NCBI GenBank assembly: GCA_030706735.1 | Contig: JAUZNZ010000027.1 | Coordinates: forward strand, 1 to 64,000 | Length of the DNA stretch: 64,000 nt | Reading direction: 5' to 3' | Source of the DNA: Bacteroidota bacterium | GTDB lineage: Bacteria > Bacteroidota > Bacteroidia > Chitinophagales > Chitinophagaceae | In this document: positions 1 through 64,000 of the stretch, one piece after another | How positions within the stretch are numbered: position 1 is the stretch's first letter | How the letters are laid out: every line of letters begins with the position of its first letter | Notes under the pieces: model-generated | Seen by the model: only the letters and a program-made list of their open reading frames with translations | What the model was told of the DNA's origin: nothing | The model's database searches: none | Program-made: the position numbers and the translations under genes

Positions 1-249
1 CACGGCAGTGATCAGGGACCCGACGAGGCTTATGGCGACAAAGAACACGAAGTTGGATATGTAAATGCCCCAGGTGGCATAATCCCGCATCGATGTGACG
101 ACGAGGCCGTTCTTCAGTTGAAGAAAGTAAGCATAGGCGCCGAATGCGCAAATAACGACCAGGATGGCCGTCCAACGTTTGCCCCAGCGGCTGAAGCGTT
201 GCGGGAGCAGATCCGCGGTAATGTTTTGGCTGACAATAGGGTCTTCCAT
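1..249 (-). CDS. NrfD/PsrC-like polysulfide-reductase-type membrane subunit (N-terminal part, runs off window)
   Basis: Translation of the reverse strand from ATG at 249: MEDPIVSQNITADLLPQRFSRWGKRWTAILVVICAFGAYAYFLQLKNGLVV..DYATWGIYISNFVFFVAISLVGSLITAV; hydrophobic, WGIYISNFVFFV typical of NrfD; directly follows a 4Fe-4S subunit gene. Confidence 0.75.
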   Translation of the reverse strand, partial: MEDPIVSQNITADLLPQRFSRWGKRWTAILVVICAFGAYAYFLQLKNGLVVTSMRDYATWGIYISNFVFFVAISLVGSLITAV

Positions 250-254
250 GGCTT

Positions 255-1202
255 TTATTTATGGTTTTGCTGTTGATCCGCGCTGTCGGCAGGCAAACCC
301 GATTCGAAGGGGAAATTCCGGTTTACCGGAGGAAGGTAATAGACGCTGGGCTTGGTTCCCAGGTCTTCCATCAGGCGATAGCCGGCCTTGTCCCTGATCA
401 GATCGCTGAACCGAAAGGTTTCGGCTCCGTTCGTCACCGAATCTTCATTCATATCGCCGAAGAAGAATACCCCGTTCGGGCAAGCGGAAACGCAATGCGG
501 AAGCATGCCCATACGAGCCATGTCGGGGCAGAAATCGCACTTGCTGACCGTACCTTTTTTTTGCGGCAAACTGGTCTCGCAGGAATAAGGTTGGGCGGCT
601 ACTTCGGCCGGGAGCTGAGGTTCCTCCCAATTAAAGACCCTTACCGTGTACGGACAGGCTGCCATGCAGAAACGGCATCCGATACACCGGTCGCTATCGA
701 TCAATACGATCCCGTCCTGTCGTTTGAAGGTGGCGTCCACCGGGCAAACCTTCACGCAGGGCGGCTCATCGCAATGCATGCAGGTAGTGGGCTCCCAATA
801 AGGCGCCTCATGTTCCGCGTCCTCCATGGGGAGTATCTTTATCCAGTTCTGCCCCGGGTTGAGTTGATGCGCGTGATTGCAGGCCCGCTTGCAGGCCCCG
901 ACATTCTTGCAACGGGACAGATCGATGACCATGACGAATTTCTTCCCAGCGATCCCCTTTCTTGCTTCGGCATTCGTAACTACGGGCAGATCGGGAACGG
1001 GCTTCAGGAAGGCCTTGTCCATCTCGATCACTTCCCCGTCGACCGACAATAACTTCACTTTTTCCCCGGAAGGTTTTGTTTCACTTCCCGCATAGCCCTC
1101 AAAGGGGTTCTTTCCGGATGTGCAACCGGCGGCAAGGCCGGCCAGGAGGCCTGTTGCCAGGAACTGCCTTCGCGATGAAGCATCATTATTTTCCATAATC
1201 AC
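255..1202 (-). CDS. 4Fe-4S dicluster ferredoxin subunit (DmsB/PsrB/NrfC-like) with Tat-type lipoprotein signal
   Basis: SSRRQFLATGLLAGLAAGC Tat/lipobox; four Cys clusters (CKNVGACKRACN, CMHCDEPPCVKVCP, CIGCRFCMAACP, CDFCPDMARMGMLPHCVSACP). Confidence 0.9.
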   Translation of the reverse strand: MIMENNDASSRRQFLATGLLAGLAAGCTSGKNPFEGYAGSETKPSGEKVKLLSVDGEVIEMDKAFLKPVPDLPVVTNAEARKGIAGKKFVMVIDLSRCKNVGACKRACNHAHQLNPGQNWIKILPMEDAEHEAPYWEPTTCMHCDEPPCVKVCPVDATFKRQDGIVLIDSDRCIGCRFCMAACPYTVRVFNWEEPQLPAEVAAQPYSCETSLPQKKGTVSKCDFCPDMARMGMLPHCVSACPNGVFFFGDMNEDSVTNGAETFRFSDLIRDKAGYRLMEDLGTKPSVYYLPPVNRNFPFESGLPADSADQQQNHK

Positions 1203-1456
1203 CGTTTATTTTTTTTAATCCAGCCCTGCAATTCCCCGTCCGTGACCTTCCGCTTATTGGAGGGAAGGAGGCTTTCGTCCACTTCGACCAATCGGCCATC
1301 TTCAGTGAGCATTCGTACCATTTTCGCCTTTTTTTGAGGCTTTTTGCGCCAGGCAAAAGGAAGGGAAGCGGCAATGAGTACGGTAGCCAGCCCGCCCAGG
1401 CCCCGGACGACAAAATTTTTTCGGGAGGTCTTGTCTTTGTTTTCCATGATTGCCAT
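1199..1456 (-). CDS. small protein resembling the N-terminal segment of the adjacent Fe-S subunit
   Basis: 85 aa; MAIMENKDKTSRKNFVVRGLGGLATV and KMVRMLTEDGRLVEVDESLLP parallel MIMENNDASSRRQFLATGLLAGLAAG and KVKLLSVDGEVIEMDKAFLKP of the neighbour. Confidence 0.65.
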   Translation of the reverse strand: MAIMENKDKTSRKNFVVRGLGGLATVLIAASLPFAWRKKPQKKAKMVRMLTEDGRLVEVDESLLPSNKRKVTDGELQGWIKKNKR

Positions 1457-1470
1457 TCAGTGTGGGGGAA

Positions 1471-1872
1471 TTATTTCTTCAGTGTCCTCACGTACACGAC
1501 GAGATTCCAGATATCCTCGGGGTCGGGGAGTTTCTTTTTGAATCCCGGCATATCGCCCCTGCCTTCGGAGATCTTGTAAAACAGGGAGCCGTCGCTTTGT
1601 GCCTGGGTCGTGGCCTTTGAAAAATCACCGGGTATGGTCTTAAGCTGTGCGGCCTTGGTGCCGTCTCCCAGGCCCAGTTTTCCATGACATGACTGGCAGT
1701 GCGTTCCCCAAAGCGCCTTTCCCGCAGAGATCGATTCCGCGTTCGATTTTACCGGGTTGGGCATTTTGGCATTCTTCTCCGGTGCGATCCAGGGTTGCGG
1801 CTGCTGGTTGAGCGTGAACGCCGCGCTGGTTGCCCCGAGCAAGGAGACGAGTCCGATGACGATCGTTTTCAT
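1471..1872 (-). CDS. periplasmic c-type cytochrome (monohaem)
   Basis: Signal peptide, CQSCHGKLGLGDG motif, distal Met region GDMPGFKKKLPDPEDIWNLVVYVRTLKK. Confidence 0.9.
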   Translation of the reverse strand: MKTIVIGLVSLLGATSAAFTLNQQPQPWIAPEKNAKMPNPVKSNAESISAGKALWGTHCQSCHGKLGLGDGTKAAQLKTIPGDFSKATTQAQSDGSLFYKISEGRGDMPGFKKKLPDPEDIWNLVVYVRTLKK

Positions 1873-1917
1873 TTTTATATTTTGTTTGATGAAACAAAGT
1901 TGTTTACCTGTGTACTC

Positions 1918-2850
1918 CTAGAAATTCCAAAGGCGCGTGATATTGAAGCCTATGAGAAATTCTCCCTTTGTAAAATCATTCTGATTCAACATGTTGTTGT
2001 CCTGGGGCAACAGGTTGCCATAATTTCCGGCAAATACCTGGAACGTGTGACCGCTGGTGCTCATTTCCAATCCGAAACTGATATTCGGGTGCGGGTTATT
2101 CATCGGGTGTTGCGTGAGGGGCTGGTCATAATTTGCAATGACGGCCGTCTTTGGAGCGATCTTGTACCGTCCGGAAAACGAGATCGCAAAATGGTCGTTC
2201 TTCATTTCGGGAAGGATCTTTCCATTCGCATCGATATACCCGGGTACATTATTGAAGTGTGAGAGGGACGGACTTACCTGTACGGATAATTTGTCGCTGA
2301 CCTTTCTGGCGATGATGACCTGGTTGAAGAAGGAGAAGCGATCGGAAGTGGTCACGAATAAGGTCGTTGCATCCTTCTTCCTGGTATCCATCACGGCATT
2401 GCCGAAGTAGGTGACGCTAACCGGCATGGCGCCGTCCTTTGTTTGTCTTAGCAGCGCGTATTTGAGATTCCAATCCACCTGCATCCGGTCGTTGCAGGCG
2501 CCGAATCCCACCTGCAAATCCTTTATGGGCGTATAGCTGAGGCCCAGGCGCATGATCGCGCCGGCGAATATACCGTAAAGATCGGATATGCCATTGTTAA
2601 CGGTTCCGAACCGGTGCTGGATATCGAATTCGAAGGTACCCTTGATCGGAACCATAACCGATTGATTGTCGATAAGATAATTGCCTTCGAACGTATTCTT
2701 TACGTAGGATCTCTTTTTCTTTTCGACGGTCGGGGGCGGGGCGCCGGTGGAGTCCTGCGCCATGGTACTGCCGGTCGCCATGAGATCGAATATGAACAAC
2801 AGGGCGAGGCCCGGTAAAAAGGATTTCATATTTATGTGTTTCATGTTCAT
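1918..2850 (-). CDS. outer-membrane beta-barrel-like protein (DUF5777-like)
   Basis: Signal peptide, alternating beta pattern, ends ...GEFLIGFNITRLWNF; embedded in cytochrome operon. Confidence 0.65.
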   Translation of the reverse strand: MNMKHINMKSFLPGLALLFIFDLMATGSTMAQDSTGAPPPTVEKKKRSYVKNTFEGNYLIDNQSVMVPIKGTFEFDIQHRFGTVNNGISDLYGIFAGAIMRLGLSYTPIKDLQVGFGACNDRMQVDWNLKYALLRQTKDGAMPVSVTYFGNAVMDTRKKDATTLFVTTSDRFSFFNQVIIARKVSDKLSVQVSPSLSHFNNVPGYIDANGKILPEMKNDHFAISFSGRYKIAPKTAVIANYDQPLTQHPMNNPHPNISFGLEMSTSGHTFQVFAGNYGNLLPQDNNMLNQNDFTKGEFLIGFNITRLWNF

Positions 2851-2854
2851 GAGT

Positions 2855-3253
2855 TTAATTGTTCTTGGCGCCCTGGGTGATCCAGGCCAACATCAGGCCA
2901 TTGATATTGGACGGGTTATTCGGGGCACCCAACGGCATTGTCGCGGATTCCTTGCCCGTCAGCCACAGGTAAACCGTGCTGTTGGCTGGCGTTGCGAGGT
3001 TCGTGAAATTGCCATTGATCAGGGAGTTGTATGCATTTGCTTCCAGGAGGTTAGGGCTGACGCTTCCGTTATGGCAACCGCTTTTGGCACAACTCGCGAC
3101 AAGGATGGGTATGATATCGGTCTTGAAGCTCACGGTTCTTGTTACCGCCGGCGTGTTATCGATCAGTATGGTGGTGTTCTTTGTGCAGGCCCCCAGGTAA
3201 AAAACGAGCACTATGATGACCACCCCGCAAAATTTAATTCTATGTCTTGACAT
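2855..3253 (-). CDS. lipoprotein with cytochrome-c-like CX4CH motif
   Basis: Lipobox LGACTKN; ILVASCAKSGCHNGSVSPNLLEANAYNSLING. Confidence 0.7.
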   Translation of the reverse strand: MSRHRIKFCGVVIIVLVFYLGACTKNTTILIDNTPAVTRTVSFKTDIIPILVASCAKSGCHNGSVSPNLLEANAYNSLINGNFTNLATPANSTVYLWLTGKESATMPLGAPNNPSNINGLMLAWITQGAKNN

Positions 3254-3291
3254 GATCCGTTATTGAAAAATGAGAGAACAAGTCAGGCATG

Positions 3292-4590
3292 CTATTGCTG
3301 GAAATGCAAGAGCAGGCCAGGTTGAATGCCGTGCTGGTTATTGGATTTGTTCCAGATAGCCATGCCAAAGGGCTGGTCATCCAACTTAGAAAAGTCGATA
3401 TCCTGTTTAAGTACATCCGGGGTTTTCAGCAGGCGTTTGTATTCAACCACCCATCCGGTACCGGTGTAAACCGACGCAGCGGCGATATCCGCTCTGCCAT
3501 TGATGAGCGGGGAAGCGATAAAGCTTGGGAAACACTTCGGTCCATCCCCGCCGTACACGCCTGCCACCTGGAGATAATCGGTGCCTACGTTGGGATCGAT
3601 GGTCCCTCCATTGTAGGAAAGGACCCCATTGGCGTCCACCGCGGTGATCTTAGCCGCTTTGCCGCCTGCCAACGTATCCGTTGCCAATATGTAGTTGTAA
3701 TTGCTGGCGCCCGGGATAATCCAGGTCGGGACATTCACGGACGTGGAGGTACCCGTAATTTTCATTGATTGCCTGTTGTTAATGGACCCGCCACTTGCCG
3801 GCGAAATGTAGGAAGAGGAGAAGGGTGTCGGAGGAGTTTGGTCGTCGAGATGGCGGCCATTGCCATTGCCGCCCACGGTATCCGTTACGGCGGGACCACC
3901 TGCCCAATCCTGGTAATTGTCATCGAACTGTGAGTAAACCTGGTCTTTGCTCAGGTGCAGCCACCACATATCAATTTTCTCATTGGCTCCATTTGTATAG
4001 TGGTTACCACTTGCATTGGGCACCCAGATGCCCGCATAATTTTTATACGGGGTAAATACATGACAACTGGCATAGCAGGTAATCGATTCGAATTTGGGGG
4101 TAGAATGGTCGATATTCCATAGCATGGCTAATTTATCCTCGCCCCATCCGTCCCGTACCAGCGTGCCGTTGACGTCATAAAGGCGGCTGCTTGGCTCTTG
4201 TGCCCAGCGTTTGGCAACAGGATCGAAATACCAGGGCGTTACGGCCACACTTTTTGTAGTGTCCCTCCATTCCGCCAGGAAATAAATGTATTTGCTATCA
4301 TACATGGAACGAATGGTGGCGGGATATTGTTCGCCGATATAGCCTGCAAAAAGGCCATTACCCGGATCGGGAACTGTTGGCGTGACCGATAACCTGGGCG
4401 CATTCGCCCAAATGGCATCGATCGTTCCATCGATGATGGGCGCCGTGCTGGTCTTGTAAGAAGTCAGCACATTGGTGGCGACAGTCGTCCCGGTAGTTAT
4501 TACCTGGTCGTTCTTGGTACAATACGTCAAGCCAATCGCCGACAATACGATGAGCGCAATAACGATCGAGATCTTCTTAAAACTTTTCAT
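3292..4590 (-). CDS. ethylbenzene-dehydrogenase-related haem-binding (DOMON-like) lipoprotein
   Basis: Lipoprotein signal; APIIDGTIDAIWANAPRLSV, YDSKYIYFLAEWRDTTKS, CYASCH, WVVEYKRLL; typical of the EB_dh family. Confidence 0.75.
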   Translation of the reverse strand: MKSFKKISIVIALIVLSAIGLTYCTKNDQVITTGTTVATNVLTSYKTSTAPIIDGTIDAIWANAPRLSVTPTVPDPGNGLFAGYIGEQYPATIRSMYDSKYIYFLAEWRDTTKSVAVTPWYFDPVAKRWAQEPSSRLYDVNGTLVRDGWGEDKLAMLWNIDHSTPKFESITCYASCHVFTPYKNYAGIWVPNASGNHYTNGANEKIDMWWLHLSKDQVYSQFDDNYQDWAGGPAVTDTVGGNGNGRHLDDQTPPTPFSSSYISPASGGSINNRQSMKITGTSTSVNVPTWIIPGASNYNYILATDTLAGGKAAKITAVDANGVLSYNGGTIDPNVGTDYLQVAGVYGGDGPKCFPSFIASPLINGRADIAAASVYTGTGWVVEYKRLLKTPDVLKQDIDFSKLDDQPFGMAIWNKSNNQHGIQPGLLLHFQQ

Positions 4591-4632
4591 AACGGTTCCT
4601 TATTTAGATTCGAGATGGAGAATGAGACGACC

Positions 4633-4719
4633 TAAAGCTATCCAGGGCACCAGAACGAATGCATGATTGCCGCTAATCAGAGAGAAGATTAAAATCAGGT
4701 CAGGTAGTGAGCCGGGTCA
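4633..4719 (-). promoter_or_regulatory. Phased dyads + -7 box for the 4590 redox operon
   Basis: Dyads at 4664 (TGATTGCCGCTA, weak), 4686 (AGATTAAAATCA), 4708 (TGAGCCGGGTCA), 22 bp apart; TAGCTTTA (minus, 4633-4640) 33 bp from the 4664 dyad centre. Confidence 0.6.
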
Positions 4720-4759
4720 GCTGCGAGGAGTTGAAACAGGAGTATATGGGGTTTATGCC

Positions 4760-4824
4760 TGATTAAGTTCATAACTCCTTATGATCAGGGTCTTGATCAG
4801 GCGGGTTGGACGAACCTACATTTG
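4760..4824 (+). promoter_or_regulatory. Phased dyads + -7 box for hsp20
   Basis: TGATTAAGTTCA 4760, TGATCAGGGTCT 4782; TACATTTG 4817-4824, 33 bp from the proximal dyad centre. Confidence 0.8.
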
Positions 4825-4867
4825 GGGTGGTTCATTTTACATCACATTTTAAATCAAAGGAGGACTT

Positions 4868-5323
4868 ATGTCAAACAAATCATTAATGAGACGCGCTGAA
4901 TTTTTCCCGTCTGTATTCAATGACTTTTTCAAACCCTGGGAAACCTTATTCGATACCAACGGCGGATCCCTGTTGGCCAATCTTAGCCCGATCAACATTC
5001 CGGCTGTGAATGTGGTCGAGAACAAGAACAACTACGAGATCAGCGTAGCCGCACCCGGAATGAAGAAAGACGATTTTCGGATCGACGTAGAAGGAAATGT
5101 CCTGACGATCAGCGCCGAAGCCGAGGAAAAGAAGGAAGAAAAGGAAGGCAAGTACACCCGGAAGGAGTACAACTACAGTTCATTTTCCCGGAATTTCACC
5201 TTGCCGGATTGGGTGAACAAAGACAAGATCGATGCAACCTATGAAAATGGCGTGCTCAAGCTTGAATTGCCCAAGACGGAAGAAGCGAAGAAGATCGCTC
5301 CCCGGCATATCAGCGTGAAATGA
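4868..5323 (+). CDS. Hsp20/alpha-crystallin small heat shock protein
   Basis: [38 protein letters not shown]...[12 protein letters not shown]. Confidence 0.95.
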
Positions 5324-5354
5324 GGCGGATTGTTCATTTTTAAAAACTTCTATC

Positions 5355-6023
5355 ATGAAAACCGACAGTCAAATCCGAGAGGACGTGATCGCCCAACTTA
5401 ATTGGGAACCCATTCTGAATGCAGCCGAGATCGGCGTAGGAGTAAAGAATGGGGTGGTCACCTTAACAGGTATCGTAGATACTTATTCAAAGAAGATTGC
5501 CGCGGAAGACGCCGCGAAGAAAGTGGCAGGCGTAAAAGCCGTGGCGGAAGACATCCAGGTGGGTATTTCCCCTGCTTTCCGCCGGACGGACGCAGAGATC
5601 GCTGAAGCGGTATTGAATGCGTTGAAGTGGCATACTTCGGTACCCGATGAAAAGATAAAGGTCAAGGTTGAGAACGGCGTCGTGACCCTGGAAGGCGAGG
5701 TCGATTGGGATTTCCAACGAACCAGCGCCAGGACGGCCATTCAGTACCTGATGGGCGTGCGCAGCATTACCAACCTGATCAGCGTAAAACCGGCCCTAAG
5801 TGCGGGTAATGTGAAACAAAAGATCACCGCTGCGTTCCATCGCAGCGCGACGATCGATGCCGACAGGATCCATGTCGACATCATTGGCAACAGAGTATTA
5901 TTAACGGGAAGAGTACGTTCGTTTGCGGAAAGGGAAGACGCCGTTGCGGCCGCGTGGTCCGCGCCCGGCGTAAGCATCGTGGACAATCAGCTGGAGCTGC
6001 AGGAAGCCGAACTGGCCTTCTGA
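5355..6023 (+). CDS. BON-domain protein (three BON repeats)
   Basis: Three repeats of VxVxxGVVTLxGxVxxxxxxxxAxxAAxxVxGV. Confidence 0.9.
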
Positions 6024-6044
6024 TCCATGATGAACATTCAATGC

Positions 6045-6077
6045 CAGCCGGCGTCGCCTTCGGGCACGCCGGTTTTT
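6045..6077. terminator. intrinsic terminator between convergent genes
   Basis: CCGGCGTcGCC-TTCG-GGC-ACGCCGG followed by TTTTT, between stops at 6023(+) and 6080(-). Confidence 0.8.
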
Positions 6078-6079
6078 GG

Positions 6080-7435
6080 TTATAAATTCAGGGTGTATCT
6101 TACTGAAGCGCGAAGATAGGGGTAGGTCTTATCGACGTTGGCATAATGCCGGTAAACCCCTTCCAGGGTGAAATACCCGGGCTCGAGGCATAGGGAGAAG
6201 TGCCTGACCAGTTCGGCGCTGAACTCGCTGGTGATGGCATGCAGGAAGTAATGGGAGGCGCTGCCATTGATCGTCTTGAGCCAGCCGCCGCGGTAATTAA
6301 TGCTGTAGGAGAAGCGGTCCGCAAAATTGATCCTGAAATTGCCATTGACGCCAATACCGGTACAATAGTCGTAATCCCTCCCCTCGTAATGGTATGTATC
6401 GGGCACGGCCGCCAGGATCACGGGGCCTCCTCCGATCGTGGTATTGATCCTGATCTTGCGTGGAAGGCCGAACTCAGAGAAGACGAGCAGCTTCACGCTT
6501 TGCCCGCTATAGAAAAAGGCCTCGTTATGGATGAAGTCATAATTGGCGGACAGCAGGGCCAGATGGCGGCTATTTTTGGTTTCGCCGATCCGCCAGCCGG
6601 TCAGCGAGCCGTAGACGCTGATGATGTTGAGCTTGGAGCTATCGTCCTTCCCTAACTCGGCATTGACCGAAAAGTAGCTGAACGGCGTCCTGTAGTTCAC
6701 GAACGGCGAGCCGTACAGGAATCTGACGTGCCCATACAGCCCAAAGCCGGAGCTCGTGTGGTCAGCACGAAACTTTCGCATTCCCAGATCGAGCTCGGCG
6801 AAAATCGGCGTAGAGTCCTGCATTCCCGAATTGGCCCGGACCCGCCCCCATCTCCCATCGATGATCCGGTCAAAACCATTCGCCGGATCGATGATGAGGG
6901 CCAGCACCTCACTGGCCTGTCTCCGGAAGCCCCTTCGGCGTTCGTCTATGATCTTATGAGCCAGACGGTGGGTCATCTCGCCAAGCACGATCCCACCCAT
7001 GCCCGTATTGATGAAATCGTTCGGAGCCGGCGCCTGGTTCTCACCGAAAGTCTCCCATATATAGCTGCCTGCGAAGGCTGCGGGGGCCGACTGCCAAAAA
7101 CTATAGCCATTCGAGCGAAAGGTATTGTAGAATATACTGCCATGGTAGGGATGGCCGAATTGATTGGTCGTAAAGCCGTCGTCGTCCCAGGCCCAGCTGT
7201 GGGGGCTGAGGTTATCCCGTATATTCCCGAATGAAATGTGCGTATAATCGACATTGCGGATATACCGGTCGACCAACCAGGGTGTTGCCTCGGCCAGTCC
7301 GAGATCCAGGGCTCCCCGGCCGAACCTTTTTGCGGGCAGGCTGTCAACGGGCTGACCAAGAGCAGATGACTGCAGGGCCAGAACGGCCAACAGGCACCGG
7401 AAGATCGCGAGCTTGAAAGACGGTCGGGAATTCAT
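6080..7435 (-). CDS. DUF3943-like outer-membrane-associated protein
   Basis: Signal peptide; NQFGHPYHGSIFYNTFRSNGYSFWQSAPAAFAGSYIWETFGE, GGIVLGEMTHRLAHKI. Confidence 0.7.
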   Translation of the reverse strand: MNSRPSFKLAIFRCLLAVLALQSSALGQPVDSLPAKRFGRGALDLGLAEATPWLVDRYIRNVDYTHISFGNIRDNLSPHSWAWDDDGFTTNQFGHPYHGSIFYNTFRSNGYSFWQSAPAAFAGSYIWETFGENQAPAPNDFINTGMGGIVLGEMTHRLAHKIIDERRRGFRRQASEVLALIIDPANGFDRIIDGRWGRVRANSGMQDSTPIFAELDLGMRKFRADHTSSGFGLYGHVRFLYGSPFVNYRTPFSYFSVNAELGKDDSSKLNIISVYGSLTGWRIGETKNSRHLALLSANYDFIHNEAFFYSGQSVKLLVFSEFGLPRKIRINTTIGGGPVILAAVPDTYHYEGRDYDYCTGIGVNGNFRINFADRFSYSINYRGGWLKTINGSASHYFLHAITSEFSAELVRHFSLCLEPGYFTLEGVYRHYANVDKTYPYLRASVRYTLNL

Positions 7436-7439
7436 TTGA

Positions 7440-7535
7440 TAAAAATACTACTGTCCTTTGCGCAGTCCCATGACAGCAATCAGACCGGCGTTTGACCTAG
7501 ATCAATATGTGGGGGATAAGGGAGGTCTATCTTTA
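7440..7535. promoter_or_regulatory. Symmetric bidirectional promoter with two phased dyads
   Basis: TGACAGCAATCA 7471, TGACCTAGATCA 7493 (within FNR-box-like TTGACCTAGATCAA); TATTTTTA (minus, 7440-7447) and TATCTTTA (plus, 7528-7535), each 33 bp from its proximal dyad. Confidence 0.85.
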
Positions 7536-7552
7536 ATTAACAAACCCTCATT

Positions 7553-8650
7553 ATGAATATCCATTTTTCTAAAGAAGAAAAGGAAGTGGTAGGCGCGGTG
7601 AAATACCTGCCTGCCGTTTCGATCATCCTTCCGTTCGAACCTGTCATGTCGCTGAAGAGCGAGCTCGAGCACCGGCTCAAGATCATGCAGGGCAAGGTAG
7701 AATCGGAGTTGATGGCGGCGTATCCGGCAGAAAAGGCGATGCCGGTGATCGTCAAGCTGAAGAACCTCGTGAAAGGCCTTAATTTCAATACCCGAAAAAA
7801 AGCGCTCGCCCTGTTTGTATCGCCTATTGTGGAAAAAGTATTTTATCTGGATATCCCCGTAAACGAAAAGATCGTGATCGACGATTCCTTCGAAATACGG
7901 GACCTGGTCTACAGCAAGAAGCAGGTTATCCAATACCTCGTCCTTCAGCTGAGTGCGGAAGCATCGAGGTTATACCTGGGGAATTGTTCCAGCTTCGTGC
8001 TGATCAAGTCCAATGTGCCGGAGAATATGCATGCCTATGACCGCGACCTGCCTGAGAGGACGGCGAATTTCTCGGACCCCGGCGAGCAAAAAGAGATCTC
8101 GCTGGATCGGTTCCTGCGCCATCTGGATCAGGGTTTAACCCATATTCTGCGCGCCTATCCCCTTCCCGTATTCGTCATGGGCCCTGAAAAGGTGATTGGA
8201 CATTTTAAGAAGATCACCAAGAATGGAAAAAGTCTCGTTCAGTCCGTCCATGGGAATTACCTGCATGCCACGGAACCGGAGATCCGCCAAGCCCTGGCCC
8301 CTTATCTGGTGGAATGGCAGGCCATCAAGGAACGTGCCTGCCTGATGCAGTTGGAAAAGGCCAAGGGCGAGGACAAGCTGGAGTATGGGATTCGTCAGGT
8401 ATGGCGGGCAGCCGCGCGAAAGAATGGTCGTTTGCTGGTCGTGGAAAAGGACTTCATGGTGGCGGCGCGACAGGGACCGCATGGTGACGATATCTCGAAG
8501 GAGGATTTCACCACGAACAATGCTTTTTATATCAAGGATGCAGTCGATGACGTCATGGAAAAGGTATTGGCTGCCGGAGGAGATATCGAATTCGTCAGCG
8601 ATGGGGCACTAAAGGACTATGGTCACATCGCATTGGTGCGGTTCTATTAA
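7553..8650 (+). CDS. baeRF-type (bacterial archaeo-eukaryotic release factor-like) ribosome-hibernation factor
   Basis: ALALFVSPIVEKVFYLDIPVNEKIVIDDSFEIRDLVYSKKQ; C-terminal GGDIEFVSDGALKDYGHIALVRFY. Confidence 0.7.
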   Translation: MNIHFSKEEKEVVGAVKYLPAVSIILPFEPVMSLKSELEHRLKIMQGKVESELMAAYPAEKAMPVIVKLKNLVKGLNFNTRKKALALFVSPIVEKVFYLDIPVNEKIVIDDSFEIRDLVYSKKQVIQYLVLQLSAEASRLYLGNCSSFVLIKSNVPENMHAYDRDLPERTANFSDPGEQKEISLDRFLRHLDQGLTHILRAYPLPVFVMGPEKVIGHFKKITKNGKSLVQSVHGNYLHATEPEIRQALAPYLVEWQAIKERACLMQLEKAKGEDKLEYGIRQVWRAAARKNGRLLVVEKDFMVAARQGPHGDDISKEDFTTNNAFYIKDAVDDVMEKVLAAGGDIEFVSDGALKDYGHIALVRFY

Positions 8651-8658
8651 GTCAACTC

Positions 8659-10605
8659 ATGAAAAAATCACCCGATAATGAGATGGGTAGCCCGCGGGGG
8701 CGAAAAAAAAGGATCGGGATCTGGCTGTATGCCGGCATCCTGACTCTTATGGCGGTCATTTTTTTCCTTAGTCCGATCAGCCGGCCCTTTGTCAGGGAGA
8801 CCAGCTGGAATGAATTCAAGGACAGCCTGCTGAACCGGAAGGCGGTGGAACGCCTGGAAATCGTCAATAATGAAAGCGTCAATGTATATCTCAAGCCCGG
8901 CCTCTCGTCGGACCCGGGCCCTCATTACCGGTTCCGGATCGGATCGGTGGAATCGTTTGAAAGAAGGCTTGACGAAGCGGAAAAGAATTTTGCAGAGAAA
9001 GACAAGGCTGTAGTTACCTATACGACAAAAACGAATTGGCCCGGTTCTCTATTGGGCTGGATCCTTCCTTTGCTGTTCCTCTTCTTTGTCTGGCGCATGT
9101 TACTACGCAATCCGGGAGGAACCGGCGGCTCCTCGCCTTTCCATTTCAGCGACTCGACCGCGACGCTCATGGAAAAGGGGAACAAGAGTCCGGTAACCTT
9201 CCAGGATGTGGCCGGACTGCAGGAAGCCAAGGTAGAAGTCAAGGAGATCGTCGATTTCCTGAAGGCCCCGGAGGCCTACACAAAGCTTGGAGCAAAGATC
9301 CCCCGGGGGATCATTATCGTCGGACCGCCCGGGACGGGCAAGACGCTATTGGCAAAAGCCGTGGCCGGAGAAGCGCAGGTGCCGTTCTTTTCCCTTTCCG
9401 GCTCCGAATTCGTAGAAATGTTCGTCGGGGTAGGCGCTTCGCGTGTGCGCGACCTGTTCAGAAAGGCGAAGGAAAAGGCACCTTGCATCATATTCATCGA
9501 TGAAATAGACGCGGTGGGTCGATCACGAAGTGCAAATGCCTTCTATACCGGGGCCAATGATGAACGGGAAAGCACGTTGAACCAATTGCTCACCGAGATG
9601 GACGGGTTCAGCACCAATAGCGGCGTGATCGTGCTGGCCGCAACCAACCGCGCCGACATGCTCGATCCTGCGCTACTGCGCCCCGGACGGTTTGACCGGC
9701 ATATCTACCTGGAATTGCCCAATCTGTCGGAAAGGGAAGCAATCTTCCGGGTTCATATGAAGCCTTTGATATTAAAGGACTTTGACGAGGCCCGGACCCT
9801 TGCCGCGCAAACGCCCGGCTTTTCGGGAGCGGATATTGCCAATATATGCAATGAATCGGCCCTGATCGCCGCGAGAAAGAAACGGGATGCTGTGACCAGG
9901 CAGGATTTCACGGATGCGATCGACCGGATCGTGGCCGGCCTGGAAAAAAAGAGCAAGATCATCACCGACGCCGAAAAAAAGATCATTGCGCACCATGAGG
10001 CCGGCCATGCCATCGCAAGCTGGTACCTGAAGCATGTAGATCCTCTGGTCAAGGTATCCGTCATACCCAGGGGGAAGTCCCTCGGATCGGCCTGGTACCT
10101 GCCGGAAGAACGCCAACTGAAGACGTCCGCCGAATTTAACGATATGATCTGTGCGAGTCTGGGAGGGCGGGCAGCCGAGGAGATCATGTTCGGGGACGTC
10201 TCATCGGGCGCGTTGGACGACCTGGAAAAGGCAACCCGGGACGCCTATATGATGGTAGCCTATTATGGCTTCGACCCCCGGTTGGGACCTATCAGTTTTT
10301 ACGATTCGAGCGGAAGGATGAACGGCAGTTTTCAAAAACCTTACAGCGAAAGCACCGGGCAATTGATCGACGAGCAGGTGCGCAAGCTGATCGGAGCGGC
10401 GTATGAGCGCACCAAGGAGCTACTGATACGGCACAAGCCGCAGCTGATGGCCCTCGCTGGGCTCCTGTTACGAAAAGAAATGGTCTTCAAGGCAGACCTC
10501 GAAGCCCTATTGGGCGAACGGGGAGAGGAGAAGGGTCAGGAGGCCGGCCGGCTTATTGCTCCGGTTAACGTATTCGGCTTTGATCACCTTGAACCGGATC
10601 ACTAG
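8659..10605 (+). CDS. ftsH: ATP-dependent zinc metalloprotease FtsH
   Basis: Walker [14 protein letters not shown], Walker [17 protein letters not shown] zinc motif; N-terminal TM segments. Confidence 0.95.
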
Positions 10606-10977
10606 ATCCCCATTCCTACCAGTGACCGGGATATAGGTCGACCCAATACCCCTGCACTCATTGCCATCCAGAATGATCGTCGCGTCTCCATCCGCGACAA
10701 TATAGTAGTCGAAATACTTCCTGTAGAACTGCAATTGAGCAGGGAAGGTCCGATCCAATCCATTCAGATCCTCATAAGGCGCCCTGGCAGTAAACCAGAC
10801 CAGCCCGGTATCGATCCCCGCGATCTTTATGATGGACGTAGGAAGCCTCAGGATCGACCTGCTCTCGTTGGAAAAGATCGCCGTACCCAGCCTCTCCATT
10901 CCACGGGTAATAAAATTGATGTCTTTGTCGCCGAACATGGTGAATGAGTTGACCCTCGCTTTGTCAAAGTGAGCCAA
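10507..10977 (-). CDS. hypothetical protein
   Basis: 156-aa ORF, convergent and overlapping the 3' end of ftsH by 99 bp; plausible composition, no recognised domain. Confidence 0.55.
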   Translation of the reverse strand: MAHFDKARVNSFTMFGDKDINFITRGMERLGTAIFSNESRSILRLPTSIIKIAGIDTGLVWFTARAPYEDLNGLDRTFPAQLQFYRKYFDYYIVADGDATIILDGNECRGIGSTYIPVTGRNGDLVIRFKVIKAEYVNRSNKPAGLLTLLLSPFAQ

Positions 10978-11026
10978 TCGGACCGTAAAATCCGATGATC
11001 CACCTCAAAACGGTCCCTGATACTCA

Positions 11027-11620
11027 TCAGCGCGTGCGGTCCTTCCTGTTCCTTTTTGTCTTCAGCACCCAGAAAAGCCCCTTTACATTCTCCTTCCATT
11101 CGGGTAAGAGGAGTACAAGCGCAGTCTCTTCGGTCAAATCGAGAATGGTGACGGAAGCGGCGAGGTAAAAAAGGAAGTACAACGGATGAGGGAGAAAGAA
11201 AAGAAGGAGAAGGAAAACGCCCTGGAGAACCGCCGCTATTTTGGCCAACCAGGTATGGAATGCGCTCATTTTACGATATCGGATCAGGGCGAGGGAGACT
11301 TGCAGGATGAAAAAAAAGGTCATGACGAGGATCAGCGGGAGCTGATCCCTGATAAAATCCAGCTTGAACACGAAAATGCCGATAATGCCCGCCAGGACGG
11401 TCAGGTCATCGCCGACCGAATCCAGGACCGCGCCGCGCTTGCTGACCACTTTATAGCGGCGGGCAAGGTAACCGTCCACCGCGTCCGTAAAGAAACTCAG
11501 TGCCAGGAACCATTTAAAGAGATCGAGGTTATGGCTGAATGCCAGGTAGATGACCAGGGGGGCCGCCAGGATCCGCCAGATCGTGATGCCATTGACGAAG
11601 TAAGAAATCCGGGAGTGCAT
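11027..11620 (-). CDS. CDP-alcohol phosphatidyltransferase
   Basis: SFFTDAVDGYLARRYKVVSKRGAVLDSVGDDLTVLAG (DGxxARR..G..LDSxxD). Start placed at MHSRISYF because the longer ORF start overlaps the predicted promoter. Confidence 0.85.
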   Translation of the reverse strand: MHSRISYFVNGITIWRILAAPLVIYLAFSHNLDLFKWFLALSFFTDAVDGYLARRYKVVSKRGAVLDSVGDDLTVLAGIIGIFVFKLDFIRDQLPLILVMTFFFILQVSLALIRYRKMSAFHTWLAKIAAVLQGVFLLLLFFLPHPLYFLFYLAASVTILDLTEETALVLLLPEWKENVKGLFWVLKTKRNRKDRTR

Positions 11621-11701
11621 TGGATATTCAACGTTAAAAAAACAAGGGGCAAAATAGACATAATGCCCCGTTATAATCCAATATCCTATGAAAAACCTAA
11701 A

Positions 11702-11841
11702 CAAATATACGGCGGGTTCGCGATGGCCCAATTGACTATGAGCAGTTTATCCCCTGATTGTGGTCTATGGCGGGCATGACCAGCTTCATACCGGCGATTG
11801 ATCGACATCCGGTCACGGCGTCCCGCTGCATCCTATATTTG
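11702..11841. promoter_or_regulatory. Symmetric bidirectional promoter with four phased dyads
   Basis: TGACTATGAGCA 11733, TGATTGTGGTCT 11755, TGACCAGCTTCA 11777, TGATCGACATCC 11799 (all 22 bp apart); TATATTTG on both strands (11702-11709 minus, 11834-11841 plus), each at 33 bp. Confidence 0.85.
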
Positions 11842-11847
11842 ATCATT

Positions 11848-12147
11848 ATGCAAACCTTCGAATCTCATATTCAGGGCGATAAGCCCGTGGTGGTCGACTT
11901 CTTTGCGGAGTGGTGCGGCCCCTGCAAACTGATGACGCCTGTATTGAGGGAAGTAAAGGATAAGGTCGGGGACAGGGTGACCATCCTGAAACTCGACATT
12001 GACAAGAACCCTCAATATGCGCAGCAATATGGCATACAGGCCGTGCCCACCCTGGCGATCATCAGGAATGGCCATATCGTATGGCGCAAGAGCGGTCTTA
12101 CGCCCGCCCATGAGATCCTGGAGCATTTGAACCTCCTCATTCCCTGA
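11848..12147 (+). CDS. thioredoxin
   Basis: VVDFFAEWCGPCKLMTPVL, QAVPTLAIIRNG; start at MQTFESHI. Confidence 0.95.
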   Translation: MQTFESHIQGDKPVVVDFFAEWCGPCKLMTPVLREVKDKVGDRVTILKLDIDKNPQYAQQYGIQAVPTLAIIRNGHIVWRKSGLTPAHEILEHLNLLIP

Positions 12148-12159
12148 CAAAACAGATCC

Positions 12160-12591
12160 ATGGTCATCATCGTATTCGGCTTGCCGGGTTCGGGAAAATC
12201 GAGCTTCGCTTCGGGGCTGGCCCGCCGATTACATTGCCTGTATTCCGAAAGCGGTATTGCCAGGCGGGGGATTGATACTCAGGAGGCCATCAGGCGTAAG
12301 ATGGACATTGTGTTGTGCGGCGCCGGAGAGGGGGTAGCGGCCGGATGGATAAGAGAGGCCGGAGGGGCGAGAGGGGCCGGAGGGGAGATCGTATTCATCG
12401 AGATCAGAGCTGACGCCGGGCTCAGAGCCGGAGAGGCAAGCAAGCAACCAGGGGAGGCTACAAGCAAGCAAGCCAAAGAGGCCATGGACGATCCACACCT
12501 GGTATTATATTCCAGCGGTACCAATACAGAAATCCTGATCGATATCGCCTACGACCATTTGCATCTCAAGCATGGCCGGCGACTGGGGTAG
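12160..12591 (+). CDS. P-loop kinase-like (AAA_33) protein
   Basis: MVIIVFGLPGSGKSSFASGLARRL Walker A. Confidence 0.65.
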   Translation: MVIIVFGLPGSGKSSFASGLARRLHCLYSESGIARRGIDTQEAIRRKMDIVLCGAGEGVAAGWIREAGGARGAGGEIVFIEIRADAGLRAGEASKQPGEATSKQAKEAMDDPHLVLYSSGTNTEILIDIAYDHLHLKHGRRLG

Positions 12592-13711
12592 CCATGACGA
12601 CCGGGGTGGGCCCCTGTCCTTGTCCGCCCTCGCCCAGTTGCCGCAGCCTGTTCACGTGCGAGTGGAATGCCGCGCTAAAACTGGGTTTCAGATTATAGAC
12701 AAACCCGAACTCCTTTGCCGTCCGTTCGACAATCGGCGCGATCTCGCGATAATGGACGTGGCAGATATTTGGAAAGAGGTGGTGTTCGATCTGGAAGTTC
12801 AATCCGCCGATATACCAATTCAACAAGGCGTTGCCTCTGGCGAAATCGGACGTCGTCCTGAGCTCATGCACGGCCCATTCGGCTGCAATCACGCCATCCG
12901 CATCCGGCTTGAATTGCTTCGCGCCTTCCACCACATGCGCCATTTGAAAGACTGTGCTCAGTATGCATCCCGCGGTCCAATGCATGATAAAGAAGCCGAT
13001 CAGTACCTGCCACCAGGTAAATGGGGTCAGTATGACCGGCAGGCCGATGAACGCGAACAAATACCCCCCCTTCACCACCAGCATTTTAACATACTCCCAG
13101 GTGGGGTTGATATGATGCCGTTGGGTGATCCCCTCTTTGTTGTATAGGGCAAGCTGTTTGAAGTCGTTGGTCAGCTTCGATATGGTCATTAAGCCATAAA
13201 AGAAGAAGGCGTGAATGTGCTGGCGGCGGTGTATCTTTTTCCAGGGCGTGAATTCGGAAAGCCGTATGGGGCCTTTAGCCGCGATATCCTCGTCATACCC
13301 TTCAATGTTCGTATAGGCATGATGCATGAGATTATGCTGGACCTTCCAATTGAACACATTGCTGCCCAGGAGGTACATGGTGCCGCCCATGAGCTTGTTC
13401 AGGCCCGCGCTGGTCGAATAGGAACCGTGAACGGCGTCGTGCATGACGCACATGCCGATCCCCGCCATCCCAAACCCCATCAGCACCGACAGCGGAAGGG
13501 CGAGCCAAGGGCTCATCGGAACGGTAAGAATAAGAACAAAGGTACCCAGGTAAGCCAGCAGATTGGCTACCGTTTGGGTAACGAGGAAAAAATTCCCTTT
13601 GGTCGAGACTCCTGTCCGTTTAAAGTAATCATTGACGTTGGTGCGTACTGCGGCGGCAAACTCCTTTTGCCGGACATCATCGGAGACAAATTTGAGCTGT
13701 TTCATATCCAA
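12566..13711 (-). CDS. membrane fatty-acid desaturase / acyl-CoA desaturase
   Basis: His boxes HDAVHG, HNLMHH, QIEHHLFP. Confidence 0.95.
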   Translation of the reverse strand: MDMKQLKFVSDDVRQKEFAAAVRTNVNDYFKRTGVSTKGNFFLVTQTVANLLAYLGTFVLILTVPMSPWLALPLSVLMGFGMAGIGMCVMHDAVHGSYSTSAGLNKLMGGTMYLLGSNVFNWKVQHNLMHHAYTNIEGYDEDIAAKGPIRLSEFTPWKKIHRRQHIHAFFFYGLMTISKLTNDFKQLALYNKEGITQRHHINPTWEYVKMLVVKGGYLFAFIGLPVILTPFTWWQVLIGFFIMHWTAGCILSTVFQMAHVVEGAKQFKPDADGVIAAEWAVHELRTTSDFARGNALLNWYIGGLNFQIEHHLFPNICHVHYREIAPIVERTAKEFGFVYNLKPSFSAAFHSHVNRLRQLGEGGQGQGPTPVVMATPVAGHA

Positions 13712-13733
13712 GGATTTTCGATTTTGGATAGTA

Positions 13734-13798
13734 CAAATTTGGCACCCGGTGAAAAAATATTAAATGACCCCGGGCAGGGGAAGGGCTGATTTCGGTCA
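13734..13798 (-). promoter_or_regulatory. Phased dyads + -7-like box for desaturase
   Basis: TGACCCCGGGCA 13765, TGATTTCGGTCA 13787; CAAATTTG (13734-13741 minus) at 33 bp. Confidence 0.65.
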
Positions 13799-14635
13799 AG
13801 GGATGCCGTACAGATGAGGCAGGATCAGGACAGGTACCTGTACTCCGAAGACCACGGAACGGCTGATGCTCTTTACAAACCATTTGTCCAGCAGGGAGTG
13901 TTCCTGTGGGAGAAGCACCAGCATATCGATATGACGTTCGCCAATGAACTCATTCAGGGCAGACGGGACATCCTTCGACTCTATGCATTCGTACTGCGGG
14001 TCGAGCAGTTTGGTAGCCCGGCTCAGGTAAAAAGGCCGGTTCAACGACTCGAACATTTCATGATACCGGTTCTTTGCAATCCGGACGAGGAATAGCCTGG
14101 AGTGATAGGTCTTGCCGATCTCCAGCAGGAAATCCATCGCGCGGGTATCGGTATCCGGCGCGATATCCTTTTCGGTGGCCAGGGCGAGGTTCGGCAAGCC
14201 GGCGTATTTTGCCGTTTCGGGTATGACCATTAGCGGGATCGAGGTGCGTCTGGCCAGGGCCGTTACCGTGCTGCCAAGGAGCCGTTGCATTTTTACGCGG
14301 GGGGCCTTCATGCCGGCGATGATGAGCTCGGCTTGTTTAAGCCTTGCGATACCCAATATCATATTTGCTGCCGTCCCATCCCGGCAAATGGTTTCGATTT
14401 GAAATTCGTTGGCGGGGTTGATGGCCCGCGATTCGTCCTCCAATCTTTGCTGCACGAAATCCTTCATGTCTTCCGGGGTTTGTATGACCGGTGCGTCGCT
14501 CAGGGGAACCGGGACCTGCTGGTAGGCGGAAAAGAGGATCAGGCGGGCATGAAATGCTTTGGCCAATTCGGCGCCATAAAGGCAGGCATTATGTCCGGCC
14601 TTTGAGAAATCGGTGGCCACAAGGAATGTTCTCAT
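13796..14635 (-). CDS. universal stress protein (tandem Usp domains)
   Basis: MRTFLVATDFSKAGHNACLYGAELAKAFHARLILFSAY..., GSTVTALARRTSIPLMVIPE. Confidence 0.9.
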   Translation of the reverse strand: MRTFLVATDFSKAGHNACLYGAELAKAFHARLILFSAYQQVPVPLSDAPVIQTPEDMKDFVQQRLEDESRAINPANEFQIETICRDGTAANMILGIARLKQAELIIAGMKAPRVKMQRLLGSTVTALARRTSIPLMVIPETAKYAGLPNLALATEKDIAPDTDTRAMDFLLEIGKTYHSRLFLVRIAKNRYHEMFESLNRPFYLSRATKLLDPQYECIESKDVPSALNEFIGERHIDMLVLLPQEHSLLDKWFVKSISRSVVFGVQVPVLILPHLYGIP

Positions 14636-14683
14636 CTGTTTACGTTATTATGCACTATTGGATCCAAGAAACATTTGCAGGGA

Positions 14684-15523
14684 CTAATAGTGCGAAATGA
14701 AGATGGGCAGGGTCGTCGAACCCGCACCATCCGAAACAAACTCATTTTGAAAGAAAGAATCAAGCAATCCTCGTCCGTAGGCGCCCATGACCACGATGTC
14801 GCTCCGGCGTTCGACCAGCAAGTCGATGAAGGCATTTGCTGCGCCATCGCGCGGTATCAGCACCTGGACGTCCCGGAAATGATAGCCCAGCCAGTCTGTG
14901 AGGCTGAGCCTCTCCTCTTCCGATAATTCGCCGGATCCATTCAGGTACAGTACCTTTGCGCTGATGCCTTTCCATTGCGGAAACAAATAGCTGAATTGTT
15001 TGATCGCAAAGACGGAAGATTTGCTGCCATCGTAGCAGAAAACGACATTTTCAATGCCGAAAAATTTTTCGGGCGCAACCAGGACGGGACATTCGGCCTG
15101 CTTTAGTATTTCCCTGACGAAGGCCGTGGGCCGGCTTTCGGGCTGCCCGGAGAAATGGGTAGAGGCGTCGAGGACCAGAAGATCGGCAAAGCGCGTTTCG
15201 GCCGCGACTTCTGCGGCCGACGCGTTCTTTTCCAGGTGTACCATGGCGGGTACTCCTTCTTCTCTGGCCATGTCCCTGAACAGGGCGATATTATCCGCAC
15301 AAGCCTTTTCGTCCCCGGCCAACTCTTCCGGATCGATCAGGGGGAACTCCTCGAAATGCGTTATACCATCCGATTCCTCGATCACCAGGCATTGCTCCGG
15401 GGTGAGATTCCGCAGGAAGACCGCCGTGATCTTGGATTTGGTCAGCTTGGCGAGATAGCAGGCAAATTCAACGGCATGCTGGTCCATCCGCCGGCCATCG
15501 AGTGCAAGTAATATCTTTTCCAT
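14684..15523 (-). CDS. universal stress protein
   Basis: MEKILLALDGRRMDQHAVEFACYLAKLTKSKITAVFL...GAYGRGLLDSFF; start at MEKILL. Confidence 0.9.
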   Translation of the reverse strand: MEKILLALDGRRMDQHAVEFACYLAKLTKSKITAVFLRNLTPEQCLVIEESDGITHFEEFPLIDPEELAGDEKACADNIALFRDMAREEGVPAMVHLEKNASAAEVAAETRFADLLVLDASTHFSGQPESRPTAFVREILKQAECPVLVAPEKFFGIENVVFCYDGSKSSVFAIKQFSYLFPQWKGISAKVLYLNGSGELSEEERLSLTDWLGYHFRDVQVLIPRDGAANAFIDLLVERRSDIVVMGAYGRGLLDSFFQNEFVSDGAGSTTLPIFISHY

Positions 15524-15539
15524 ATATCCGTGTTTTTTA

Positions 15540-15604
15540 TAAAAGTAAACCCGGGGTGCAGTGAATCCGGTGATCCAGGTCAACCCGTGGGATGATCGTG
15601 ATCA
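15540..15604 (-). promoter_or_regulatory. Phased dyads + -7 box for the Usp pair
   Basis: TGATCCAGGTCA 15571, TGATCGTGATCA 15593; TACTTTTA (15540-15547 minus) at 33 bp. Confidence 0.85.
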
Positions 15605-17442
15605 CTATTAAATACATGGTTGATCTACAAGGGGAAGGGCCGCTGTTAATAAGGATGCTTTTGTGGATAAAAGTGCTTAGCTTTGGTGTATGTCGAAAGA
15701 GGAACGACCGGGACCAAAATTTACGGCATGCTCACATCCTATTCAAACAGTCTGCTTTGACCTTCAAGAAGACCTTCCTTGCGCTGTCCGGCGTGGTCTT
15801 CATCAGCATTCTTGTGTTGAGCGTGCTGACTTTTCAATATAATAAGGCCAATGAAAATACGTCCTTCTGGGTCCGCCACACGCTGACCGTCCTGGATCAA
15901 ACGGAGCAGCTCATTTCCATGGTCGAGCAAGATGGATCCAGCGGCCTTTCGCCCGATGCGCAATCCGGTATACAACGGTTAAAAGAGCTGACCGGAGATA
16001 ATCCGTTGCAGCAATCCCGGATTGACTCTTTGGCGTTCTTTTTCGGCCGGCTGGCGGAATCCCCCCAATATCTATCCCGCTCAAGGATCTTGCTGGACAA
16101 GATCCGCCAGGAAGAGAACGGACTATTGGCCGTACGGGAGGCGAGTAATTCCTCCAGCAGGCATTTGCTAAGAAATGCCGTGATGCTCTTGCTTGGATCT
16201 ACCTTCCTTCTTCTGGTCGCGCTCTTTGTCATCCTCCTTTATCATTTGAACCGGAGAAAGAAGGCTGAAAAAAGATTGGATGAAGCGGAAGAGCGATTGG
16301 GTGTGATCCTTCGAAATGTAAAGGACCATGCTATTTTCATGATCGATCCCGGGGGCCGGGTCATGAGCTGGAATAAGGGCGCCGAGGCTATCAAGGGATA
16401 TGCTGAACAGGAAGTGATCGGCAAACCTATTTCTATTTTTTATACGGAGGAAGGGAACCGGAATGGGGAACCTGCGCATAATTTGCGCAAGGCCGCTGAA
16501 GAGGGCCACTTCGAGACGGTGGGGTTGCGCAGGCGAAAAGACGGCTCGGAATTCTGGGCCGCGGTATATTTGACCGCCCTGTATGATGATGACGGAAAAT
16601 TGAAGGGTTTTGCCAAGATCACACGGGACATCACGGAACAAAAAAGGGCTGAGGACGAAATGACCAGGGGGCTATCGCGTGAAAAAGAGTTGAACGAGAT
16701 GAAGTCCCGCTTCGTCAGCCTGGCCTCCCATGAATTCAAAACGCCGTTAAGCGTCATTCTTTCATCCGCTTCACTAATAGAAAAATATCAGTTGCCGGGC
16801 ACGGAAGAAAGACGGAAGAGGCATGTGCAGCGGATCAAATCCAACGTGAGCAACCTCACCCAGATCCTGAATGACTTCCTGTCGATCGAAAAGCTGGAAG
16901 GGGGGTTGGTGAATAATGCGCCGGCCATGATGGACTTCCCCGATTTCGTCAGAGAGATCATACAGGACCTGCATGAGGCGTGCAAGGCGGGGCAAGAGAT
17001 AGACCTGCGGATCAGCGGTCGGCCTGAAAAGATCTTTGTGGATGCGCACCTGCTACGCAATGTCCTCATCAACCTGCTTTCCAATGCGATCAAATATTCT
17101 CCGGAAAACAGCGTCGTCCGATTCCATATCAGCTTTGAACCCAGGTGTCTGACCTTTACGGTCGCCGACGATGGCATTGGCATCCCGCTCGCCGACCAGG
17201 AACATTTGTTCGACCGGTATTTCCGGGCGAGCAATACCAGCGGCATTTCCGGAACCGGCCTGGGTTTGAGCATTGTGAAGAAGTACCTGGAGATACTCGG
17301 GGGCAGCATTTATATGAAGAGCGCTCCGGGTGAGGGTACCCACTTTACGGTTATTTTGCCTTTAGCAGAGCCGCCGGAAAAAGATCATCCGAGCCAGCAA
17401 CCGGCGCAGCAACCTTCGATGGAACCGCATTTCCGCCCATGA
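15592..17442 (+). CDS. PAS-domain sensor histidine kinase (start uncertain)
   Basis: CHASE3-like N-terminus, PAS SWNKGAEAIKGYAEQEVIGKPISIFYTEEGN, HisKA ASHEFKTPLSVILSS, HATPase GTGLGLSIVKKYLE. The listed ATG lies inside a regulatory dyad. Confidence 0.9.
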   Translation: MIVITIKYMVDLQGEGPLLIRMLLWIKVLSFGVCRKRNDRDQNLRHAHILFKQSALTFKKTFLALSGVVFISILVLSVLTFQYNKANENTSFWVRHTLTVLDQTEQLISMVEQDGSSGLSPDAQSGIQRLKELTGDNPLQQSRIDSLAFFFGRLAESPQYLSRSRILLDKIRQEENGLLAVREASNSSSRHLLRNAVMLLLGSTFLLLVALFVILLYHLNRRKKAEKRLDEAEERLGVILRNVKDHAIFMIDPGGRVMSWNKGAEAIKGYAEQEVIGKPISIFYTEEGNRNGEPAHNLRKAAEEGHFETVGLRRRKDGSEFWAAVYLTALYDDDGKLKGFAKITRDITEQKRAEDEMTRGLSREKELNEMKSRFVSLASHEFKTPLSVILSSASLIEKYQLPGTEERRKRHVQRIKSNVSNLTQILNDFLSIEKLEGGLVNNAPAMMDFPDFVREIIQDLHEACKAGQEIDLRISGRPEKIFVDAHLLRNVLINLLSNAIKYSPENSVVRFHISFEPRCLTFTVADDGIGIPLADQEHLFDRYFRASNTSGISGTGLGLSIVKKYLEILGGSIYMKSAPGEGTHFTVILPLAEPPEKDHPSQQPAQQPSMEPHFRP

Positions 17443-18391
17443 GCCGGTCGACGTCCGCGGGGTAACAAAGACTGGTGCCGGGATTGATGGTCGCCGCGGC
17501 TCCGCAGGCACAACCATATTCAACGGCGTCTTTCAACTCTCTACCCAACGACAGGCTCCAAACGATCCCTGCCACCATGCTATCCCCCGCGCCGACCGAA
17601 CTGATCGAACGAACGTAGGGCGCCGGAATGCGGACCGTCCTCCCTTTCGTGGCCAGCAACGCGCCGGCTGCGCCGAGAGACACCACCATGACCTCGCAAT
17701 GTCCCCCTTCGACCCATTGGCCGGCGAGGGAACCGATCTCGGTCTCCGTAAGGTCCTCCGGCGAGCGCGGCCGGTCCGGCGTGCCGGACCGGCCAGGCAT
17801 TTCCGACAGGGAGATCAATTCCCGGACACTGGGTTTGATCAGGTATACGCCTGCGGAAAGAGCGCAACGCAGGGCCTCTCCGGAACTATCCACGACCATC
17901 CTGATGCCTTTGCGGGCGCTCTGTGCGGCCAATTGCCTTAGCACGTCTGTCGAAAGGCCGGGAGGGAAACTGCCGCTGATCACCAGGAACTTCAGGTCCT
18001 CCTCCCGGTCGATGATCTCAGGCAGCCGGCTTACGGCCTTGTTGTCAATCGTCGGGCCGGGCATGATGAACCGGTATTGTTTCCCGCTTGAATTGTCCAT
18101 GACGGTCAGATCCTCTCTAACCGTCGCATCGGATTCCAGGACGAGGCACCGAATGCCTTCTGCCTGCAGCATTTGGGTCAATTGCCGGCCGTTGTCGCCA
18201 CTGGCCAGGTAGACTGCAGTGGGATCGCCGCCCAGCCTCCTGATGACGCGCGCTACGTTGATGCCGCCGCCTCCGGGCTGGCGGAATGGCGTCGAACAGC
18301 GCAATTTACTATCAGGCCGGATACCCGCGACGGTTGTATTCACGTCGATACAGGGATTGAACGTGATCGTTACGATAGAGGACATGTCCAC
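17351..18391 (-). CDS. pfkB: 1-phosphofructokinase-family (PfkB) hexose kinase
   Basis: TITFNPCIDVNTTVAGI, GGGGINVARVIRRLGG, VGAGDSMVAGIVWSL. Confidence 0.9.
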   Translation of the reverse strand: MDMSSIVTITFNPCIDVNTTVAGIRPDSKLRCSTPFRQPGGGGINVARVIRRLGGDPTAVYLASGDNGRQLTQMLQAEGIRCLVLESDATVREDLTVMDNSSGKQYRFIMPGPTIDNKAVSRLPEIIDREEDLKFLVISGSFPPGLSTDVLRQLAAQSARKGIRMVVDSSGEALRCALSAGVYLIKPSVRELISLSEMPGRSGTPDRPRSPEDLTETEIGSLAGQWVEGGHCEVMVVSLGAAGALLATKGRTVRIPAPYVRSISSVGAGDSMVAGIVWSLSLGRELKDAVEYGCACGAAATINPGTSLCYPADVDRLMGGNAVPSKVAAPVAGSDDLFPAALLKAK

Positions 18392-18432
18392 TTCATTTCA
18401 GGCAATTTACTCAGGCCCCGGGCGGCGTTGCA

Positions 18433-18498
18433 TGAAGTTTATCATTTGGCGGCTTGATCCGGGTCATGGAAGTGGATAGGTGTCCCGGTCTAATTTCG
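18433..18498 (+). promoter_or_regulatory. Phased dyads + -7-like box for the exporter operon
   Basis: TGAAGTTTATCA 18433, TGATCCGGGTCA 18455; TAATTTCG 18491-18498 at 34 bp. Confidence 0.65.
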
Positions 18499-18503
18499 TT
18501 GGC

Positions 18504-19778
18504 ATGAACAGGGTCGCAAGCATTGGGTTCGTGCTATGCCTCATGAGTTGGCATGCTGTGGCAGGCCAGAGCGGGGCGTTAACGATCATGGAATGCTATC
18601 ATCTGGCGCGGCTGCATTACCCGGCAAGCAAACAGCGGGACCTGATCAAGCAATCAGCGGAATATACCCTCGAAAATGCGGGGCGCGGATACCTGCCGCA
18701 ATTAAGTTTTGGCGGCCAGGCCACCCTGCAATCCGACGTAACCCATTTTCCGTTCAAGATCCCCATCACCGGTTTCAGCCTGCCTGATTACAGCAAGGAT
18801 CAATATAAGGTATATGGGGAGATCGACCAGACCCTGTATGACGGAGGGTTGATCCGCATTCAGAAAAGAATGGCCAGGGTCAACGGGGATATCCAGGAAA
18901 AGAACCTTGATGTGGAGTTGTATGCCTTGTATGACCGGGTGAACCAGTTATACTTCGGGATCCTGACGATCGACGAGCAACTAGTTCAAAACGAGTTGCT
19001 GCAGAAGGACATTCTCAATGGAATAGAAAAAGTGAGGGCGCAGGTCAACAACGGACTGGCTTATGCCAGCAGCGTGAATGAGCTCGAGGCGCAGTTATTG
19101 CAAGCGGGTCAGGCCAGAACGGAACTGCGGTCGGCTCGCAAGGCCTGGCTCGATATGCTGGGGCTGTTCATCGGCCGGGAATTGCCGGAGGACAGTTGGC
19201 TTGTACGACCGCCCGACCCCACACTCACAGACAGCGTCAGCCGGCCTGAGCTCGCCTTATTCGAATACCAGAAGCGAAGCTTCGCCCTGCAGGATGACCT
19301 GGCCGCCGCGCAATTGCGGCCAAAACTGGGTTTATTCGCGCAAGGCGGTTATGGACGTCCGGGCATGAACATGTTGAGCAATGACTTTGCCCTCTACTCC
19401 ATCGGCGGTCTGCGCATGACCTGGAACCTGGGGGGACTTTACACGTTGAAAAATCAGCAACGGCTTTCCGAACTGGGCCGGAGGAGCCTGGATGTGCAAA
19501 AAGAAACCTTCTTATTCAATATACAAGCAAGCCGGAAGCAGCATCGCGCAGGGATCGCGAAGTTCCTGGAATTATTAAAAACGGACGAGCAGATCATTCA
19601 AAAACGGGTTTCCGTGAAGAATGCCGCCGGTGCACAATTAGAGAACGGGGTACTGAACGCGCACGACTACCTCACGCAGGTAGATGCCGAAAACCAGGCC
19701 CGTCAGAATGAGATCCTGCACCGCCTGCAATTACTTGCCCTGGAATATGAATATCGTAATCTGACCGGCGCGCAATAA
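18504..19778 (+). CDS. TolC-family outer-membrane efflux protein
   Basis: Signal peptide MNRVASIGFVLCLMSWHAVAGQ; coiled-coil OEP pattern. ORF track start is GTG 18480; ATG 18504 fits the signal peptide better. Confidence 0.85.
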   Translation: MNRVASIGFVLCLMSWHAVAGQSGALTIMECYHLARLHYPASKQRDLIKQSAEYTLENAGRGYLPQLSFGGQATLQSDVTHFPFKIPITGFSLPDYSKDQYKVYGEIDQTLYDGGLIRIQKRMARVNGDIQEKNLDVELYALYDRVNQLYFGILTIDEQLVQNELLQKDILNGIEKVRAQVNNGLAYASSVNELEAQLLQAGQARTELRSARKAWLDMLGLFIGRELPEDSWLVRPPDPTLTDSVSRPELALFEYQKRSFALQDDLAAAQLRPKLGLFAQGGYGRPGMNMLSNDFALYSIGGLRMTWNLGGLYTLKNQQRLSELGRRSLDVQKETFLFNIQASRKQHRAGIAKFLELLKTDEQIIQKRVSVKNAAGAQLENGVLNAHDYLTQVDAENQARQNEILHRLQLLALEYEYRNLTGAQ

Positions 19779-19790
19779 ATTATTATATAT

Positions 19791-20732
19791 ATGAGAACAG
19801 GTTGTGCCATGCTGATCACCCTATTTGTTGTCACCGTCACGGGCTGCCGGTCGCACCGGCATGCCTTCGATGCCGAAGGGGTCTTCGAGGCCGATGAGGT
19901 CATCGTATCCTCGGAGGTTGCCGGGAAGATCTTATCGCTTTCTCTGGACGAGGGATCCCAACTGGGCAAGGATAGCGTGGTGGCTATTATTGACTCCATA
20001 CCGCTCGCCTTGCAACGGTCCCAGGTGGAAGCCACGATACAATCGCTGGGGCGGAAAACGCTTGACGTAACGCCGCAGGTGACCATGCTGCGGGAGCAGA
20101 TCGCGGCGCAGCACATTCAATTGTCGAACCTGCTGAAAGAAAAGGCCAGGACCGAGCGGTTGATCAAGGCCGATGCCGCGGCCACCAAACAATTGGACGA
20201 CTACAATGTCCAAATAGAGGTCTTACGAAAACAGATCGACGTGACCGAACAACAGATCCGTGTCCAGCAAACGGCCGTCGGCACACAGAATAGTACGGTG
20301 ATGAGCGAATCCAAACCGCTGCGGCAGGCCGTTGCGCAGATCGACGACCAGTTAAAGAGGACCCGGGTGGTGAATCCGGTCAGCGGCATCGTACTGACCA
20401 AATATGCGATGGCCGGGGAGGTCACTACCGCAGGGAGGGCGTTATACAAGATCGCGGACCTATCCGTCATCACCCTGAGGGTTTATGTTACCGGAACGCA
20501 ACTGGCCGCGCTAAAGATCGACCAGGGCGTACGGGTATTTGTCGATGACGGGGCGGATACCTATAAGGAATACCCCGGGACCATCACGGTCATCTCCGAC
20601 AAGGCCGAATTCACACCAAAGACCATTCAGACCAAAGAAGAACGCGCCAACCTGGTCTATGCGGTAAAGATCCATGTGAAGAATGACGGTTTCATCAAGA
20701 TCGGTATGTATGGAGAGGTCCTGTTTAAATGA
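19791..20732 (+). CDS. HlyD-family periplasmic adaptor (lipoprotein)
   Basis: Lipobox VTVTGC; FEADEVIVSSEVAGKILSLSLDEGSQLGKDSVVAIID; RVVNPVSGIVLTKYAMAGEVT. Confidence 0.9.
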   Translation: MRTGCAMLITLFVVTVTGCRSHRHAFDAEGVFEADEVIVSSEVAGKILSLSLDEGSQLGKDSVVAIIDSIPLALQRSQVEATIQSLGRKTLDVTPQVTMLREQIAAQHIQLSNLLKEKARTERLIKADAAATKQLDDYNVQIEVLRKQIDVTEQQIRVQQTAVGTQNSTVMSESKPLRQAVAQIDDQLKRTRVVNPVSGIVLTKYAMAGEVTTAGRALYKIADLSVITLRVYVTGTQLAALKIDQGVRVFVDDGADTYKEYPGTITVISDKAEFTPKTIQTKEERANLVYAVKIHVKNDGFIKIGMYGEVLFK

Positions 20733-20738
20733 ACAGCT

Positions 20739-21662
20739 ATGGTAAAGCCGGTAATCGTTGAAGAACTCGTTAAGAAATACCGTATGAAAAGGGGCGAGGT
20801 GAAAGCCCTGAACGGCATCTCCTTCAGCGTGGAGAAAGGGGAAGTGTTTGGCATCATCGGTCCGGACGGCGCCGGCAAGACCTCCCTGTTCCGGATCCTG
20901 AACACCTTATTGCTGGCGGATCAGGGGCGGGCGACGGTAAATGGGTATGACACGGTGGGGGAATACAAAAAGATCCGGCAGTGCATCGGTTATATGCCCG
21001 GGCGATTCTCTTTGTACCAGGACCTTTCGGTTCGGGAGAACCTGGAATTCTTTGCCGCGATCTTCAATGCCGATATCCAGGAAAACTATCTGCTGATCAA
21101 AGACATATACACGCAGATCGAGCCCTTCCGCGACCGGCGGGCGGGACAGTTATCCGGAGGCATGAAACAGAAGCTTGCGTTGTGTTGCGCGCTGATCCAT
21201 CAGCCGGAGATCCTGTTCCTGGATGAACCTACTACGGGGGTGGACGCCGTCTCGAGGAAGGAATTCTGGGAGATGCTCCATCGGCTCAAGGAACGGGGCA
21301 TCACGATCCTCGTCTCCACGTCCTATATGGATGAGGCTGGTTTGTGCGACCGGGTAGCCCTGCTTCAAAAGGGGAATATCCTATCGATCGATACGCCGGA
21401 AGGGATCAGGGGTCGATTCGGGAAAGCGGTTTGGGCGGTCAGGGCTTCGGAGATGTTCCGTTTACTGAATGAGTTGAAAGGCGATCCGTCAGTCGAGAGC
21501 TGCTATCCCTTCGGGCAATATCATCATGTCGTGCTCAAGGCGCCCCTGGCGGGGGAAACGGACCTGCGCGGGATAATGGATCGCGAAAGGTATGCGGAAG
21601 CCGAAGTCAGGCCTATATCGCCGACGATCGAAGATTGCTTTATGGCGTTGATGAAAGAATAG
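20739..21662 (+). CDS. ABC transporter ATP-binding protein
   Basis: GPDGAGKTSLFRIL, QLSGGMKQKLALCCALIHQPEILFLDEPTTGVD. Confidence 0.95.
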   Translation: MVKPVIVEELVKKYRMKRGEVKALNGISFSVEKGEVFGIIGPDGAGKTSLFRILNTLLLADQGRATVNGYDTVGEYKKIRQCIGYMPGRFSLYQDLSVRENLEFFAAIFNADIQENYLLIKDIYTQIEPFRDRRAGQLSGGMKQKLALCCALIHQPEILFLDEPTTGVDAVSRKEFWEMLHRLKERGITILVSTSYMDEAGLCDRVALLQKGNILSIDTPEGIRGRFGKAVWAVRASEMFRLLNELKGDPSVESCYPFGQYHHVVLKAPLAGETDLRGIMDRERYAEAEVRPISPTIEDCFMALMKE

Positions 21663-21684
21663 TTGATGAAAGAATACCTGCATT

Positions 21685-22431
21685 ATGGAAAACGAAATGG
21701 TCATCACGGCAAGGGACCTGACGAAACGCTTCGGCGCCTTCGTGGCAGTGGACGCGATCTCCTTCGAGGTCAGGAAGGGTGAGATCTTCGGATTTCTCGG
21801 CGCCAACGGGGCGGGCAAGACGACGGCCATGCGGATGTTGTGCGGGCTGTCCCTGCCCAGTTCAGGGCAGGCGACCGTGGCCGGGTACGATGTATACCGG
21901 CAAACGGAACAGATCAAGCGGAGCATCGGATACATGAGCCAGAAATTCTCGCTTTATGAGGATCTGACCGTACGGGAGAATATCCGTTTCTATGCCGGCA
22001 TTTACCAGCTCAGCGACGCCCGGATCAGGGAAAAGACCGCGAAACTGCTGCAGCAACTGCATATGGAGGAACAGGAGAAAAGCCTGGTTCGTTCGCTGCC
22101 TTTGGGATGGAAGCAGAAACTGGCCTTTGCCATCGCCATCGTGCATGATCCGGCCATCGTATTCCTCGATGAGCCCACGGGCGGGGTAGACCCGATGATG
22201 AGAAAGGAATTCTGGAGTACTATTTATGAAGCCTCGGACAGGGGCATTACCATTTTTGTGACCACGCACTATATGGATGAGGCCGAATATTGTCACCGTG
22301 TGTCCATTATGGTGGATGGGCGGATCGAGGCGTTGGACAGTCCGGGGCGGCTGATGAAGCGATATGCAGCGGGATCCATGGACGACGTATTCCTCCAACT
22401 GGCGAGGAAGGCCAGCAGGACGGGAGCATAA
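21685..22431 (+). CDS. ABC transporter ATP-binding protein
   Basis: GANGAGKTTAMRML; VFLDEPTGGVDPMMR. Confidence 0.95.
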   Translation: MENEMVITARDLTKRFGAFVAVDAISFEVRKGEIFGFLGANGAGKTTAMRMLCGLSLPSSGQATVAGYDVYRQTEQIKRSIGYMSQKFSLYEDLTVRENIRFYAGIYQLSDARIREKTAKLLQQLHMEEQEKSLVRSLPLGWKQKLAFAIAIVHDPAIVFLDEPTGGVDPMMRKEFWSTIYEASDRGITIFVTTHYMDEAEYCHRVSIMVDGRIEALDSPGRLMKRYAAGSMDDVFLQLARKASRTGA

Positions 22432-22445
22432 GATAAACGTAATAC

Positions 22446-23552
22446 ATGAAACAGTTCCTGATCTTCGTACGGAAAGAGTGGTATCATATCTGGCGGGACA
22501 AGCGAACCTTGCTGATCCTGATCGGGATGCCCATCATCCAGATCGTCCTGTATGGATTTGCGCTGACCAACGAGATCAAGAACTCGCGGATCGCGGTGCT
22601 CGACGAATCCCACGATCCGTCTACCCTTGCGCTGATCCAAAAGATCGATGCGAGCCGTTATTTCGAAATAACGCGCATGCTGCATTCTCCCGCGGATGTC
22701 GAGGCTGTATTCCGGCAAGGGAGGACGAGGCTGGTCATCATCTTTCCATTGGGATTTCGGGGAGACCTGCTGCATGGTCATCGTGCCCAGGTGCAATTGG
22801 TCGCGGACGCGTCGGACCCGAATACAGCCAATATGCTCACGAACTATGCCGAAGCCATCATCAATGATTACCAGCAGAGCCTGAACGGGGATCAGGCCCT
22901 TCCCTACCAGATCTCGACCCAGATCCGGATGCTGTACAATCCGGAGTTGAAGGGCGCCTACAATTTCGTGCCGGGCGTCCTGGCCCTGGTCCTCATGTTG
23001 GTCTGCGCCATGATGACCTCCATGTCGATCGTCAGGGAAAAAGAAATGGGCAGCATGGAGGTGATCCTGGTATCGCCCCTCAAGCCATTCCGCATCATTA
23101 TCGCCAAGACCATCCCCTATCTGCTTGTCTCGCTGCTCAATATCGTCTGCATCCTTGTGCTGAGCGTGTATGCCCTGGAGGTACCGATTCGGGGTAGCTT
23201 GTGGTTGCTGATCGGAGAGAGCATGCTGTTCACGATCACGTCCCTGTCGGTCGGGCTATTGATCTCGAATTCAGCGAAGACCCAGCAGACGGCCATGTTC
23301 ACGTCCATGATGAGCCTGTTCCTGCCGACGCTGCTCTTTAGCGGCTTCCTATTCCCGGTGGAGAACATGCCCCTGCCCTTGCGGGTCGTATCGAATGTGG
23401 TACCGGCCAAATGGTATTATATCATCGTGAAATCGGTCATGATCAAGGGGCTTGGGCCGGCGGCCGTGTGGAAGGAAACGCTGATCCTCACCGGTATGAC
23501 CCTGGTCTTGCTGGGCATCAGCATCAGGAACTTTAAAATCAGGCTGGCATGA
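22446..23552 (+). CDS. ABC-2 type permease
   Basis: RKEWYHIWRDKRTLLILIGMPIIQIVLYGFAL; NFVPGVLALVLMLVCAMMTSMSIVREKEMGSMEVI. Confidence 0.9.
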   Translation: MKQFLIFVRKEWYHIWRDKRTLLILIGMPIIQIVLYGFALTNEIKNSRIAVLDESHDPSTLALIQKIDASRYFEITRMLHSPADVEAVFRQGRTRLVIIFPLGFRGDLLHGHRAQVQLVADASDPNTANMLTNYAEAIINDYQQSLNGDQALPYQISTQIRMLYNPELKGAYNFVPGVLALVLMLVCAMMTSMSIVREKEMGSMEVILVSPLKPFRIIIAKTIPYLLVSLLNIVCILVLSVYALEVPIRGSLWLLIGESMLFTITSLSVGLLISNSAKTQQTAMFTSMMSLFLPTLLFSGFLFPVENMPLPLRVVSNVVPAKWYYIIVKSVMIKGLGPAAVWKETLILTGMTLVLLGISIRNFKIRLA

Positions 23553-24670
23553 GAACCTTAAAATTCTTGTTGGAGAAGGAATTCCTTCAGATCCTGCGCG
23601 ATCCGGCCATCTGGCGGATCCTGTTCGTCATGCCGATCGTACAACTGCTGATCCTGCCCCTTGCGGCGGACTATGAGATCAAGAACATCAATTTAAGCGT
23701 CGTAGACCATGATCATTCGGCTTATTCGACGAGATTGGTGAATAAGATCACGGCTTCCGGCTACTTCAGGATGACCGACTACAGCGCGGGCTATTCCGGT
23801 TCATTGCGGGCGATCGAGCGGGATCGTGCCGACCTGGTCCTGGAGATCCCGCCGCAATTCGAGAAGACCCTGATAAAGGAAAATGGGGCCACCCTCTTCA
23901 TCGGCGTCAATGCCATCAATGGGGTAAAAGCAGGGCTGGGAGGCGCTTATATCCAACGCATCGTCCGTGATTATAACCAGGATGTGCGTGCGCAATGGAT
24001 CCAGTACCCAAGGCTTGACCCGTTGCCGATCATTGACATGCGTTATTCCGATTGGTATAATCCACATATGAATTACCGGTACTTCATGGTACCGGGGATA
24101 TTGGTCATGCTGGTCACGATGATCGGCACTTCCTTTGCGTCGAACAATATCGTCCGGGAGATCGAAATGGGCACGATCGAACAGATCAACGTCAGCCCGA
24201 TCAGGAAGGTGCATTTCATATTGGGCAAGCTTTTCCCATTCATGCTATTGGCCCTGACGGTACTGACCACCGGGCTGGTGATCGCGAGGGTCGTGTATGG
24301 GATCGTACCTGTGGGTCACTATTCCACCATCTATGTCTTCGCCTCGGTCTATCTCCTGGCTGTGCTGGGACTGGGACTACTCTTATCCACTTATGCGCAA
24401 ACCCAGCAGCAATCCATGCTGGTCTCGTCCTTCGTCACGATGATATTCAACCTGCTGAGCGGACTCTATACGCCGATCGAGAGCATGCCGGGATGGGCAC
24501 AGGTGATCACGAGATTCAATCCCGTGTCTTACTTCATACAGGTCATGAGAATGGTGGTGCTGAAAGGCAGCGGTTTGTCGGACATACAGCCACATATACT
24601 GGCCGTACTGGGATTTGCCGTATTCTTTAATGGATGGGCGATCCTCAACTATAAGAAGAGGACGGGCTGA
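23549..24670 (+). CDS. ABC-2 type permease
   Basis: NYRYFMVPGILVMLVTMIGTSFASNNIVREIEMGTIEQINVSPI. Confidence 0.9.
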   Translation: MRTLKFLLEKEFLQILRDPAIWRILFVMPIVQLLILPLAADYEIKNINLSVVDHDHSAYSTRLVNKITASGYFRMTDYSAGYSGSLRAIERDRADLVLEIPPQFEKTLIKENGATLFIGVNAINGVKAGLGGAYIQRIVRDYNQDVRAQWIQYPRLDPLPIIDMRYSDWYNPHMNYRYFMVPGILVMLVTMIGTSFASNNIVREIEMGTIEQINVSPIRKVHFILGKLFPFMLLALTVLTTGLVIARVVYGIVPVGHYSTIYVFASVYLLAVLGLGLLLSTYAQTQQQSMLVSSFVTMIFNLLSGLYTPIESMPGWAQVITRFNPVSYFIQVMRMVVLKGSGLSDIQPHILAVLGFAVFFNGWAILNYKKRTG

Positions 24671-24701
24671 GCGGTCAGGACGAGCCGCGGCTGGAGCAAG
24701 G

Positions 24702-24902
24702 TCAGGACTTCCCGGTGTGGAGCCATTTGCGGCTGATGACCGACACGGCGGAGGATAGCGCTTCGCGGGCCAGGCCTGCCGGTTCGAAGTGGCGGCGGAT
24801 CGATCTCCAATCGTCACGAATGTCTTTTTCCAACTCTTCGGCCCGGCGGTGCAGGCGTTTTTGCTCGTTTCGCAGCTGCGACATGCGTTTAATCGTTTTC
24901 AT
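24702..24902 (-). CDS. hypothetical small coiled-coil protein
   Basis: 66 aa, overlaps the stop of the upstream phage-holin-like membrane gene (operon-like). Confidence 0.5.
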   Translation of the reverse strand: MKTIKRMSQLRNEQKRLHRRAEELEKDIRDDWRSIRRHFEPAGLAREALSSAVSVISRKWLHTGKS

Positions 24903-25251
24903 CTGACACCTCGTTTTTAAATAGTTGATGAATAATACCGTTCATGACCGGTATCCGGATGAGCCAGCCTTTCGCCGTCCAGACGAAGAGGCCCATGATC
25001 AGATAGAAAGCGGACACCAGGAGGAAGCCAAGCCAGATCCTGCCCAGCCAGATGCCCAGGCCATAAGCGGCTGCCACGCTGGCAAACAGAAGGCAGAACA
25101 GAAAAACGACGCTTACGACCGAGCGGGCGATAAGAAGGGCCGTAACCCCTGAAATCTTTTCGGCAGTCGCCAGTTTAGCCTCGTCGATACGCGTATTGAC
25201 ATATTCTTTGGCATGATCGAAGAGGTCTTCGAATCTTTTTAACTCTTCCAT
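24889..25251 (-). CDS. phage-holin/DUF1469-like small membrane protein
   Basis: MEELKRFEDLFDHAKEYVNTRIDEAKLATAEKISGVTALLIARSVVSVVFLFCLLFASVAAAYGLGIWLG. Confidence 0.75.
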   Translation of the reverse strand: MEELKRFEDLFDHAKEYVNTRIDEAKLATAEKISGVTALLIARSVVSVVFLFCLLFASVAAAYGLGIWLGRIWLGFLLVSAFYLIMGLFVWTAKGWLIRIPVMNGIIHQLFKNEVSDEND

Positions 25252-25268
25252 AAAAATTATATTGTCCT

Positions 25269-25333
25269 TAAAAATAGGCCGGCCGGCCAAAAAAAATACT
25301 GATCCGGCTCAAGGGTCGAGATGATAAACATCC
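25269..25333 (-). promoter_or_regulatory. Phased dyads + -7 box for the holin-like gene, inside the 3' end of the upstream gene
   Basis: TGATCCGGCTCA 25300, TGATAAACATCC 25322; TATTTTTA (25269-25276 minus) at 33 bp. Confidence 0.8.
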
Positions 25334-26589
25334 TTATAGAAGTTGATCTTGCCCGAGGTATCCGCTTCGGCCCGGAGGTATACGACGAAGACGGGCACCG
25401 CTTTATCGAGGGACAGGGAAAAAGGCCGTTGATCCTTGACACAGGCACGGAGCAGGGTGGTATCGAGTTTATCATGGACCAATTGCAGGCCAAGCGCCAG
25501 GGGTTTTTCCAGCCGGATGCAACCATGGCTATAATACCGGTAGTTTGAGAAAAAGGCGGACTTGAGATTGGTATCGTGCATGTAGACGTCGAATGGGCTA
25601 TTGATATCGAATTTGACGACCCCGAGGGCATTATCGCAGCCGGTCGCCTGGCGGACACTGAAGGGAAAGTTCTTTTTATCATAGGATGGCCAGGGAAGGG
25701 ATTGGGGGTCTACCGTGTCGCCCTGTGCATCCAATAGTTGCATATTCATGAGCTTTACCATCGCCGGCTCTCGCTTAAAGAGAGGCAAGAGTTCGTTGAC
25801 GGCGATCTTACGGGGAACATTCCAGTACGGATAGAGAATGATGCGGTTGCACCAGGCGGCAAACCGGGGAGTCCGTTTGGAGGCCTGTCCGGCAACGACC
25901 TTCATGGTCAGGATCAAGCTATCCTTTTCAAAATACCGAAGCGTTGCCGAAGGAATATTGACGACGATATAACGTGGGAGAACGTGATGATGGATCCATC
26001 GATATGCGTTGAGCGCCGTGCGCAGAGAGTGGGATCGGGATGCGTCCGGTCCTGCCAGGTGGTCTGCCAGTGCCGCCTTCAGGGAATCATATCCGGCAGT
26101 CCGGGGTTCCAGCCCGTCCATCCACCTGTGAAGATCTGCGGCGGAATTTATGCGGCCAAGACCATTCAGGATCAGCCGGTCATCTTCCGCCGCGAAGGTG
26201 GGGGAAACGCCGTCATAGGCGAGCATCCGATCCTTGTCCGCACCCTGGAAAAGATCCTTGGCGAGGGCAATGGCTGCGTCGGTGTACATTCTGTCCCAAT
26301 CCATAAGGGTGCGGGCGTCCGGTCTTGCGGGGCCGGCCATGGAGGGCGCGACGCGAAGAGAGGCAATATGATACCGGTTGCTATCGAGACCGGACCAGGC
26401 CGCGCTGTCGAGGCAATCCATCAATGCCATTCTGAGCGAGGCGGCGTCTTTGAGCGAGGCGGCATCGCTTTCGGGCCGGTACCAAAAGAGAGCCTGATGA
26501 CGTTGCCGGTAGAATTGATCTACGAGCGGGGTCCGTTCAGAGGTGCGGGCAAGAAGCCAACACAAGAGCAGCATGCAAACAGAACGCAT
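25309..26589 (-). CDS. L,D-transpeptidase (YkuD)
   Basis: YYSHGCIRLEKPLALGLQLV catalytic motif; NIPSATLRYFEKDSLILTMKVVAG. Confidence 0.9.
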   Translation of the reverse strand: MRSVCMLLLCWLLARTSERTPLVDQFYRQRHQALFWYRPESDAASLKDAASLRMALMDCLDSAAWSGLDSNRYHIASLRVAPSMAGPARPDARTLMDWDRMYTDAAIALAKDLFQGADKDRMLAYDGVSPTFAAEDDRLILNGLGRINSAADLHRWMDGLEPRTAGYDSLKAALADHLAGPDASRSHSLRTALNAYRWIHHHVLPRYIVVNIPSATLRYFEKDSLILTMKVVAGQASKRTPRFAAWCNRIILYPYWNVPRKIAVNELLPLFKREPAMVKLMNMQLLDAQGDTVDPQSLPWPSYDKKNFPFSVRQATGCDNALGVVKFDINSPFDVYMHDTNLKSAFFSNYRYYSHGCIRLEKPLALGLQLVHDKLDTTLLRACVKDQRPFSLSLDKAVPVFVVYLRAEADTSGKINFYKDVYHLDP

Positions 26590-26607
26590 GGCGGGAAATT
26601 GAGTGAG

Positions 26608-29019
26608 TTATGCGGAAGCTCCTGCGGTTTGGCCGGCGCGAACGGCCGCCTCCGCCTTATTGATATTTTCAATCCCTTTCAGCACGGCATCGGGATTGAA
26701 GGAAATGCTGTCAATCCCCTTCTCCACCAGGAACCGGGCGAAATCCGGGAAATCACTGGGCGCCTGGCCGCAGAGGCCGACCCTGGCGCCTGCCTCCCGG
26801 CCCTCGCGGATCATCGTGGCGATCATTTTCTTCACCGCCTTATCCTGTTCGTTGAAGATCCCTGCCACCACGGACGAATCCCTATCGATGCCGAGGGTGA
26901 GTTGGGTCAGGTCGTTGGAACCGATGGAGAAGCCGTCGAAAATTTCCGCGAACTCGCCGGCCAGGAGGACATTGCTTGGGATCTCCGCCATGACGTAGAT
27001 CGCCAGGTCATTGCGGAGCTGAGAAAGTCCATAGTCCTTCATCACCTGGATCACCTTTCGCCCTTCGTCCAGGGTGCGGCAGAAGGGGATCATTACCTTC
27101 ACATTGCTGAGGCCCATGTCTTCTCTAACGATCCGGATGGCCTCGCATTCGAGGCGGAAACCGGCCTTATACAAATCGTTATAATAGCGGGAGGCGCCGC
27201 GGAAACCGAGCATCGGATTCTCTTCTCCGGGTTCAAAATCGCGGCCGCCCAGGAGGTTGGCATATTCGTTTGTCTTGAAATCGCTCATCCGTACGATCAC
27301 CTCTTTGGGGAAGAATGCGGCGGCGATCGTGGCGATGCCCTCGCTAAGCTTGTCTATAAAAAATTGTTCTTTATCGGGACGGTGATGGGTGATCTCGTTG
27401 ATCCGTTGTTGCACCGCGGGGTCCTTCAGCGAGTCGAAATGCACGAGCGCCATGGGATGTATCCCAATATAATCGGTGATGATAAATTCCATGCGCATCA
27501 AGCCCACGCCTTCGTTGGGGTAGAAGGAGAGCTCGAAGGCCTTGTCCGGGTCGCCGACGATGAGCATGACCTGCGTGCGATCCGGGAGGCGGATGTTGCT
27601 CAAGTCGAGCTGTTTTTCCGTCCAGGTCGCTTTGCCCCTGTATACAAAGCCGGTCTTCCCTTCACAGCAGGAAACGGTGATCGTCTCTCCTTCCGCGATC
27701 TTTTCGGTGGCGTCCCCGGTGCCTACGATGGCCGGAACACCCAGTTCCCTGGCCACAATCGACGCGTGGCTCGTTCTGCCTCCTTTATTGGTCAGGATCG
27801 CTCCTGCCCTTTTCAATATGGGATCCCAGTCGGGGCTGGTCATTTCGGTCACGATGATCTCGCCGTCCAGCAGCTTAGCGGCCTCGGCGGGCGAAGACAG
27901 GATCCTGGCCTTCCCCGACATGATTCGCTCACCTACCCCTTCGCCTTTCGTGAGGCATTCGCCTTTTTCCTTCAATTCATATTCAACCACGAGGAATGGG
28001 TTCTTTCGGGATTGCACGGTCTCGGGCCTTGCCTGTACGATGAAGAACTCACCGGTGAGGCCATCCTTTGCCCATTCGATGTCCATGGGCTTATTGTAAT
28101 GCTGTTCGATGAGGACCGCCCATCGTGCGAGGTCGGTCACTTCATCGTCCGTCATTACGAATTGCTCTCTCTTGTCGGGCGCGGTGTCGAGATTGAGCGT
28201 CCGGGTGAGGACGCTGGCGTGATCGCCCGCATAGACCATGGTCTTTTCTTTTTTGCCCAGCCTCCGTTGAATGATGGCTTTTTTTCCCTGGGCCAGGGAA
28301 GGTTTGAAAACCAGGAACTCATCCGGGCTTACCTCTCCCTGCACGATGTTCTCGCCCATTCCCCATACGCCGGCCACATGGATGACGTCCCTGAACCCGG
28401 ACTCGGGTTCAAGGGTGAAGGCCACGCCTGAGCAGGCCTTATCCGACCGAACCATTTTCTGGATGCCTACGGACAGCGCGATCTTGTCGTGGCCGAAGCC
28501 GTTGTCCTCACGGTATTTGATCGCCCTGTCCGTGTACAGGGAAGCGAAGCAGGCCCTTACGGCCTCCATGAGCTGTATCTCCCCGCTGATATTGAGGTAG
28601 GACTCGTGTTGACCGGCGAAGCTTGCCTCCGGAAGATCTTCGGCGGTAGCGCTGCTGCGGACGGCCACGTCGGCGTGCCCATGAGAACAGAGCGCAGCAT
28701 AGGACGCAATGACCGCGTCCCGCAGGTCGCCCGGGGTCTCCGCATTGAGGATGAGCGCCCTCGCCCGTTTTCCTATGTCCGACAGATTGGAGAATTTCTC
28801 CCTGTCGAGGCCGAGGAGCAGCCCGCTGAGGACGGGGCGTAACTTATTGTGATCCAGGAAATGCCAGAAGGCCGCCGCGGTCGTCGCGAAGCCATCCGGT
28901 ACGCGGATACCGGCCTGGGTCAAATTCGAGAACATCTCGCCGAGGGACGCGTTCTTGCCGCCCACGACCGGAACATCGGCGATGCCGATCTCGCTGAATT
29001 TTTTGATATAGGTATCCAT
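26608..29019 (-). CDS. ppsA: phosphoenolpyruvate synthase
   Basis: GGKNASLGEMFSNL, GGRTSHASIVARELGVPAIVG, GSNDLTQLTLGIDRDS; start at MDTYIKKFSEIG. Confidence 0.95.
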   Translation of the reverse strand: MDTYIKKFSEIGIADVPVVGGKNASLGEMFSNLTQAGIRVPDGFATTAAAFWHFLDHNKLRPVLSGLLLGLDREKFSNLSDIGKRARALILNAETPGDLRDAVIASYAALCSHGHADVAVRSSATAEDLPEASFAGQHESYLNISGEIQLMEAVRACFASLYTDRAIKYREDNGFGHDKIALSVGIQKMVRSDKACSGVAFTLEPESGFRDVIHVAGVWGMGENIVQGEVSPDEFLVFKPSLAQGKKAIIQRRLGKKEKTMVYAGDHASVLTRTLNLDTAPDKREQFVMTDDEVTDLARWAVLIEQHYNKPMDIEWAKDGLTGEFFIVQARPETVQSRKNPFLVVEYELKEKGECLTKGEGVGERIMSGKARILSSPAEAAKLLDGEIIVTEMTSPDWDPILKRAGAILTNKGGRTSHASIVARELGVPAIVGTGDATEKIAEGETITVSCCEGKTGFVYRGKATWTEKQLDLSNIRLPDRTQVMLIVGDPDKAFELSFYPNEGVGLMRMEFIITDYIGIHPMALVHFDSLKDPAVQQRINEITHHRPDKEQFFIDKLSEGIATIAAAFFPKEVIVRMSDFKTNEYANLLGGRDFEPGEENPMLGFRGASRYYNDLYKAGFRLECEAIRIVREDMGLSNVKVMIPFCRTLDEGRKVIQVMKDYGLSQLRNDLAIYVMAEIPSNVLLAGEFAEIFDGFSIGSNDLTQLTLGIDRDSSVVAGIFNEQDKAVKKMIATMIREGREAGARVGLCGQAPSDFPDFARFLVEKGIDSISFNPDAVLKGIENINKAEAAVRAGQTAGASA

Positions 29020-29038
29020 AAAATCGCGATTTATACTA

Positions 29039-29422
29039 TTACGCTGACTTTGATATTTCTGCTGACTTCGATATTTCTTTGCCGTGTTCATTTTGGTCCC
29101 TAAGGGTCCAATGATCGGTTCGGGTCGTCTCCATCCAGAGATTGCCGCTCTTGCGGAACACCTGCGCAGACAGTCTGAAATGATCCTGCAGCTCTCTTTC
29201 CAGTTCATAGACCGTCATGCGATCGGATATTTCCACGTCTCCTTCCGGGATATCCTGCATACGCAGGTTCCGATGAGGACAGGAGTACAGGGCAGCATCC
29301 GCGGGAAGGCGGTGGTAGCCGCAGGACTTGTCGAAAAACTCGAGTTTCAGGTAGGGATAGGTCCGGTTGAATTCCGTCTGTACCTCCTGGATGATGCGGT
29401 TCGGGGTGATATGAAGTTTCAT
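29039..29422 (-). CDS. hypothetical protein
   Basis: 127 aa, in-operon position; no recognised domain. Confidence 0.65.
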   Translation of the reverse strand: MKLHITPNRIIQEVQTEFNRTYPYLKLEFFDKSCGYHRLPADAALYSCPHRNLRMQDIPEGDVEISDRMTVYELERELQDHFRLSAQVFRKSGNLWMETTRTDHWTLRDQNEHGKEISKSAEISKSA

Positions 29423-29436
29423 AAGGGGGGTGTTTT

Positions 29437-30477
29437 TTATTCATTTGTCATAATGACCTTGAGGGCTCTTTCTTTGCCGGGGTTCGAGAACACGTCATAG
29501 GCCTTTATAATATCCGACAAGGGGAACCGGTGGGTGATCAATTGTTGGGGATCCAGTTTTTTTGACGTTACGGTCTTCAGGAGCATCGGCGTCGTGACGG
29601 TATCCACCAGCCGGGTCGTTATCGTTATATTTTGAGCCCAAAGGGTTTCCAGGTGGAGCTCCACGCTCTTTCCGTGAACCCCGATGTTGGCGATATGGCC
29701 GCCGGCGGTCACGATAGACTCGCAAAGCTCGAAGGTAGCGGGAATACCCACGGCCTCGATCGCGCAATCGACGCCTTTATTACCGGTCAGGGATTTCACT
29801 TTGTCTACGACGTTCTCCTTCGAGCTATTGATCGTCCGGGAAGCGCCGAATTTTTTGGCGACTTCGAGGCGATTGTCGTCGACGTCGATCATGATGATCT
29901 CAGAGGGCGTATAGAACTGAGCCGTCAGCAGCGCCGCCAGTCCGACGGGGCCTGCACCGACGATGGCGACCGTATCGCCGGGACTGATCCGGCCGTTCAG
30001 GACGCCGCATTCGAAACCGGTCGGCAGGATATCGCTCAGCATGACCAGGGCCTCTTCGTCAGCCCCTTGCGGGATCTTGTAGAGACTATTATCGGCGAAT
30101 GGCGTTCTCACGTATTCGGCCTGGGTGCCGTCGATCAGATGACCCAGGATCCAACCTCCTTTTTCACAATGGGAATACATGCCTTTTTTGCAATAGTCGC
30201 ACTTGCCGCAGGAACTGATGCAGGAGATCAGCACGTGATCGCCTTTCTTGAAATTATTGACGGCGCTGCCGATCTCCTCGATCACCCCCACCCCTTCGTG
30301 ACCCAGTATCCTTCCCGGCGTCACTTCGGGCACATCGCCTTTGAGGATATGCAGGTCCGTCCCGCATATCGTCGTCTTATAGACCTTGACTATGGCGTCT
30401 GTGGCATCAAGGATCGCCGGTCTCGGTTTGGTCTCCCAGGATTTTTTTCCGGGACCGTTGTATACGAGTGCTTTCAT
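29437..30477 (-). CDS. zinc-dependent alcohol dehydrogenase
   Basis: MKALVYNGPGKKSWE; GHEGVGVIEEIGSAV; CGKCDYCKKGMYSHC; GAGPVGLAALL. Confidence 0.95.
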   Translation of the reverse strand: MKALVYNGPGKKSWETKPRPAILDATDAIVKVYKTTICGTDLHILKGDVPEVTPGRILGHEGVGVIEEIGSAVNNFKKGDHVLISCISSCGKCDYCKKGMYSHCEKGGWILGHLIDGTQAEYVRTPFADNSLYKIPQGADEEALVMLSDILPTGFECGVLNGRISPGDTVAIVGAGPVGLAALLTAQFYTPSEIIMIDVDDNRLEVAKKFGASRTINSSKENVVDKVKSLTGNKGVDCAIEAVGIPATFELCESIVTAGGHIANIGVHGKSVELHLETLWAQNITITTRLVDTVTTPMLLKTVTSKKLDPQQLITHRFPLSDIIKAYDVFSNPGKERALKVIMTNE

Positions 30478-30514
30478 AAAATGTCTGTTGAAATGGTTAA
30501 ATGATGATGATTGA

Positions 30515-30988
30515 TTATGTGGCGAAGGCCATGGGCACATGGTTGTTCTCAAAACGACCCGTCTTGCCCTCCAGCCGGACACGGAACACCACGCCGCCCA
30601 CTTTGGCGAGATCGTTCGTGGCGAAGGGCCAATCGGGTGAGAGTTTGACGGTCTCGCTGGCCACCAGGGGCAGGATGCGTCCGGCGAGTTTTTGAAGGGC
30701 CTCGTTACGCAGCGCCTTGTCCGTGAGTTCCTCGAACTCACCCCAGGAGATGACGCTTTGCCAATTCGCCATATTTCTCATTTGGTCGACCTCAAAACAG
30801 ATCTTTGGGTTCTTGCGCATCATGTCGACCTTCATTCCCGGCTGTGCGTGGCAATAGATGTATTGGCCGTCGTAGGCATAACTGATCGGCACGACATAGG
30901 TCTTACCGTCGTAGTGGCAGCCGATACGGCCTACGACCTGGCCGGCGAGCAATTCTTCCATTTCCGAGGTATTGAGTTGACCCATCAT
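30515..30988 (-). CDS. pyridoxamine 5'-phosphate oxidase-family (FMN-binding split barrel) protein
   Basis: VGRIGCHYDGKTYVVPISYAYDGQYIYCHAQPGMKVDMMRKNPKICFEVDQ. Confidence 0.85.
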   Translation of the reverse strand: MMGQLNTSEMEELLAGQVVGRIGCHYDGKTYVVPISYAYDGQYIYCHAQPGMKVDMMRKNPKICFEVDQMRNMANWQSVISWGEFEELTDKALRNEALQKLAGRILPLVASETVKLSPDWPFATNDLAKVGGVVFRVRLEGKTGRFENNHVPMAFAT

Positions 30989-31015
30989 ACGATTTGCAAT
31001 TTTACTTTTAGTAAT

Positions 31016-31849
31016 TTATTGTGATGACATCTTGAATATGACCGGCTGGCGTTTGTAGGACTTGACCTTACGACCGTTCTGAATGGCCGGCGTCCATTTA
31101 CCGCTCTTTTCGATCACGCGGATTGCCTCCTCGCGGAGGCCGCCCTGCGTCGGACCGCTGATCGCTTCCACCTCGCTGACGATGCCCTCCTTATCGACAA
31201 TGAACTGTACGATGACGGTACCCTGGATCTCGTTACTGAGCGCTTCGTCCGGGTAGCGAAAATTCTTATTGAGGTAGCGCATCCAGGCGCCAAGTCCACC
31301 GGGGAACTCCGATTCGATCTCGACCTTCATAAAGGTCTTGTCATAGTCCTCCGTTTCCTTGACGGCAGGGGCAGCCACGACTCCTTTGCCGGCGTCGGCG
31401 CCGTTGGGCGAGATGACCCCCTCATCCTTGACGCCTTCCTGGTTGATGGCGCCGATGCGGGTGTCCTGCAATCGCTGCTGTTCGGGCGGCTTTTCGTCCT
31501 CCTTGACCTCATTGTCCTTTACGATACGGGGTGGAGTGAATTTCGTGACCTCCACCTTGGGCGGTTCCTGCTTGACGGGAGGCGGCGGGGGCGGCTCATT
31601 TTTCTTCTCTTCGGAAACCTGTTCCAATTGAACATCGTGCACATAGAGCGCTTTTGCGATGGCCTCGTGCTTCCGACTGGCAATCGTATAGGCACCGAGG
31701 AACAGGATCGTGACGATGACCATGCCCAGCAGGGCCTTGATCAGGCGCCAATTGTAGGTCTTCCTGAGCTGATAGGCCCCGTACTGTTTATTCCTGCCCT
31801 CAAAGATGATATCCAGGAGGGATGCGTTTAATACTTTGTTGGCTTCCAT
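31016..31849 (-). CDS. TonB-like energy transducer
   Basis: PPPPPPVKQEPPKVEV; FPGGLGAWMRYLNKNFRYPDEALSNEIQGTVIVQFIVDKEG. Confidence 0.9.
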   Translation of the reverse strand: MEANKVLNASLLDIIFEGRNKQYGAYQLRKTYNWRLIKALLGMVIVTILFLGAYTIASRKHEAIAKALYVHDVQLEQVSEEKKNEPPPPPPVKQEPPKVEVTKFTPPRIVKDNEVKEDEKPPEQQRLQDTRIGAINQEGVKDEGVISPNGADAGKGVVAAPAVKETEDYDKTFMKVEIESEFPGGLGAWMRYLNKNFRYPDEALSNEIQGTVIVQFIVDKEGIVSEVEAISGPTQGGLREEAIRVIEKSGKWTPAIQNGRKVKSYKRQPVIFKMSSQ

Positions 31850-31866
31850 AACATAAATTATAGACC

Positions 31867-31962
31867 TAAAATTACCGAGCCTGCCGGGCGGCCTTTATGA
31901 CCTTTCTCATGCCGGATGGAGATAGTCGTCATGTGCATGGGCGATGCGGGCGTCTAGTTTTG
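31867..31962. promoter_or_regulatory. Symmetric bidirectional promoter with two phased dyads
   Basis: TGACCTTTCTCA 31898, AGATAGTCGTCA 31920; TAATTTTA (31867-31874 minus) and TAGTTTTG (31955-31962 plus), each at 33 bp. Confidence 0.8.
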
Positions 31963-31987
31963 CCTTTATAAATCAAAAACTATTGAT

Positions 31988-32206
31988 ATGAAAAGGAATG
32001 TAGGCGTGGCAGACCGGATCATCCGCATGATCCTGGCCCTCATATTGATCGCATTGGTCTATTTCGGCGTGATCACCGCTGTCTGGAGCGTAACCGTGGC
32101 CTGGATCCTGGCTGCCGTATTCGTCTTTACGTCCATTGCGGGTAGCTGTCCTTTGTATTCCCTCTTCGGGATCAGCAGTTGCCCGCCCAGGAAACAGGCA
32201 CATTAA
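31988..32206 (+). CDS. DUF2892 (YgaP-like) inner-membrane protein
   Basis: MKRNVGVADRIIRMILALILIALVYFG...GSCPLYSLFGISSCP. Confidence 0.85.
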   Translation: MKRNVGVADRIIRMILALILIALVYFGVITAVWSVTVAWILAAVFVFTSIAGSCPLYSLFGISSCPPRKQAH

Positions 32207-32296
32207 GGGATGGCGCGAAACATGGAGGGATGAGCGTGAAACATTAACGGAGGAGCGTGAGTAGGTTCCGCCAAATTTTGTTATTTTCATCGAATA

Positions 32297-33619
32297 ATGA
32301 GGATGAGAAGGCGGACATTATTGGTACTCGGTGGCGGCCTTGGGGCAGGAGGCGTGGCGCTCATGCTGATCCCGGTGCTCGACAGGCAACAGCCTGTCAC
32401 TCTACCCTTCGTTCTCGGCATCTTTTTGCTCCTGTTTGCCGTCGTCCTTCTACTTGATCATTATTTCGCGAGGCGCAAGGCGGCGGAAAGCGATCGGTTG
32501 GAGTTGGAGCAGCGGCTCAGCTTTCTCGTGCAGCATATCAAGGATTATGCGATCTTTCTGATCGATCCGGAGGGACGTGTCATGAGTTGGAACAAAGGGG
32601 CCGAGCAAATCAAGGGTTATACCGAGGCCGAGATCCTGGGCAAGCCCATTTCGATCTTTTACACGGAAGAAGACAATCAGCGCGGTGAGCCTTTTCTCAA
32701 CCTCAAGCGTGCCCTCGATGAGGGGCGATATGAGAGCGTGGGCCTCCGCAAGCGGAAGGATGGCACCATATTCTTTGCCGACGTCGTCTTTACTCCCATT
32801 TATGACGACCGGGGCGGACTCAAGGGATTCATCAAGATCACGAGGGATATTACCGAACAAAAGAAGGCGGAGGAGGACATGCTCAGTACCCTGCAACGGG
32901 AAAAAGAGTTGAATGAAATGAAGAGCCGTTTCGTAACCCTGGCATCCCATGAATTCAAGACCCCATTGAGCGTTATCCTTTCCTCTGTGTCGCTGATCGA
33001 AAAATATCCGGAAACGGAACAGCAGGACAAGCGACTCAAACATATTCATCGCATCAAATCCAATGTCGCCAATCTGAGGCAGATCCTGAACGATTTTCTT
33101 TCCCTGGAAAAGCTGGAAGTCGGCATCATCAAGAATGAGCCCGCGCAGGTTAACCCGGCCGAGATCGTTCGGGAAACGGTCCTGGATCTGGAACCCTCGC
33201 TGAAGGAAGGGCAGCAAATCCGGTTGCACTCCGACGGCAGGACCCGGTTCATTGAGCTGGACGCCCAGCTTTTGCGGAATGTCCTGAATAACCTGCTATC
33301 CAATGCCATCAAATACTCCCCCGAGCAGGGAGAGATCGACTGCCGCCTGCATTTCCGGCCGGACGCGTTGGAGATCGAGATCAGGGACCAGGGCATCGGC
33401 ATCCCTCCGGAAGAGCAGGAGCACCTATTCGAGCGATTCTTTCGCGCCTCGAACAGCACCGGGATCCCGGGCACGGGGCTGGGCCTCAGCATTGTAAAAA
33501 AATACCTCGACCTGATGGGCGGCCGGATCGGCCTGGTCAGCATTCCCTGGCAGGGGACGACCGTTACCGTGACCTTGCCTGCCGGCGATCCTTTTGACCA
33601 TAATCAGCGCGAGGGCTGA
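32297..33619 (+). CDS. PAS-domain sensor histidine kinase
   Basis: PAS SWNKGAEQIKGYTEAEILGKPISIFYTEEDN; LASHEFKTPLSVILSSVSLIEKY; GTGLGLSIVKKYLD. Confidence 0.95.
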   Translation: MRMRRRTLLVLGGGLGAGGVALMLIPVLDRQQPVTLPFVLGIFLLLFAVVLLLDHYFARRKAAESDRLELEQRLSFLVQHIKDYAIFLIDPEGRVMSWNKGAEQIKGYTEAEILGKPISIFYTEEDNQRGEPFLNLKRALDEGRYESVGLRKRKDGTIFFADVVFTPIYDDRGGLKGFIKITRDITEQKKAEEDMLSTLQREKELNEMKSRFVTLASHEFKTPLSVILSSVSLIEKYPETEQQDKRLKHIHRIKSNVANLRQILNDFLSLEKLEVGIIKNEPAQVNPAEIVRETVLDLEPSLKEGQQIRLHSDGRTRFIELDAQLLRNVLNNLLSNAIKYSPEQGEIDCRLHFRPDALEIEIRDQGIGIPPEEQEHLFERFFRASNSTGIPGTGLGLSIVKKYLDLMGGRIGLVSIPWQGTTVTVTLPAGDPFDHNQREG

Positions 33620-33659
33620 TCAAATTCATACCGAGGGGCATACGGTTGTTTTACTTTCG
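33595..33659 (+). promoter_or_regulatory. Phased dyads + -7 box for the mla-like operon, overlapping the kinase stop codon
   Basis: TGACCATAATCA 33595, TGATCAAATTCA 33617 (contains the kinase TGA stop); TACTTTCG 33652-33659 at 33 bp. Confidence 0.8.
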
Positions 33660-33674
33660 ACTGATAAAACAACC

Positions 33675-34445
33675 ATGGCATCCACTTCCAAATTTCAGGC
33701 CTTCCTTACCGAAACCGGAGATATCGCCCGGTTCACGGGCAGGTATTTTGTGCAAGGCGTCAGGCCCCGGTTTGAGATCGGGGAACTGCTCAGGCAATGC
33801 TTTCTCATCGGTTATAATTCCTTCCCGCTTGTAGGGCTTACGGGTTTTATCATGGGTCTTGTGCTGACCATGCAATTGAGGCCTTCCCTGGTGGACTATG
33901 GGGTCGAATCCCAGTTACCCGTCATGGTGGGTGTAGCCATTGTCAGGGAGATTGGTCCGGTGATCACGGCCCTGATCTTCGCGGGCAAGATCGCCAGCAG
34001 CATGGGGGCGGAGCTGGGTTCCATGAAAGTCACCGAACAGATCGATGCGATGGAAGTCAGTGGCACCAACCCGTTCAAATACCTGGTCGTCACGAGGGTG
34101 GCCGCCTCGACGCTCATGCTGCCCATACTCGTCATTCTGGGAGATACGATCGCCTTGCTGGGCTCTTTTATCGGCGTCAATATCCGGGCGAATACGAGCT
34201 TTACGCTCTTTTTCCGCCAGATCGTCAACAGTTTCAATTTCGGGGACGTGTTGCCTGCCTATATCAAAACCTATTTCTTCGGTTTTGCCGTGGGCATCAT
34301 CGGGTGTTACAAAGGCTATTATTCCAAGAAAGGGACTGAAGGGGTCGGCCGGGCGGCCAATTCCGCCGTCGTCATGTCCTCCATCCTGATCTTTATCATC
34401 GACCTCATTGCCGTTCAAATCACAGACCTGCTCGGGATCAATTAA
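33675..34445 (+). CDS. MlaE-like ABC lipid transporter permease
   Basis: GLTGFIMGLVLTMQL, REIGPVITALIFAGKIASSMGAELGSMKVTEQIDAMEV; start at MASTSKFQ. Confidence 0.95.
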   Translation: MASTSKFQAFLTETGDIARFTGRYFVQGVRPRFEIGELLRQCFLIGYNSFPLVGLTGFIMGLVLTMQLRPSLVDYGVESQLPVMVGVAIVREIGPVITALIFAGKIASSMGAELGSMKVTEQIDAMEVSGTNPFKYLVVTRVAASTLMLPILVILGDTIALLGSFIGVNIRANTSFTLFFRQIVNSFNFGDVLPAYIKTYFFGFAVGIIGCYKGYYSKKGTEGVGRAANSAVVMSSILIFIIDLIAVQITDLLGIN

Positions 34446-34450
34446 CAACC

Positions 34451-35260
34451 ATGACACCTGACGCACCATATGAAATCAGATCAGCTCCTGCGGGGCAGGC
34501 GGAGCAACAGACTCCTGCCCATGTGCAGCAGGGGCAACCGGCCATCATCATCGAGGGGCTTTGCAAGAAATTCGGGACCCATATCGTTCTCGATCATTTC
34601 AACCTGACCGTCGGCAAGGAGGAGAACGTGGTCATCCTGGGCAGGTCGGGAGTCGGCAAGTCCGTGCTCATTAAATGCATCGTCGGGCTATTGAGGCCTG
34701 ACAGCGGCCGGATCCTGGTATTCGGGAAGAACATACCCGATCTGGATCATGAGGAGATCGACAGGGTGCGTGCGAAGGTGGGTTTTCTATTCCAAAGCAA
34801 TGCGCTTTATGATTCCATGACGGTGCGGGCCAATCTCGAATTCCCGCTCCGCAGGCATTGGATCGCCATAGACCAGAAGGAGATCGACGAGATGGTGCAG
34901 GAAGTATTGGACAATGTCGGTCTCGGACATACCGCCGACATGATGCCGGAAGAACTATCCGGCGGGATGCGAAAACGCATTGCGCTCGCGCGGACCTTGA
35001 TCCTGAAACCCGAGATCATTCTCTATGATGAACCGACCACGGGTCTTGATCCGGTGACCGGCCGGGAGATCAGCCGGTTGATCGTCGAGATGCAAAAGAA
35101 ATATCATACTGCCTCCATGATCATATCGCATGACATGGGCTGTGTGAAGACGACGGCTGACCGCGTGGCGCTACTGATCGACGGAAAGTGTTACACGGAG
35201 GGCACCTATGACGCATTGAAAAGATCGAACGATAAAAATATTGCTCAGTTCTTCGAATAA
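34451..35260 (+). CDS. MlaF-like ABC ATPase
   Basis: GRSGVGKSVLIKCIVGLL; ELSGGMRKRIALARTLILKPEIILYDEPTTGLDP. Confidence 0.95.
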   Translation: MTPDAPYEIRSAPAGQAEQQTPAHVQQGQPAIIIEGLCKKFGTHIVLDHFNLTVGKEENVVILGRSGVGKSVLIKCIVGLLRPDSGRILVFGKNIPDLDHEEIDRVRAKVGFLFQSNALYDSMTVRANLEFPLRRHWIAIDQKEIDEMVQEVLDNVGLGHTADMMPEELSGGMRKRIALARTLILKPEIILYDEPTTGLDPVTGREISRLIVEMQKKYHTASMIISHDMGCVKTTADRVALLIDGKCYTEGTYDALKRSNDKNIAQFFE

Positions 35261-35271
35261 AAATATGAGGT

Positions 35272-36282
35272 ATGGCAAATCTGAAAATAAGCAGTCTGAA
35301 GCTCGGCCTATTTGTACTTGCGGGGCTCTTCCTTTTTATACTGACCCTATATATCATTGGGAAGAACCAGAACTTCTTTGGCTCCAGTTTTGAGGTCAGG
35401 GCCCGTTTCAGCAACGTCAATGGCCTCATTCCCGGGAACAATATCCGATTTGCGGGCATCCAGGCGGGAACCGTCAAGCATATACGCGTCATTAACGACA
35501 GCAGCGTAGAGGTCGTCTTGTCGATCGACAATGAGATGAAGCCTTATATCCATAAAAATGCCGTGGCCTCTCTCGGTACGGAAGGCCTGATGGGGAATAA
35601 GGTGGTAAATATCGTTCCGGGGAAAAGTGCCGCTCCGTTGATCGGATCCGGCGATCTCCTGGCCACGCCGAAGACGGTCAGCACCGATGAAATGCTGCTG
35701 ACGCTGGCCACCACCAACAACAATATTGCAGAAATATCCGAAGGTCTGAAAGGGACTATCCGGCGGATCAACCAAAGCAAGGCCCTGTGGGGCATCCTGG
35801 ATGACGGGAGCCTGGCGGGGAATATCCGGAATTCTTTAAGGAACCTCAGCCAGGCCAGTTTGCATACCAATGAAATGACCCGGGATCTGGGCGACATCGT
35901 CAGCGATATCAAGGAGGGGAAGGGTTCCATCGGATCGCTGGTTCGCGACACCGTTTTGTCTTCCAGCCTTGCACGGGCGGTAGAAAAAGTGCGTGATGCG
36001 GGCGCCTCCATTGACCGGCTGGCGGGGCAACTGGATGAGACCGTGCAGGATATTCACCGGCAGGTAGCGGAAGGGAAGGGAACGGTCCATGCCTTATTGC
36101 AGGACAGTGCCCTGGCGAGGAAACTCGATGCGTCGATGGAGAATATCCGGGCTGGCACCGATGCCTTCAACCAGGACATGCTGGCGTTGCAGCATAACTT
36201 CCTGTTCCGCGGATATTTCCGGAAGCTTGAAAAAGAAAAGAAGAAAGCGGCGGCAAAAAATGAAACCGCCGGGACCCATTAA
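35272..36282 (+). CDS. MlaD/MCE-family protein
   Basis: VRARFSNVNGLIPGNNIRFAGIQAGTVKHI; GLMGNKVVNI. Confidence 0.95.
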   Translation: MANLKISSLKLGLFVLAGLFLFILTLYIIGKNQNFFGSSFEVRARFSNVNGLIPGNNIRFAGIQAGTVKHIRVINDSSVEVVLSIDNEMKPYIHKNAVASLGTEGLMGNKVVNIVPGKSAAPLIGSGDLLATPKTVSTDEMLLTLATTNNNIAEISEGLKGTIRRINQSKALWGILDDGSLAGNIRNSLRNLSQASLHTNEMTRDLGDIVSDIKEGKGSIGSLVRDTVLSSSLARAVEKVRDAGASIDRLAGQLDETVQDIHRQVAEGKGTVHALLQDSALARKLDASMENIRAGTDAFNQDMLALQHNFLFRGYFRKLEKEKKKAAAKNETAGTH

Positions 36283-36310
36283 AATATCCAATAAAGGAAA
36301 AATACTTCCT

Positions 36311-37057
36311 ATGTTACGAATAATTGTTCCCGTCGATCTCACTGAAAGTTCTTCCAATGCCGCGAGGTATGCGGCGGATATGGCTACGGCACTTGGCGGC
36401 GAGATCCACCTTGTCCATGCCATGAACCTTCCCCCGGATCCGTTGCAGGTCCCGATCCCGGACTACGCGCTCGATGAAATGCGTGACAGCAGCCTGACCT
36501 TCCTGGAAACACTTGCCGCGGACCTAAAAAAAAGAACGAATGGAAAGCTGAGCATCGGAACCGACCTGGAGACCGGGGACGGGGAAAGCAGCATCAGGGC
36601 CTTCTGCCGATGGAAACAACCGTTCCTCGTTGTAGCCGATGATGCGTTCCAGAAGTGGGCTCCCCGTTGGTCCTGGCCTTTCTTACGGGTACCCGCCCAG
36701 GCTGCATTTCATCCCGTAGAAAATATTGTCGTAGCCTGCGACCGGGAGGACATCCATGGAGTTCCGGGCGTTGCCGCCGGGTTCTTGGGACAGCTTCGGC
36801 ACCTATTGGGCGCACATTTTGACATTGTCCATTTCTCTTTGCCGGGGAAAGCGGGCCGGGAATCCCCGAAGCCCGGATCAGGAACCTGGATAGAAAGCGA
36901 AAGCGTCGAAGAAGGGATCCGTCAGTACCTCGCGAGCCACCACGCGGACTGGGTGACCGTATTCCCAAAGAAAGGCGGTTCATTTCATCATTACGAAAGC
37001 CTGTCTGAAAACCTATTGCTGGAGTGCCCTCTGTCCGCCATGGCTGTGCATGAGTAG
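36311..37057 (+). CDS. universal stress protein
   Basis: MLRIIVPVDLTESSSNAARYAADMATALGGEIHLVHAMN; start at MLRIIV. Confidence 0.85.
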   Translation: MLRIIVPVDLTESSSNAARYAADMATALGGEIHLVHAMNLPPDPLQVPIPDYALDEMRDSSLTFLETLAADLKKRTNGKLSIGTDLETGDGESSIRAFCRWKQPFLVVADDAFQKWAPRWSWPFLRVPAQAAFHPVENIVVACDREDIHGVPGVAAGFLGQLRHLLGAHFDIVHFSLPGKAGRESPKPGSGTWIESESVEEGIRQYLASHHADWVTVFPKKGGSFHHYESLSENLLLECPLSAMAVHE

Positions 37058-37058
37058 G

Positions 37059-37877
37059 TCATTTATGGGCGATGAATACCGGGATGCGATGTTGGAGGAT
37101 CAGTTCCGCCGAGAAGCTCGCAGAAAAGAGTTGGGAGAGCGCGGACCGGCCGAAACTGCCGGTGATCAACCAGGGATTGCGGAGCATTCCAAGCCAGGTG
37201 TCGTAAAACTCCGGCGTCTTCATTTCAAGTCTCAGGACGCGAAACCTTTTGAAATGCAATGAACAAAGCTCCCGGATTGCCGCTTCATCCGGAATTTTTG
37301 CATCCGGGTCTTCATTTACGTATACGAGGGTTGCCGGAATGCGGCAAAATTCGGGGAATAGGTAGGCGAACTGGCGGATCGCAAAGGTGGAAGCGGCCGA
37401 GCCGTCGTAGGCCAGGATCAACTCACCGGGCAGGGTGGATTGGTCAGGCAGCAGGAGTACCGGGCATTCCGATCTGTGCAGCATGACCTTCATCCAGGCA
37501 TTTGGTTGGTCCTTATCCAGGTCGGCAAAAAAATGCCGGCTGCTGACCAGCATCAAATCCGCGTAACGGGACTCCTTGTGCAGGGAGGGGATGGAAAAAT
37601 CCTCCTTATCGACGTGGATCTTCAGCCTGATACCAAAATCCTCGCAGAATCGCTCCAGTCTCCGGCTAAAATAGCCCAGCGTACGCTCGTCCTCTTTTCC
37701 GAAAGATGATTCGGGGGCCAGGGTCCCTTCGCGCAGTTCCAGCATGGCGGCGTAGTCCGATTGGGGGACAAAGGCCGCTGTCAGCAGAGACGGGGTGACG
37801 GGTTGCAGGGTGGCTACAAAATCCAGTAATTCCTGGGGATAATGTGTGCCTTCAAGGGGAAGGAGGAGTTTTTTCAT
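37059..37877 (-). CDS. universal stress protein
   Basis: MKKLLLPLEGTHYPQELLDFVATLQ...LILAYDGSAASTFAIRQFAYLFPEF. Confidence 0.85.
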   Translation of the reverse strand: MKKLLLPLEGTHYPQELLDFVATLQPVTPSLLTAAFVPQSDYAAMLELREGTLAPESSFGKEDERTLGYFSRRLERFCEDFGIRLKIHVDKEDFSIPSLHKESRYADLMLVSSRHFFADLDKDQPNAWMKVMLHRSECPVLLLPDQSTLPGELILAYDGSAASTFAIRQFAYLFPEFCRIPATLVYVNEDPDAKIPDEAAIRELCSLHFKRFRVLRLEMKTPEFYDTWLGMLRNPWLITGSFGRSALSQLFSASFSAELILQHRIPVFIAHK

Positions 37878-37887
37878 ACGAACTTCT

Positions 37888-38712
37888 TTAACGATGTGCA
37901 ATGAAGATGGGCAGGTTAATGGTTCGGAGGAGCAGGCTGGCATGGCTCGGTTTGAGGAAGCGGGAAAGGATGCCTCTGCCATAGGCGCCCAGAACGACGA
38001 CCGCATTCTTCTTTTCCAGCAGGTAGCCGAAGAGTTCATCCGAAGAGTTGCCGGTCAGGTTTACGAACTCGACGTCCTGATAATGGGCCGACAGCCATTC
38101 TTTCATTTTGAATTGCTCCTCGAGCGTGCTGTTATCGGTCTTGTGTACGTTTACCACGATCGCCTTCTTATTGTGGAATACGGGGAACAGGTAGGTGAAT
38201 TGTTTTATCGCAAAGACCGAGGAACTGGTGCCGTTATAGGCGAAAATGACCCTATCCAGGGTATCGAACGCGTAGGGGGAGACCATGACGGGGCATTCGG
38301 CGGCCAGCAGTACGTCGCGGATGAATTCTCCGGGAAACTCCCGTTCCGATTTGCGGAAGGAGGTTTCGGGGTCGAGGATAATGAGGTCTGAGAAGCGGCT
38401 TTCTACCAGGATCTCGCCCAGGGGCACGCCGCGATCGCGGTGTACCCTGGCGGGCACTTCGCGGCAGATGCAGGCTTCCCGGAAGGCGCGGATCTGCTGC
38501 AGGACGGGGTCGGCCAGGGCCGCAGTATCCCCTTCCTTGAGAACGGTTTCGAGTTCGTCATCGGTTATGGTCGCAGGGCCTATGCCCTCGGGATCGCCTT
38601 CGAGAAAGACGCCGGTCAGGCGGGAGCCGGTCAATTTGGCCAGGTAACAGGCAAAATCGATCGCGTAGGTGTTTTGCCTGATCCCTTCCATCGCCAGTAA
38701 TATCTTTTCCAT
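37888..38712 (-). CDS. universal stress protein
   Basis: MEKILLAMEGIRQNTYAIDFACYLAKLTGSRLTGVFLEG...GAYGRGILSRFL. Confidence 0.9.
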   Translation of the reverse strand: MEKILLAMEGIRQNTYAIDFACYLAKLTGSRLTGVFLEGDPEGIGPATITDDELETVLKEGDTAALADPVLQQIRAFREACICREVPARVHRDRGVPLGEILVESRFSDLIILDPETSFRKSEREFPGEFIRDVLLAAECPVMVSPYAFDTLDRVIFAYNGTSSSVFAIKQFTYLFPVFHNKKAIVVNVHKTDNSTLEEQFKMKEWLSAHYQDVEFVNLTGNSSDELFGYLLEKKNAVVVLGAYGRGILSRFLKPSHASLLLRTINLPIFIAHR

Positions 38713-38724
38713 ACGCTTTTTTGG

Positions 38725-38856
38725 TAAAATAACGCCGATTAGTGAAGGCTGACCATGAGGTGTGTCAAGGGGGTGCGTGACTTTGATCACCTGAGCCTTA
38801 TCATATGGCGGGATGATTTAGATCAGGGCTTGGCGCCCCATGCCGGAATATCTTTA
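38725..38856. promoter_or_regulatory. Divergent promoter with two pairs of phased dyads
   Basis: TGAGGTGTGTCA 38756 + TGACTTTGATCA 38778 (22 bp); TGAGCCTTATCA 38792 + TGATTTAGATCA 38814 (22 bp); TTATTTTA (38725-38732 minus) and TATCTTTA (38849-38856 plus), each at 33 bp. Confidence 0.8.
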
Positions 38857-38870
38857 AATTGAGTAGTAAT

Positions 38871-38896
38871 TGATATGTTCAAGTGATATGTTCAAG
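38871..38896 (+). repeat. perfect 13-bp tandem duplication at the kinase start
   Basis: TGATATGTTCAAG x2; copy 1 encodes ATG-TTC-AAG-TGA, copy 2 begins the in-frame ATG-TTC-AAG-GAA. Confidence 0.85.
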
Positions 38897-40444
38897 GAAA
38901 AATCCCCACACATCCTCTTATTCTGTTCAATCGTCACGTTGACCACCGGCGTATTACAGTGGCTGAACCCGGCCCTAAGCTTTTTCGACGGAGGGTTGCT
39001 GATCGCCATCCTGTTAACGATCTTTTTGAAAAAGGACGGCTATACCACGCTGTTCGGCGGGATCAGTGTCGCGCTGGTCATCGCGGCGAGCTTTTATCCG
39101 CAGGAGGGCGTGGATCAGCGACAGATCCTATTCCAGCATTTATTCGCCCTGATCACCGTCGTGCTGGCCACGGTCTTTGTACTCTACCTCAAGAAACTCT
39201 ACCGGTCGCTCGAGTCCGAGCAGCAGCAGGTCAAGGCCCTTTTCGAGCATGCCGCCGAAGGCATTATCCTAACCGACGATCAGGGCAAGATCGTCCTGTT
39301 GAATCCCGCGGCCTACCGTCTCTTCCAATACGACCAGGACGAACTGCCGGGCCAATCCATCGACGTGCTGATCCCTCAACGCTTCCATCACCGCCACGCG
39401 GCGAACCGGGAAAGCTTTTACCATCACCCGGGAAACCGGAGCATGGGCATGGGCCGCGATCTTTTCGCAAGAAGGAAGGACGGTAGTGAATTCCCCGTGG
39501 AGATCAGCCTGGGCCACTATCAACAACTGGGCAGGCTCTTCGTCATCGCCTTTGTCGTCGACATTACACAGCGAAAACTAAGCGAGAGAGAGTTATTGGC
39601 CCGGCAGAAGCAACTCGAAAAGATCACAGAAGATATGCGCAGCCTGAACACCGGGCTGGAGGCCAAGGTCGAGCAGCGTACCTTCATACTCCGCGAGGCA
39701 CTGCAGGAGCTCGAAAAGTCGCAGGAAGAGCTGAGCGAGGCGTTAAGCAAGGAAAAGGAGCTGGGGGAGATCAAGAGCCGGTTCGTTTCCATGGCCTCCC
39801 ATGAATTCCGGACGCCACTGAGCACGATCCTTTCTTCCGCCAATCTATTGTCCCGATATACCAGCACGGAAGATCAGGACAAGCGCGATAAGCATATCAA
39901 GCGAACGAAGGACGCCGTCAAGCACCTGAATAACCTGTTGGAGGATTTTCTTTCGCTCGGAAAACTGCAGGAAGGGAAGATCAAGGCCGATCCTTCCCCC
40001 TTTTCGGTGCGGGATCTCCTGGAAGAAGTGACGGAAGAGATGCAATCCCTGGCCAAGGAGGGCCAGGTCATTCACTGCCGTTATGATGGAGACCGGGTGC
40101 TCGTCAGCGACAAACGCATGGTCAAAAATATCCTCATCAACCTGCTTAGTAACGCGGTGAAATTCAGCGCGGAGGGCGCCCCGATCGAGCTGGGGGCCAA
40201 GTCGCGGCCCGCCGGGATCGCCATTTCGGTCCGCGACGAAGGCATTGGTATATCGATCGAGGACCGGCAGCATCTGTTCAGCAGTTTTTTCCGGGGAGCC
40301 AATGTCATCAATATTGAAGGCACGGGGCTTGGCCTGCACATCGTCAAGCGATACCTGGATCTCCTGCATGGCAGCATACAGCTCGACAGCGAGCTTGGCA
40401 AAGGAACCGTTGTGACCATCGAGCTGCCCTCCAGTGACAACTGA
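38888..40444 (+). CDS. PAS-domain sensor histidine kinase
   Basis: PAS LFEHAAEGIILTDDQGKIVLLNPAAYRLFQYDQDEL; ASHEFRTPLSTILSSANLL; GTGLGLHIVKRYLD. ORF track starts at TTG 38870; ATG 38888 preferred. Confidence 0.9.
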   Translation: MFKEKSPHILLFCSIVTLTTGVLQWLNPALSFFDGGLLIAILLTIFLKKDGYTTLFGGISVALVIAASFYPQEGVDQRQILFQHLFALITVVLATVFVLYLKKLYRSLESEQQQVKALFEHAAEGIILTDDQGKIVLLNPAAYRLFQYDQDELPGQSIDVLIPQRFHHRHAANRESFYHHPGNRSMGMGRDLFARRKDGSEFPVEISLGHYQQLGRLFVIAFVVDITQRKLSERELLARQKQLEKITEDMRSLNTGLEAKVEQRTFILREALQELEKSQEELSEALSKEKELGEIKSRFVSMASHEFRTPLSTILSSANLLSRYTSTEDQDKRDKHIKRTKDAVKHLNNLLEDFLSLGKLQEGKIKADPSPFSVRDLLEEVTEEMQSLAKEGQVIHCRYDGDRVLVSDKRMVKNILINLLSNAVKFSAEGAPIELGAKSRPAGIAISVRDEGIGISIEDRQHLFSSFFRGANVINIEGTGLGLHIVKRYLDLLHGSIQLDSELGKGTVVTIELPSSDN

Positions 40445-40462
40445 TGCCAATGGCCACTGATG

Positions 40463-41173
40463 CTAATGGCAACTGACGATCTGTGCCGGTTTGGCGGGCA
40501 GCATCGGGCTGACAAAAGGGATCCCGAGGTTCATTCCCCGGAGGATCAGGAGGATCGCCATGAAGGCGGTGAGATATGGGAGCGCATTCCGGATCCGTTG
40601 CCGGAACGAGACGCTCACGAGGCGTCCCGTGGCCTGCAGAAATAAGAGCATCGGTAGGGTGCCGACGCCAAAAAAGGCCATAAAACCTACGGCCCCGGCG
40701 ATGTCTTGAGTCGTCAGGGCCCCGGCTATCGCCAGATAGACCATTCCGCAAGGCAGCAACCCATTGCCTATCCCCATCAGAAAAAACTTCCCTGGCGAAG
40801 GGGAATGCCAAAGCGGAGCCATCCCTCGTTGCAAAGCGTTATACAGGGCAAGAATGGCTGCCGGCATCCGGAGGGATCTCCCACCCCTGAGCATGCGGAT
40901 GAGCACCTGGCAGAGGATGATCGTACCCAGCAGGACGGATAAGGTCTGCTGCCATCCGGCCAGATAGACAGGCCTGCCCAACAAACCGATGACCATTCCC
41001 CCAAGGGCGTAGACGCCGATCCTGCCTGTGTGATACAGGGCGATGGCGGACCCGCGACGGGAAGGATCCATCCGATGCACCGGCAGGGCAAGCACGAGCG
41101 GCCCGCACATACCCACGCAATGGGCGCTGCCGACAAGACCGAGACTAAATGCCGCAAGTAAGGATTGCCACAC
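40463..41173 (-). CDS. sulfite exporter TauE/SafE-family membrane protein (cbb3-linked)
   Basis: AFSLGLVGSAHCVGMCGPLVLAL; GIGNGLLPCGMVYLAIAGAL; GTG start. Confidence 0.9.
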   Translation of the reverse strand: MWQSLLAAFSLGLVGSAHCVGMCGPLVLALPVHRMDPSRRGSAIALYHTGRIGVYALGGMVIGLLGRPVYLAGWQQTLSVLLGTIILCQVLIRMLRGGRSLRMPAAILALYNALQRGMAPLWHSPSPGKFFLMGIGNGLLPCGMVYLAIAGALTTQDIAGAVGFMAFFGVGTLPMLLFLQATGRLVSVSFRQRIRNALPYLTAFMAILLILRGMNLGIPFVSPMLPAKPAQIVSCH

Positions 41174-41183
41174 GGAAAGTGAA

Positions 41184-41621
41184 TTAATTGATGACCAAGG
41201 GTTGCTCGATGAAATAATTTATTCCGCCGGTCTCCCAGCTGACTTTTACCGTATAATGACCTTTCCGGAGCAGGCGGGCCGCGATCTCCTGCCGGCCGAG
41301 CGCATCGGTGGTCAGCCTCAGGCTCCGGTCCCGGGTAATATCCGACGGGCAGTAAAAGAAGATTGTACCGCGCGTCAGCTTGCCTTTCATTTCCGCAGGA
41401 AGCCGGAGGATAATTGACTGGTCATGCCGGGAGAGTTCCAGTTTTCCGGACAGTGCGTTAGCCTGTCTCGTGCCGTCGATCACCTTCTGGTAGGCCAGTT
41501 CTTCTTTATAATATTGTTCCGACACCAGGTTAACCGGTGTGGTCGCGCAGCGATAGACCATATAGGATATCATCGAACCGAATGCGATGAAGACGACCAA
41601 TATTTTATTTCCCCAGCTCAT
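41184..41621 (-). CDS. ccoH: FixH/CcoH-like cbb3 assembly protein
   Basis: MSWGNKILVVFIAFGSMISYMVYRCATTPVNLVSEQYYKEELAYQ. Confidence 0.85.
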   Translation of the reverse strand: MSWGNKILVVFIAFGSMISYMVYRCATTPVNLVSEQYYKEELAYQKVIDGTRQANALSGKLELSRHDQSIILRLPAEMKGKLTRGTIFFYCPSDITRDRSLRLTTDALGRQEIAARLLRKGHYTVKVSWETGGINYFIEQPLVIN

Positions 41622-41636
41622 ATGTTTCGATTTTTT

Positions 41637-43067
41637 TTAGTTCTCACTGCCCGGCACCGGCCCTAAAAAATTAGTTCTGATCTCGTCGATCTTTTTATTG
41701 CCTTCGTACAAGCCCAGGCGGATCGAGGTCTTTCTTTCGGTGAGCGTGCGGCGGGGCAATACGACGAAGAAATTCCCTGCCCCCTCGTCTTCCCGTTTTA
41801 CCCTGATCGGTGCGCCTCCGATGATCTCCACGTCGCCTTTCCGGCCCTCGAGCCGTACCTGCAGGGGCACGGGGTGGACCGTCTTGTTGGCGATCTTGAT
41901 CGTATACAGGTTGGAAAGGCTGTCGGCGCCACGTTCCTGGAACAACATGCCGGGTGCGCGCATGACCGTAGCGTCCACGTCCTTCCGGCTCCAGAGGAGG
42001 GCGGACAGGATCAATACGAGGAAGGTGAGAAGGCCTGTATATAGCTTCATACGCAGGGTATACCGCAAGGGTTCGTGGCCGGAAATGCCATACTCCGAAG
42101 CATAACGGACGAGGTTCGGCCGGCGCCCGGTCTTTTCCATCATCAGATTGCACGCGTCGATGCAAGCCGTGCAGCCGACGCACTCCATCTGGGTGCCATT
42201 CCGGATATCGATGCCGGTCGGGCAGACCTTGACGCATTGAAAGCAGTCCAGGCAATCGCCGTGGGGGTCTGTAGATTGCTTAGTGAATTTTCTTCTCGGT
42301 TCTCCCCGTTTGTAGTCGTAGGCCACGATCATTGAATTGCGATCGAGGAGGACGCTTTGTAAACGCCCGTAGGGGCAGATGGTCGTGCAAACCTGTTCGC
42401 GAAAGTAGGCGTATACGGCATAAAAGACCGCCGAAAAGGTCAGGATCGACAGCAGTCCGGCAATATGATGCGAGATGGGCTCTGTCGCCATCTTTTTCAC
42501 GCCGTTGATGCCGATCAGGTAGGCCAGGAAGGTATTGGCGATGAGGAAGGACAAGAGGTAGAAGGCCCCGTGCTTGGCTGCTTTTTTCGCGATCCTGGAA
42601 GCGGTCCAGGGCGATTTCGCCAGTACTTTCTGTTGTGCTGCATCCCCCTCGATCAGGTATTCCACCTTCCGGAACAGCATTTCCATGAAGATGGTTTGGG
42701 GGCAGACCCATCCGCAAAAGAGGCGCCCGAAGGCCGCGGTGAACAATACCACGAAGATGATAAAGGTCACCATCGTCAGTCCGAAAATAAAGAAGTCCTG
42801 GGGCCAGAAGATCTTGCCGAAGAGAATGAACCTGGCCTCTCCGAAATTGAAGAGGAAGAAGGGCTGATCATTGACGTAGACAAAGGGCATCGAAAAGAAG
42901 AGCAGGAAAAATGCCCAACTGATGTAGGTACGCAGGTTGTACCAGCTACCCCTGGGTTTTTGGGCATAAATCCAGTTCCGTTTTCCCCGTGCATCTACTG
43001 TCGCGAGGTGGTCCCGGAATGATTCCGGCGGCGGGACTGGAGTCGGGATTTGATCTGAGGTTGCCAT
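41637..43067 (-). CDS. ccoG: cbb3 oxidase accessory protein CcoG
   Basis: FCGWVCPQTIFMEM; CTTICPYGRLQSVLLD; DCLDCFQCVKVCPTGIDIRNGTQMECVGCTACIDAC. Confidence 0.95.
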   Translation of the reverse strand: MATSDQIPTPVPPPESFRDHLATVDARGKRNWIYAQKPRGSWYNLRTYISWAFFLLFFSMPFVYVNDQPFFLFNFGEARFILFGKIFWPQDFFIFGLTMVTFIIFVVLFTAAFGRLFCGWVCPQTIFMEMLFRKVEYLIEGDAAQQKVLAKSPWTASRIAKKAAKHGAFYLLSFLIANTFLAYLIGINGVKKMATEPISHHIAGLLSILTFSAVFYAVYAYFREQVCTTICPYGRLQSVLLDRNSMIVAYDYKRGEPRRKFTKQSTDPHGDCLDCFQCVKVCPTGIDIRNGTQMECVGCTACIDACNLMMEKTGRRPNLVRYASEYGISGHEPLRYTLRMKLYTGLLTFLVLILSALLWSRKDVDATVMRAPGMLFQERGADSLSNLYTIKIANKTVHPVPLQVRLEGRKGDVEIIGGAPIRVKREDEGAGNFFVVLPRRTLTERKTSIRLGLYEGNKKIDEIRTNFLGPVPGSEN

Positions 43068-43068
43068 A

Positions 43069-44055
43069 TTATTTGGCCAGGATGCCCTGGGGCGGTTTAG
43101 GGTTTGGGGGATTTGAGCCCGTCAGCGATTTTACGTAGCTGGCGATCTGGGCGATCTGGGAAGGTGAAAAATCATCTTTCCAGCTTTTCATTCCTTTTTC
43201 AGGCCAGCCATATTTGATGGTTTTGAATACGTCATTAATCGATCCTCCGTGGAGCCAATAGGCGTCCGTCAGATTGGGGCCCACGCCCCCTTCCCCATTC
43301 TTGCCATGGCAGGCAAAGCAGGTCGTTTCGAAGATGGACTTGCCTGCCCCGAGATCGGACGGGGCTGTGAGGAGCTTGACGGTTGTCTCATCCACACTAT
43401 TGGCCGACTTTTTCAGGTAGGCCTCCTTTTGGATTGCGGCCTCGCTGACGGCGATGGTATATTCTTCGTCCTGGAGGGGCGCGGTATGGGAGACATGGTA
43501 ACGCCAGAGATAGATGGCGGCAAAAACCATCGTGGCGTAGAAACCATACTTCCACCAGGGTGGCAATTTATTATCCAGTTCGCGGATGCCGTCATAATCA
43601 TGACCGAGGTCCAGGTCGGCCTCTTCCACGATGGGTTTGAACCGGTTCAGCCTGGTCCACCATGCCGAGAAGGAGAATGCCGGTTTTGAAGCGGCCGGAG
43701 CTGTGGCGGATGCGCCGATCGCCGATGCGGCGGCTGCGGATGCTGCCTTGGCGGATTCCGACTTCAGCAAGCTGTTGATATTATAGAGAAGGTAGAGTAT
43801 GACGAGGATCTCCACGCCAATCACGGACACGATCATATAGAAGGCGGTATCACTCAGGCCATTGATCATGGGCCCGGTCACTGCAAGCGGCAGTATGCCT
43901 GCCTTATGTTCGTTATTACGAGCCGCTTTCAATAAAATGGCGGCCAGTGACCGGATCACGATGAGGAGCAAAACGATCACGCCGATCATGATCCATACGA
44001 AGGGTTGGGACAGGGACGAGGGTTGTGCCATAAACATGATTTTTAAATGAACCAA
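43069..44055 (-). CDS. ccoP: cbb3 oxidase CcoP-like subunit (single CXXCH)
   Basis: GYDGIRELDNKLPPWW-like DGIRELDNKLPPWWKYGFYATMVFAAIYL; TTCFACHGKNGEGGVGPNLTDAYWLHGG. Confidence 0.9.
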   Translation of the reverse strand: MVHLKIMFMAQPSSLSQPFVWIMIGVIVLLLIVIRSLAAILLKAARNNEHKAGILPLAVTGPMINGLSDTAFYMIVSVIGVEILVILYLLYNINSLLKSESAKAASAAAASAIGASATAPAASKPAFSFSAWWTRLNRFKPIVEEADLDLGHDYDGIRELDNKLPPWWKYGFYATMVFAAIYLWRYHVSHTAPLQDEEYTIAVSEAAIQKEAYLKKSANSVDETTVKLLTAPSDLGAGKSIFETTCFACHGKNGEGGVGPNLTDAYWLHGGSINDVFKTIKYGWPEKGMKSWKDDFSPSQIAQIASYVKSLTGSNPPNPKPPQGILAK

Positions 44056-44058
44056 GGA

Positions 44059-44217
44059 TCAGTCGAGCGGGATATTCCGGATCTCCTCGATCATTTGCTT
44101 GTCCGCCTTGATGGACCAGATGAGCATGATCAGGAAGAAACCGCCGAACAGCAGCAGGGAGGACATCCCGTATATGCTGACCCCGCTGATCTTTTCCAGG
44201 TAATTGATGAATTTCAT
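44059..44217 (-). CDS. ccoQ: CcoQ-like small subunit (below the ORF-track cutoff)
   Basis: MKFINYLEKISGVSIYGMSSLLLFGGFFLIMLIWSIKADKQMIEEIRNIPLD*, 52 aa, single TM, between ccoNO and ccoP. Confidence 0.8.
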   Translation of the reverse strand: MKFINYLEKISGVSIYGMSSLLLFGGFFLIMLIWSIKADKQMIEEIRNIPLD

Positions 44218-44253
44218 ATCGAAACTTTTTGATTTATTTACTTATTGTCGGCA

Positions 44254-46413
44254 TCAGTTCCCCATGACCGAATGGCCATCGTTGACTGCGGCCGTCTGCT
44301 CTTTAGGCGCCGCTTTGATATCCTTTCCCACTCTTTGCAGATAGGCGATCAATGCGACGATCTCTTTATTCTGGCCGGTGCCGATCTTATCGGATCTCAG
44401 CGAGGCCCTGATCGTCTGCTCCTGCCTGACGATATCCTGGTTGGCCTTCTCGGCATAGCCATCCGGGTAGGGTACGCCGAGGGTCTGCATGGCTTTGATC
44501 TTTTTGTAGGTATCCACGGTATCGATCTCATGATCGAAGAGCCAGACGTACGAAGGCATGATCGAACCCGGCGACATGGATTGCGGGTCGAGCATGTGAT
44601 TATAGTGCCAGCTATCCGGATATTTGCCGCCGATGCGGGCCAGGTCGGGGCCGGTCCTTTTCGAACCCCATTGGAAGGGATGATCGTATACAAATTCTCC
44701 CGCCTTGGAATACTCGCCATAGCGGGCCACCTCGTCACGGAAGGGCCGGACCATCTGGGAGTGGCAGAGGTAGCAGCCTTCTCGCACGTAGATATCCCGT
44801 CCGTGGAGTTCCAGGGCCGTGTAGGGCTTGACGCTGCTGATCGTCGGAATATTCGATTTAACCAGGAAGGTCGGAACCAATTCGATGAGGCCGCCGATCA
44901 CCACGGCGATGAGGCTGAAGACGAGCATCTGCATGGGCCTCTTTTCGATCCAGCGATGCCAGTGCGAGCGGCCATGCGTTTCGGAGGTACGGACAAGGGG
45001 CGCTGCTTCGGCCGCTTCATTGCCGACGAATTGCCCCCTGGCGATCGTCTTGCGCAGATTATAGACCATGATGAGGGCGCCGGAGAGGTACAGGGCCCCG
45101 CCGAGGCTGCGTGTCACGTACATGGGGATCACGTGGGTTACCGTTTCGAGGAACTGGAACTTCAGCTGACCTTCTTCGGTAAAGCTCTTCCACATCATGC
45201 TCTGCGTAAAGCCAGCCCAATACATCGGCACCACATAGAGGATGATCCCAATGGTTCCGATCCAGAAATGCGTGCCGGCGAGTTTTTTGGAGTAGAGGGG
45301 GGTGTTCCACATCCGGGGGATGAGCCAATACAGGACGCCGAAGGTGAGGAATCCGTTCCAGCCAAGGGCTCCGACGTGTACGTGCGCGATGGTCCAGTCG
45401 GTGAAATGGGAGATCGCGTTGACATTTTTGAGGGCCAGCATGGGGCCTTCGAACGTTGCCATGCCATAGCAGGTGATGGCCACGACGAGGAACTTCAGCA
45501 CCGGCTCTTCGCGGACCTTGTCCCAGGCTCCCCGGAGGGTGAAGAGTCCATTGAGCATACCACCCCAGCTCGGAAAGATCAGCATGACGGAAAAGACGAC
45601 GCCGAGGGACTGGGCCCAGTCGGGCAAGGCGGTGTACAATAAATGGTGAGGTCCGGCCCAGATATAGATAAAGATAAGCGACCAGAAATGGACGATCGAA
45701 AGACGATAGGAGTAGATGGGGCGGTTGGCCGCCTTCGGAAGGAAATAATACATTAAACCCAGGTAGGGGGTCGTCAGGAAGAAGGCTACGGCGTTGTGCC
45801 CGTACCACCATTGTACCAGGGCATCCTGGACGCCGGCGTACCAGCTGTAGCTTTTCCACATCGTCACGGGAAGTTCCATGGAATTGACGATGTGCAGCAT
45901 GGCCACGGTGACCCATGTCGCGATATAGAACCAGATCGCGACGTATATATGCTTTTCGCGGCGTTTGATGAGCGTACCGAACAGGTTAATTCCGAAGATC
46001 ACCCACACGATCGTGATGGCGATATCGATCGGCCATTCCAGTTCAGCATATTCCTTCCCGCTTGTCTTGCCCATCCATAATGTGATGGCGCCGGCCACGA
46101 TAATGGCCTGCCAGCCCCAGAAATGCAGCTTGCTGAGCAGATCGCTGAACATCCTGGTCTTGCAAAGGCGTTGCAGGGAATAGTATACGCCCATGAAAAT
46201 GCCGTTGCCGACAAAGGCGAAGATCACGGCGTTGGTATGTACAGGGCGCATCCGGCCGAAGGTCGTTGCGGGCAGGCCCAGGTTGATCGCCGGGTAATAA
46301 AGGGCGATCGCCGCCCAGAGGCCGGCCAGCATTCCTACGACGGCCCAGAGTACGACGGCATAGGCAAACCACTTTACGATCTTATTGTCGTAATAAAATT
46401 TTTCAAGCTGCAT
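44254..46413 (-). CDS. ccoNO: fused CcoN-CcoO cbb3-type cytochrome c oxidase subunit I/II
   Basis: CcoN WWYGHNAVAFFLTTPYLGLMYYFLPK ... fused to CcoO REGCYLCHSQMVRPFRDEVARYGEYS ... KRTGPDLARIGGKYPDSWHYNHM. Confidence 0.97.
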   Translation of the reverse strand: MQLEKFYYDNKIVKWFAYAVVLWAVVGMLAGLWAAIALYYPAINLGLPATTFGRMRPVHTNAVIFAFVGNGIFMGVYYSLQRLCKTRMFSDLLSKLHFWGWQAIIVAGAITLWMGKTSGKEYAELEWPIDIAITIVWVIFGINLFGTLIKRREKHIYVAIWFYIATWVTVAMLHIVNSMELPVTMWKSYSWYAGVQDALVQWWYGHNAVAFFLTTPYLGLMYYFLPKAANRPIYSYRLSIVHFWSLIFIYIWAGPHHLLYTALPDWAQSLGVVFSVMLIFPSWGGMLNGLFTLRGAWDKVREEPVLKFLVVAITCYGMATFEGPMLALKNVNAISHFTDWTIAHVHVGALGWNGFLTFGVLYWLIPRMWNTPLYSKKLAGTHFWIGTIGIILYVVPMYWAGFTQSMMWKSFTEEGQLKFQFLETVTHVIPMYVTRSLGGALYLSGALIMVYNLRKTIARGQFVGNEAAEAAPLVRTSETHGRSHWHRWIEKRPMQMLVFSLIAVVIGGLIELVPTFLVKSNIPTISSVKPYTALELHGRDIYVREGCYLCHSQMVRPFRDEVARYGEYSKAGEFVYDHPFQWGSKRTGPDLARIGGKYPDSWHYNHMLDPQSMSPGSIMPSYVWLFDHEIDTVDTYKKIKAMQTLGVPYPDGYAEKANQDIVRQEQTIRASLRSDKIGTGQNKEIVALIAYLQRVGKDIKAAPKEQTAAVNDGHSVMGN

Positions 46414-46415
46414 GG

Positions 46416-46598
46416 TTATTGATTTGTCGGGTTTTTGTCGGGATCGATTGCCGGCAATGCCTCGTCGTCGAAGAGGATGCGCCTGGGAGGAGAATAGTCA
46501 TCCTCGAACTGGCCGTTCCGAACACTGCGGACGAAGGCCGCGAGGAACAAAAGGGCTATGAAGAGGCTGGCGATCAGCAGGATGATAATAACGCTCAT
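46416..46598 (-). CDS. ccoS: CcoS cbb3 maturation protein
   Basis: MSVIIILLIASLFIALLFLAAFVRSVRNGQFEDDYSPPRRILFDDE. Confidence 0.95.
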   Translation of the reverse strand: MSVIIILLIASLFIALLFLAAFVRSVRNGQFEDDYSPPRRILFDDEALPAIDPDKNPTNQ

Positions 46599-46639
46599 AT
46601 TCCGGTTTAGTATTTTGATAGGGTTTGTTATATAATTGG

Positions 46640-46704
46640 TAAAAATATCCTGAACAGGAGCCGCAGGGAATGATCTCCGTCAGGGCTTATCCTGATCCTC
46701 CTCA
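46640..46704 (-). promoter_or_regulatory. Phased dyads + -7 box for the cco operon
   Basis: TGATCTCCGTCA 46671, TGATCCTCCTCA 46693; TATTTTTA (46640-46647 minus) at 33 bp. Confidence 0.85.
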
Positions 46705-46746
46705 TCTGAAAATGGGCGCCCCGGGTTGACACCGAGGCGCCCCGCA

Positions 46747-49179
46747 TCACAACCTTAACCACCTGGCAACCCCGTTACTGGATCCGTAGGTTACCAACAA
46801 AATCGTCAATGAACTGGAAGGCATCAGGATCGCTGCGACCAGGGGGGACAGTGCCCCGCTGACCGCGAAGGCCAGTCCGACCAGATTATATACTATGGAT
46901 AGTATAAAACTTGCCAGGATGATGCGTTTACCGGCCCGGCAGAGACGGATAAAATCCGGCAATCGTCCAAGCCCGTCGGCGCGAAGGATCGCGTCGCTTG
47001 CCGGGGTAAAATTATTGGAGTCCTCCGTAAGCGCGATCCCGATGTCACTTTGTTGCAGGGCGCCTGCGTCGTTCAGGCCGTCACCGATCATCATCACTTT
47101 TTTGCCGATGCGCTGGAGGTGCTGGATGTACCTGGATTTACCCACCGGGGTCTGGTCGAAGAGAAGTACCGTGTCGCGGCCAAGGAGTTCCTGTACCTGA
47201 TCCTCTTCGCGGGCATTGTCTCCGGATAGTACGGAGAGCGTCGCGTATTTTTTGACCTTGCAGGCCAGATCGGGCAAGCCTTCGCGATAGCGATTGGAGG
47301 TCGAATAGAAGCCCAGCAGCTTTCGATCGATGGCGACATAGATGCGCGTGCCTTTGCCCTTGTCCTTTGATTCGCCGGTGAGAAATGCCAGGGAACCCAG
47401 CGCGATCCGTTCATGGCTGATGATCCCTTCGACCCCTTTTCCGGGAATCTCCTGAAAATGCTGAACCTCCGGGGAGCGGCCGGCATTCATCCGGCCGGCA
47501 TTCAAATGCCGCGAGAGCGTCTTGCTGAGGGGATGATGGGATTGGGCAGCGAGTATCGCCACCGAAGCCTGCTGTTTTGGGGTCAGTTCATCTCCTGTAT
47601 AAAAGAGTTCCTGCCGGCCTGCTTCGGTCAGCGTACCGGTCTTGTCAAAAACGATATGGTTGGATACGGCCACCCGCTCGATGGTTTCCGCATTCCTGAG
47701 ATAGAAATGATTTCGACCGAGGATCCGGAGCAGGTTGCCATTCGTAAAAGTGCTGGACAGGAATAGCGCGCAGGGGCAGGCGACAATCAGTACAGCCGTC
47801 ACGCTGTTCCAGACCCGGGCGGGATCATGCGTGCTCCAGTAGAATGCGGCGGCGGCTGCAACGGCCAGGACGATATAGGTGAAGTAGCGGCTGAGCGGAT
47901 GAACAAACGAAAAATCGCCCTCCGTTTTGGATGTGCGGTCGTTCTTATCCTTGCGATTCCAGAGTTGGGTCAGGTAGCTTTGCGCCACCTCCCGCACCAC
48001 CAGCATCTCGATCGCCGCGCCGGTCTGGCGTCCTCCCGCGTAGAGCAGTTCTCCCATTTGTTTGTCCACCGGCAAGGATTCACCCGTCACAAAACTATAG
48101 TCGATGAGGGCCTTGCCGCGGGTGAGGATACCGTCGGCCGGGATCAATTCTCCGCTATAAATGCGAAGCGTATCGCCGGTCCGGATATCCGCCATGGTCT
48201 TGATCGTCTCCCCATCCTCTCCTGTCGTTTCATTGCGAACGAGGACGGTCACCGCGACGGGGAAGTAAGACCTGTAATCCCGGTCGAAGGACAGGTTGCG
48301 GTAGGTCCTGTCCTGCAGAACCCGACCGGCCAGCATTAGAAATACGATCCCGCTCATGCTGTCAAAATACCCCGACCCCTGTCCGGAGAAAACTTCCCAG
48401 ACACTGCGGACGAAGGTTACGCCAATGGCCAGGACGATCGGTGCGTCGATATTCAGGAACCGGTGGCGTAATCCCTTCCAGGCGGAGGCATAAAAGGGTC
48501 GGGCGCAATAGAGCACGACAGGCAAGGAGACCAGGAAATTAAGGTAGCGAAATACCCGTTGAATGGATGGCTCGGAAAGATCGAGGCCAAGGTATTCCGG
48601 AAAGCTGATGAGCATACTGTTTGCGAAGCAAAACCCGGCTATGCCGAGCTGGAACAGGAGGCCGCTTGAGGGTTTGGAACGGGGCGCATCCCAGTCGCGA
48701 AGGCTGATATGGGGCTCATAGCCGATGGAGGTGAGCAGTTCCGCCGCCGCACGCAAAGAGGTCCGACGAGGGTCAAAAATAAGTCTAACCTGTTTGGCCG
48801 CAAAATCGACGCGGGAGGAAATGATCCCCGGGTCGAGGCGATGCAACTGCTCCAGCAGGTAGAGGCAACTACTGCAATGGATCTGGGGGGCATAGAATTG
48901 AACGTGCGTCTCCGTATCATTTTGAAAAGCGATCAGGCCGGCTGCCACTTTGGGGTCATCCAGGAAGGCGAATTTATCCTTACGAACGCCGATGCGGCGG
49001 TTGATGCCGGGATGGTCGTTCAGGCGGTAATACGTGCATAGTCCGGAATGGTCAAGCAACTGGAACACCATGCTGCACCCTTCGCAGCAAAATGCCTGTT
49101 CGCCCAGGCGAACCGGATCCGGGGGGCAACCCAACCCGCAATGGCTGCAACTGACTATGTTCTCCGCGACTGTTTCCAT
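46747..49179 (-). CDS. ccoI: CcoI/FixI copper-transporting P-type ATPase
   Basis: N-terminal CSHCGLGCP...CCEGC; IVACPCALFLSS; VFDKTGTLTEAG; MIGDGLNDAGAL. Confidence 0.95.
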   Translation of the reverse strand: METVAENIVSCSHCGLGCPPDPVRLGEQAFCCEGCSMVFQLLDHSGLCTYYRLNDHPGINRRIGVRKDKFAFLDDPKVAAGLIAFQNDTETHVQFYAPQIHCSSCLYLLEQLHRLDPGIISSRVDFAAKQVRLIFDPRRTSLRAAAELLTSIGYEPHISLRDWDAPRSKPSSGLLFQLGIAGFCFANSMLISFPEYLGLDLSEPSIQRVFRYLNFLVSLPVVLYCARPFYASAWKGLRHRFLNIDAPIVLAIGVTFVRSVWEVFSGQGSGYFDSMSGIVFLMLAGRVLQDRTYRNLSFDRDYRSYFPVAVTVLVRNETTGEDGETIKTMADIRTGDTLRIYSGELIPADGILTRGKALIDYSFVTGESLPVDKQMGELLYAGGRQTGAAIEMLVVREVAQSYLTQLWNRKDKNDRTSKTEGDFSFVHPLSRYFTYIVLAVAAAAAFYWSTHDPARVWNSVTAVLIVACPCALFLSSTFTNGNLLRILGRNHFYLRNAETIERVAVSNHIVFDKTGTLTEAGRQELFYTGDELTPKQQASVAILAAQSHHPLSKTLSRHLNAGRMNAGRSPEVQHFQEIPGKGVEGIISHERIALGSLAFLTGESKDKGKGTRIYVAIDRKLLGFYSTSNRYREGLPDLACKVKKYATLSVLSGDNAREEDQVQELLGRDTVLLFDQTPVGKSRYIQHLQRIGKKVMMIGDGLNDAGALQQSDIGIALTEDSNNFTPASDAILRADGLGRLPDFIRLCRAGKRIILASFILSIVYNLVGLAFAVSGALSPLVAAILMPSSSLTILLVTYGSSNGVARWLRL

Positions 49180-49197
49180 ACTTACCGGAATAAGCGC

Positions 49198-49294
49198 GCA
49201 AAGTAGCCGGCATCGGGCGGACGACCCATGACCTCAATCAGGGAAAACCCTGATCTCCGTCAGTTGGGGGAATTGCAGTAATTATGTAGTATTG
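49198..49294. promoter_or_regulatory. Divergent promoter ccoI / REC-CRP regulator with two phased dyads
   Basis: TGACCTCAATCA 49229, TGATCTCCGTCA 49251; TAGTATTG 49287-49294 (plus, 34 bp); weak TACTTTGC (49198-49205, minus). Confidence 0.65.
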
Positions 49295-49326
49295 TAGTTA
49301 CATAAACCTATAACAACCTACTTTCC

Positions 49327-50403
49327 ATGCGTAAACTGCTAGTAATCGACGATCACGATGACATTCGTGAGAATATTGCCGAGATCCTGAGCCTGTCCGG
49401 CTATGAGGTTTTTACGGCCCCCAATGGGAAAAAAGGGGTGGAGACAGCGCTGAAGGAAAAGCCGGAGCTCGTCATTTGCGATATCATGATGCCCGAGCTG
49501 GACGGATATGGCGTATTGCACCTGCTGCGAAAGAATGAATCGACAAGGGATACCCCGTTCATTTTTTTGACGGCGAAGACCGAGCGTTCCGATTTCCGGA
49601 AAGGCATGGAGATGGGAGCGGACGACTATATCACCAAACCTTTCGACGATATCGAGTTGCTCAACGCCATCGAGATCCGGCTCAAGAAGTACGATATCCT
49701 GCATGGCAAATATTCGGGAGATGAGAAGGGAGCCAGCGAGCTTATTTCAGATCTGAGCACGTCCGGCGTATTACGGCTCGACGTGCAGACGGCGGAAACC
49801 CAGGAACTGTCCAAGAAGATGAATCTCTACCAGGAGGGCAAGCGGCCCAAGGCGCTGTATTATGTAAAGAGCGGGAAGATCAAGGCCTTCCGGATGAACG
49901 AGGACGGAAAGGAATACATTACCAACCTTTATGTTGCCGGAGATTATATCGGTTATCTGCCGCTGATGGAAAACAAATCCTATGAGGACTCGGCCGTCGT
50001 GCTCGAGGATGCCGAAGTAGCTCTCTTTCCCCGCGAAGAATTCCTGGACGCGCTGTATCACGATCTGGCCATCGCCACAAAATTCATCAAACTCATTGCC
50101 AGGAACGTGCAGGAGAAGGAAGAACGGTTGTTGCAGCTTGCTTACGGATCGTTGCGCAAGCGGGTCGCCAAGGGGTTATTGGACATCCATGCTAAATTTG
50201 CCACTGCGCAGGCCGATCAAAAAAACAGTTCGACGCGTGTTGCCCTTGCCATCTCCCGGGAGGATATCGCCCAGTATATCGGCACGGCCACCGAATCGCT
50301 GATCCGCACGCTTTCAGACTTCAAATCCGAACACCTCGTGGACATCCTTGATGGGAAGATCCATATTACCGATGTGAAGAAACTGGAGAATTTATTGTAT
50401 TGA
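49327..50403 (+). CDS. response regulator receiver fused to CRP/FNR-type sensor fold and HTH
   Basis: REC: VIDDHDD, ELVICDIMMPELDGYG (D52), FLTAK, ITKPF; CRP fold GKIKAFRMNEDGKEYITNLYVAGDYIG; HTH ALAISREDIAQYIGTATESLIRTLSDF. Confidence 0.95.
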   Translation: MRKLLVIDDHDDIRENIAEILSLSGYEVFTAPNGKKGVETALKEKPELVICDIMMPELDGYGVLHLLRKNESTRDTPFIFLTAKTERSDFRKGMEMGADDYITKPFDDIELLNAIEIRLKKYDILHGKYSGDEKGASELISDLSTSGVLRLDVQTAETQELSKKMNLYQEGKRPKALYYVKSGKIKAFRMNEDGKEYITNLYVAGDYIGYLPLMENKSYEDSAVVLEDAEVALFPREEFLDALYHDLAIATKFIKLIARNVQEKEERLLQLAYGSLRKRVAKGLLDIHAKFATAQADQKNSSTRVALAISREDIAQYIGTATESLIRTLSDFKSEHLVDILDGKIHITDVKKLENLLY

Positions 50404-51723
50404 TTGGGCGCCCGGCGCAGGGACCCAGTGTTCGGCGACGGGAGTCGCTTTAAACCTTTTGTAGAACGCCTTCTCCAGCCATTCCCGGTGTTCCGGGTGG
50501 GCCAGGCCGATCAAGGCCTGCGCGCGTTGCTTCAGGTTCATTCCGAACAAGTTCACTTTGCCGAATTCGGTCACCACCCAATGAACATGGCCTCGTGTGG
50601 TGACCACGCCTGCGCCTTCCTTCAGGAAAGGTACGATGCGTGAGATGCCGTTCGATGTGACGGAGGGCATGGCGATGATCGGCAGACCACCCTGGGAAAG
50701 GGAGGCTCCCCGGATAAAGTCCATTTGGCCGCCGATGCCGGAATATTGGTAGCTCCCCATCGAATCAGCGCAAACCTGGCCTGTCATATCGATCTCGATG
50801 GCGCTGTTGATCGCCGTGACCATGGGGTTTTGCCGGATAACGCTCGTGTCATTTACGTACGCTATGTCCATGACCCGAACTTCCGGGTTATCGTCTACAA
50901 AATCGAATAATTTGCGGGTACCGTTCATAAAGGACGTTACGGACCGGCCGGGATTTAATTTCTTTTTCCGGTTATTGATCACGCCGGAGTTGATCAACGG
51001 GATCACTCCGTCGGACATCATTTCCGTGTGGAGTCCCAGGTCCTTGTGGCCAGAAAGGTTCTTGAGCACCTGATCGGGAATATTTCCGATGCCCAGCTGA
51101 AGGGTCGAGCCATCTTCTATCAGTGAGGCGACGTGATGACCTATTTTTTCGATGGTTGCATTATCGCCGCCGTCATAACGTAGTTCAGGCAATTCGGCCT
51201 CATGAAAAACCATGGCGTCGATATCGCGGATATGGAGGAACCCATCCCCATGCGTCCTGGGCATCCGCGGGTTCACCAGGGCGATCACATGCTTTGCGGT
51301 GTCTACGGCCGCGCGGGCGATATCCACCGATGTTCCCAGGCTGCAATAGCCGTGAGCGTCCGGCGGGGACACCTGGATCAGGGCCACATCGAGGGGCAGG
51401 ATCTTTCTTTTAAACAGCAAGGGGATCTCGCTGAGGAAGATGGGGACATAATCCCCGTGCATGCTATTGACCACCTTTCGGGTTGGACCCGAAACAAAGA
51501 GTGAATTGACAAAGAAGCTCGACTGATAAACCGGATCATCGAAATCCAGGTCGCCCATGGTCGTGATGCTGACGAGCTCCACGCGATGGAGTTCCGCATG
51601 GCGGGCCTGCAAGGCTTTGATCAGCGCGACGGGCGTGGCTGCGCTACCATGAATAAATACTCTGTTTTCCGATCTTACAATAGCGACGGCCTCTTCGGCC
51701 GTCATATATTTTTCCTTTGCCAT
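50392..51723 (-). CDS. acetyl-CoA hydrolase/4-hydroxybutyrate CoA-transferase family protein
   Basis: RVFIHGSAATPVALIKAL; STLQLGIGNIPDQVL; HTEMMSDGVIPLINSGVI; SYQYSGIGGQMDFIRGA. Confidence 0.9.
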   Translation of the reverse strand: MAKEKYMTAEEAVAIVRSENRVFIHGSAATPVALIKALQARHAELHRVELVSITTMGDLDFDDPVYQSSFFVNSLFVSGPTRKVVNSMHGDYVPIFLSEIPLLFKRKILPLDVALIQVSPPDAHGYCSLGTSVDIARAAVDTAKHVIALVNPRMPRTHGDGFLHIRDIDAMVFHEAELPELRYDGGDNATIEKIGHHVASLIEDGSTLQLGIGNIPDQVLKNLSGHKDLGLHTEMMSDGVIPLINSGVINNRKKKLNPGRSVTSFMNGTRKLFDFVDDNPEVRVMDIAYVNDTSVIRQNPMVTAINSAIEIDMTGQVCADSMGSYQYSGIGGQMDFIRGASLSQGGLPIIAMPSVTSNGISRIVPFLKEGAGVVTTRGHVHWVVTEFGKVNLFGMNLKQRAQALIGLAHPEHREWLEKAFYKRFKATPVAEHWVPAPGAQSIQ

Positions 51724-51750
51724 GGTCAATTGAATTGGTGATTAGAACGA

Positions 51751-51846
51751 TAAAAGTAGGGCATGACGGAGCCCGCCCATATGACCAATCTCATCTCATG
51801 GAAGGATTTAGGTCATGTGCGAGGGGAAGGTATGGGGGTAGTTTTG
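51751..51846. promoter_or_regulatory. Symmetric bidirectional promoter with two phased dyads
   Basis: TGACCAATCTCA 51782, GGATTTAGGTCA 51804; TACTTTTA (51751-51758 minus) and TAGTTTTG (51839-51846 plus), each at 33 bp. Confidence 0.85.
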
Positions 51847-51863
51847 TAGCAAAGGAATTCAAC

Positions 51864-52697
51864 ATGAAAGCGATCGTCGTTCCTATAAATTTTTCCGCAT
51901 GCGCGGCCAATGCTGCCCGCTATGCGGCCGATCTTGCCCTAGCGATCAGGTCCGATCTGCACCTTGTGCATGTGATCCAGGCCCCGGTCAGTTCTTCGCA
52001 ATTGATCATGACGGAATACCTCTACCAGGAAATGGTCGATTCCGCAAACCAATCGTTGGAAGGATTTCGGGTCGAACTGCAAAAAAGGACAGAGGGGAAA
52101 GTAAACATCCATACCCTTTTGGAAGCAGGCAGTCTGCCGATCAAGGTCAAGCAGCTCTGTCAGAAACTCGAACCCTATGCCGTGATCCTGGGCGCCTCTG
52201 GACCCAGCCTGGAAAAATTCCTGTCGGGCAGCCCGATCTCATCGCTCCTGCATACCCTGAACTATCCCGTACTCGTCGTGCCGGAGACTGTGGGTTTCAC
52301 GCGATTCCGCCGTATCCTGCTAGCCTGCGATCCGGAGGACCTGGGATCCGGCCTGCCGCAGTCCGTACCCTTGTTAAAAGAACTGCGTGAACGATTCGGT
52401 TCCCGGTTCGACATCGTGACCGTGGAGACCGGCAAGGCGGAGGCCCACCACCATGCGATCGTCGGGACGGTTGCGGCGGGCGAAACGTTGAAAGAACCGT
52501 TGAAAGAACTTTATCCTGAGATGCATGTGATCCAGTCTGCGAAGATCCAGGATGGGGTCCTGGAATACCTCAAAGAAAATGAGGCAGATCTGGTCATGGT
52601 ATTTCCCAAGAAGCACGGCCTATTCGACTTTCATGTCAGTCAGTCCAGAAAACTGGCCAAGCACAGTCCGATCCCTGTCCTGAGCTTACACGAATAA
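51864..52697 (+). CDS. universal stress protein
   Basis: MKAIVVPINFSACAANAARYAADLALAIRSDLHLVHVIQ; start at MKAIVV. Confidence 0.9.
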   Translation: MKAIVVPINFSACAANAARYAADLALAIRSDLHLVHVIQAPVSSSQLIMTEYLYQEMVDSANQSLEGFRVELQKRTEGKVNIHTLLEAGSLPIKVKQLCQKLEPYAVILGASGPSLEKFLSGSPISSLLHTLNYPVLVVPETVGFTRFRRILLACDPEDLGSGLPQSVPLLKELRERFGSRFDIVTVETGKAEAHHHAIVGTVAAGETLKEPLKELYPEMHVIQSAKIQDGVLEYLKENEADLVMVFPKKHGLFDFHVSQSRKLAKHSPIPVLSLHE

Positions 52698-52729
52698 TTG
52701 GGTATCTTTTCATAATTACAGGTGGCCAT

Positions 52730-52756
52730 AAGGCCGGTCCGATTGGGCCGGCCTTT
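52730..52756 (+). terminator. putative intrinsic terminator
   Basis: AAGGCCGG-N10-CCGGCCTTT after the Usp stop. Confidence 0.6.
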
Positions 52757-52810
52757 GGTTATTGGGGGGGCACTGTTATTGGGGGGCCGCTGTTTTTGAG
52801 GCGCGGCCGA

Positions 52811-54250
52811 TCAAATAGCGTTACTGAATTGAGGACCTGAGGAAGAAGGAGGATTTGGGGACGGAGGGGCGCCTGCCAGGGCCGACTTTCCGCAACGGAT
52901 CGACGCATTCCCCCTGGCTCTTTCGTCCCGCAGGAGATGCAGGTCGAATGCTTTGCAGACATGGCGCAGCAAGGTGCGTCCCGTGCCGGACAGGGTGAGT
53001 CCGTCTTCGCGAAGCACGAGAAGCCCATCGGACTCCAGTTCACGCAGCAGGGGCAGCGTCCATTCTTCCAGGGTCGCCGACCAGGCCCGATCGAAGATCG
53101 TTGACCCTTTGCAGGCGATATCCAGGATATGCCGGCGAAACACCAGATCTTCCGCGGTAAGGAAATAGCCCCTGGTCACTGCCAGACCACCTACGCTGAC
53201 CGCGCGGTAGTATCCTTCGAGGGTCTTGTCGTTTTGGGCAAAGGCCAGGCCGGTGTCACTTATGGCAGACACGCCGAGTCCCAGCATCAAACCGGTTGCC
53301 TGCGTCGTATATCCCATAAAGTTGCGATGCAAGGTATTCGACTGCCAGGCCGTGTAGAGTTCGTCCGTTGGCAGGGCAAAGTGATCCATTCCGATATTGG
53401 AATAGCCATTTTCCGTAAGCCATCGCTTGCCTTGCTCATACAGTTCCATCTTCTGCGTGGCGGAAGGCAGATCCAGCTCATTGATCAGGCGTTGCGAACA
53501 ATTCATCCAGGGCGTATGGGCATAGCTGTAGAAAGCCAGGCGGTCCGGTCTGAGACTGATCGATCCGAGGATCGTATGTTGCAAGCGGTCCAGGGTCTGC
53601 AGGGGCAGGCCGTAGATCAGATCGAAATTGACGGCGGCAAAACCCAATTCCCGGGCCTCCCCGGTGGCTCGACGGAGATTGTCGAATGGTTGGATGCGGC
53701 GGATCGCCTGCTGTACCTCCTTATTCAAATCCTGCACCCCATAACTGATGCGGCGGAAACCAAGCCGGTGCAAGGTAGCCAGGTGTTCGCGTGTCGTATT
53801 ATTCGGATGTCCTTCGATACTGAATGCATGTTCGGGGTGAACGACCGAGCCGGACAGGATGCCGGAGATCAGTCTGTCCAGGTTATCCGGCGAGAAGAAG
53901 GTGGGCGTGCCGCCGCCGATGTGGAGTTCGCGGATCACCGGTGGCGTATCCATTAGCTCAAGGTATGTTTTCCATTCGCTGAGGATGGCTTGCAGGTACT
54001 CCTCCTCGACCTTGTGATTGGTCGTTATTTTCTTGTTGCAGCCGCAATAAATACAAAGCGACTCGCAGAAGGGCAGGTGCAGGTAGAGGCTGATCCCTTC
54101 CGATGCGTTGCACTCCGCAAACCGTTCGCGAAAGGACGACTTCCATCGCGGTATATCCAGGTTCTCCTTCCAAAAGGGGACGGTCGGGTAGCTGGTATAG
54201 CGGGGAACGGGTTGGTTCAACTTCTGTAAGAGCGCCGGGTTTATTTCCAC
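52811..54250 (-). CDS. hemN: oxygen-independent coproporphyrinogen III oxidase (HemN)
   Basis: PRYTSYPTVPFW; YLHLPFCESLCIYCGCNK; HIGGGTPTFFSPDNL; GMDHFALPTDEL. Confidence 0.95.
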   Translation of the reverse strand: MEINPALLQKLNQPVPRYTSYPTVPFWKENLDIPRWKSSFRERFAECNASEGISLYLHLPFCESLCIYCGCNKKITTNHKVEEEYLQAILSEWKTYLELMDTPPVIRELHIGGGTPTFFSPDNLDRLISGILSGSVVHPEHAFSIEGHPNNTTREHLATLHRLGFRRISYGVQDLNKEVQQAIRRIQPFDNLRRATGEARELGFAAVNFDLIYGLPLQTLDRLQHTILGSISLRPDRLAFYSYAHTPWMNCSQRLINELDLPSATQKMELYEQGKRWLTENGYSNIGMDHFALPTDELYTAWQSNTLHRNFMGYTTQATGLMLGLGVSAISDTGLAFAQNDKTLEGYYRAVSVGGLAVTRGYFLTAEDLVFRRHILDIACKGSTIFDRAWSATLEEWTLPLLRELESDGLLVLREDGLTLSGTGRTLLRHVCKAFDLHLLRDERARGNASIRCGKSALAGAPPSPNPPSSSGPQFSNAI

Positions 54251-54264
54251 GGAAGATGTTTTGC

Positions 54265-54329
54265 CAAATGTAATGTGCTGCCGGTAGGCCGCACCTGATC
54301 CAAATCAGGGGCGAAACTGATCTAACTCA
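54265..54329 (-). promoter_or_regulatory. Phased dyads + -7 box for hemN
   Basis: TGATCCAAATCA 54296, TGATCTAACTCA 54318; TACATTTG (54265-54272 minus) at 33 bp. Confidence 0.9.
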
Positions 54330-54370
54330 TTTTTTGAGATGGACAGGAGTCTAGGGCGGATAGTTGGATC

Positions 54371-56131
54371 TTAGGATACCGGGATATTGACGATGAGCGT
54401 ACAGCCCTTTCCGGGCGCCGCATCCAGGATCACATTCCCATTATATAAGCTGGTACGTTCATAGATATTGGATAGACCCAGCCCGCGCCGGGTCGCTTTC
54501 GGATCGAAGCCGCGGCCATCGTCGGCAATTTCCATTCTTAGCTGGACCTCGTCGCAATGCAGGTCGATGACCACATTTTTCGCTTTACTATATTTTATTA
54601 TATTCTTGACTTGTTCCTGCACGATACGGAAAAGGGTAATCTTCAGGTTCGGGTCCAGCGCTTCGACCCCTCTTTTATTATTGTGCAGGAAGCGTATATC
54701 GAAACGCTTGCAAACTTTCAGTTCATCTACCAATTTACGGATGCTGCCCAGCAAGCCGTCTTCTTTAAAATCGGGCATGACCATGTCCCTGGCGAGTTGG
54801 CGGAGTTCTTCTATTGCCAGTCCGACGATCTCGATCGAGCGGGCCTTGATGGAGGCAAACTCGGGATTATCGGAGTCGAGCTGGCCGATGAACAATTGGG
54901 CGCTAGCCAGGATCTGGTTCACGTTATCGTGCATCTCATGGCCAAGACGCGCCCGTTCCTCCTGTTGGGCGTGGATGATCGCTTCGGCGGTATTTTTCTG
55001 TTGTTTGAGCTTTTGTTTGGCCAACTGCGACTCCAGTTTTAATATTTCCTGGCGCGCCGTATAGGATTCGGTGATATCCAGGGCTTCGCCGCCGGCCAAG
55101 GGGCGGGAGGCGCCGTGAATGGGAAAGACGCTGACGCGGAAGACGTGTTCCAATCCATCGGCCATCACGGACTTGATGATGCCATGTTCCGCCCTTTGTT
55201 CACGAAGGGCCAGATCATGTTTTTCCCGAAGTGCGAGGAATAGAGGTTGGGGAATGAACATAGACATGTCCTTTCCGATAACCTCTTTCCAGCCATGGAA
55301 ATATTTCAATAAAGAGCGATTGGCATAGACCAGGTTGTTATTTTCATCTATGATCCAGGACACATAGGGGGTATGATCCATGAAGGATGAGAACAGGGCC
55401 TCCCTGGCCTGCACTTCCTTTTCGAGCAATTTTTCCTTGGTCATATCGTGAAGGGTCGACACGACGGCATAGGGTTCAGATCCGTCGTTCTCGAACAAGG
55501 GTTGGGAATTCCAAAGGATAAATCTTTCCTGTCCATCTCCGCAGGGCCAGGCGATAATCCGGTTGGACTGTGGGCTGAAGGGCGAAGAAGGCAATATAGA
55601 GGTGTCGTTGTATAATACGTCGAGCGTCGTGTCGAGTATTTCGGCGGCACGTTGGTTGGCGGCGATCAGGGCGCCGTCCTTATCCCTGACCAGCCAGCCG
55701 ATATTGAGGCCTTCCATGATCGACTGATAGTTCCTGCCTGCCAACGTCGAGTATTTTTGCTGTTGTTCTTCACCTGCGATATCGTAGCCGAGGCAAAGCA
55801 GCTTGTTTTCCCGCGATCTTTCCTCCATCAGGGGACTGATCTTCCATTTGACCCATTTATAATGACCATTTCTGACGCGGGCCTCCACGATGACCGTTTC
55901 TCCGTGCCGGCGGCAGTCGGCGAAGGACTCCCTGACGCGGTCCAGGTCCAGGCGGTGGATCATATCCAGGAATGCCTTATTGGCGATTGGCGCTTTTGCC
56001 TGGTGAAAAGCCTTAAACAAGGGAGTATTTACGAAGGTGAGCCTGTCGTTCCGATCGATGACGGCCATATAGAAAGCCTTATCCTGATCGGGGGTTGTCG
56101 GCCATTCTTCGAGGGGAAGGTTATTTTTCAT
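54371..56131 (-). CDS. PAS-domain sensor kinase (HisKA_3/NarX-type)
   Basis: Multiple PAS; EERARLGHEMHDNVNQILASAQLFIGQL; DDGRGFDPKATRRGLGLSNIYERTSLYNG. Confidence 0.9.
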   Translation of the reverse strand: MKNNLPLEEWPTTPDQDKAFYMAVIDRNDRLTFVNTPLFKAFHQAKAPIANKAFLDMIHRLDLDRVRESFADCRRHGETVIVEARVRNGHYKWVKWKISPLMEERSRENKLLCLGYDIAGEEQQQKYSTLAGRNYQSIMEGLNIGWLVRDKDGALIAANQRAAEILDTTLDVLYNDTSILPSSPFSPQSNRIIAWPCGDGQERFILWNSQPLFENDGSEPYAVVSTLHDMTKEKLLEKEVQAREALFSSFMDHTPYVSWIIDENNNLVYANRSLLKYFHGWKEVIGKDMSMFIPQPLFLALREKHDLALREQRAEHGIIKSVMADGLEHVFRVSVFPIHGASRPLAGGEALDITESYTARQEILKLESQLAKQKLKQQKNTAEAIIHAQQEERARLGHEMHDNVNQILASAQLFIGQLDSDNPEFASIKARSIEIVGLAIEELRQLARDMVMPDFKEDGLLGSIRKLVDELKVCKRFDIRFLHNNKRGVEALDPNLKITLFRIVQEQVKNIIKYSKAKNVVIDLHCDEVQLRMEIADDGRGFDPKATRRGLGLSNIYERTSLYNGNVILDAAPGKGCTLIVNIPVS

Positions 56132-56170
56132 TGGCGGTATGGTTCATGGATTTGGATAGCGCGGTTCTCC

Positions 56171-56536
56171 TCAGGCAGAAAGCGCTGCCGGGATCAGGTC
56201 GAAATCCAGAGACTTATCGAAGAAACGACTTGCACCGAGCATCCGGCATGCTTCACGATATTGGGGCGTAGCCTGGTTCGTCATCATGAATACGAGCATC
56301 TGCTTGTACTTCTCCCGGACGAACTTCAGCAGGTTCATGCCGTTGTCATCGGGGAGGTGGATGTCCAGGAGGATATAATCCGGCCTCAGGTCGTCCAATA
56401 TGGCCAGCGCTTCCTTGCATGTGCCGGCGTGGACGACGAATTCGATATTCTCCGCTCCTTCCAACATGGAGATCATTCTTTCGAGGACGACGAGTGAATC
56501 ATCGACCAGGAGGACTACTTTTTTTTCTTTGTTCAT
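56171..56536 (-). CDS. single-domain response regulator
   Basis: VVLLVDDSLVVLERMISML; DYILLDIHLPDDNGMNLL; start at MNKEKK. Confidence 0.9.
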   Translation of the reverse strand: MNKEKKVVLLVDDSLVVLERMISMLEGAENIEFVVHAGTCKEALAILDDLRPDYILLDIHLPDDNGMNLLKFVREKYKQMLVFMMTNQATPQYREACRMLGASRFFDKSLDFDLIPAALSA

Positions 56537-56649
56537 GGCGTGTACATTATAATACAAAGAAAGTAAAGGGGTGATGTATTGAAAATAGAACAATGTATCG
56601 ATCGGACGTACAGGAATGCAAGGGGGAATGTGGCCGAACGACTACAGGA

Positions 56650-57021
56650 TCAGGGAAGGGAGGCCAGGAGGTCGGGCAGGTCGTCGAACTCGGTGGATTT
56701 ATCAATGAAGTGGGCGGCGCCGAGGGCCTTGCAAAGAGAGCGATAGTGGGCGGTTGCCTGGTTGCTCAACATGATCACGGTAGTAGACGGATGGGCATCG
56801 CGAAGATATCGAAGCAAGTCGATGCCGTTCCTTTCATTTAGGTGGATGTCCAGGAGGACGATATCGGGTTCCTTTTCGCCGAGGAGTTTGATCGCCTCGG
56901 GATAGCTGCAGGCAGACCGGATATCGCGTATCGACGCGGAGTCTTCGAGCAGGGCTTCGATCCTTTCGATGATGAGGGGGGAGTCATCGACAATGTATAG
57001 CATTTTACCGTCTTCAGCCAT
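56650..57021 (-). CDS. single-domain response regulator
   Basis: MLYIVDDSPLIIERIEALL; DIVLLDIHLNERNGIDLL. Confidence 0.9.
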   Translation of the reverse strand: MAEDGKMLYIVDDSPLIIERIEALLEDSASIRDIRSACSYPEAIKLLGEKEPDIVLLDIHLNERNGIDLLRYLRDAHPSTTVIMLSNQATAHYRSLCKALGAAHFIDKSTEFDDLPDLLASLP

Positions 57022-57112
57022 AAGCTGTAATATGAAGATAAAGATAGACCGCGGAAATCCCGTTTTAGGTAGAGAACACCCTTAGATTCCTGTAAAGGGC
57101 GCGCCACAAGAG

Positions 57113-57130
57113 TGTAGTTGATCGACTACA
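57113..57130. promoter_or_regulatory. near-perfect 18-bp palindrome, possible operator
   Basis: TGTAGTTGATCGACTACA in the intergenic region between two response-regulator genes. Confidence 0.35.
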
Positions 57131-57155
57131 TGCCTTCAGGGTAAATTGTCAGGCC

Positions 57156-57782
57156 CTATAAGAGTTTGTGTTCAATGGCATAGAGGGTGAGGTCGGCATT
57201 TGTCCGCACATTCATTTTGGTCATGATCCGGGCGCGGTACGTGCTGATGGTGGTCGCGCTGAGCGATAATTTCTCACCGATCTCGGAGACGGACCGGCCG
57301 GCAGAGAGGAGTTTGAATACTTCGAATTCGCGGTCGGAAAGATATTCGTGGGGCCATTTTGTGCCTTCCTGGTCGATGCTTTCGGCGATCTTTTCCGCCA
57401 GGCTGTGCGTGATGTATTTCTTCCCTAAGAGCACGCAGCGTACCGCCTTCACCAGTTCGTTCTCTGCGGAATCCTTATTCAGATAGCCCGACGCCCCGGC
57501 CTTCAGGACACGCACGGCATATTGTTCCTCGGGGTGGACGCTAAGGATCAGGACGGGCAGTTTCGGATAATTCTGACGGATCTGCTGTAATACTTCGAGA
57601 CCGCTGCGGCCCGGCATCGAAATATCGGAAATGACCACGTCCCAGGTTTCCCTGATCACCAGGTTAAAAAGGTCATCCGCATCGGCGACCTCCACAATAT
57701 CCGCGGCCAGGAACTCTTCTTTCAAAATCTGCCGGAGGCCTTTACGGACCACGGTATGGTCATCTGCGATAAGGATTCTCAT
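57156..57782 (-). CDS. NarL/LuxR-family response regulator
   Basis: MRILIADDHTVVRKGLRQIL; DVVISDISMPGRSGLEVL; LSDREFEVFKLLSAGRSVSEIGEKLSLSATTISTYRARIMTKM. Confidence 0.95.
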   Translation of the reverse strand: MRILIADDHTVVRKGLRQILKEEFLAADIVEVADADDLFNLVIRETWDVVISDISMPGRSGLEVLQQIRQNYPKLPVLILSVHPEEQYAVRVLKAGASGYLNKDSAENELVKAVRCVLLGKKYITHSLAEKIAESIDQEGTKWPHEYLSDREFEVFKLLSAGRSVSEIGEKLSLSATTISTYRARIMTKMNVRTNADLTLYAIEHKLL

Positions 57783-57797
57783 GTACGTAAAATTTTA

Positions 57798-60470
57798 TCA
57801 ACTATTGGTAAGCGTTAAAGGGATATTTACGGTTAGCGAAAGGCCATTGCCTTCTCCGCTCTCGATCTCTACGTTGCCACCAATCGCCAGCGCCCGCTCC
57901 TGCATGCCGACCAGGCCAAGCGTCTTTTTCGGCGCCGCGCCTGCGTTCTGCAGAGGGAGTCCTTTTCCATTGTCTATTATTCTGAGATGGATGTGGTCAT
58001 CGTCCGACTGGAGGCAAATGCCAACGCGTTTTGCCCCGGAATGGCGGGCCACGTTGGTAAGGGCTTCCTGACAAATGCGGAACAGACAGATCGAAATATC
58101 CGGGGGAAAACGCATATCGGCGGGGTCGGCCTGGAAGGAGGTCATGATCCCCGATCTCTTTTCGAATTCCTGCGCCTGCCATTCTATCGCCGCCACCAGT
58201 CCCAGGTCATCGAGGATGCTTGGTCTCAGTTCCGTGGCGATCTTTCGAACCGTTATGATCGTGTGATCCAACAATTGCTGGGTATTGACGACGCGGCGAC
58301 TGATGGTGTCGTTGCCGACAGCCAGCACCCTTTTTGCAATCCAGGAAATATCCATCTTGAGACCGGTCAGCTGCTGACCCAGTTCGTCGTGAATCTCGCG
58401 CGCGATGCCGGACCGCTCCTCTTCCCGGATATTCTGCAGGTGAGAGGCCAGGGCGCGGAGCTCGACATTCGATCGGTTGATGGTTTCGCGGGCCTTGCGT
58501 TGTTCATTGATATCCCTGAAGAAACAGGAAATGCCTTCGGCGGAGGGGGACATTGCGCAATCGATCCAGAGCCCGAGCGAAGGCGAGAACATCTCAAAGT
58601 GTCGATTCTCCTGCCGGCTCATCGCATAGCCGAACTGCTGTCCGAATTCATTTTTCAATGCGGTCGGAAAGAGCTGCCAAAAATTCTTCCCAATAAGGTC
58701 GCCGACCGCGCGCTTATTCATTTCCGAGGCCATCCGGTTGACGTAGGTGATCAACCCCGTTTTATCGATCGACATGAATCCTTCGGACAGCCGGTCGAAT
58801 ACGCTGGCGAGTTCCTCCGTCTTTTCGCGGACCTGCCCGGCGAGATCCTCGTTGAACTTACGGAGCAGATCTTCGGCCCGCAGCCTTTCCGTTATATCCC
58901 TGCATACCAATACGTAGCCCTGGAAGCGATCTTCGGGGTCCCTGATCGCGGAAATAGACAAGAGGAGGTGGAGAGGAGAACCGTTCTTGTGCATATGGAC
59001 TACTTCACCGGACCAGTATCCTTTTTCGGCCACCTCTTTACGCCGCGACTCGCGGGATTCCGGGTCGTCCGTGTCCATCCGCAAATCGGAGGTGGATTCG
59101 CCGATGGCCTCCTGCCGGGAAAGACCATACAGGTTCTCGGCCGCCTTGTTCCAGGATACGATGCGAAAGCCATTATCCACGGAATAGATCGCGTCGGTGC
59201 TGTCTTCCATTAGTCGGGCCTGGTAGGCGATCTTTTCTTCGGCCATTCTTTTTTCGGTCATGTCCCGGGTTACTTTCGCAAATCCCTGGAGCCGGTGTTC
59301 TTCGTCGTAGAGGGGGGTAAAGGCGACATCCGCCCAAAACTTCGATCCGTCCTTTCGCAATCTCCAGCCAGTACTTTGGTAATGACCGTTGAGCCGGGCC
59401 ATTTCCAGATTATGCGTGGGCATGAATTTGGCGTTGTCCCCGGCTGTATAGAAGATGGAGATGGGTTTACCGATCACCTCATCGGCCGCATATCCTTTAA
59501 TGGCCCGGGCCCCCTCGTTCCAACTCACGATGTGACCCGAGGTATCCAACATGTAGATGGCATAATCCTTGATGCTGCCGACAAGCAGCGTGAATCTTCG
59601 TTCGCTTTCCCGGAGGGCCTCCACGGCCTTTGTCTGGAGGACATCGCGTTTGTTAAGGAGTGCGGCGTTATACCAAATGATGAATAGAAAGCAAGAGATG
59701 ATACTCAATACGAGTATGGACACGCCGAATTCGACCGTAAACAGGCCTGCCCAGGCGCCCAGGAGGCGCAGCCAACCCAGGCAGATCGGCGCCAGCAAGG
59801 CAAAAGGGATCAGCCTCCTGGCCGTAACGCTGCCTATGCGAGTACCCGTAATATCCCGCATAATGCCCTGGTCGCCGGTGACTAAAAGAAATGCAAGAGA
59901 AAAGATCAGGAAGCAAAGCGCGGTATGGATGGTCATCGGCACGAAGCGGAAGACGCCATAGAATTCGCCGACGCGGTAGAGATAACCTATGACCGATAGC
60001 AGGCTGATGGCGCCCGTCAGCAATACCGGCCATTGCGCGTGCAACCGAAACTTTCCTTTCCCCGCACCAAGAAGAAGAAGAGAGACCGAACAAAGGACAA
60101 AACATGCCGCGGTGATCCCGGCCATGCGATTAGGGAAATGATTCAAGCTATGAGCGATCTGAGGCCCGGTCAGCCGGGACAGGCCGATCGCCATCACGGC
60201 CAGCGCGCAGATCAAGGCCGCCCATTTTATTCGCCGTGATGGCGATCGGCTGATCATCCCAAGTAACGAAAAAGCCGACAGGAGGAAGGCCACTGCCGAC
60301 GTGGGATTCATGGCGGCTAAATCAGGTATGGGGCGAATGAAGAAGTCGATATCCAACTGCCAACCCAGCAGGTCCAGGATGGCGATCAGGATAATACCTG
60401 CAATAAGCCAGACCGCCAGTTTTCTCAGCCTGCGGTGGATCGAATCGTCAAGTCTGTTTGATTTGCGCAT
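57798..60470 (-). CDS. multi-PAS sensor histidine kinase (HisKA_3)
   Basis: N-terminal multi-TM; PAS SWNEGARAIKGYAADEVIGKPISIFYTAGDN; EERSGIAREIHDELGQQLTGLKMDISWI. Confidence 0.95.
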   Translation of the reverse strand: MRKSNRLDDSIHRRLRKLAVWLIAGIILIAILDLLGWQLDIDFFIRPIPDLAAMNPTSAVAFLLSAFSLLGMISRSPSRRIKWAALICALAVMAIGLSRLTGPQIAHSLNHFPNRMAGITAACFVLCSVSLLLLGAGKGKFRLHAQWPVLLTGAISLLSVIGYLYRVGEFYGVFRFVPMTIHTALCFLIFSLAFLLVTGDQGIMRDITGTRIGSVTARRLIPFALLAPICLGWLRLLGAWAGLFTVEFGVSILVLSIISCFLFIIWYNAALLNKRDVLQTKAVEALRESERRFTLLVGSIKDYAIYMLDTSGHIVSWNEGARAIKGYAADEVIGKPISIFYTAGDNAKFMPTHNLEMARLNGHYQSTGWRLRKDGSKFWADVAFTPLYDEEHRLQGFAKVTRDMTEKRMAEEKIAYQARLMEDSTDAIYSVDNGFRIVSWNKAAENLYGLSRQEAIGESTSDLRMDTDDPESRESRRKEVAEKGYWSGEVVHMHKNGSPLHLLLSISAIRDPEDRFQGYVLVCRDITERLRAEDLLRKFNEDLAGQVREKTEELASVFDRLSEGFMSIDKTGLITYVNRMASEMNKRAVGDLIGKNFWQLFPTALKNEFGQQFGYAMSRQENRHFEMFSPSLGLWIDCAMSPSAEGISCFFRDINEQRKARETINRSNVELRALASHLQNIREEERSGIAREIHDELGQQLTGLKMDISWIAKRVLAVGNDTISRRVVNTQQLLDHTIITVRKIATELRPSILDDLGLVAAIEWQAQEFEKRSGIMTSFQADPADMRFPPDISICLFRICQEALTNVARHSGAKRVGICLQSDDDHIHLRIIDNGKGLPLQNAGAAPKKTLGLVGMQERALAIGGNVEIESGEGNGLSLTVNIPLTLTNS

Positions 60471-60699
60471 AGTTTGCCGGGGGATTGCTAGTATCCGCTC
60501 AAATCGGGCTATCCAACTAAATAATTACTTGCTAATCAGAACTTAACGCAGGTTGAAAAAAGGATCGCTTCGTAGAAACAACAATATATAATATTTTGTA
60601 ATAAGATAAAAATTTTTCTTTGCCCCCAGAGGGCAGTGGCGGCTATGCGGGCACGTTAAACGCCAAACAATTGATCCAGATCATGCGTTACGAATCGCC

Positions 60700-61779
60700 T
60701 CAGGGCATGTAGATCGACCTGGCCGGGATCCGGTTTCCCTGGATGTCAGAGGCCGACACAAAGTAGATCGTTTTGTGAGCAAGGCCGGAGACGGAGGTAC
60801 TGACGGCGCCGAGTGCATTGGCGCGACGGATCAATCTTCCTTCCGTATTATAGATGGAAATGTCGTGCTGAACGGAGGGGAGAGATTGGGGGAAACTGAT
60901 AATGAGCTCGCTATTCCGGCAACGGATGGTACACTGCGGAAATGTTTTGTCCGTTGTGCGGATGGCCACCACAAAGGAATAGCGTGATCTTCCGTCTATG
61001 TCCACCTGACGGAGACGGTAGAACAGGGACGTATCCGGGAGGTTCATGTCCGAGAAGGTATAGGATGCCGGCATGGAACTATTGCCCTGGGGATTGGATG
61101 AAGGCACCCATCCGATGGAATCGAACGTATTGCCAGCCGCACTTCGTTCGATGATAAATCCGCGATTGTGCTCTTCCTGCGCGGTGGACCATTCCAGGCG
61201 GACCGATTGACCTGTCCCTTGCTCCGCTTTGAAATAGACAAACTCTACCGGAAGGATGCCCGGCGTAGCTACGACGGTGCAATTGGTATTGCAGGATGCG
61301 TCATAGGAGCAAATGCCCCAGACGCTGCCGGTTTGCGGATCCGTGAGTTCGAGGGACAATGTGCCGACGGTGGGCAGGTTATTGCCATAAAAGCAGTAAT
61401 TCACCTGGGTGGTACCGCCGCTGATGGAGGGAACACCCGCCGGCCCGAACGGAATGGTCTGCAGGGTGGTGCCTGAATTGGTCAGCCAGACCCTGGTGAT
61501 CGCAAATGGTGAAAGCGAGGGATTGGACCCGGTGTATTTGAACTGCAGGTTCCCGGTCTTGGAGAGAACGGGCACTGTCGCATAGATGGTGCCGTTGAAA
61601 TTGGAGGCATAGGCGGTACCGCTGACGTTCGGGCAATTATTAGCCTGTCCGTTACTATTGGCCCTTGAGCCCACCGACGCACAGGAGGAGGGACTTTGAG
61701 CAAGTAGCTGCCGTACCGGGAAAGCCAGGAGGGTCAATACCAGGATTCGGGATCCATAAGAGTTGATTACGGTTCGCAT
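60700..61779 (-). CDS. secreted protein with T9SS-like C-terminal domain
   Basis: Signal peptide; LPVEFVYFKAEQGTGQSVRLEWSTAQEEHNRGFIIERSAAG...DISIYNTEGRLIRRANA. Confidence 0.75.
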   Translation of the reverse strand: MRTVINSYGSRILVLTLLAFPVRQLLAQSPSSCASVGSRANSNGQANNCPNVSGTAYASNFNGTIYATVPVLSKTGNLQFKYTGSNPSLSPFAITRVWLTNSGTTLQTIPFGPAGVPSISGGTTQVNYCFYGNNLPTVGTLSLELTDPQTGSVWGICSYDASCNTNCTVVATPGILPVEFVYFKAEQGTGQSVRLEWSTAQEEHNRGFIIERSAAGNTFDSIGWVPSSNPQGNSSMPASYTFSDMNLPDTSLFYRLRQVDIDGRSRYSFVVAIRTTDKTFPQCTIRCRNSELIISFPQSLPSVQHDISIYNTEGRLIRRANALGAVSTSVSGLAHKTIYFVSASDIQGNRIPARSIYMP

Positions 61780-61829
61780 AGGGTACTATTTTATGATGAT
61801 TCGGATCTCAGCATTTGGATAAAGCCGTT

Positions 61830-61862
61830 GAGAAACCCGTCGATCAGATCGACGGGCTTCTC
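61830..61862. terminator. orphan long inverted repeat, terminator-like hairpin
   Basis: GAGAAACCCGTCGATC-A-GATCGACGGGCTTCTC, 16-nt arms with one mismatch. Confidence 0.5.
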
Positions 61863-62371
61863 TTGAATGAAAGCGACCAAAACAACTTTTCGGGTGTACA
61901 TACGGATCAGCGTGAAGGGCTAGTCTCATAGGGTGGATCTTGGACGTGGTTTCGCTATGGTTTTCACGGATCGGATGCAGACGCTATCAATTCCGGCTTT
62001 GTGGTTTCATAGGTACGGTCTTTGGGTTTTCAGGATTCGGATCCGGGTTTTTCAGGATTCGGGCTTCTGATACAAAGATGCGGCGGATCCGGCGCGGAAT
62101 AAATAGAACCAATTATCAAGCTGCTGTAGCCAGGGCGGAGGGAGCATGTGGCCATTATACTACCGTCATACTAAGGCCCCGGGGATGGGCATTGCCCTGA
62201 GGGCAACGATTTTTTAATGGGAAACACTTACTAATCTAAGGCTCCTGAAGGGATTTGTCTTTTTTTGTTACCTTCAAAAAACAAATAGTCGGAAATAATC
62301 GTTAATCCGGATCATCTGGTTTCCATCGAGTAGTAACAGCGGTTAAGGGAAAACATGTAGCGTTTTGTGCT

Positions 62372-64000
62372 ATGTTTTACAACCACCTAAAGAATACCCA
62401 TAGGCTGGGCTGCCACTGTTTCGCCCTGCTCATAGCATTGCACTCGACTCCCTGTCTGAGCCAGGAAAAGGATAGCCTGCCCTCCCCGCATAGTTTGAAA
62501 AAATTGAGTCTTGAGGAGCTTATGGACGTCGAGGTCATCTCGGTCTCCAAACGACCCGAAAAACTGGCCGATGCTGCCTCAGCCGTTCAGGTGATTACCC
62601 GGGAGGACATCCGGCAATCCGGCGCGAAGACATTGACGGAAGCATTGCGTCTGGCGCCGAATTTAGAAGTGGCAAAGGTCAACTCCAGCCAGTGGGCCAT
62701 CAGCGCGCGGGGATTTAACAATGTACTTGCGAACAAGCTATTGGTGCTTGTCGATGGGCGGAGCGTGTATACCCCCCTGTATGCAGGAGTATTCTGGGAC
62801 GTGCAGAATCTTCTGCTGGAAGACGTCGACCGGATAGAAGTCATCAGCGGGCCGGGGGGGACGTTATGGGGTGCCAATGCCGTCAATGGGATCATCAATA
62901 TCATTACCAGGCATTCCAGGGATACAAAGGGGTTGTATGTCGAAGGGGCGACCGGTACCGATCTGCCTGGCCTGGGAAGTCTGCGATACGGTGGAAACAT
63001 TTCCCCGACCCTCTCCTATCGCGTCTACGGAACCGGATTCGAACTGGGGAACACGGTTCTCCCCAACGGTTCCCCTTCACATGACCGATGGCATTTGTTC
63101 CAGGGAGGCGGGCGACTGGATTGGGATAATTCGGAGAGAGACCGGTTAAGCATGCAGACCAATGCTTATCGTGGCAGGCCGAATCCGGACGGAGGCGATA
63201 CATCAGTCCTGGCCAGCGGCGAAAATGCGGTTTTCCGATGGAATCACAGCCATTCCGATATTTCGGACTTTCAACTTCAGGCCTATTACGACAAGACACT
63301 GCGTGATTTCGGGAACGGCTTTGCCGAACGCCTTCAAACCTATGACCTGGATTGGCAGAACTGGCATAAGTTAAGCCGGCGGCATGCGTTGACGTATGGC
63401 GCGGATCTTCGCCTCATGGTTCACCGGGTCGCCAATCTTCAGTTATTTGAATTCCTTCCGGACCGGAAAACCCTCTACCTGTACAGTGTATTCGTTCAGG
63501 ATGAATGGACGCTGGTCCCGGAAAGTTTGCAACTTACACTGGGAACAAAGATTGAACACAATAGCTATACGGGTTTTGAATACCAACCCAATGTCCGACT
63601 TTCCTGGAAGGCAACAAGAACTCAAACGATATGGGGGTCGGTGTCGCGGGCGGTCAGAACGCCGTCCAGGATCGACCGTGACTTCTCCTTATTGTTGACG
63701 CCTACGATCCCTATTATTTCCGGCAATTCCGGGTTCAAATCCGAAAATGTAATAGCCTATGAGTTAGGATGGCGGGTGCATCCGAAAGATAATCTGTCCT
63801 TCTCTTTATCGACTTTTTACAACGTATACGATAATATCCGAACTGCTGAACCCGGCCCGCCGCCAAATGGCATCCCTATTACCTTTGGCAATGGGGTTCA
63901 AGGCACCACCTTTGGGATCGAACTATCGGCCACCCAGCCGCTCACCGGTTGGTGGACGCTCCGCGGGGGGTACAGTCTGTTGAAGAAGACATTAACGGTC
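62372..64000 (+). CDS. TonB-dependent outer-membrane receptor (runs off window)
   Basis: MFYNHLKNTHRLGCHCFALL...LSLEELMDVEVISVSKRPEKLADAASAVQVITREDIRQSGAKTLTEALRLAPNLEVAK...GFNNVLANKLLVLVDGRSVY; absent from the ORF track because no stop lies in the window. Confidence 0.95.
   Translation, partial: MFYNHLKNTHRLGCHCFALLIALHSTPCLSQEKDSLPSPHSLKKLSLEELMDVEVISVSKRPEKLADAASAVQVITREDIRQSGAKTLTEALRLAPNLEVAKVNSSQWAISARGFNNVLANKLLVLVDGRSVYTPLYAGVFWDVQNLLLEDVDRIEVISGPGGTLWGANAVNGIINIITRHSRDTKGLYVEGATGTDLPGLGSLRYGGNISPTLSYRVYGTGFELGNTVLPNGSPSHDRWHLFQGGGRLDWDNSERDRLSMQTNAYRGRPNPDGGDTSVLASGENAVFRWNHSHSDISDFQLQAYYDKTLRDFGNGFAERLQTYDLDWQNWHKLSRRHALTYGADLRLMVHRVANLQLFEFLPDRKTLYLYSVFVQDEWTLVPESLQLTLGTKIEHNSYTGFEYQPNVRLSWKATRTQTIWGSVSRAVRTPSRIDRDFSLLLTPTIPIISGNSGFKSENVIAYELGWRVHPKDNLSFSLSTFYNVYDNIRTAEPGPPPNGIPITFGNGVQGTTFGIELSATQPLTGWWTLRGGYSLLKKTLTV

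Follow-up and report, generated by a model that had tools for sequence, protein, structure and literature searches.

Twin Crp/Fnr-type sites appear to form a one- or two-sided promoter cassette for low-oxygen and stress genes in a family of soil and water Bacteroidota

Pairs of palindromic Crp/Fnr-type sites, set 22 bp apart and at a fixed distance from one or two -7 boxes, probably constitute an activation cassette that is used on one side or on both and is served by a Crp/Fnr-family activator, most likely a receiver-Crp hybrid protein. The geometry of the cassette is exact to the base and conserved among relatives, its symmetric form is optional, and twin sites and hybrid gene tend to occur together across genomes of the family. 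The analysis started from a window of 64,000 nucleotides (contig JAUZNZ010000027.1, assembly GCA_030706735.1), to which all coordinates below refer unless another locus is named.

The symmetric form is exemplified by the 96 bp at 7440-7535, situated between the gene of a DUF3943 protein (6080-7435, minus strand; Pfam PF13084) and that of a baeRF family 3 protein (7553-8650, plus strand; Pfam PF18845), the latter followed downstream by an FtsH protease gene (8659-10605, plus strand; Pfam PF01434 and PF00004). A leftward -7 box, TATTTTTA (7440-7447, minus strand), belongs to the DUF3943 promoter with a predicted start at about 7435, and a rightward -7 box, TATCTTTA (7528-7535, plus strand), to the baeRF-ftsH promoter with a predicted start at about 7540. 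Between them lie dyad L, ATGACAGCAATCAG (7470-7483, centre 7476.5), and, 22 bp from it, dyad R, TTGACCTAGATCAA (7492-7505, centre 7498.5), both of the TGA-N6-TCA type with six of six half-site bases. Each dyad is 33 bp from a TANNTTTR -7 box, the boxes being on opposite strands, and the centre-to-centre distances read box, 33, dyad, 22, dyad, 33, box, with 88 bp between the boxes. The original prediction had described two dyads, opposite-strand -7 boxes at 33 bp and 88 bp from box to box, all of which is exact; the dyads that it gave at 7471 and 7493 are real, these positions being half-site starts and not dyad centres. The predicted DUF3943 transcript would begin at the A of its own ATG (7435-7440) and might lack a leader; at further cassette promoters (7553, 31849, and 51864) the predicted leaders repeatedly measure about 13 nt.

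The same prediction placed repeats of the 88-bp geometry at 31867-31962 and 51751-51846, and both were recovered with one mismatch each. The former comprises a box at 31867-31874 (minus strand), dyads at 31897-31910 and 31919-31932, and a box at 31955-31962 (plus strand), with a TonB gene on its left and, on its right, the gene of a YgaP-like/DUF2892 membrane protein (31988-32206) and a PAS histidine kinase. The latter, between an acetyl-CoA hydrolase gene on the left and a universal stress protein (Usp) gene on the right, comprises a box at 51751-51758 (minus strand), dyads at 51781-51794 and 51803-51816, and a box at 51839-51846 (plus strand). One dyad is imperfect (5/6) in each of these two copies. 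An enlarged mirrored version at 11702-11841, flanked by genes of a CDP-alcohol phosphatidyltransferase (left) and a thioredoxin (right), holds four dyads in 22-bp steps (11732, 11754, 11776, and 11798) between boxes at 11702-11709 (minus strand) and 11834-11841 (plus strand). Its boxes are 132 bp apart, the one place with this distance, and 88 bp is the clear mode among divergent boxes. A different layout was observed at 38725-38856, between Usp and PAS histidine kinase genes, where two twin pairs (38755/38777 and 38791/38813) stand 36 bp apart as if each direction had a cassette of its own.

The twin dyad is also the unit of promoters that face one way. The window contains 18 dyad pairs at 22 bp, all of them intergenic and most facing in one direction, and other spacings from 12 to 44 were found 0-3 times. 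One-way promoters of this kind precede hsp20 (4759-4824, plus strand; dyads at 4759 and 4781, box at 4817-4824, no mirrored box), a Usp gene (15540-15605, minus strand; box at 15540-15547, dyads at 15570 and 15592), ccoNO (46640-46705, minus strand; box at 46640-46647, dyads at 46670 and 46692), and a radical-SAM (hemN) gene (54265-54330, minus strand; box at 54265-54272, dyads at 54295 and 54317). Across 895 kb that had been fetched by the hybrid protein only, the 22-bp dyad spacing occurred 75 times and any other spacing at most five times, with a box 23 bp after the pair in 32 cases and at most two at other offsets. A set of 587 kb, made up of the window, further stretches of its own genome and protein-fetched loci and, like the former, not chosen for spacing, gave 154 pairs at 22 bp versus at most six at any other spacing (both strands). 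The one-sided cassette was present in 254 of 399 genomes of the family, with control matches amounting to a handful at most. A scan restricted to perfect boxes gave fewer sites than half-site scoring.

When the free positions of 86 family sites are tallied, the resulting core is Fnr-like, TGAY-N4-RTCA. The boxes match TANNTTTR at one fixed offset from the dyads, consistent with the sigma-A -7 box TAnnTTTG of Bacteroidota, and two of the boxes at the mirrored sites reported here end in A, not G. In Flavobacterium psychrophilum the TAnnTTTG box has been mapped at -12 to -5 (PMC9723704), and the dyads would therefore be centred at about -41.5 and -63.5. At all sites the box centre is 33 bp from the near dyad, which corresponds to -41.5 if the F. 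psychrophilum box position applies, the start sites here being predicted.

Several counts bear on whether the mirrored layout exceeds chance and whether it is a promoter type of its own. Allowing up to three mismatches, the full 96-bp mirrored pattern was found at eight places in the 5.05-Mb genome versus none for the pattern read backwards, and with up to two mismatches it was found in 46 of 150 relatives (28 of 101 genera), the reversed control giving zero in every genome. The probability of meeting a perfect box at any one intergenic position is about 0.00065. In four genomes of the genus the layout between acetyl-CoA hydrolase and Usp is kept without insertion or deletion, and 21 of 24 element columns of their alignment are identical versus nine of 72 spacer columns (p = 2.6e-11), a comparison in which element columns are favoured since three of the four genomes were found via the pattern itself, the gene pair being the independent part. 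Of 85 family sites, a number in which mirrored pairs are counted from both sides, 14 have a perfect mirrored box at the exact offset, and none of 79 other offsets has more than one. Neighbouring genes, the orientation of which was called by a simple longest-frame rule, were divergent rather than co-oriented in a ratio of 12:1 at family sites with a mirrored box versus 18:36 at those without (p = 1.3e-4). As had been anticipated from a few promoters, the mirrored position scores only 1-3/6 where a divergent partner is absent (hsp20, ccoNO, hemN, mlaE, desaturase, and Usp near 15.5 kb). Upstream of baeRF orthologues the twin dyads often persist, mostly without a mirrored box. Such a box is optional and follows the divergent arrangement of genes, and the symmetric form is a special case of a cassette that is one- or two-sided.

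Given reversed-pattern controls at or near zero, and spacers that have diverged around boxes and dyads that were kept, it is scarcely credible that the mirrored layout is a chance alignment or an artefact of composition. A dedicated bidirectional promoter, in which the mirrored pair co-expresses two genes and each dyad serves only its own nearest promoter, has more in its favour: the exact mirror geometry in those 46 of 150 relatives, the conservation of both boxes between acetyl-CoA hydrolase and Usp in four genomes, and the association of mirrored boxes with divergent genes. We nevertheless regard it as unlikely, because the same pair with the same 22 bp stands at one-way promoters and the frequency of two-box cassettes is close to that expected from independent boxes, with three observed versus 2.3 expected in the window and two of 74 versus about 3.5 expected in the hybrid loci (32 boxes on 148 sides). 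Moreover, the far dyad is perfect more often than the near one (18 versus 3 discordant cases, p = 0.0015) and is therefore not redundant; this fits an interpretation in which a strong far dyad is an anchor that helps the weaker near site. Of the bidirectional promoter originally proposed, the recurrent symmetry between divergent genes thus stands and the notion of a pair made for two-way transcription does not: since one-way promoters share the 22-bp pair, the dyads are a general -41.5/-63.5 cassette to which the second box is an add-on.

The regulator of the twin sites is most likely a 358-residue hybrid protein (P0001) encoded in the window at 49327-50403 (plus strand), in which domain matches identify a receiver domain (PF00072, E = 3.7e-29) joined to a cNMP-binding fold and a Crp-type helix-turn-helix (PF00027 and PF13545, both over cut-off), as in members of the Crp/Fnr family. 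PDB look-ups returned only domain-level relatives. Twin sites were present in 74 of 103 hybrid-positive versus 10 of 37 hybrid-negative genomes (odds ratio 6.9, p = 3.5e-6), a correlation over related genomes that ignores phylogeny and genome size; 29 hybrid-positive genomes were without a strict twin site and 10 hybrid-negative genomes had twin sites. Thirteen of the 56 listed twin sites have a hybrid gene no more than 15 kb away, and nine sites lie within 400 bp upstream of a hybrid start codon (50 loci). In the window, twin dyads at 49228-49263 (6/6 and 6/6, with imperfect boxes) separate a cation-ATPase gene (ccoI/FixI type, minus strand) from the hybrid gene (plus strand), which suggests that the latter is autoregulated. 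The window hybrid and the other hybrid loci that were fetched all have the recognition helix GTATESLIRTLSDF. Among cultured relatives, Chitinophaga rupis DSM 21039 and Sediminibacterium magnilacihabitans DSM 22423 have twin sites next to their hybrid gene. A PAS histidine kinase encoded at 32297-33619 (plus strand) is a candidate partner, as suggested by a homologue that adjoins the hybrid gene in the relative L251. Twin sites (18 in 64 kb) and histidine kinases both occur densely in the window, the regulon being gathered around the candidate regulator gene.

Genes with the cassette, here and in relatives, include ccoNO, the ccoI/FixI-type cation ATPase, the radical-SAM (hemN) gene, Rrf2, several Usp, Hsp20, and thioredoxin, as well as a multicopper oxidase-cytochrome c (NirK-type) gene facing that of a ScdA/hemerythrin protein; together they point to low-oxygen and nitrogen-oxide respiration and to stress. 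The mirrored twin-dyad site between the NirK-like and ScdA/hemerythrin genes (L037, G000:C53:6657-6752) is about 3 kb from a gene of a Cys-type FNR. An operon-like run at 255-4590 of the window (minus strand), encoding a 4Fe-4S subunit, a cytochrome c, a DUF5777 barrel and an ethylbenzene-dehydrogenase-type haem subunit, resembles a respiratory enzyme of the DMSO-reductase family.

We propose that two activator dimers would bind next to each other, on the same face of the DNA, at the two Crp/Fnr-type sites (TGAY-N4-RTCA), the 22 bp between them being two helical turns, and that the receiver-Crp hybrid would be switched on through phosphorylation by the PAS histidine kinase. The near dyad would then occupy the class II position at -41.5 and the far dyad a class I-like position at -63.5. 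Because the cassette is palindromic it would offer an identical face in either direction: a single flanking box would make a one-way promoter, and boxes on both flanks a two-way promoter, as proposed for DUF3943/baeRF-ftsH, TonB/DUF2892-kinase and acetyl-CoA hydrolase/Usp. Activity in both directions is predicted at the mirrored sites, where start sites would be about 105 bp apart, roughly the minimum for two class II polymerase complexes back to back. More tentatively, and with somewhat less than even confidence, we consider that the phosphorylation-controlled fusion may bind only as two adjacent dimers joined by receiver contacts on the rigid 22-bp twin, a symmetric, enhancer-like and Bacteroidota-specific block that would fire whichever flank or flanks carry a -7 box and could be extended in 22-bp steps (four dyads, 11732-11811).

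Two other readings keep the cassette and differ in the protein that reads it or in the sign of its action. Activation mainly by an FNR-type iron-sulfur protein, or by some other Crp/Fnr paralogue, seems rather unlikely, although the half-sites are FNR-like, the targets are related to oxygen and the mirrored NirK/ScdA site has a Cys-FNR gene in its vicinity. In addition, eight of the 10 hybrid-negative genomes with twin sites encode a receiver-less Crp protein with GTATE[ST][TA]IRLLSE, nearly the same recognition helix, mostly with N-terminal cysteines (L292-L299); the remaining two are only 60-72% complete. A likely history is that of one DNA specificity to which two kinds of sensing became attached. 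Within the family, however, twin sites are associated with the hybrid and not with the Cys-type FNR of this genome (odds ratio 1.09, p = 0.85), which was rejected as the regulator; its helix reads GTTYETVFR as opposed to GTATESLIR, and inspection of this genome's Crp proteins turned up no GTATES protein lacking a receiver. Other Crp/Fnr proteins of this genome could read similar half-sites. The cassette might instead repress, with the dimer pair over -41.5 and -63.5 blocking both promoters until released. Crp/Fnr proteins can repress from sites that overlap promoters, and the site near the hybrid's own promoter could represent negative autoregulation. We consider repression very improbable, as the near dyad holds the classical activating position to the base and the box keeps one exact offset, whereas repression would tolerate more positions, and as the targets are expected to be induced at low oxygen. 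Activation by the hybrid is the reading we prefer, its direction inferred from where the near dyad lies (-41.5) and from what the target genes are.

In class II Crp/Fnr promoters of Escherichia coli a palindromic TGA-N6-TCA site is centred at -41.5, over the -35 region. The sites described here have this palindromic form and a predicted centre at -41.5, with a second site at the class I-like position -63.5; in contrast to the E. coli promoters, the rigid 22-bp twin is the standard unit of a whole regulon, is combined with the Bacteroidota -7 box, and forms a palindromic cassette usable from both sides. FNR proper shares with this system TGAT-N4-ATCA-like half-sites and microaerobic targets, whereas the hybrid is without the N-terminal cysteine cluster, having no Cys in its first 45 residues and a receiver domain in place of the cluster. 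CRP of E. coli has been placed at -40.5 and -60.5 (PMC12825309). In the E. coli bidirectional promoters of Warman et al. (PMC12825309; Nat Microbiol 2021) one -10 element is common to both directions, which compete for polymerase. As in those promoters, a single symmetric DNA element would here give divergent transcription; however, what the two directions have in common is the symmetric activator site, and two -7 boxes 88 bp apart, with predicted starts about 105 bp apart, set it outside the shared -10 type. The rhizobial FixLJ-FixK2 cascade (PMC9104804) likewise joins two-component control to a Crp/Fnr-type activator of microaerobic genes, the receiver and Crp/Fnr parts being fused in one protein in the present case. 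Unlike FixL, the candidate kinase has a PAS domain without an obvious FixL-type proximal histidine, as read by eye from the sequence. A literature search for tandem Fnr/Crp cassettes, receiver-Crp fusions or this regulon in Bacteroidota returned nothing on point, which is weak evidence as subscription papers were mostly outside the search.

Transcriptional control by oxygen and nitrogen oxides is poorly described in non-gut Bacteroidota, although these are abundant in soil and water. The base-exact grammar of box, 33, dyad, 22, dyad, 33, box makes the regulon readable in hundreds of genomes, puts forward a regulator and a kinase as candidates, and sharply predicts which divergent gene pairs are co-activated. 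The cassette is, further, a natural test case for the division of polymerase between opposite directions by a palindromic activator site without a shared -10 element. Across this family of soil and water Bacteroidota, the twin sites appear to be an on-switch for genes of low-oxygen respiration and stress.

Follow-up and report, generated by a model that had tools for sequence, protein, structure and literature searches.

A four-dyad array between divergent thioredoxin and phosphatidyltransferase genes: a predicted four-site form of a two-site FNR/CRP-type promoter design in the Chitinophagales

Activators of the FNR/CRP family are usually described as binding at one site, or at two sites with varied spacing, and class II members are positioned at -41.5 with respect to the transcription start. 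The motif of DNR is CTTGATnnnnATCAAG (PMC1274295), and hemN belongs to the Anr core regulon of Pseudomonas (PMC6588701). An FNR-family regulator is likewise found in the Bacteroidota, namely HcpR2 of Bacteroides and relatives, for which the motif is GTAACnnnnGTTAC and the predicted regulon in most Bacteroides consists of hcp only (PMC1274295). Promoters of this phylum carry a sigma-A -7 element, TAnnTTTG, which spans -12 to -5 (PMC9723704).

Described here is an array of four dyads located at 11702-11841 of a 64,000-nucleotide stretch of DNA from a member of the Chitinophagaceae (hereafter, the window). Judging from the sequence, the array would be a rare version, with four sites, of the two-site FNR/CRP-type class II promoter that is used throughout the clade. 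The kind of promoter is known; provisionally, what is new is its strict 22 + 23 bp rule together with a candidate regulator in which a receiver domain is joined to a CRP-type protein.

Architecture of the array

The coordinates of the array, the genes it separates, and the other features discussed below are provided in Table 1. As can be seen, the four TGA-N6-TCA-like dyads follow one another at distances of 22, 22, and 22 bp by direct reading, exactly the register that the original prediction had given. The two TATATTTG boxes are also present as predicted, one on each strand. Their centres, at 11837.5 and 11705.5, are separated by 132 bp, and each lies 33.0 bp from the centre of the nearest dyad (11804.5 and 11738.5, respectively).

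Table 1 Features of the array, its flanking genes, and related loci in the window
Feature	Position	Strand	Description
Dyad 1	11733..11744	no strand	TGACTATGAGCA; predicted class II position (-41.5) for the phosphatidyltransferase promoter on the minus strand; score 8.0 by the dyad matrix (best 0.2%); 23 bp from TATATTTG
Dyad 2	11755..11766	no strand	TGATTGTGGTCT; predicted -63.5 site of the minus-strand promoter; score 7.9
Dyad 3	11777..11788	no strand	TGACCAGCTTCA; predicted -63.5 site of the plus-strand thioredoxin promoter; score 9.2
Dyad 4	11799..11810	no strand	TGATCGACATCC; predicted class II position (-41.5) for the thioredoxin promoter; score 9.75; 23 bp from TATATTTG
TATATTTG, predicted sigma-A -7 element of the thioredoxin promoter	11834..11841	+	TAnnTTTG match at -12 to -5 (PMC9723704); predicted start ~11846
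TATATTTG, predicted sigma-A -7 element of the phosphatidyltransferase promoter	11702..11709	-	TAnnTTTG consensus (PMC9723704); predicted start ~11697
Thioredoxin gene (WCGPC)	11848..12147	+	Pfam PF00085, E 2e-27; ATG ~2 nt past the predicted start site
CDP-alcohol phosphatidyltransferase gene	11027..11620	-	Pfam PF01066, E 1e-17
Candidate regulator (receiver-CRP)	49327..50403	+	Receiver, cNMP-binding-type domain, and Crp-type helix-turn-helix; Pfam PF00072, PF00027, PF13545
Two-dyad pair	49229..49262	no strand	In the intergenic region common to the candidate regulator and the divergent cation-ATPase gene
Reference two-dyad pair	7471..7504	no strand	TAnnTTTA boxes 23 bp off on both sides
Reference two-dyad pair of hemN	54296..54329	no strand	TACATTTG at 23 bp

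Rather than forming additional operator boxes, the TATATTTG sequences match the Bacteroidota sigma-A -7 element on both strands, one for each divergent promoter. Given that TATATTTG spans -12 to -5, the transcription starts are predicted at 11846 on the plus strand and 11697 on the minus strand. With these predicted starts, which derive from the -7 boxes, the outer dyads are centred at -41.5, the class II position, and the inner dyads at -63.5 on both strands. No E. coli-type sigma-70 promoters were found in the region.

All four dyads display the TGA...TCA core with the 12-bp TGA-N6-TCA spacing of FNR/CRP-family sites, and the binder is likely a protein of that family. Only TGACCAGCTTCA has both TGA and TCA intact; the other three have one mismatch each. 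While these three imperfect dyads had been foreseen, their degeneracy had been assigned to the outer half-sites, which is correct for 11799 alone. The mismatch is in the right-hand half in every case, and at 11733 and 11755 that half faces the centre of the array. The proposal that TGACCAGCTTCA is a strong internal site from which filling is seeded likewise finds no support, inasmuch as its score of 9.2 falls below both that of the dyad at 11799 (9.75) and the mean for tandem pairs (~10.8). A scan of the window revealed no TGAC-N4-8-GTCA or TGACC-N4-8-GGTCA dyads, which rules out a perfect TGACC palindrome as the array site.

The dyad matrix employed for scoring was derived from 17 tandem pairs in other parts of the genome, located with a search pattern without fixed spacing, the array locus being excluded. 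Since it comes from perfect pairs, it gives perfect sites an advantage in absolute score; this bias does not affect the register test because a single-dyad matrix carries no spacing. Each dyad of the array ranks in the best 0.07-0.2% of window positions. The four-in-register sum of 34.8 is first among 63,923 window positions, with the next at 19.9, and the best such sum in 200 first-order Markov-resampled windows was 16.3. For registers of 13 to 40 bp, no other has four sites that all exceed 2.2, as compared to 7.9 for the 22-bp register of the array. TGA and TCA are short words and the individual dyads are imperfect, as would be expected of a chance pattern, but the rank in register, the resampled windows, and the excess of 22-bp pairs in the window (see below) refute a chance origin and reduce its probability to a negligible level. 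The array appears, rather, to be a real and well-formed regulatory element.

The thioredoxin ATG lies 6 nt past the -7 box, and its mRNA is predicted to be nearly leaderless (11834-11850). The predicted phosphatidyltransferase start is 77 bases ahead of the ATG at 11620. Within this leader (11646-11697, minus strand) lies a 48-bp element composed of a GGTTTTTCATAGGATATTGGATT...GGGGC hairpin followed by a T-run. Four further intergenic copies of the element, 80-86% identical, are present in the genome (L002, L003, L004, and L005). Because the element resembles an intrinsic terminator, the leader could be an attenuator. One arm of the hairpin is able to base-pair with the start codon (fold z = -2.07). 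A search of 11500-12000 against Rfam gave no match.

The two-dyad code and its four-site form

There are 18 dyad pairs at a lag of 22 bp in the window and at most three at any other lag from 13 to 45 bp. For most of the 22-bp pairs a TAnnTTT[GA] sequence is positioned exactly 23 bp away, and the strong pairs are nearly all intergenic with such a box at that distance on one or both sides. Genome-wide, 17 of 27 tandem pairs have a spacer of 10 bp when spacers of 3-33 bp are allowed. Single perfect dyads ahead of perfect boxes are found at 23 bp in 7 of 19 cases and at 24 bp in five. The arrangement dyad-N10-dyad-N23-TAnnTTTG can thus be read as a genome-wide code, and it occurs twice in the array, on opposite strands. 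At 7471, 31898, and 51782, single pairs are flanked on both sides by TAnnTTT[GA] boxes exactly 23 bp off, and each of these pairs seems to act for both promoters of a divergent set.

The same spacing prevails among 100 genomes of the same order, the Chitinophagales. These contain 214 pairs at 22 bp, compared with 165 for 23 other spacings together (~7 per spacing), and reversed-pattern controls gave 0 both with and without a required box. When a perfect box is present, it is located at 23 bp in 49 of 62 pairs, with five each at 22 and 24 bp. The central claim of the original prediction, namely that one regulator has a phased array of dyads linked to each of the divergent genes by the same box at the same distance, is borne out, and its 22-bp phasing recurs throughout the genome and in relatives.

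According to the mechanism that we favour, the region 11702-11841 would be a pair of divergent promoters, each with its own sigma-A -7 box. An FNR/CRP-family dimer at -41.5 would activate each promoter by class II contact with RNA polymerase, and a second dimer would lie alongside it at a distance of two helical turns (-63.5). In other parts of the genome one two-dyad pair would serve one promoter, or two divergent promoters together. Here, two pairs would stand head to head, one further 22-bp step apart, to yield the four-dyad array for thioredoxin and the CDP-alcohol phosphatidyltransferase. The sites, their register, the distance to the boxes, their recurrence in the genome and in relatives, and the identities of the target genes come directly from the sequence. 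We regard the explanation as a whole as highly probable, that is, two FNR/CRP-activated promoters set head to head in phase, an oxygen- or redox-type signal, and the receiver-CRP protein as the likeliest binder.

The array promoters are presumed to be activated rather than repressed. Repression is known for some members of the FNR/CRP family, and the dyads might be repressor operators that hold both genes off, with occupancy at -41.5 and -63.5 blocking the polymerase. Repressors tolerate varied positions, however, whereas the exact -41.5 placement recurs over tens of promoters in the 100 genomes, as a class II activator demands. Repression at this locus is therefore considered improbable.

More finely balanced is the issue of the central step. 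The locus might consist of two independent back-to-back promoters with a coincidental 22-bp distance from 11755 to 11777 and no four-dimer assembly. Indeed, a three-in-register search of the genome returned only the array at 11733-11810, and the other clear arrays in the genome are all pairs. Several relatives have a standard pair close upstream of the phosphatidyltransferase orthologue (for example, L041, L043, L049, L051, and L053). In one relative thioredoxin has its own pair, beside the receiver-CRP gene (L123), and in another it lies downstream of hemN (L121). At the remaining orthologous loci examined, the two genes do not lie side by side in divergent orientation. The four-dyad form was not found at the orthologous phosphatidyltransferase or thioredoxin loci examined, which instead have one standard pair, none, or a gene placed behind another gene. 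For this reason the array looks like a local fusion, in phase, of two ordinary regulon promoters. Imperfect triples, of which there are 64 in relatives, are by estimate, without a computed test, not clearly commoner than expected for pairs with a chance neighbour, again in keeping with independent promoters. Against this, a random junction would seldom give an exact third step in register, though this is a single trial, and three perfect TGA-N6-TCA triples, in G047, G057, and G078, exceed by rough estimate the chance extension of pairs. We assign two independent promoters a probability just short of even. One relative (G057:C6:754-831, locus L151) has another run of four dyads in 22-bp register, containing one mismatch.

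With respect to how the dimers would occupy the array, cooperative filling is plausible because four weak, below-average sites lie in side-by-side phase. A first look at a few promoters had suggested a rule whereby the distal dyad is strong and the proximal one weak. Over 20 promoters the means are 10.88 and 10.79 (Wilcoxon p = 1.0), and the rule was rejected.

Target genes and the likely binder

The genes beside the pairs in the window encode HSP20, a baeRF-type protein, a fatty-acid desaturase, universal stress proteins, PfkB, PAS histidine kinases, a COX1-FixO (cbb3) oxidase, a cation ATPase, the receiver-CRP protein, and HemN, among others; PPDK also belongs to the pair targets. Outside the window, pairs precede genes for a nirK-like multicopper oxidase, ScdA/hemerythrin, nitroreductases, a universal stress protein, an AMP-binding enzyme, PRPP synthase, and a sulfate permease-type transporter. 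Such a set suggests a microaerobic or dormancy-like, energy-stress regulon. On the basis of these other targets, the signal is most likely oxygen limitation, redox stress, or nitrogen-oxide stress, and the two-site switch probably turns on low-oxygen survival genes. Thioredoxin would fit as a redox member of the regulon and the phosphatidyltransferase as a membrane-lipid member.

The candidate regulator encoded in the window combines a receiver domain with the two domains of a CRP-type protein. Genomes with this receiver-CRP fusion contain 0.64 pairs per Mb and those without it 0.19 (p = 9e-5), the background for each other spacing being 0.017 per Mb in both groups alike. With phylogeny taken into account solely by splits at the genus and family level, the association has p values of 0.013 (genus), 0.005 (family), and 0.065 (outside the family). 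A pair lies just upstream of the receiver-CRP gene at 16 of 79 named loci; each of the other lags accounts for two at most, and the within-gene control gave 0. We put the chances that this protein is the main binder at slightly above one half. In the intergenic region that the regulator shares with its divergent neighbour, the box at 23 bp is directed toward that neighbour and not toward the regulator. As the class II spacing points to the ATPase gene, autoregulation of the receiver-CRP protein is only weakly supported.

The binder might instead be a Cys-rich FNR homologue or an NO-sensing DNR-type protein, with the fusion serving only as a target. The genome encodes two FNR-like proteins with N-terminal cysteine clusters, L112 (G000:C20) and L114 (G000:C53), one of which is on the contig of a nirK-type gene that bears a strong pair. 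Moreover, pairs persist in genomes that have FNR but lack the fusion (n = 4, 0.38 per Mb). Given the fusion, however, FNR adds nothing (p = 0.30), whereas the effect of the fusion holds among genomes without a close FNR (p = 6e-4), and G038, G024, and G046 have many pairs and the fusion but no close FNR. An FNR- or DNR-type binder in place of the fusion is thus a serious contender, albeit at somewhat less than even odds. The C53 copy is ~1.5 kb from the end of the nirK-type multicopper oxidase gene. The pair excess in genomes lacking receiver-CRP, 0.19 per Mb against the background of 0.017, implies that the code must have at least one further user among the proteins. That protein is probably an FNR homologue such as L112 or L114, and the Cys-rich homologues possibly share sites with receiver-CRP.

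CRP itself does not fit as the binder. The half-sites read TGAY with no conserved G before TGA, as opposed to the TGTGA expected. Nor is the equivalent of Arg 180, a contact residue in the recognition helix of CRP, found in the corresponding helices of receiver-CRP (TATESLIR) or of the FNR homologues (TTYETVFR).

Comparison with known systems

Searches of the open-access literature yielded no description of a rigid 22 bp + 23 bp two-dimer design and nothing relevant on tandem FNR sites in Bacteroidetes. The code offers a simple rule by which the low-oxygen and stress regulon could be predicted in a large group of bacteria from soil and water, and it points to an uncharacterised receiver-CRP regulator. 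The four-dyad array itself is a natural test piece for cooperative dimer binding.

With regard to function, the target kinds overlap with those of the dormancy regulon of Mycobacterium DosR, to which PfkB also belongs. The overlap includes the HspX-type small heat-shock protein, universal stress proteins, and nitroreductase reported as DosR targets (PMC11203133). The pair-bearing genes at 4868-54250 and at L208-L220 (HSP20, universal stress proteins, PfkB, nitroreductases, and a P-type ATPase) are DosR/Anr-like in kind. DosR, a NarL-type response regulator, has another kind of DNA site, and no homology of the control systems is claimed. It is conceivable, though we think it rather unlikely, that a receiver-CRP protein driven by histidine kinases runs a DosR-like low-oxygen survival regulon in the Chitinophagales by means of an obligatory side-by-side dimer code in 22-bp steps, and that at the four-dyad array the dimers fill end to end and couple the two divergent genes. 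Two-component control of universal stress proteins under oxygen depletion is also a feature of the Myxococcus NmpRSTU oxygen-utilization regulon (PMC11841059). The NmpRSTU regulator is NtrC-type, and its DNA-binding family is unrelated to FNR/CRP.

There is also a close likeness to the FNR/Anr/DNR-type class II promoters (TTGAT-N4-ATCAA at -41.5), which have the same core half-sites, TGAY-N4-RTCA, and the same -41.5 position. Common to both are target kinds such as the cbb3 oxidase, hemN, universal stress proteins, and nirK. The sites described here differ from the FNR box in that the outermost T/A is not always present, and the candidate regulator differs from FNR in having a receiver domain, no Fe-S cysteine cluster having been noted in it. 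Finally, two dyads 22 bp apart are here the rule, combined with the Bacteroidota -7 box. In contrast to the single or variably spaced sites usually described for the family, tens of promoters in 100 Chitinophagales genomes display a rigid 22-bp step between two dyads, with the -7 box a further 23 bp away.
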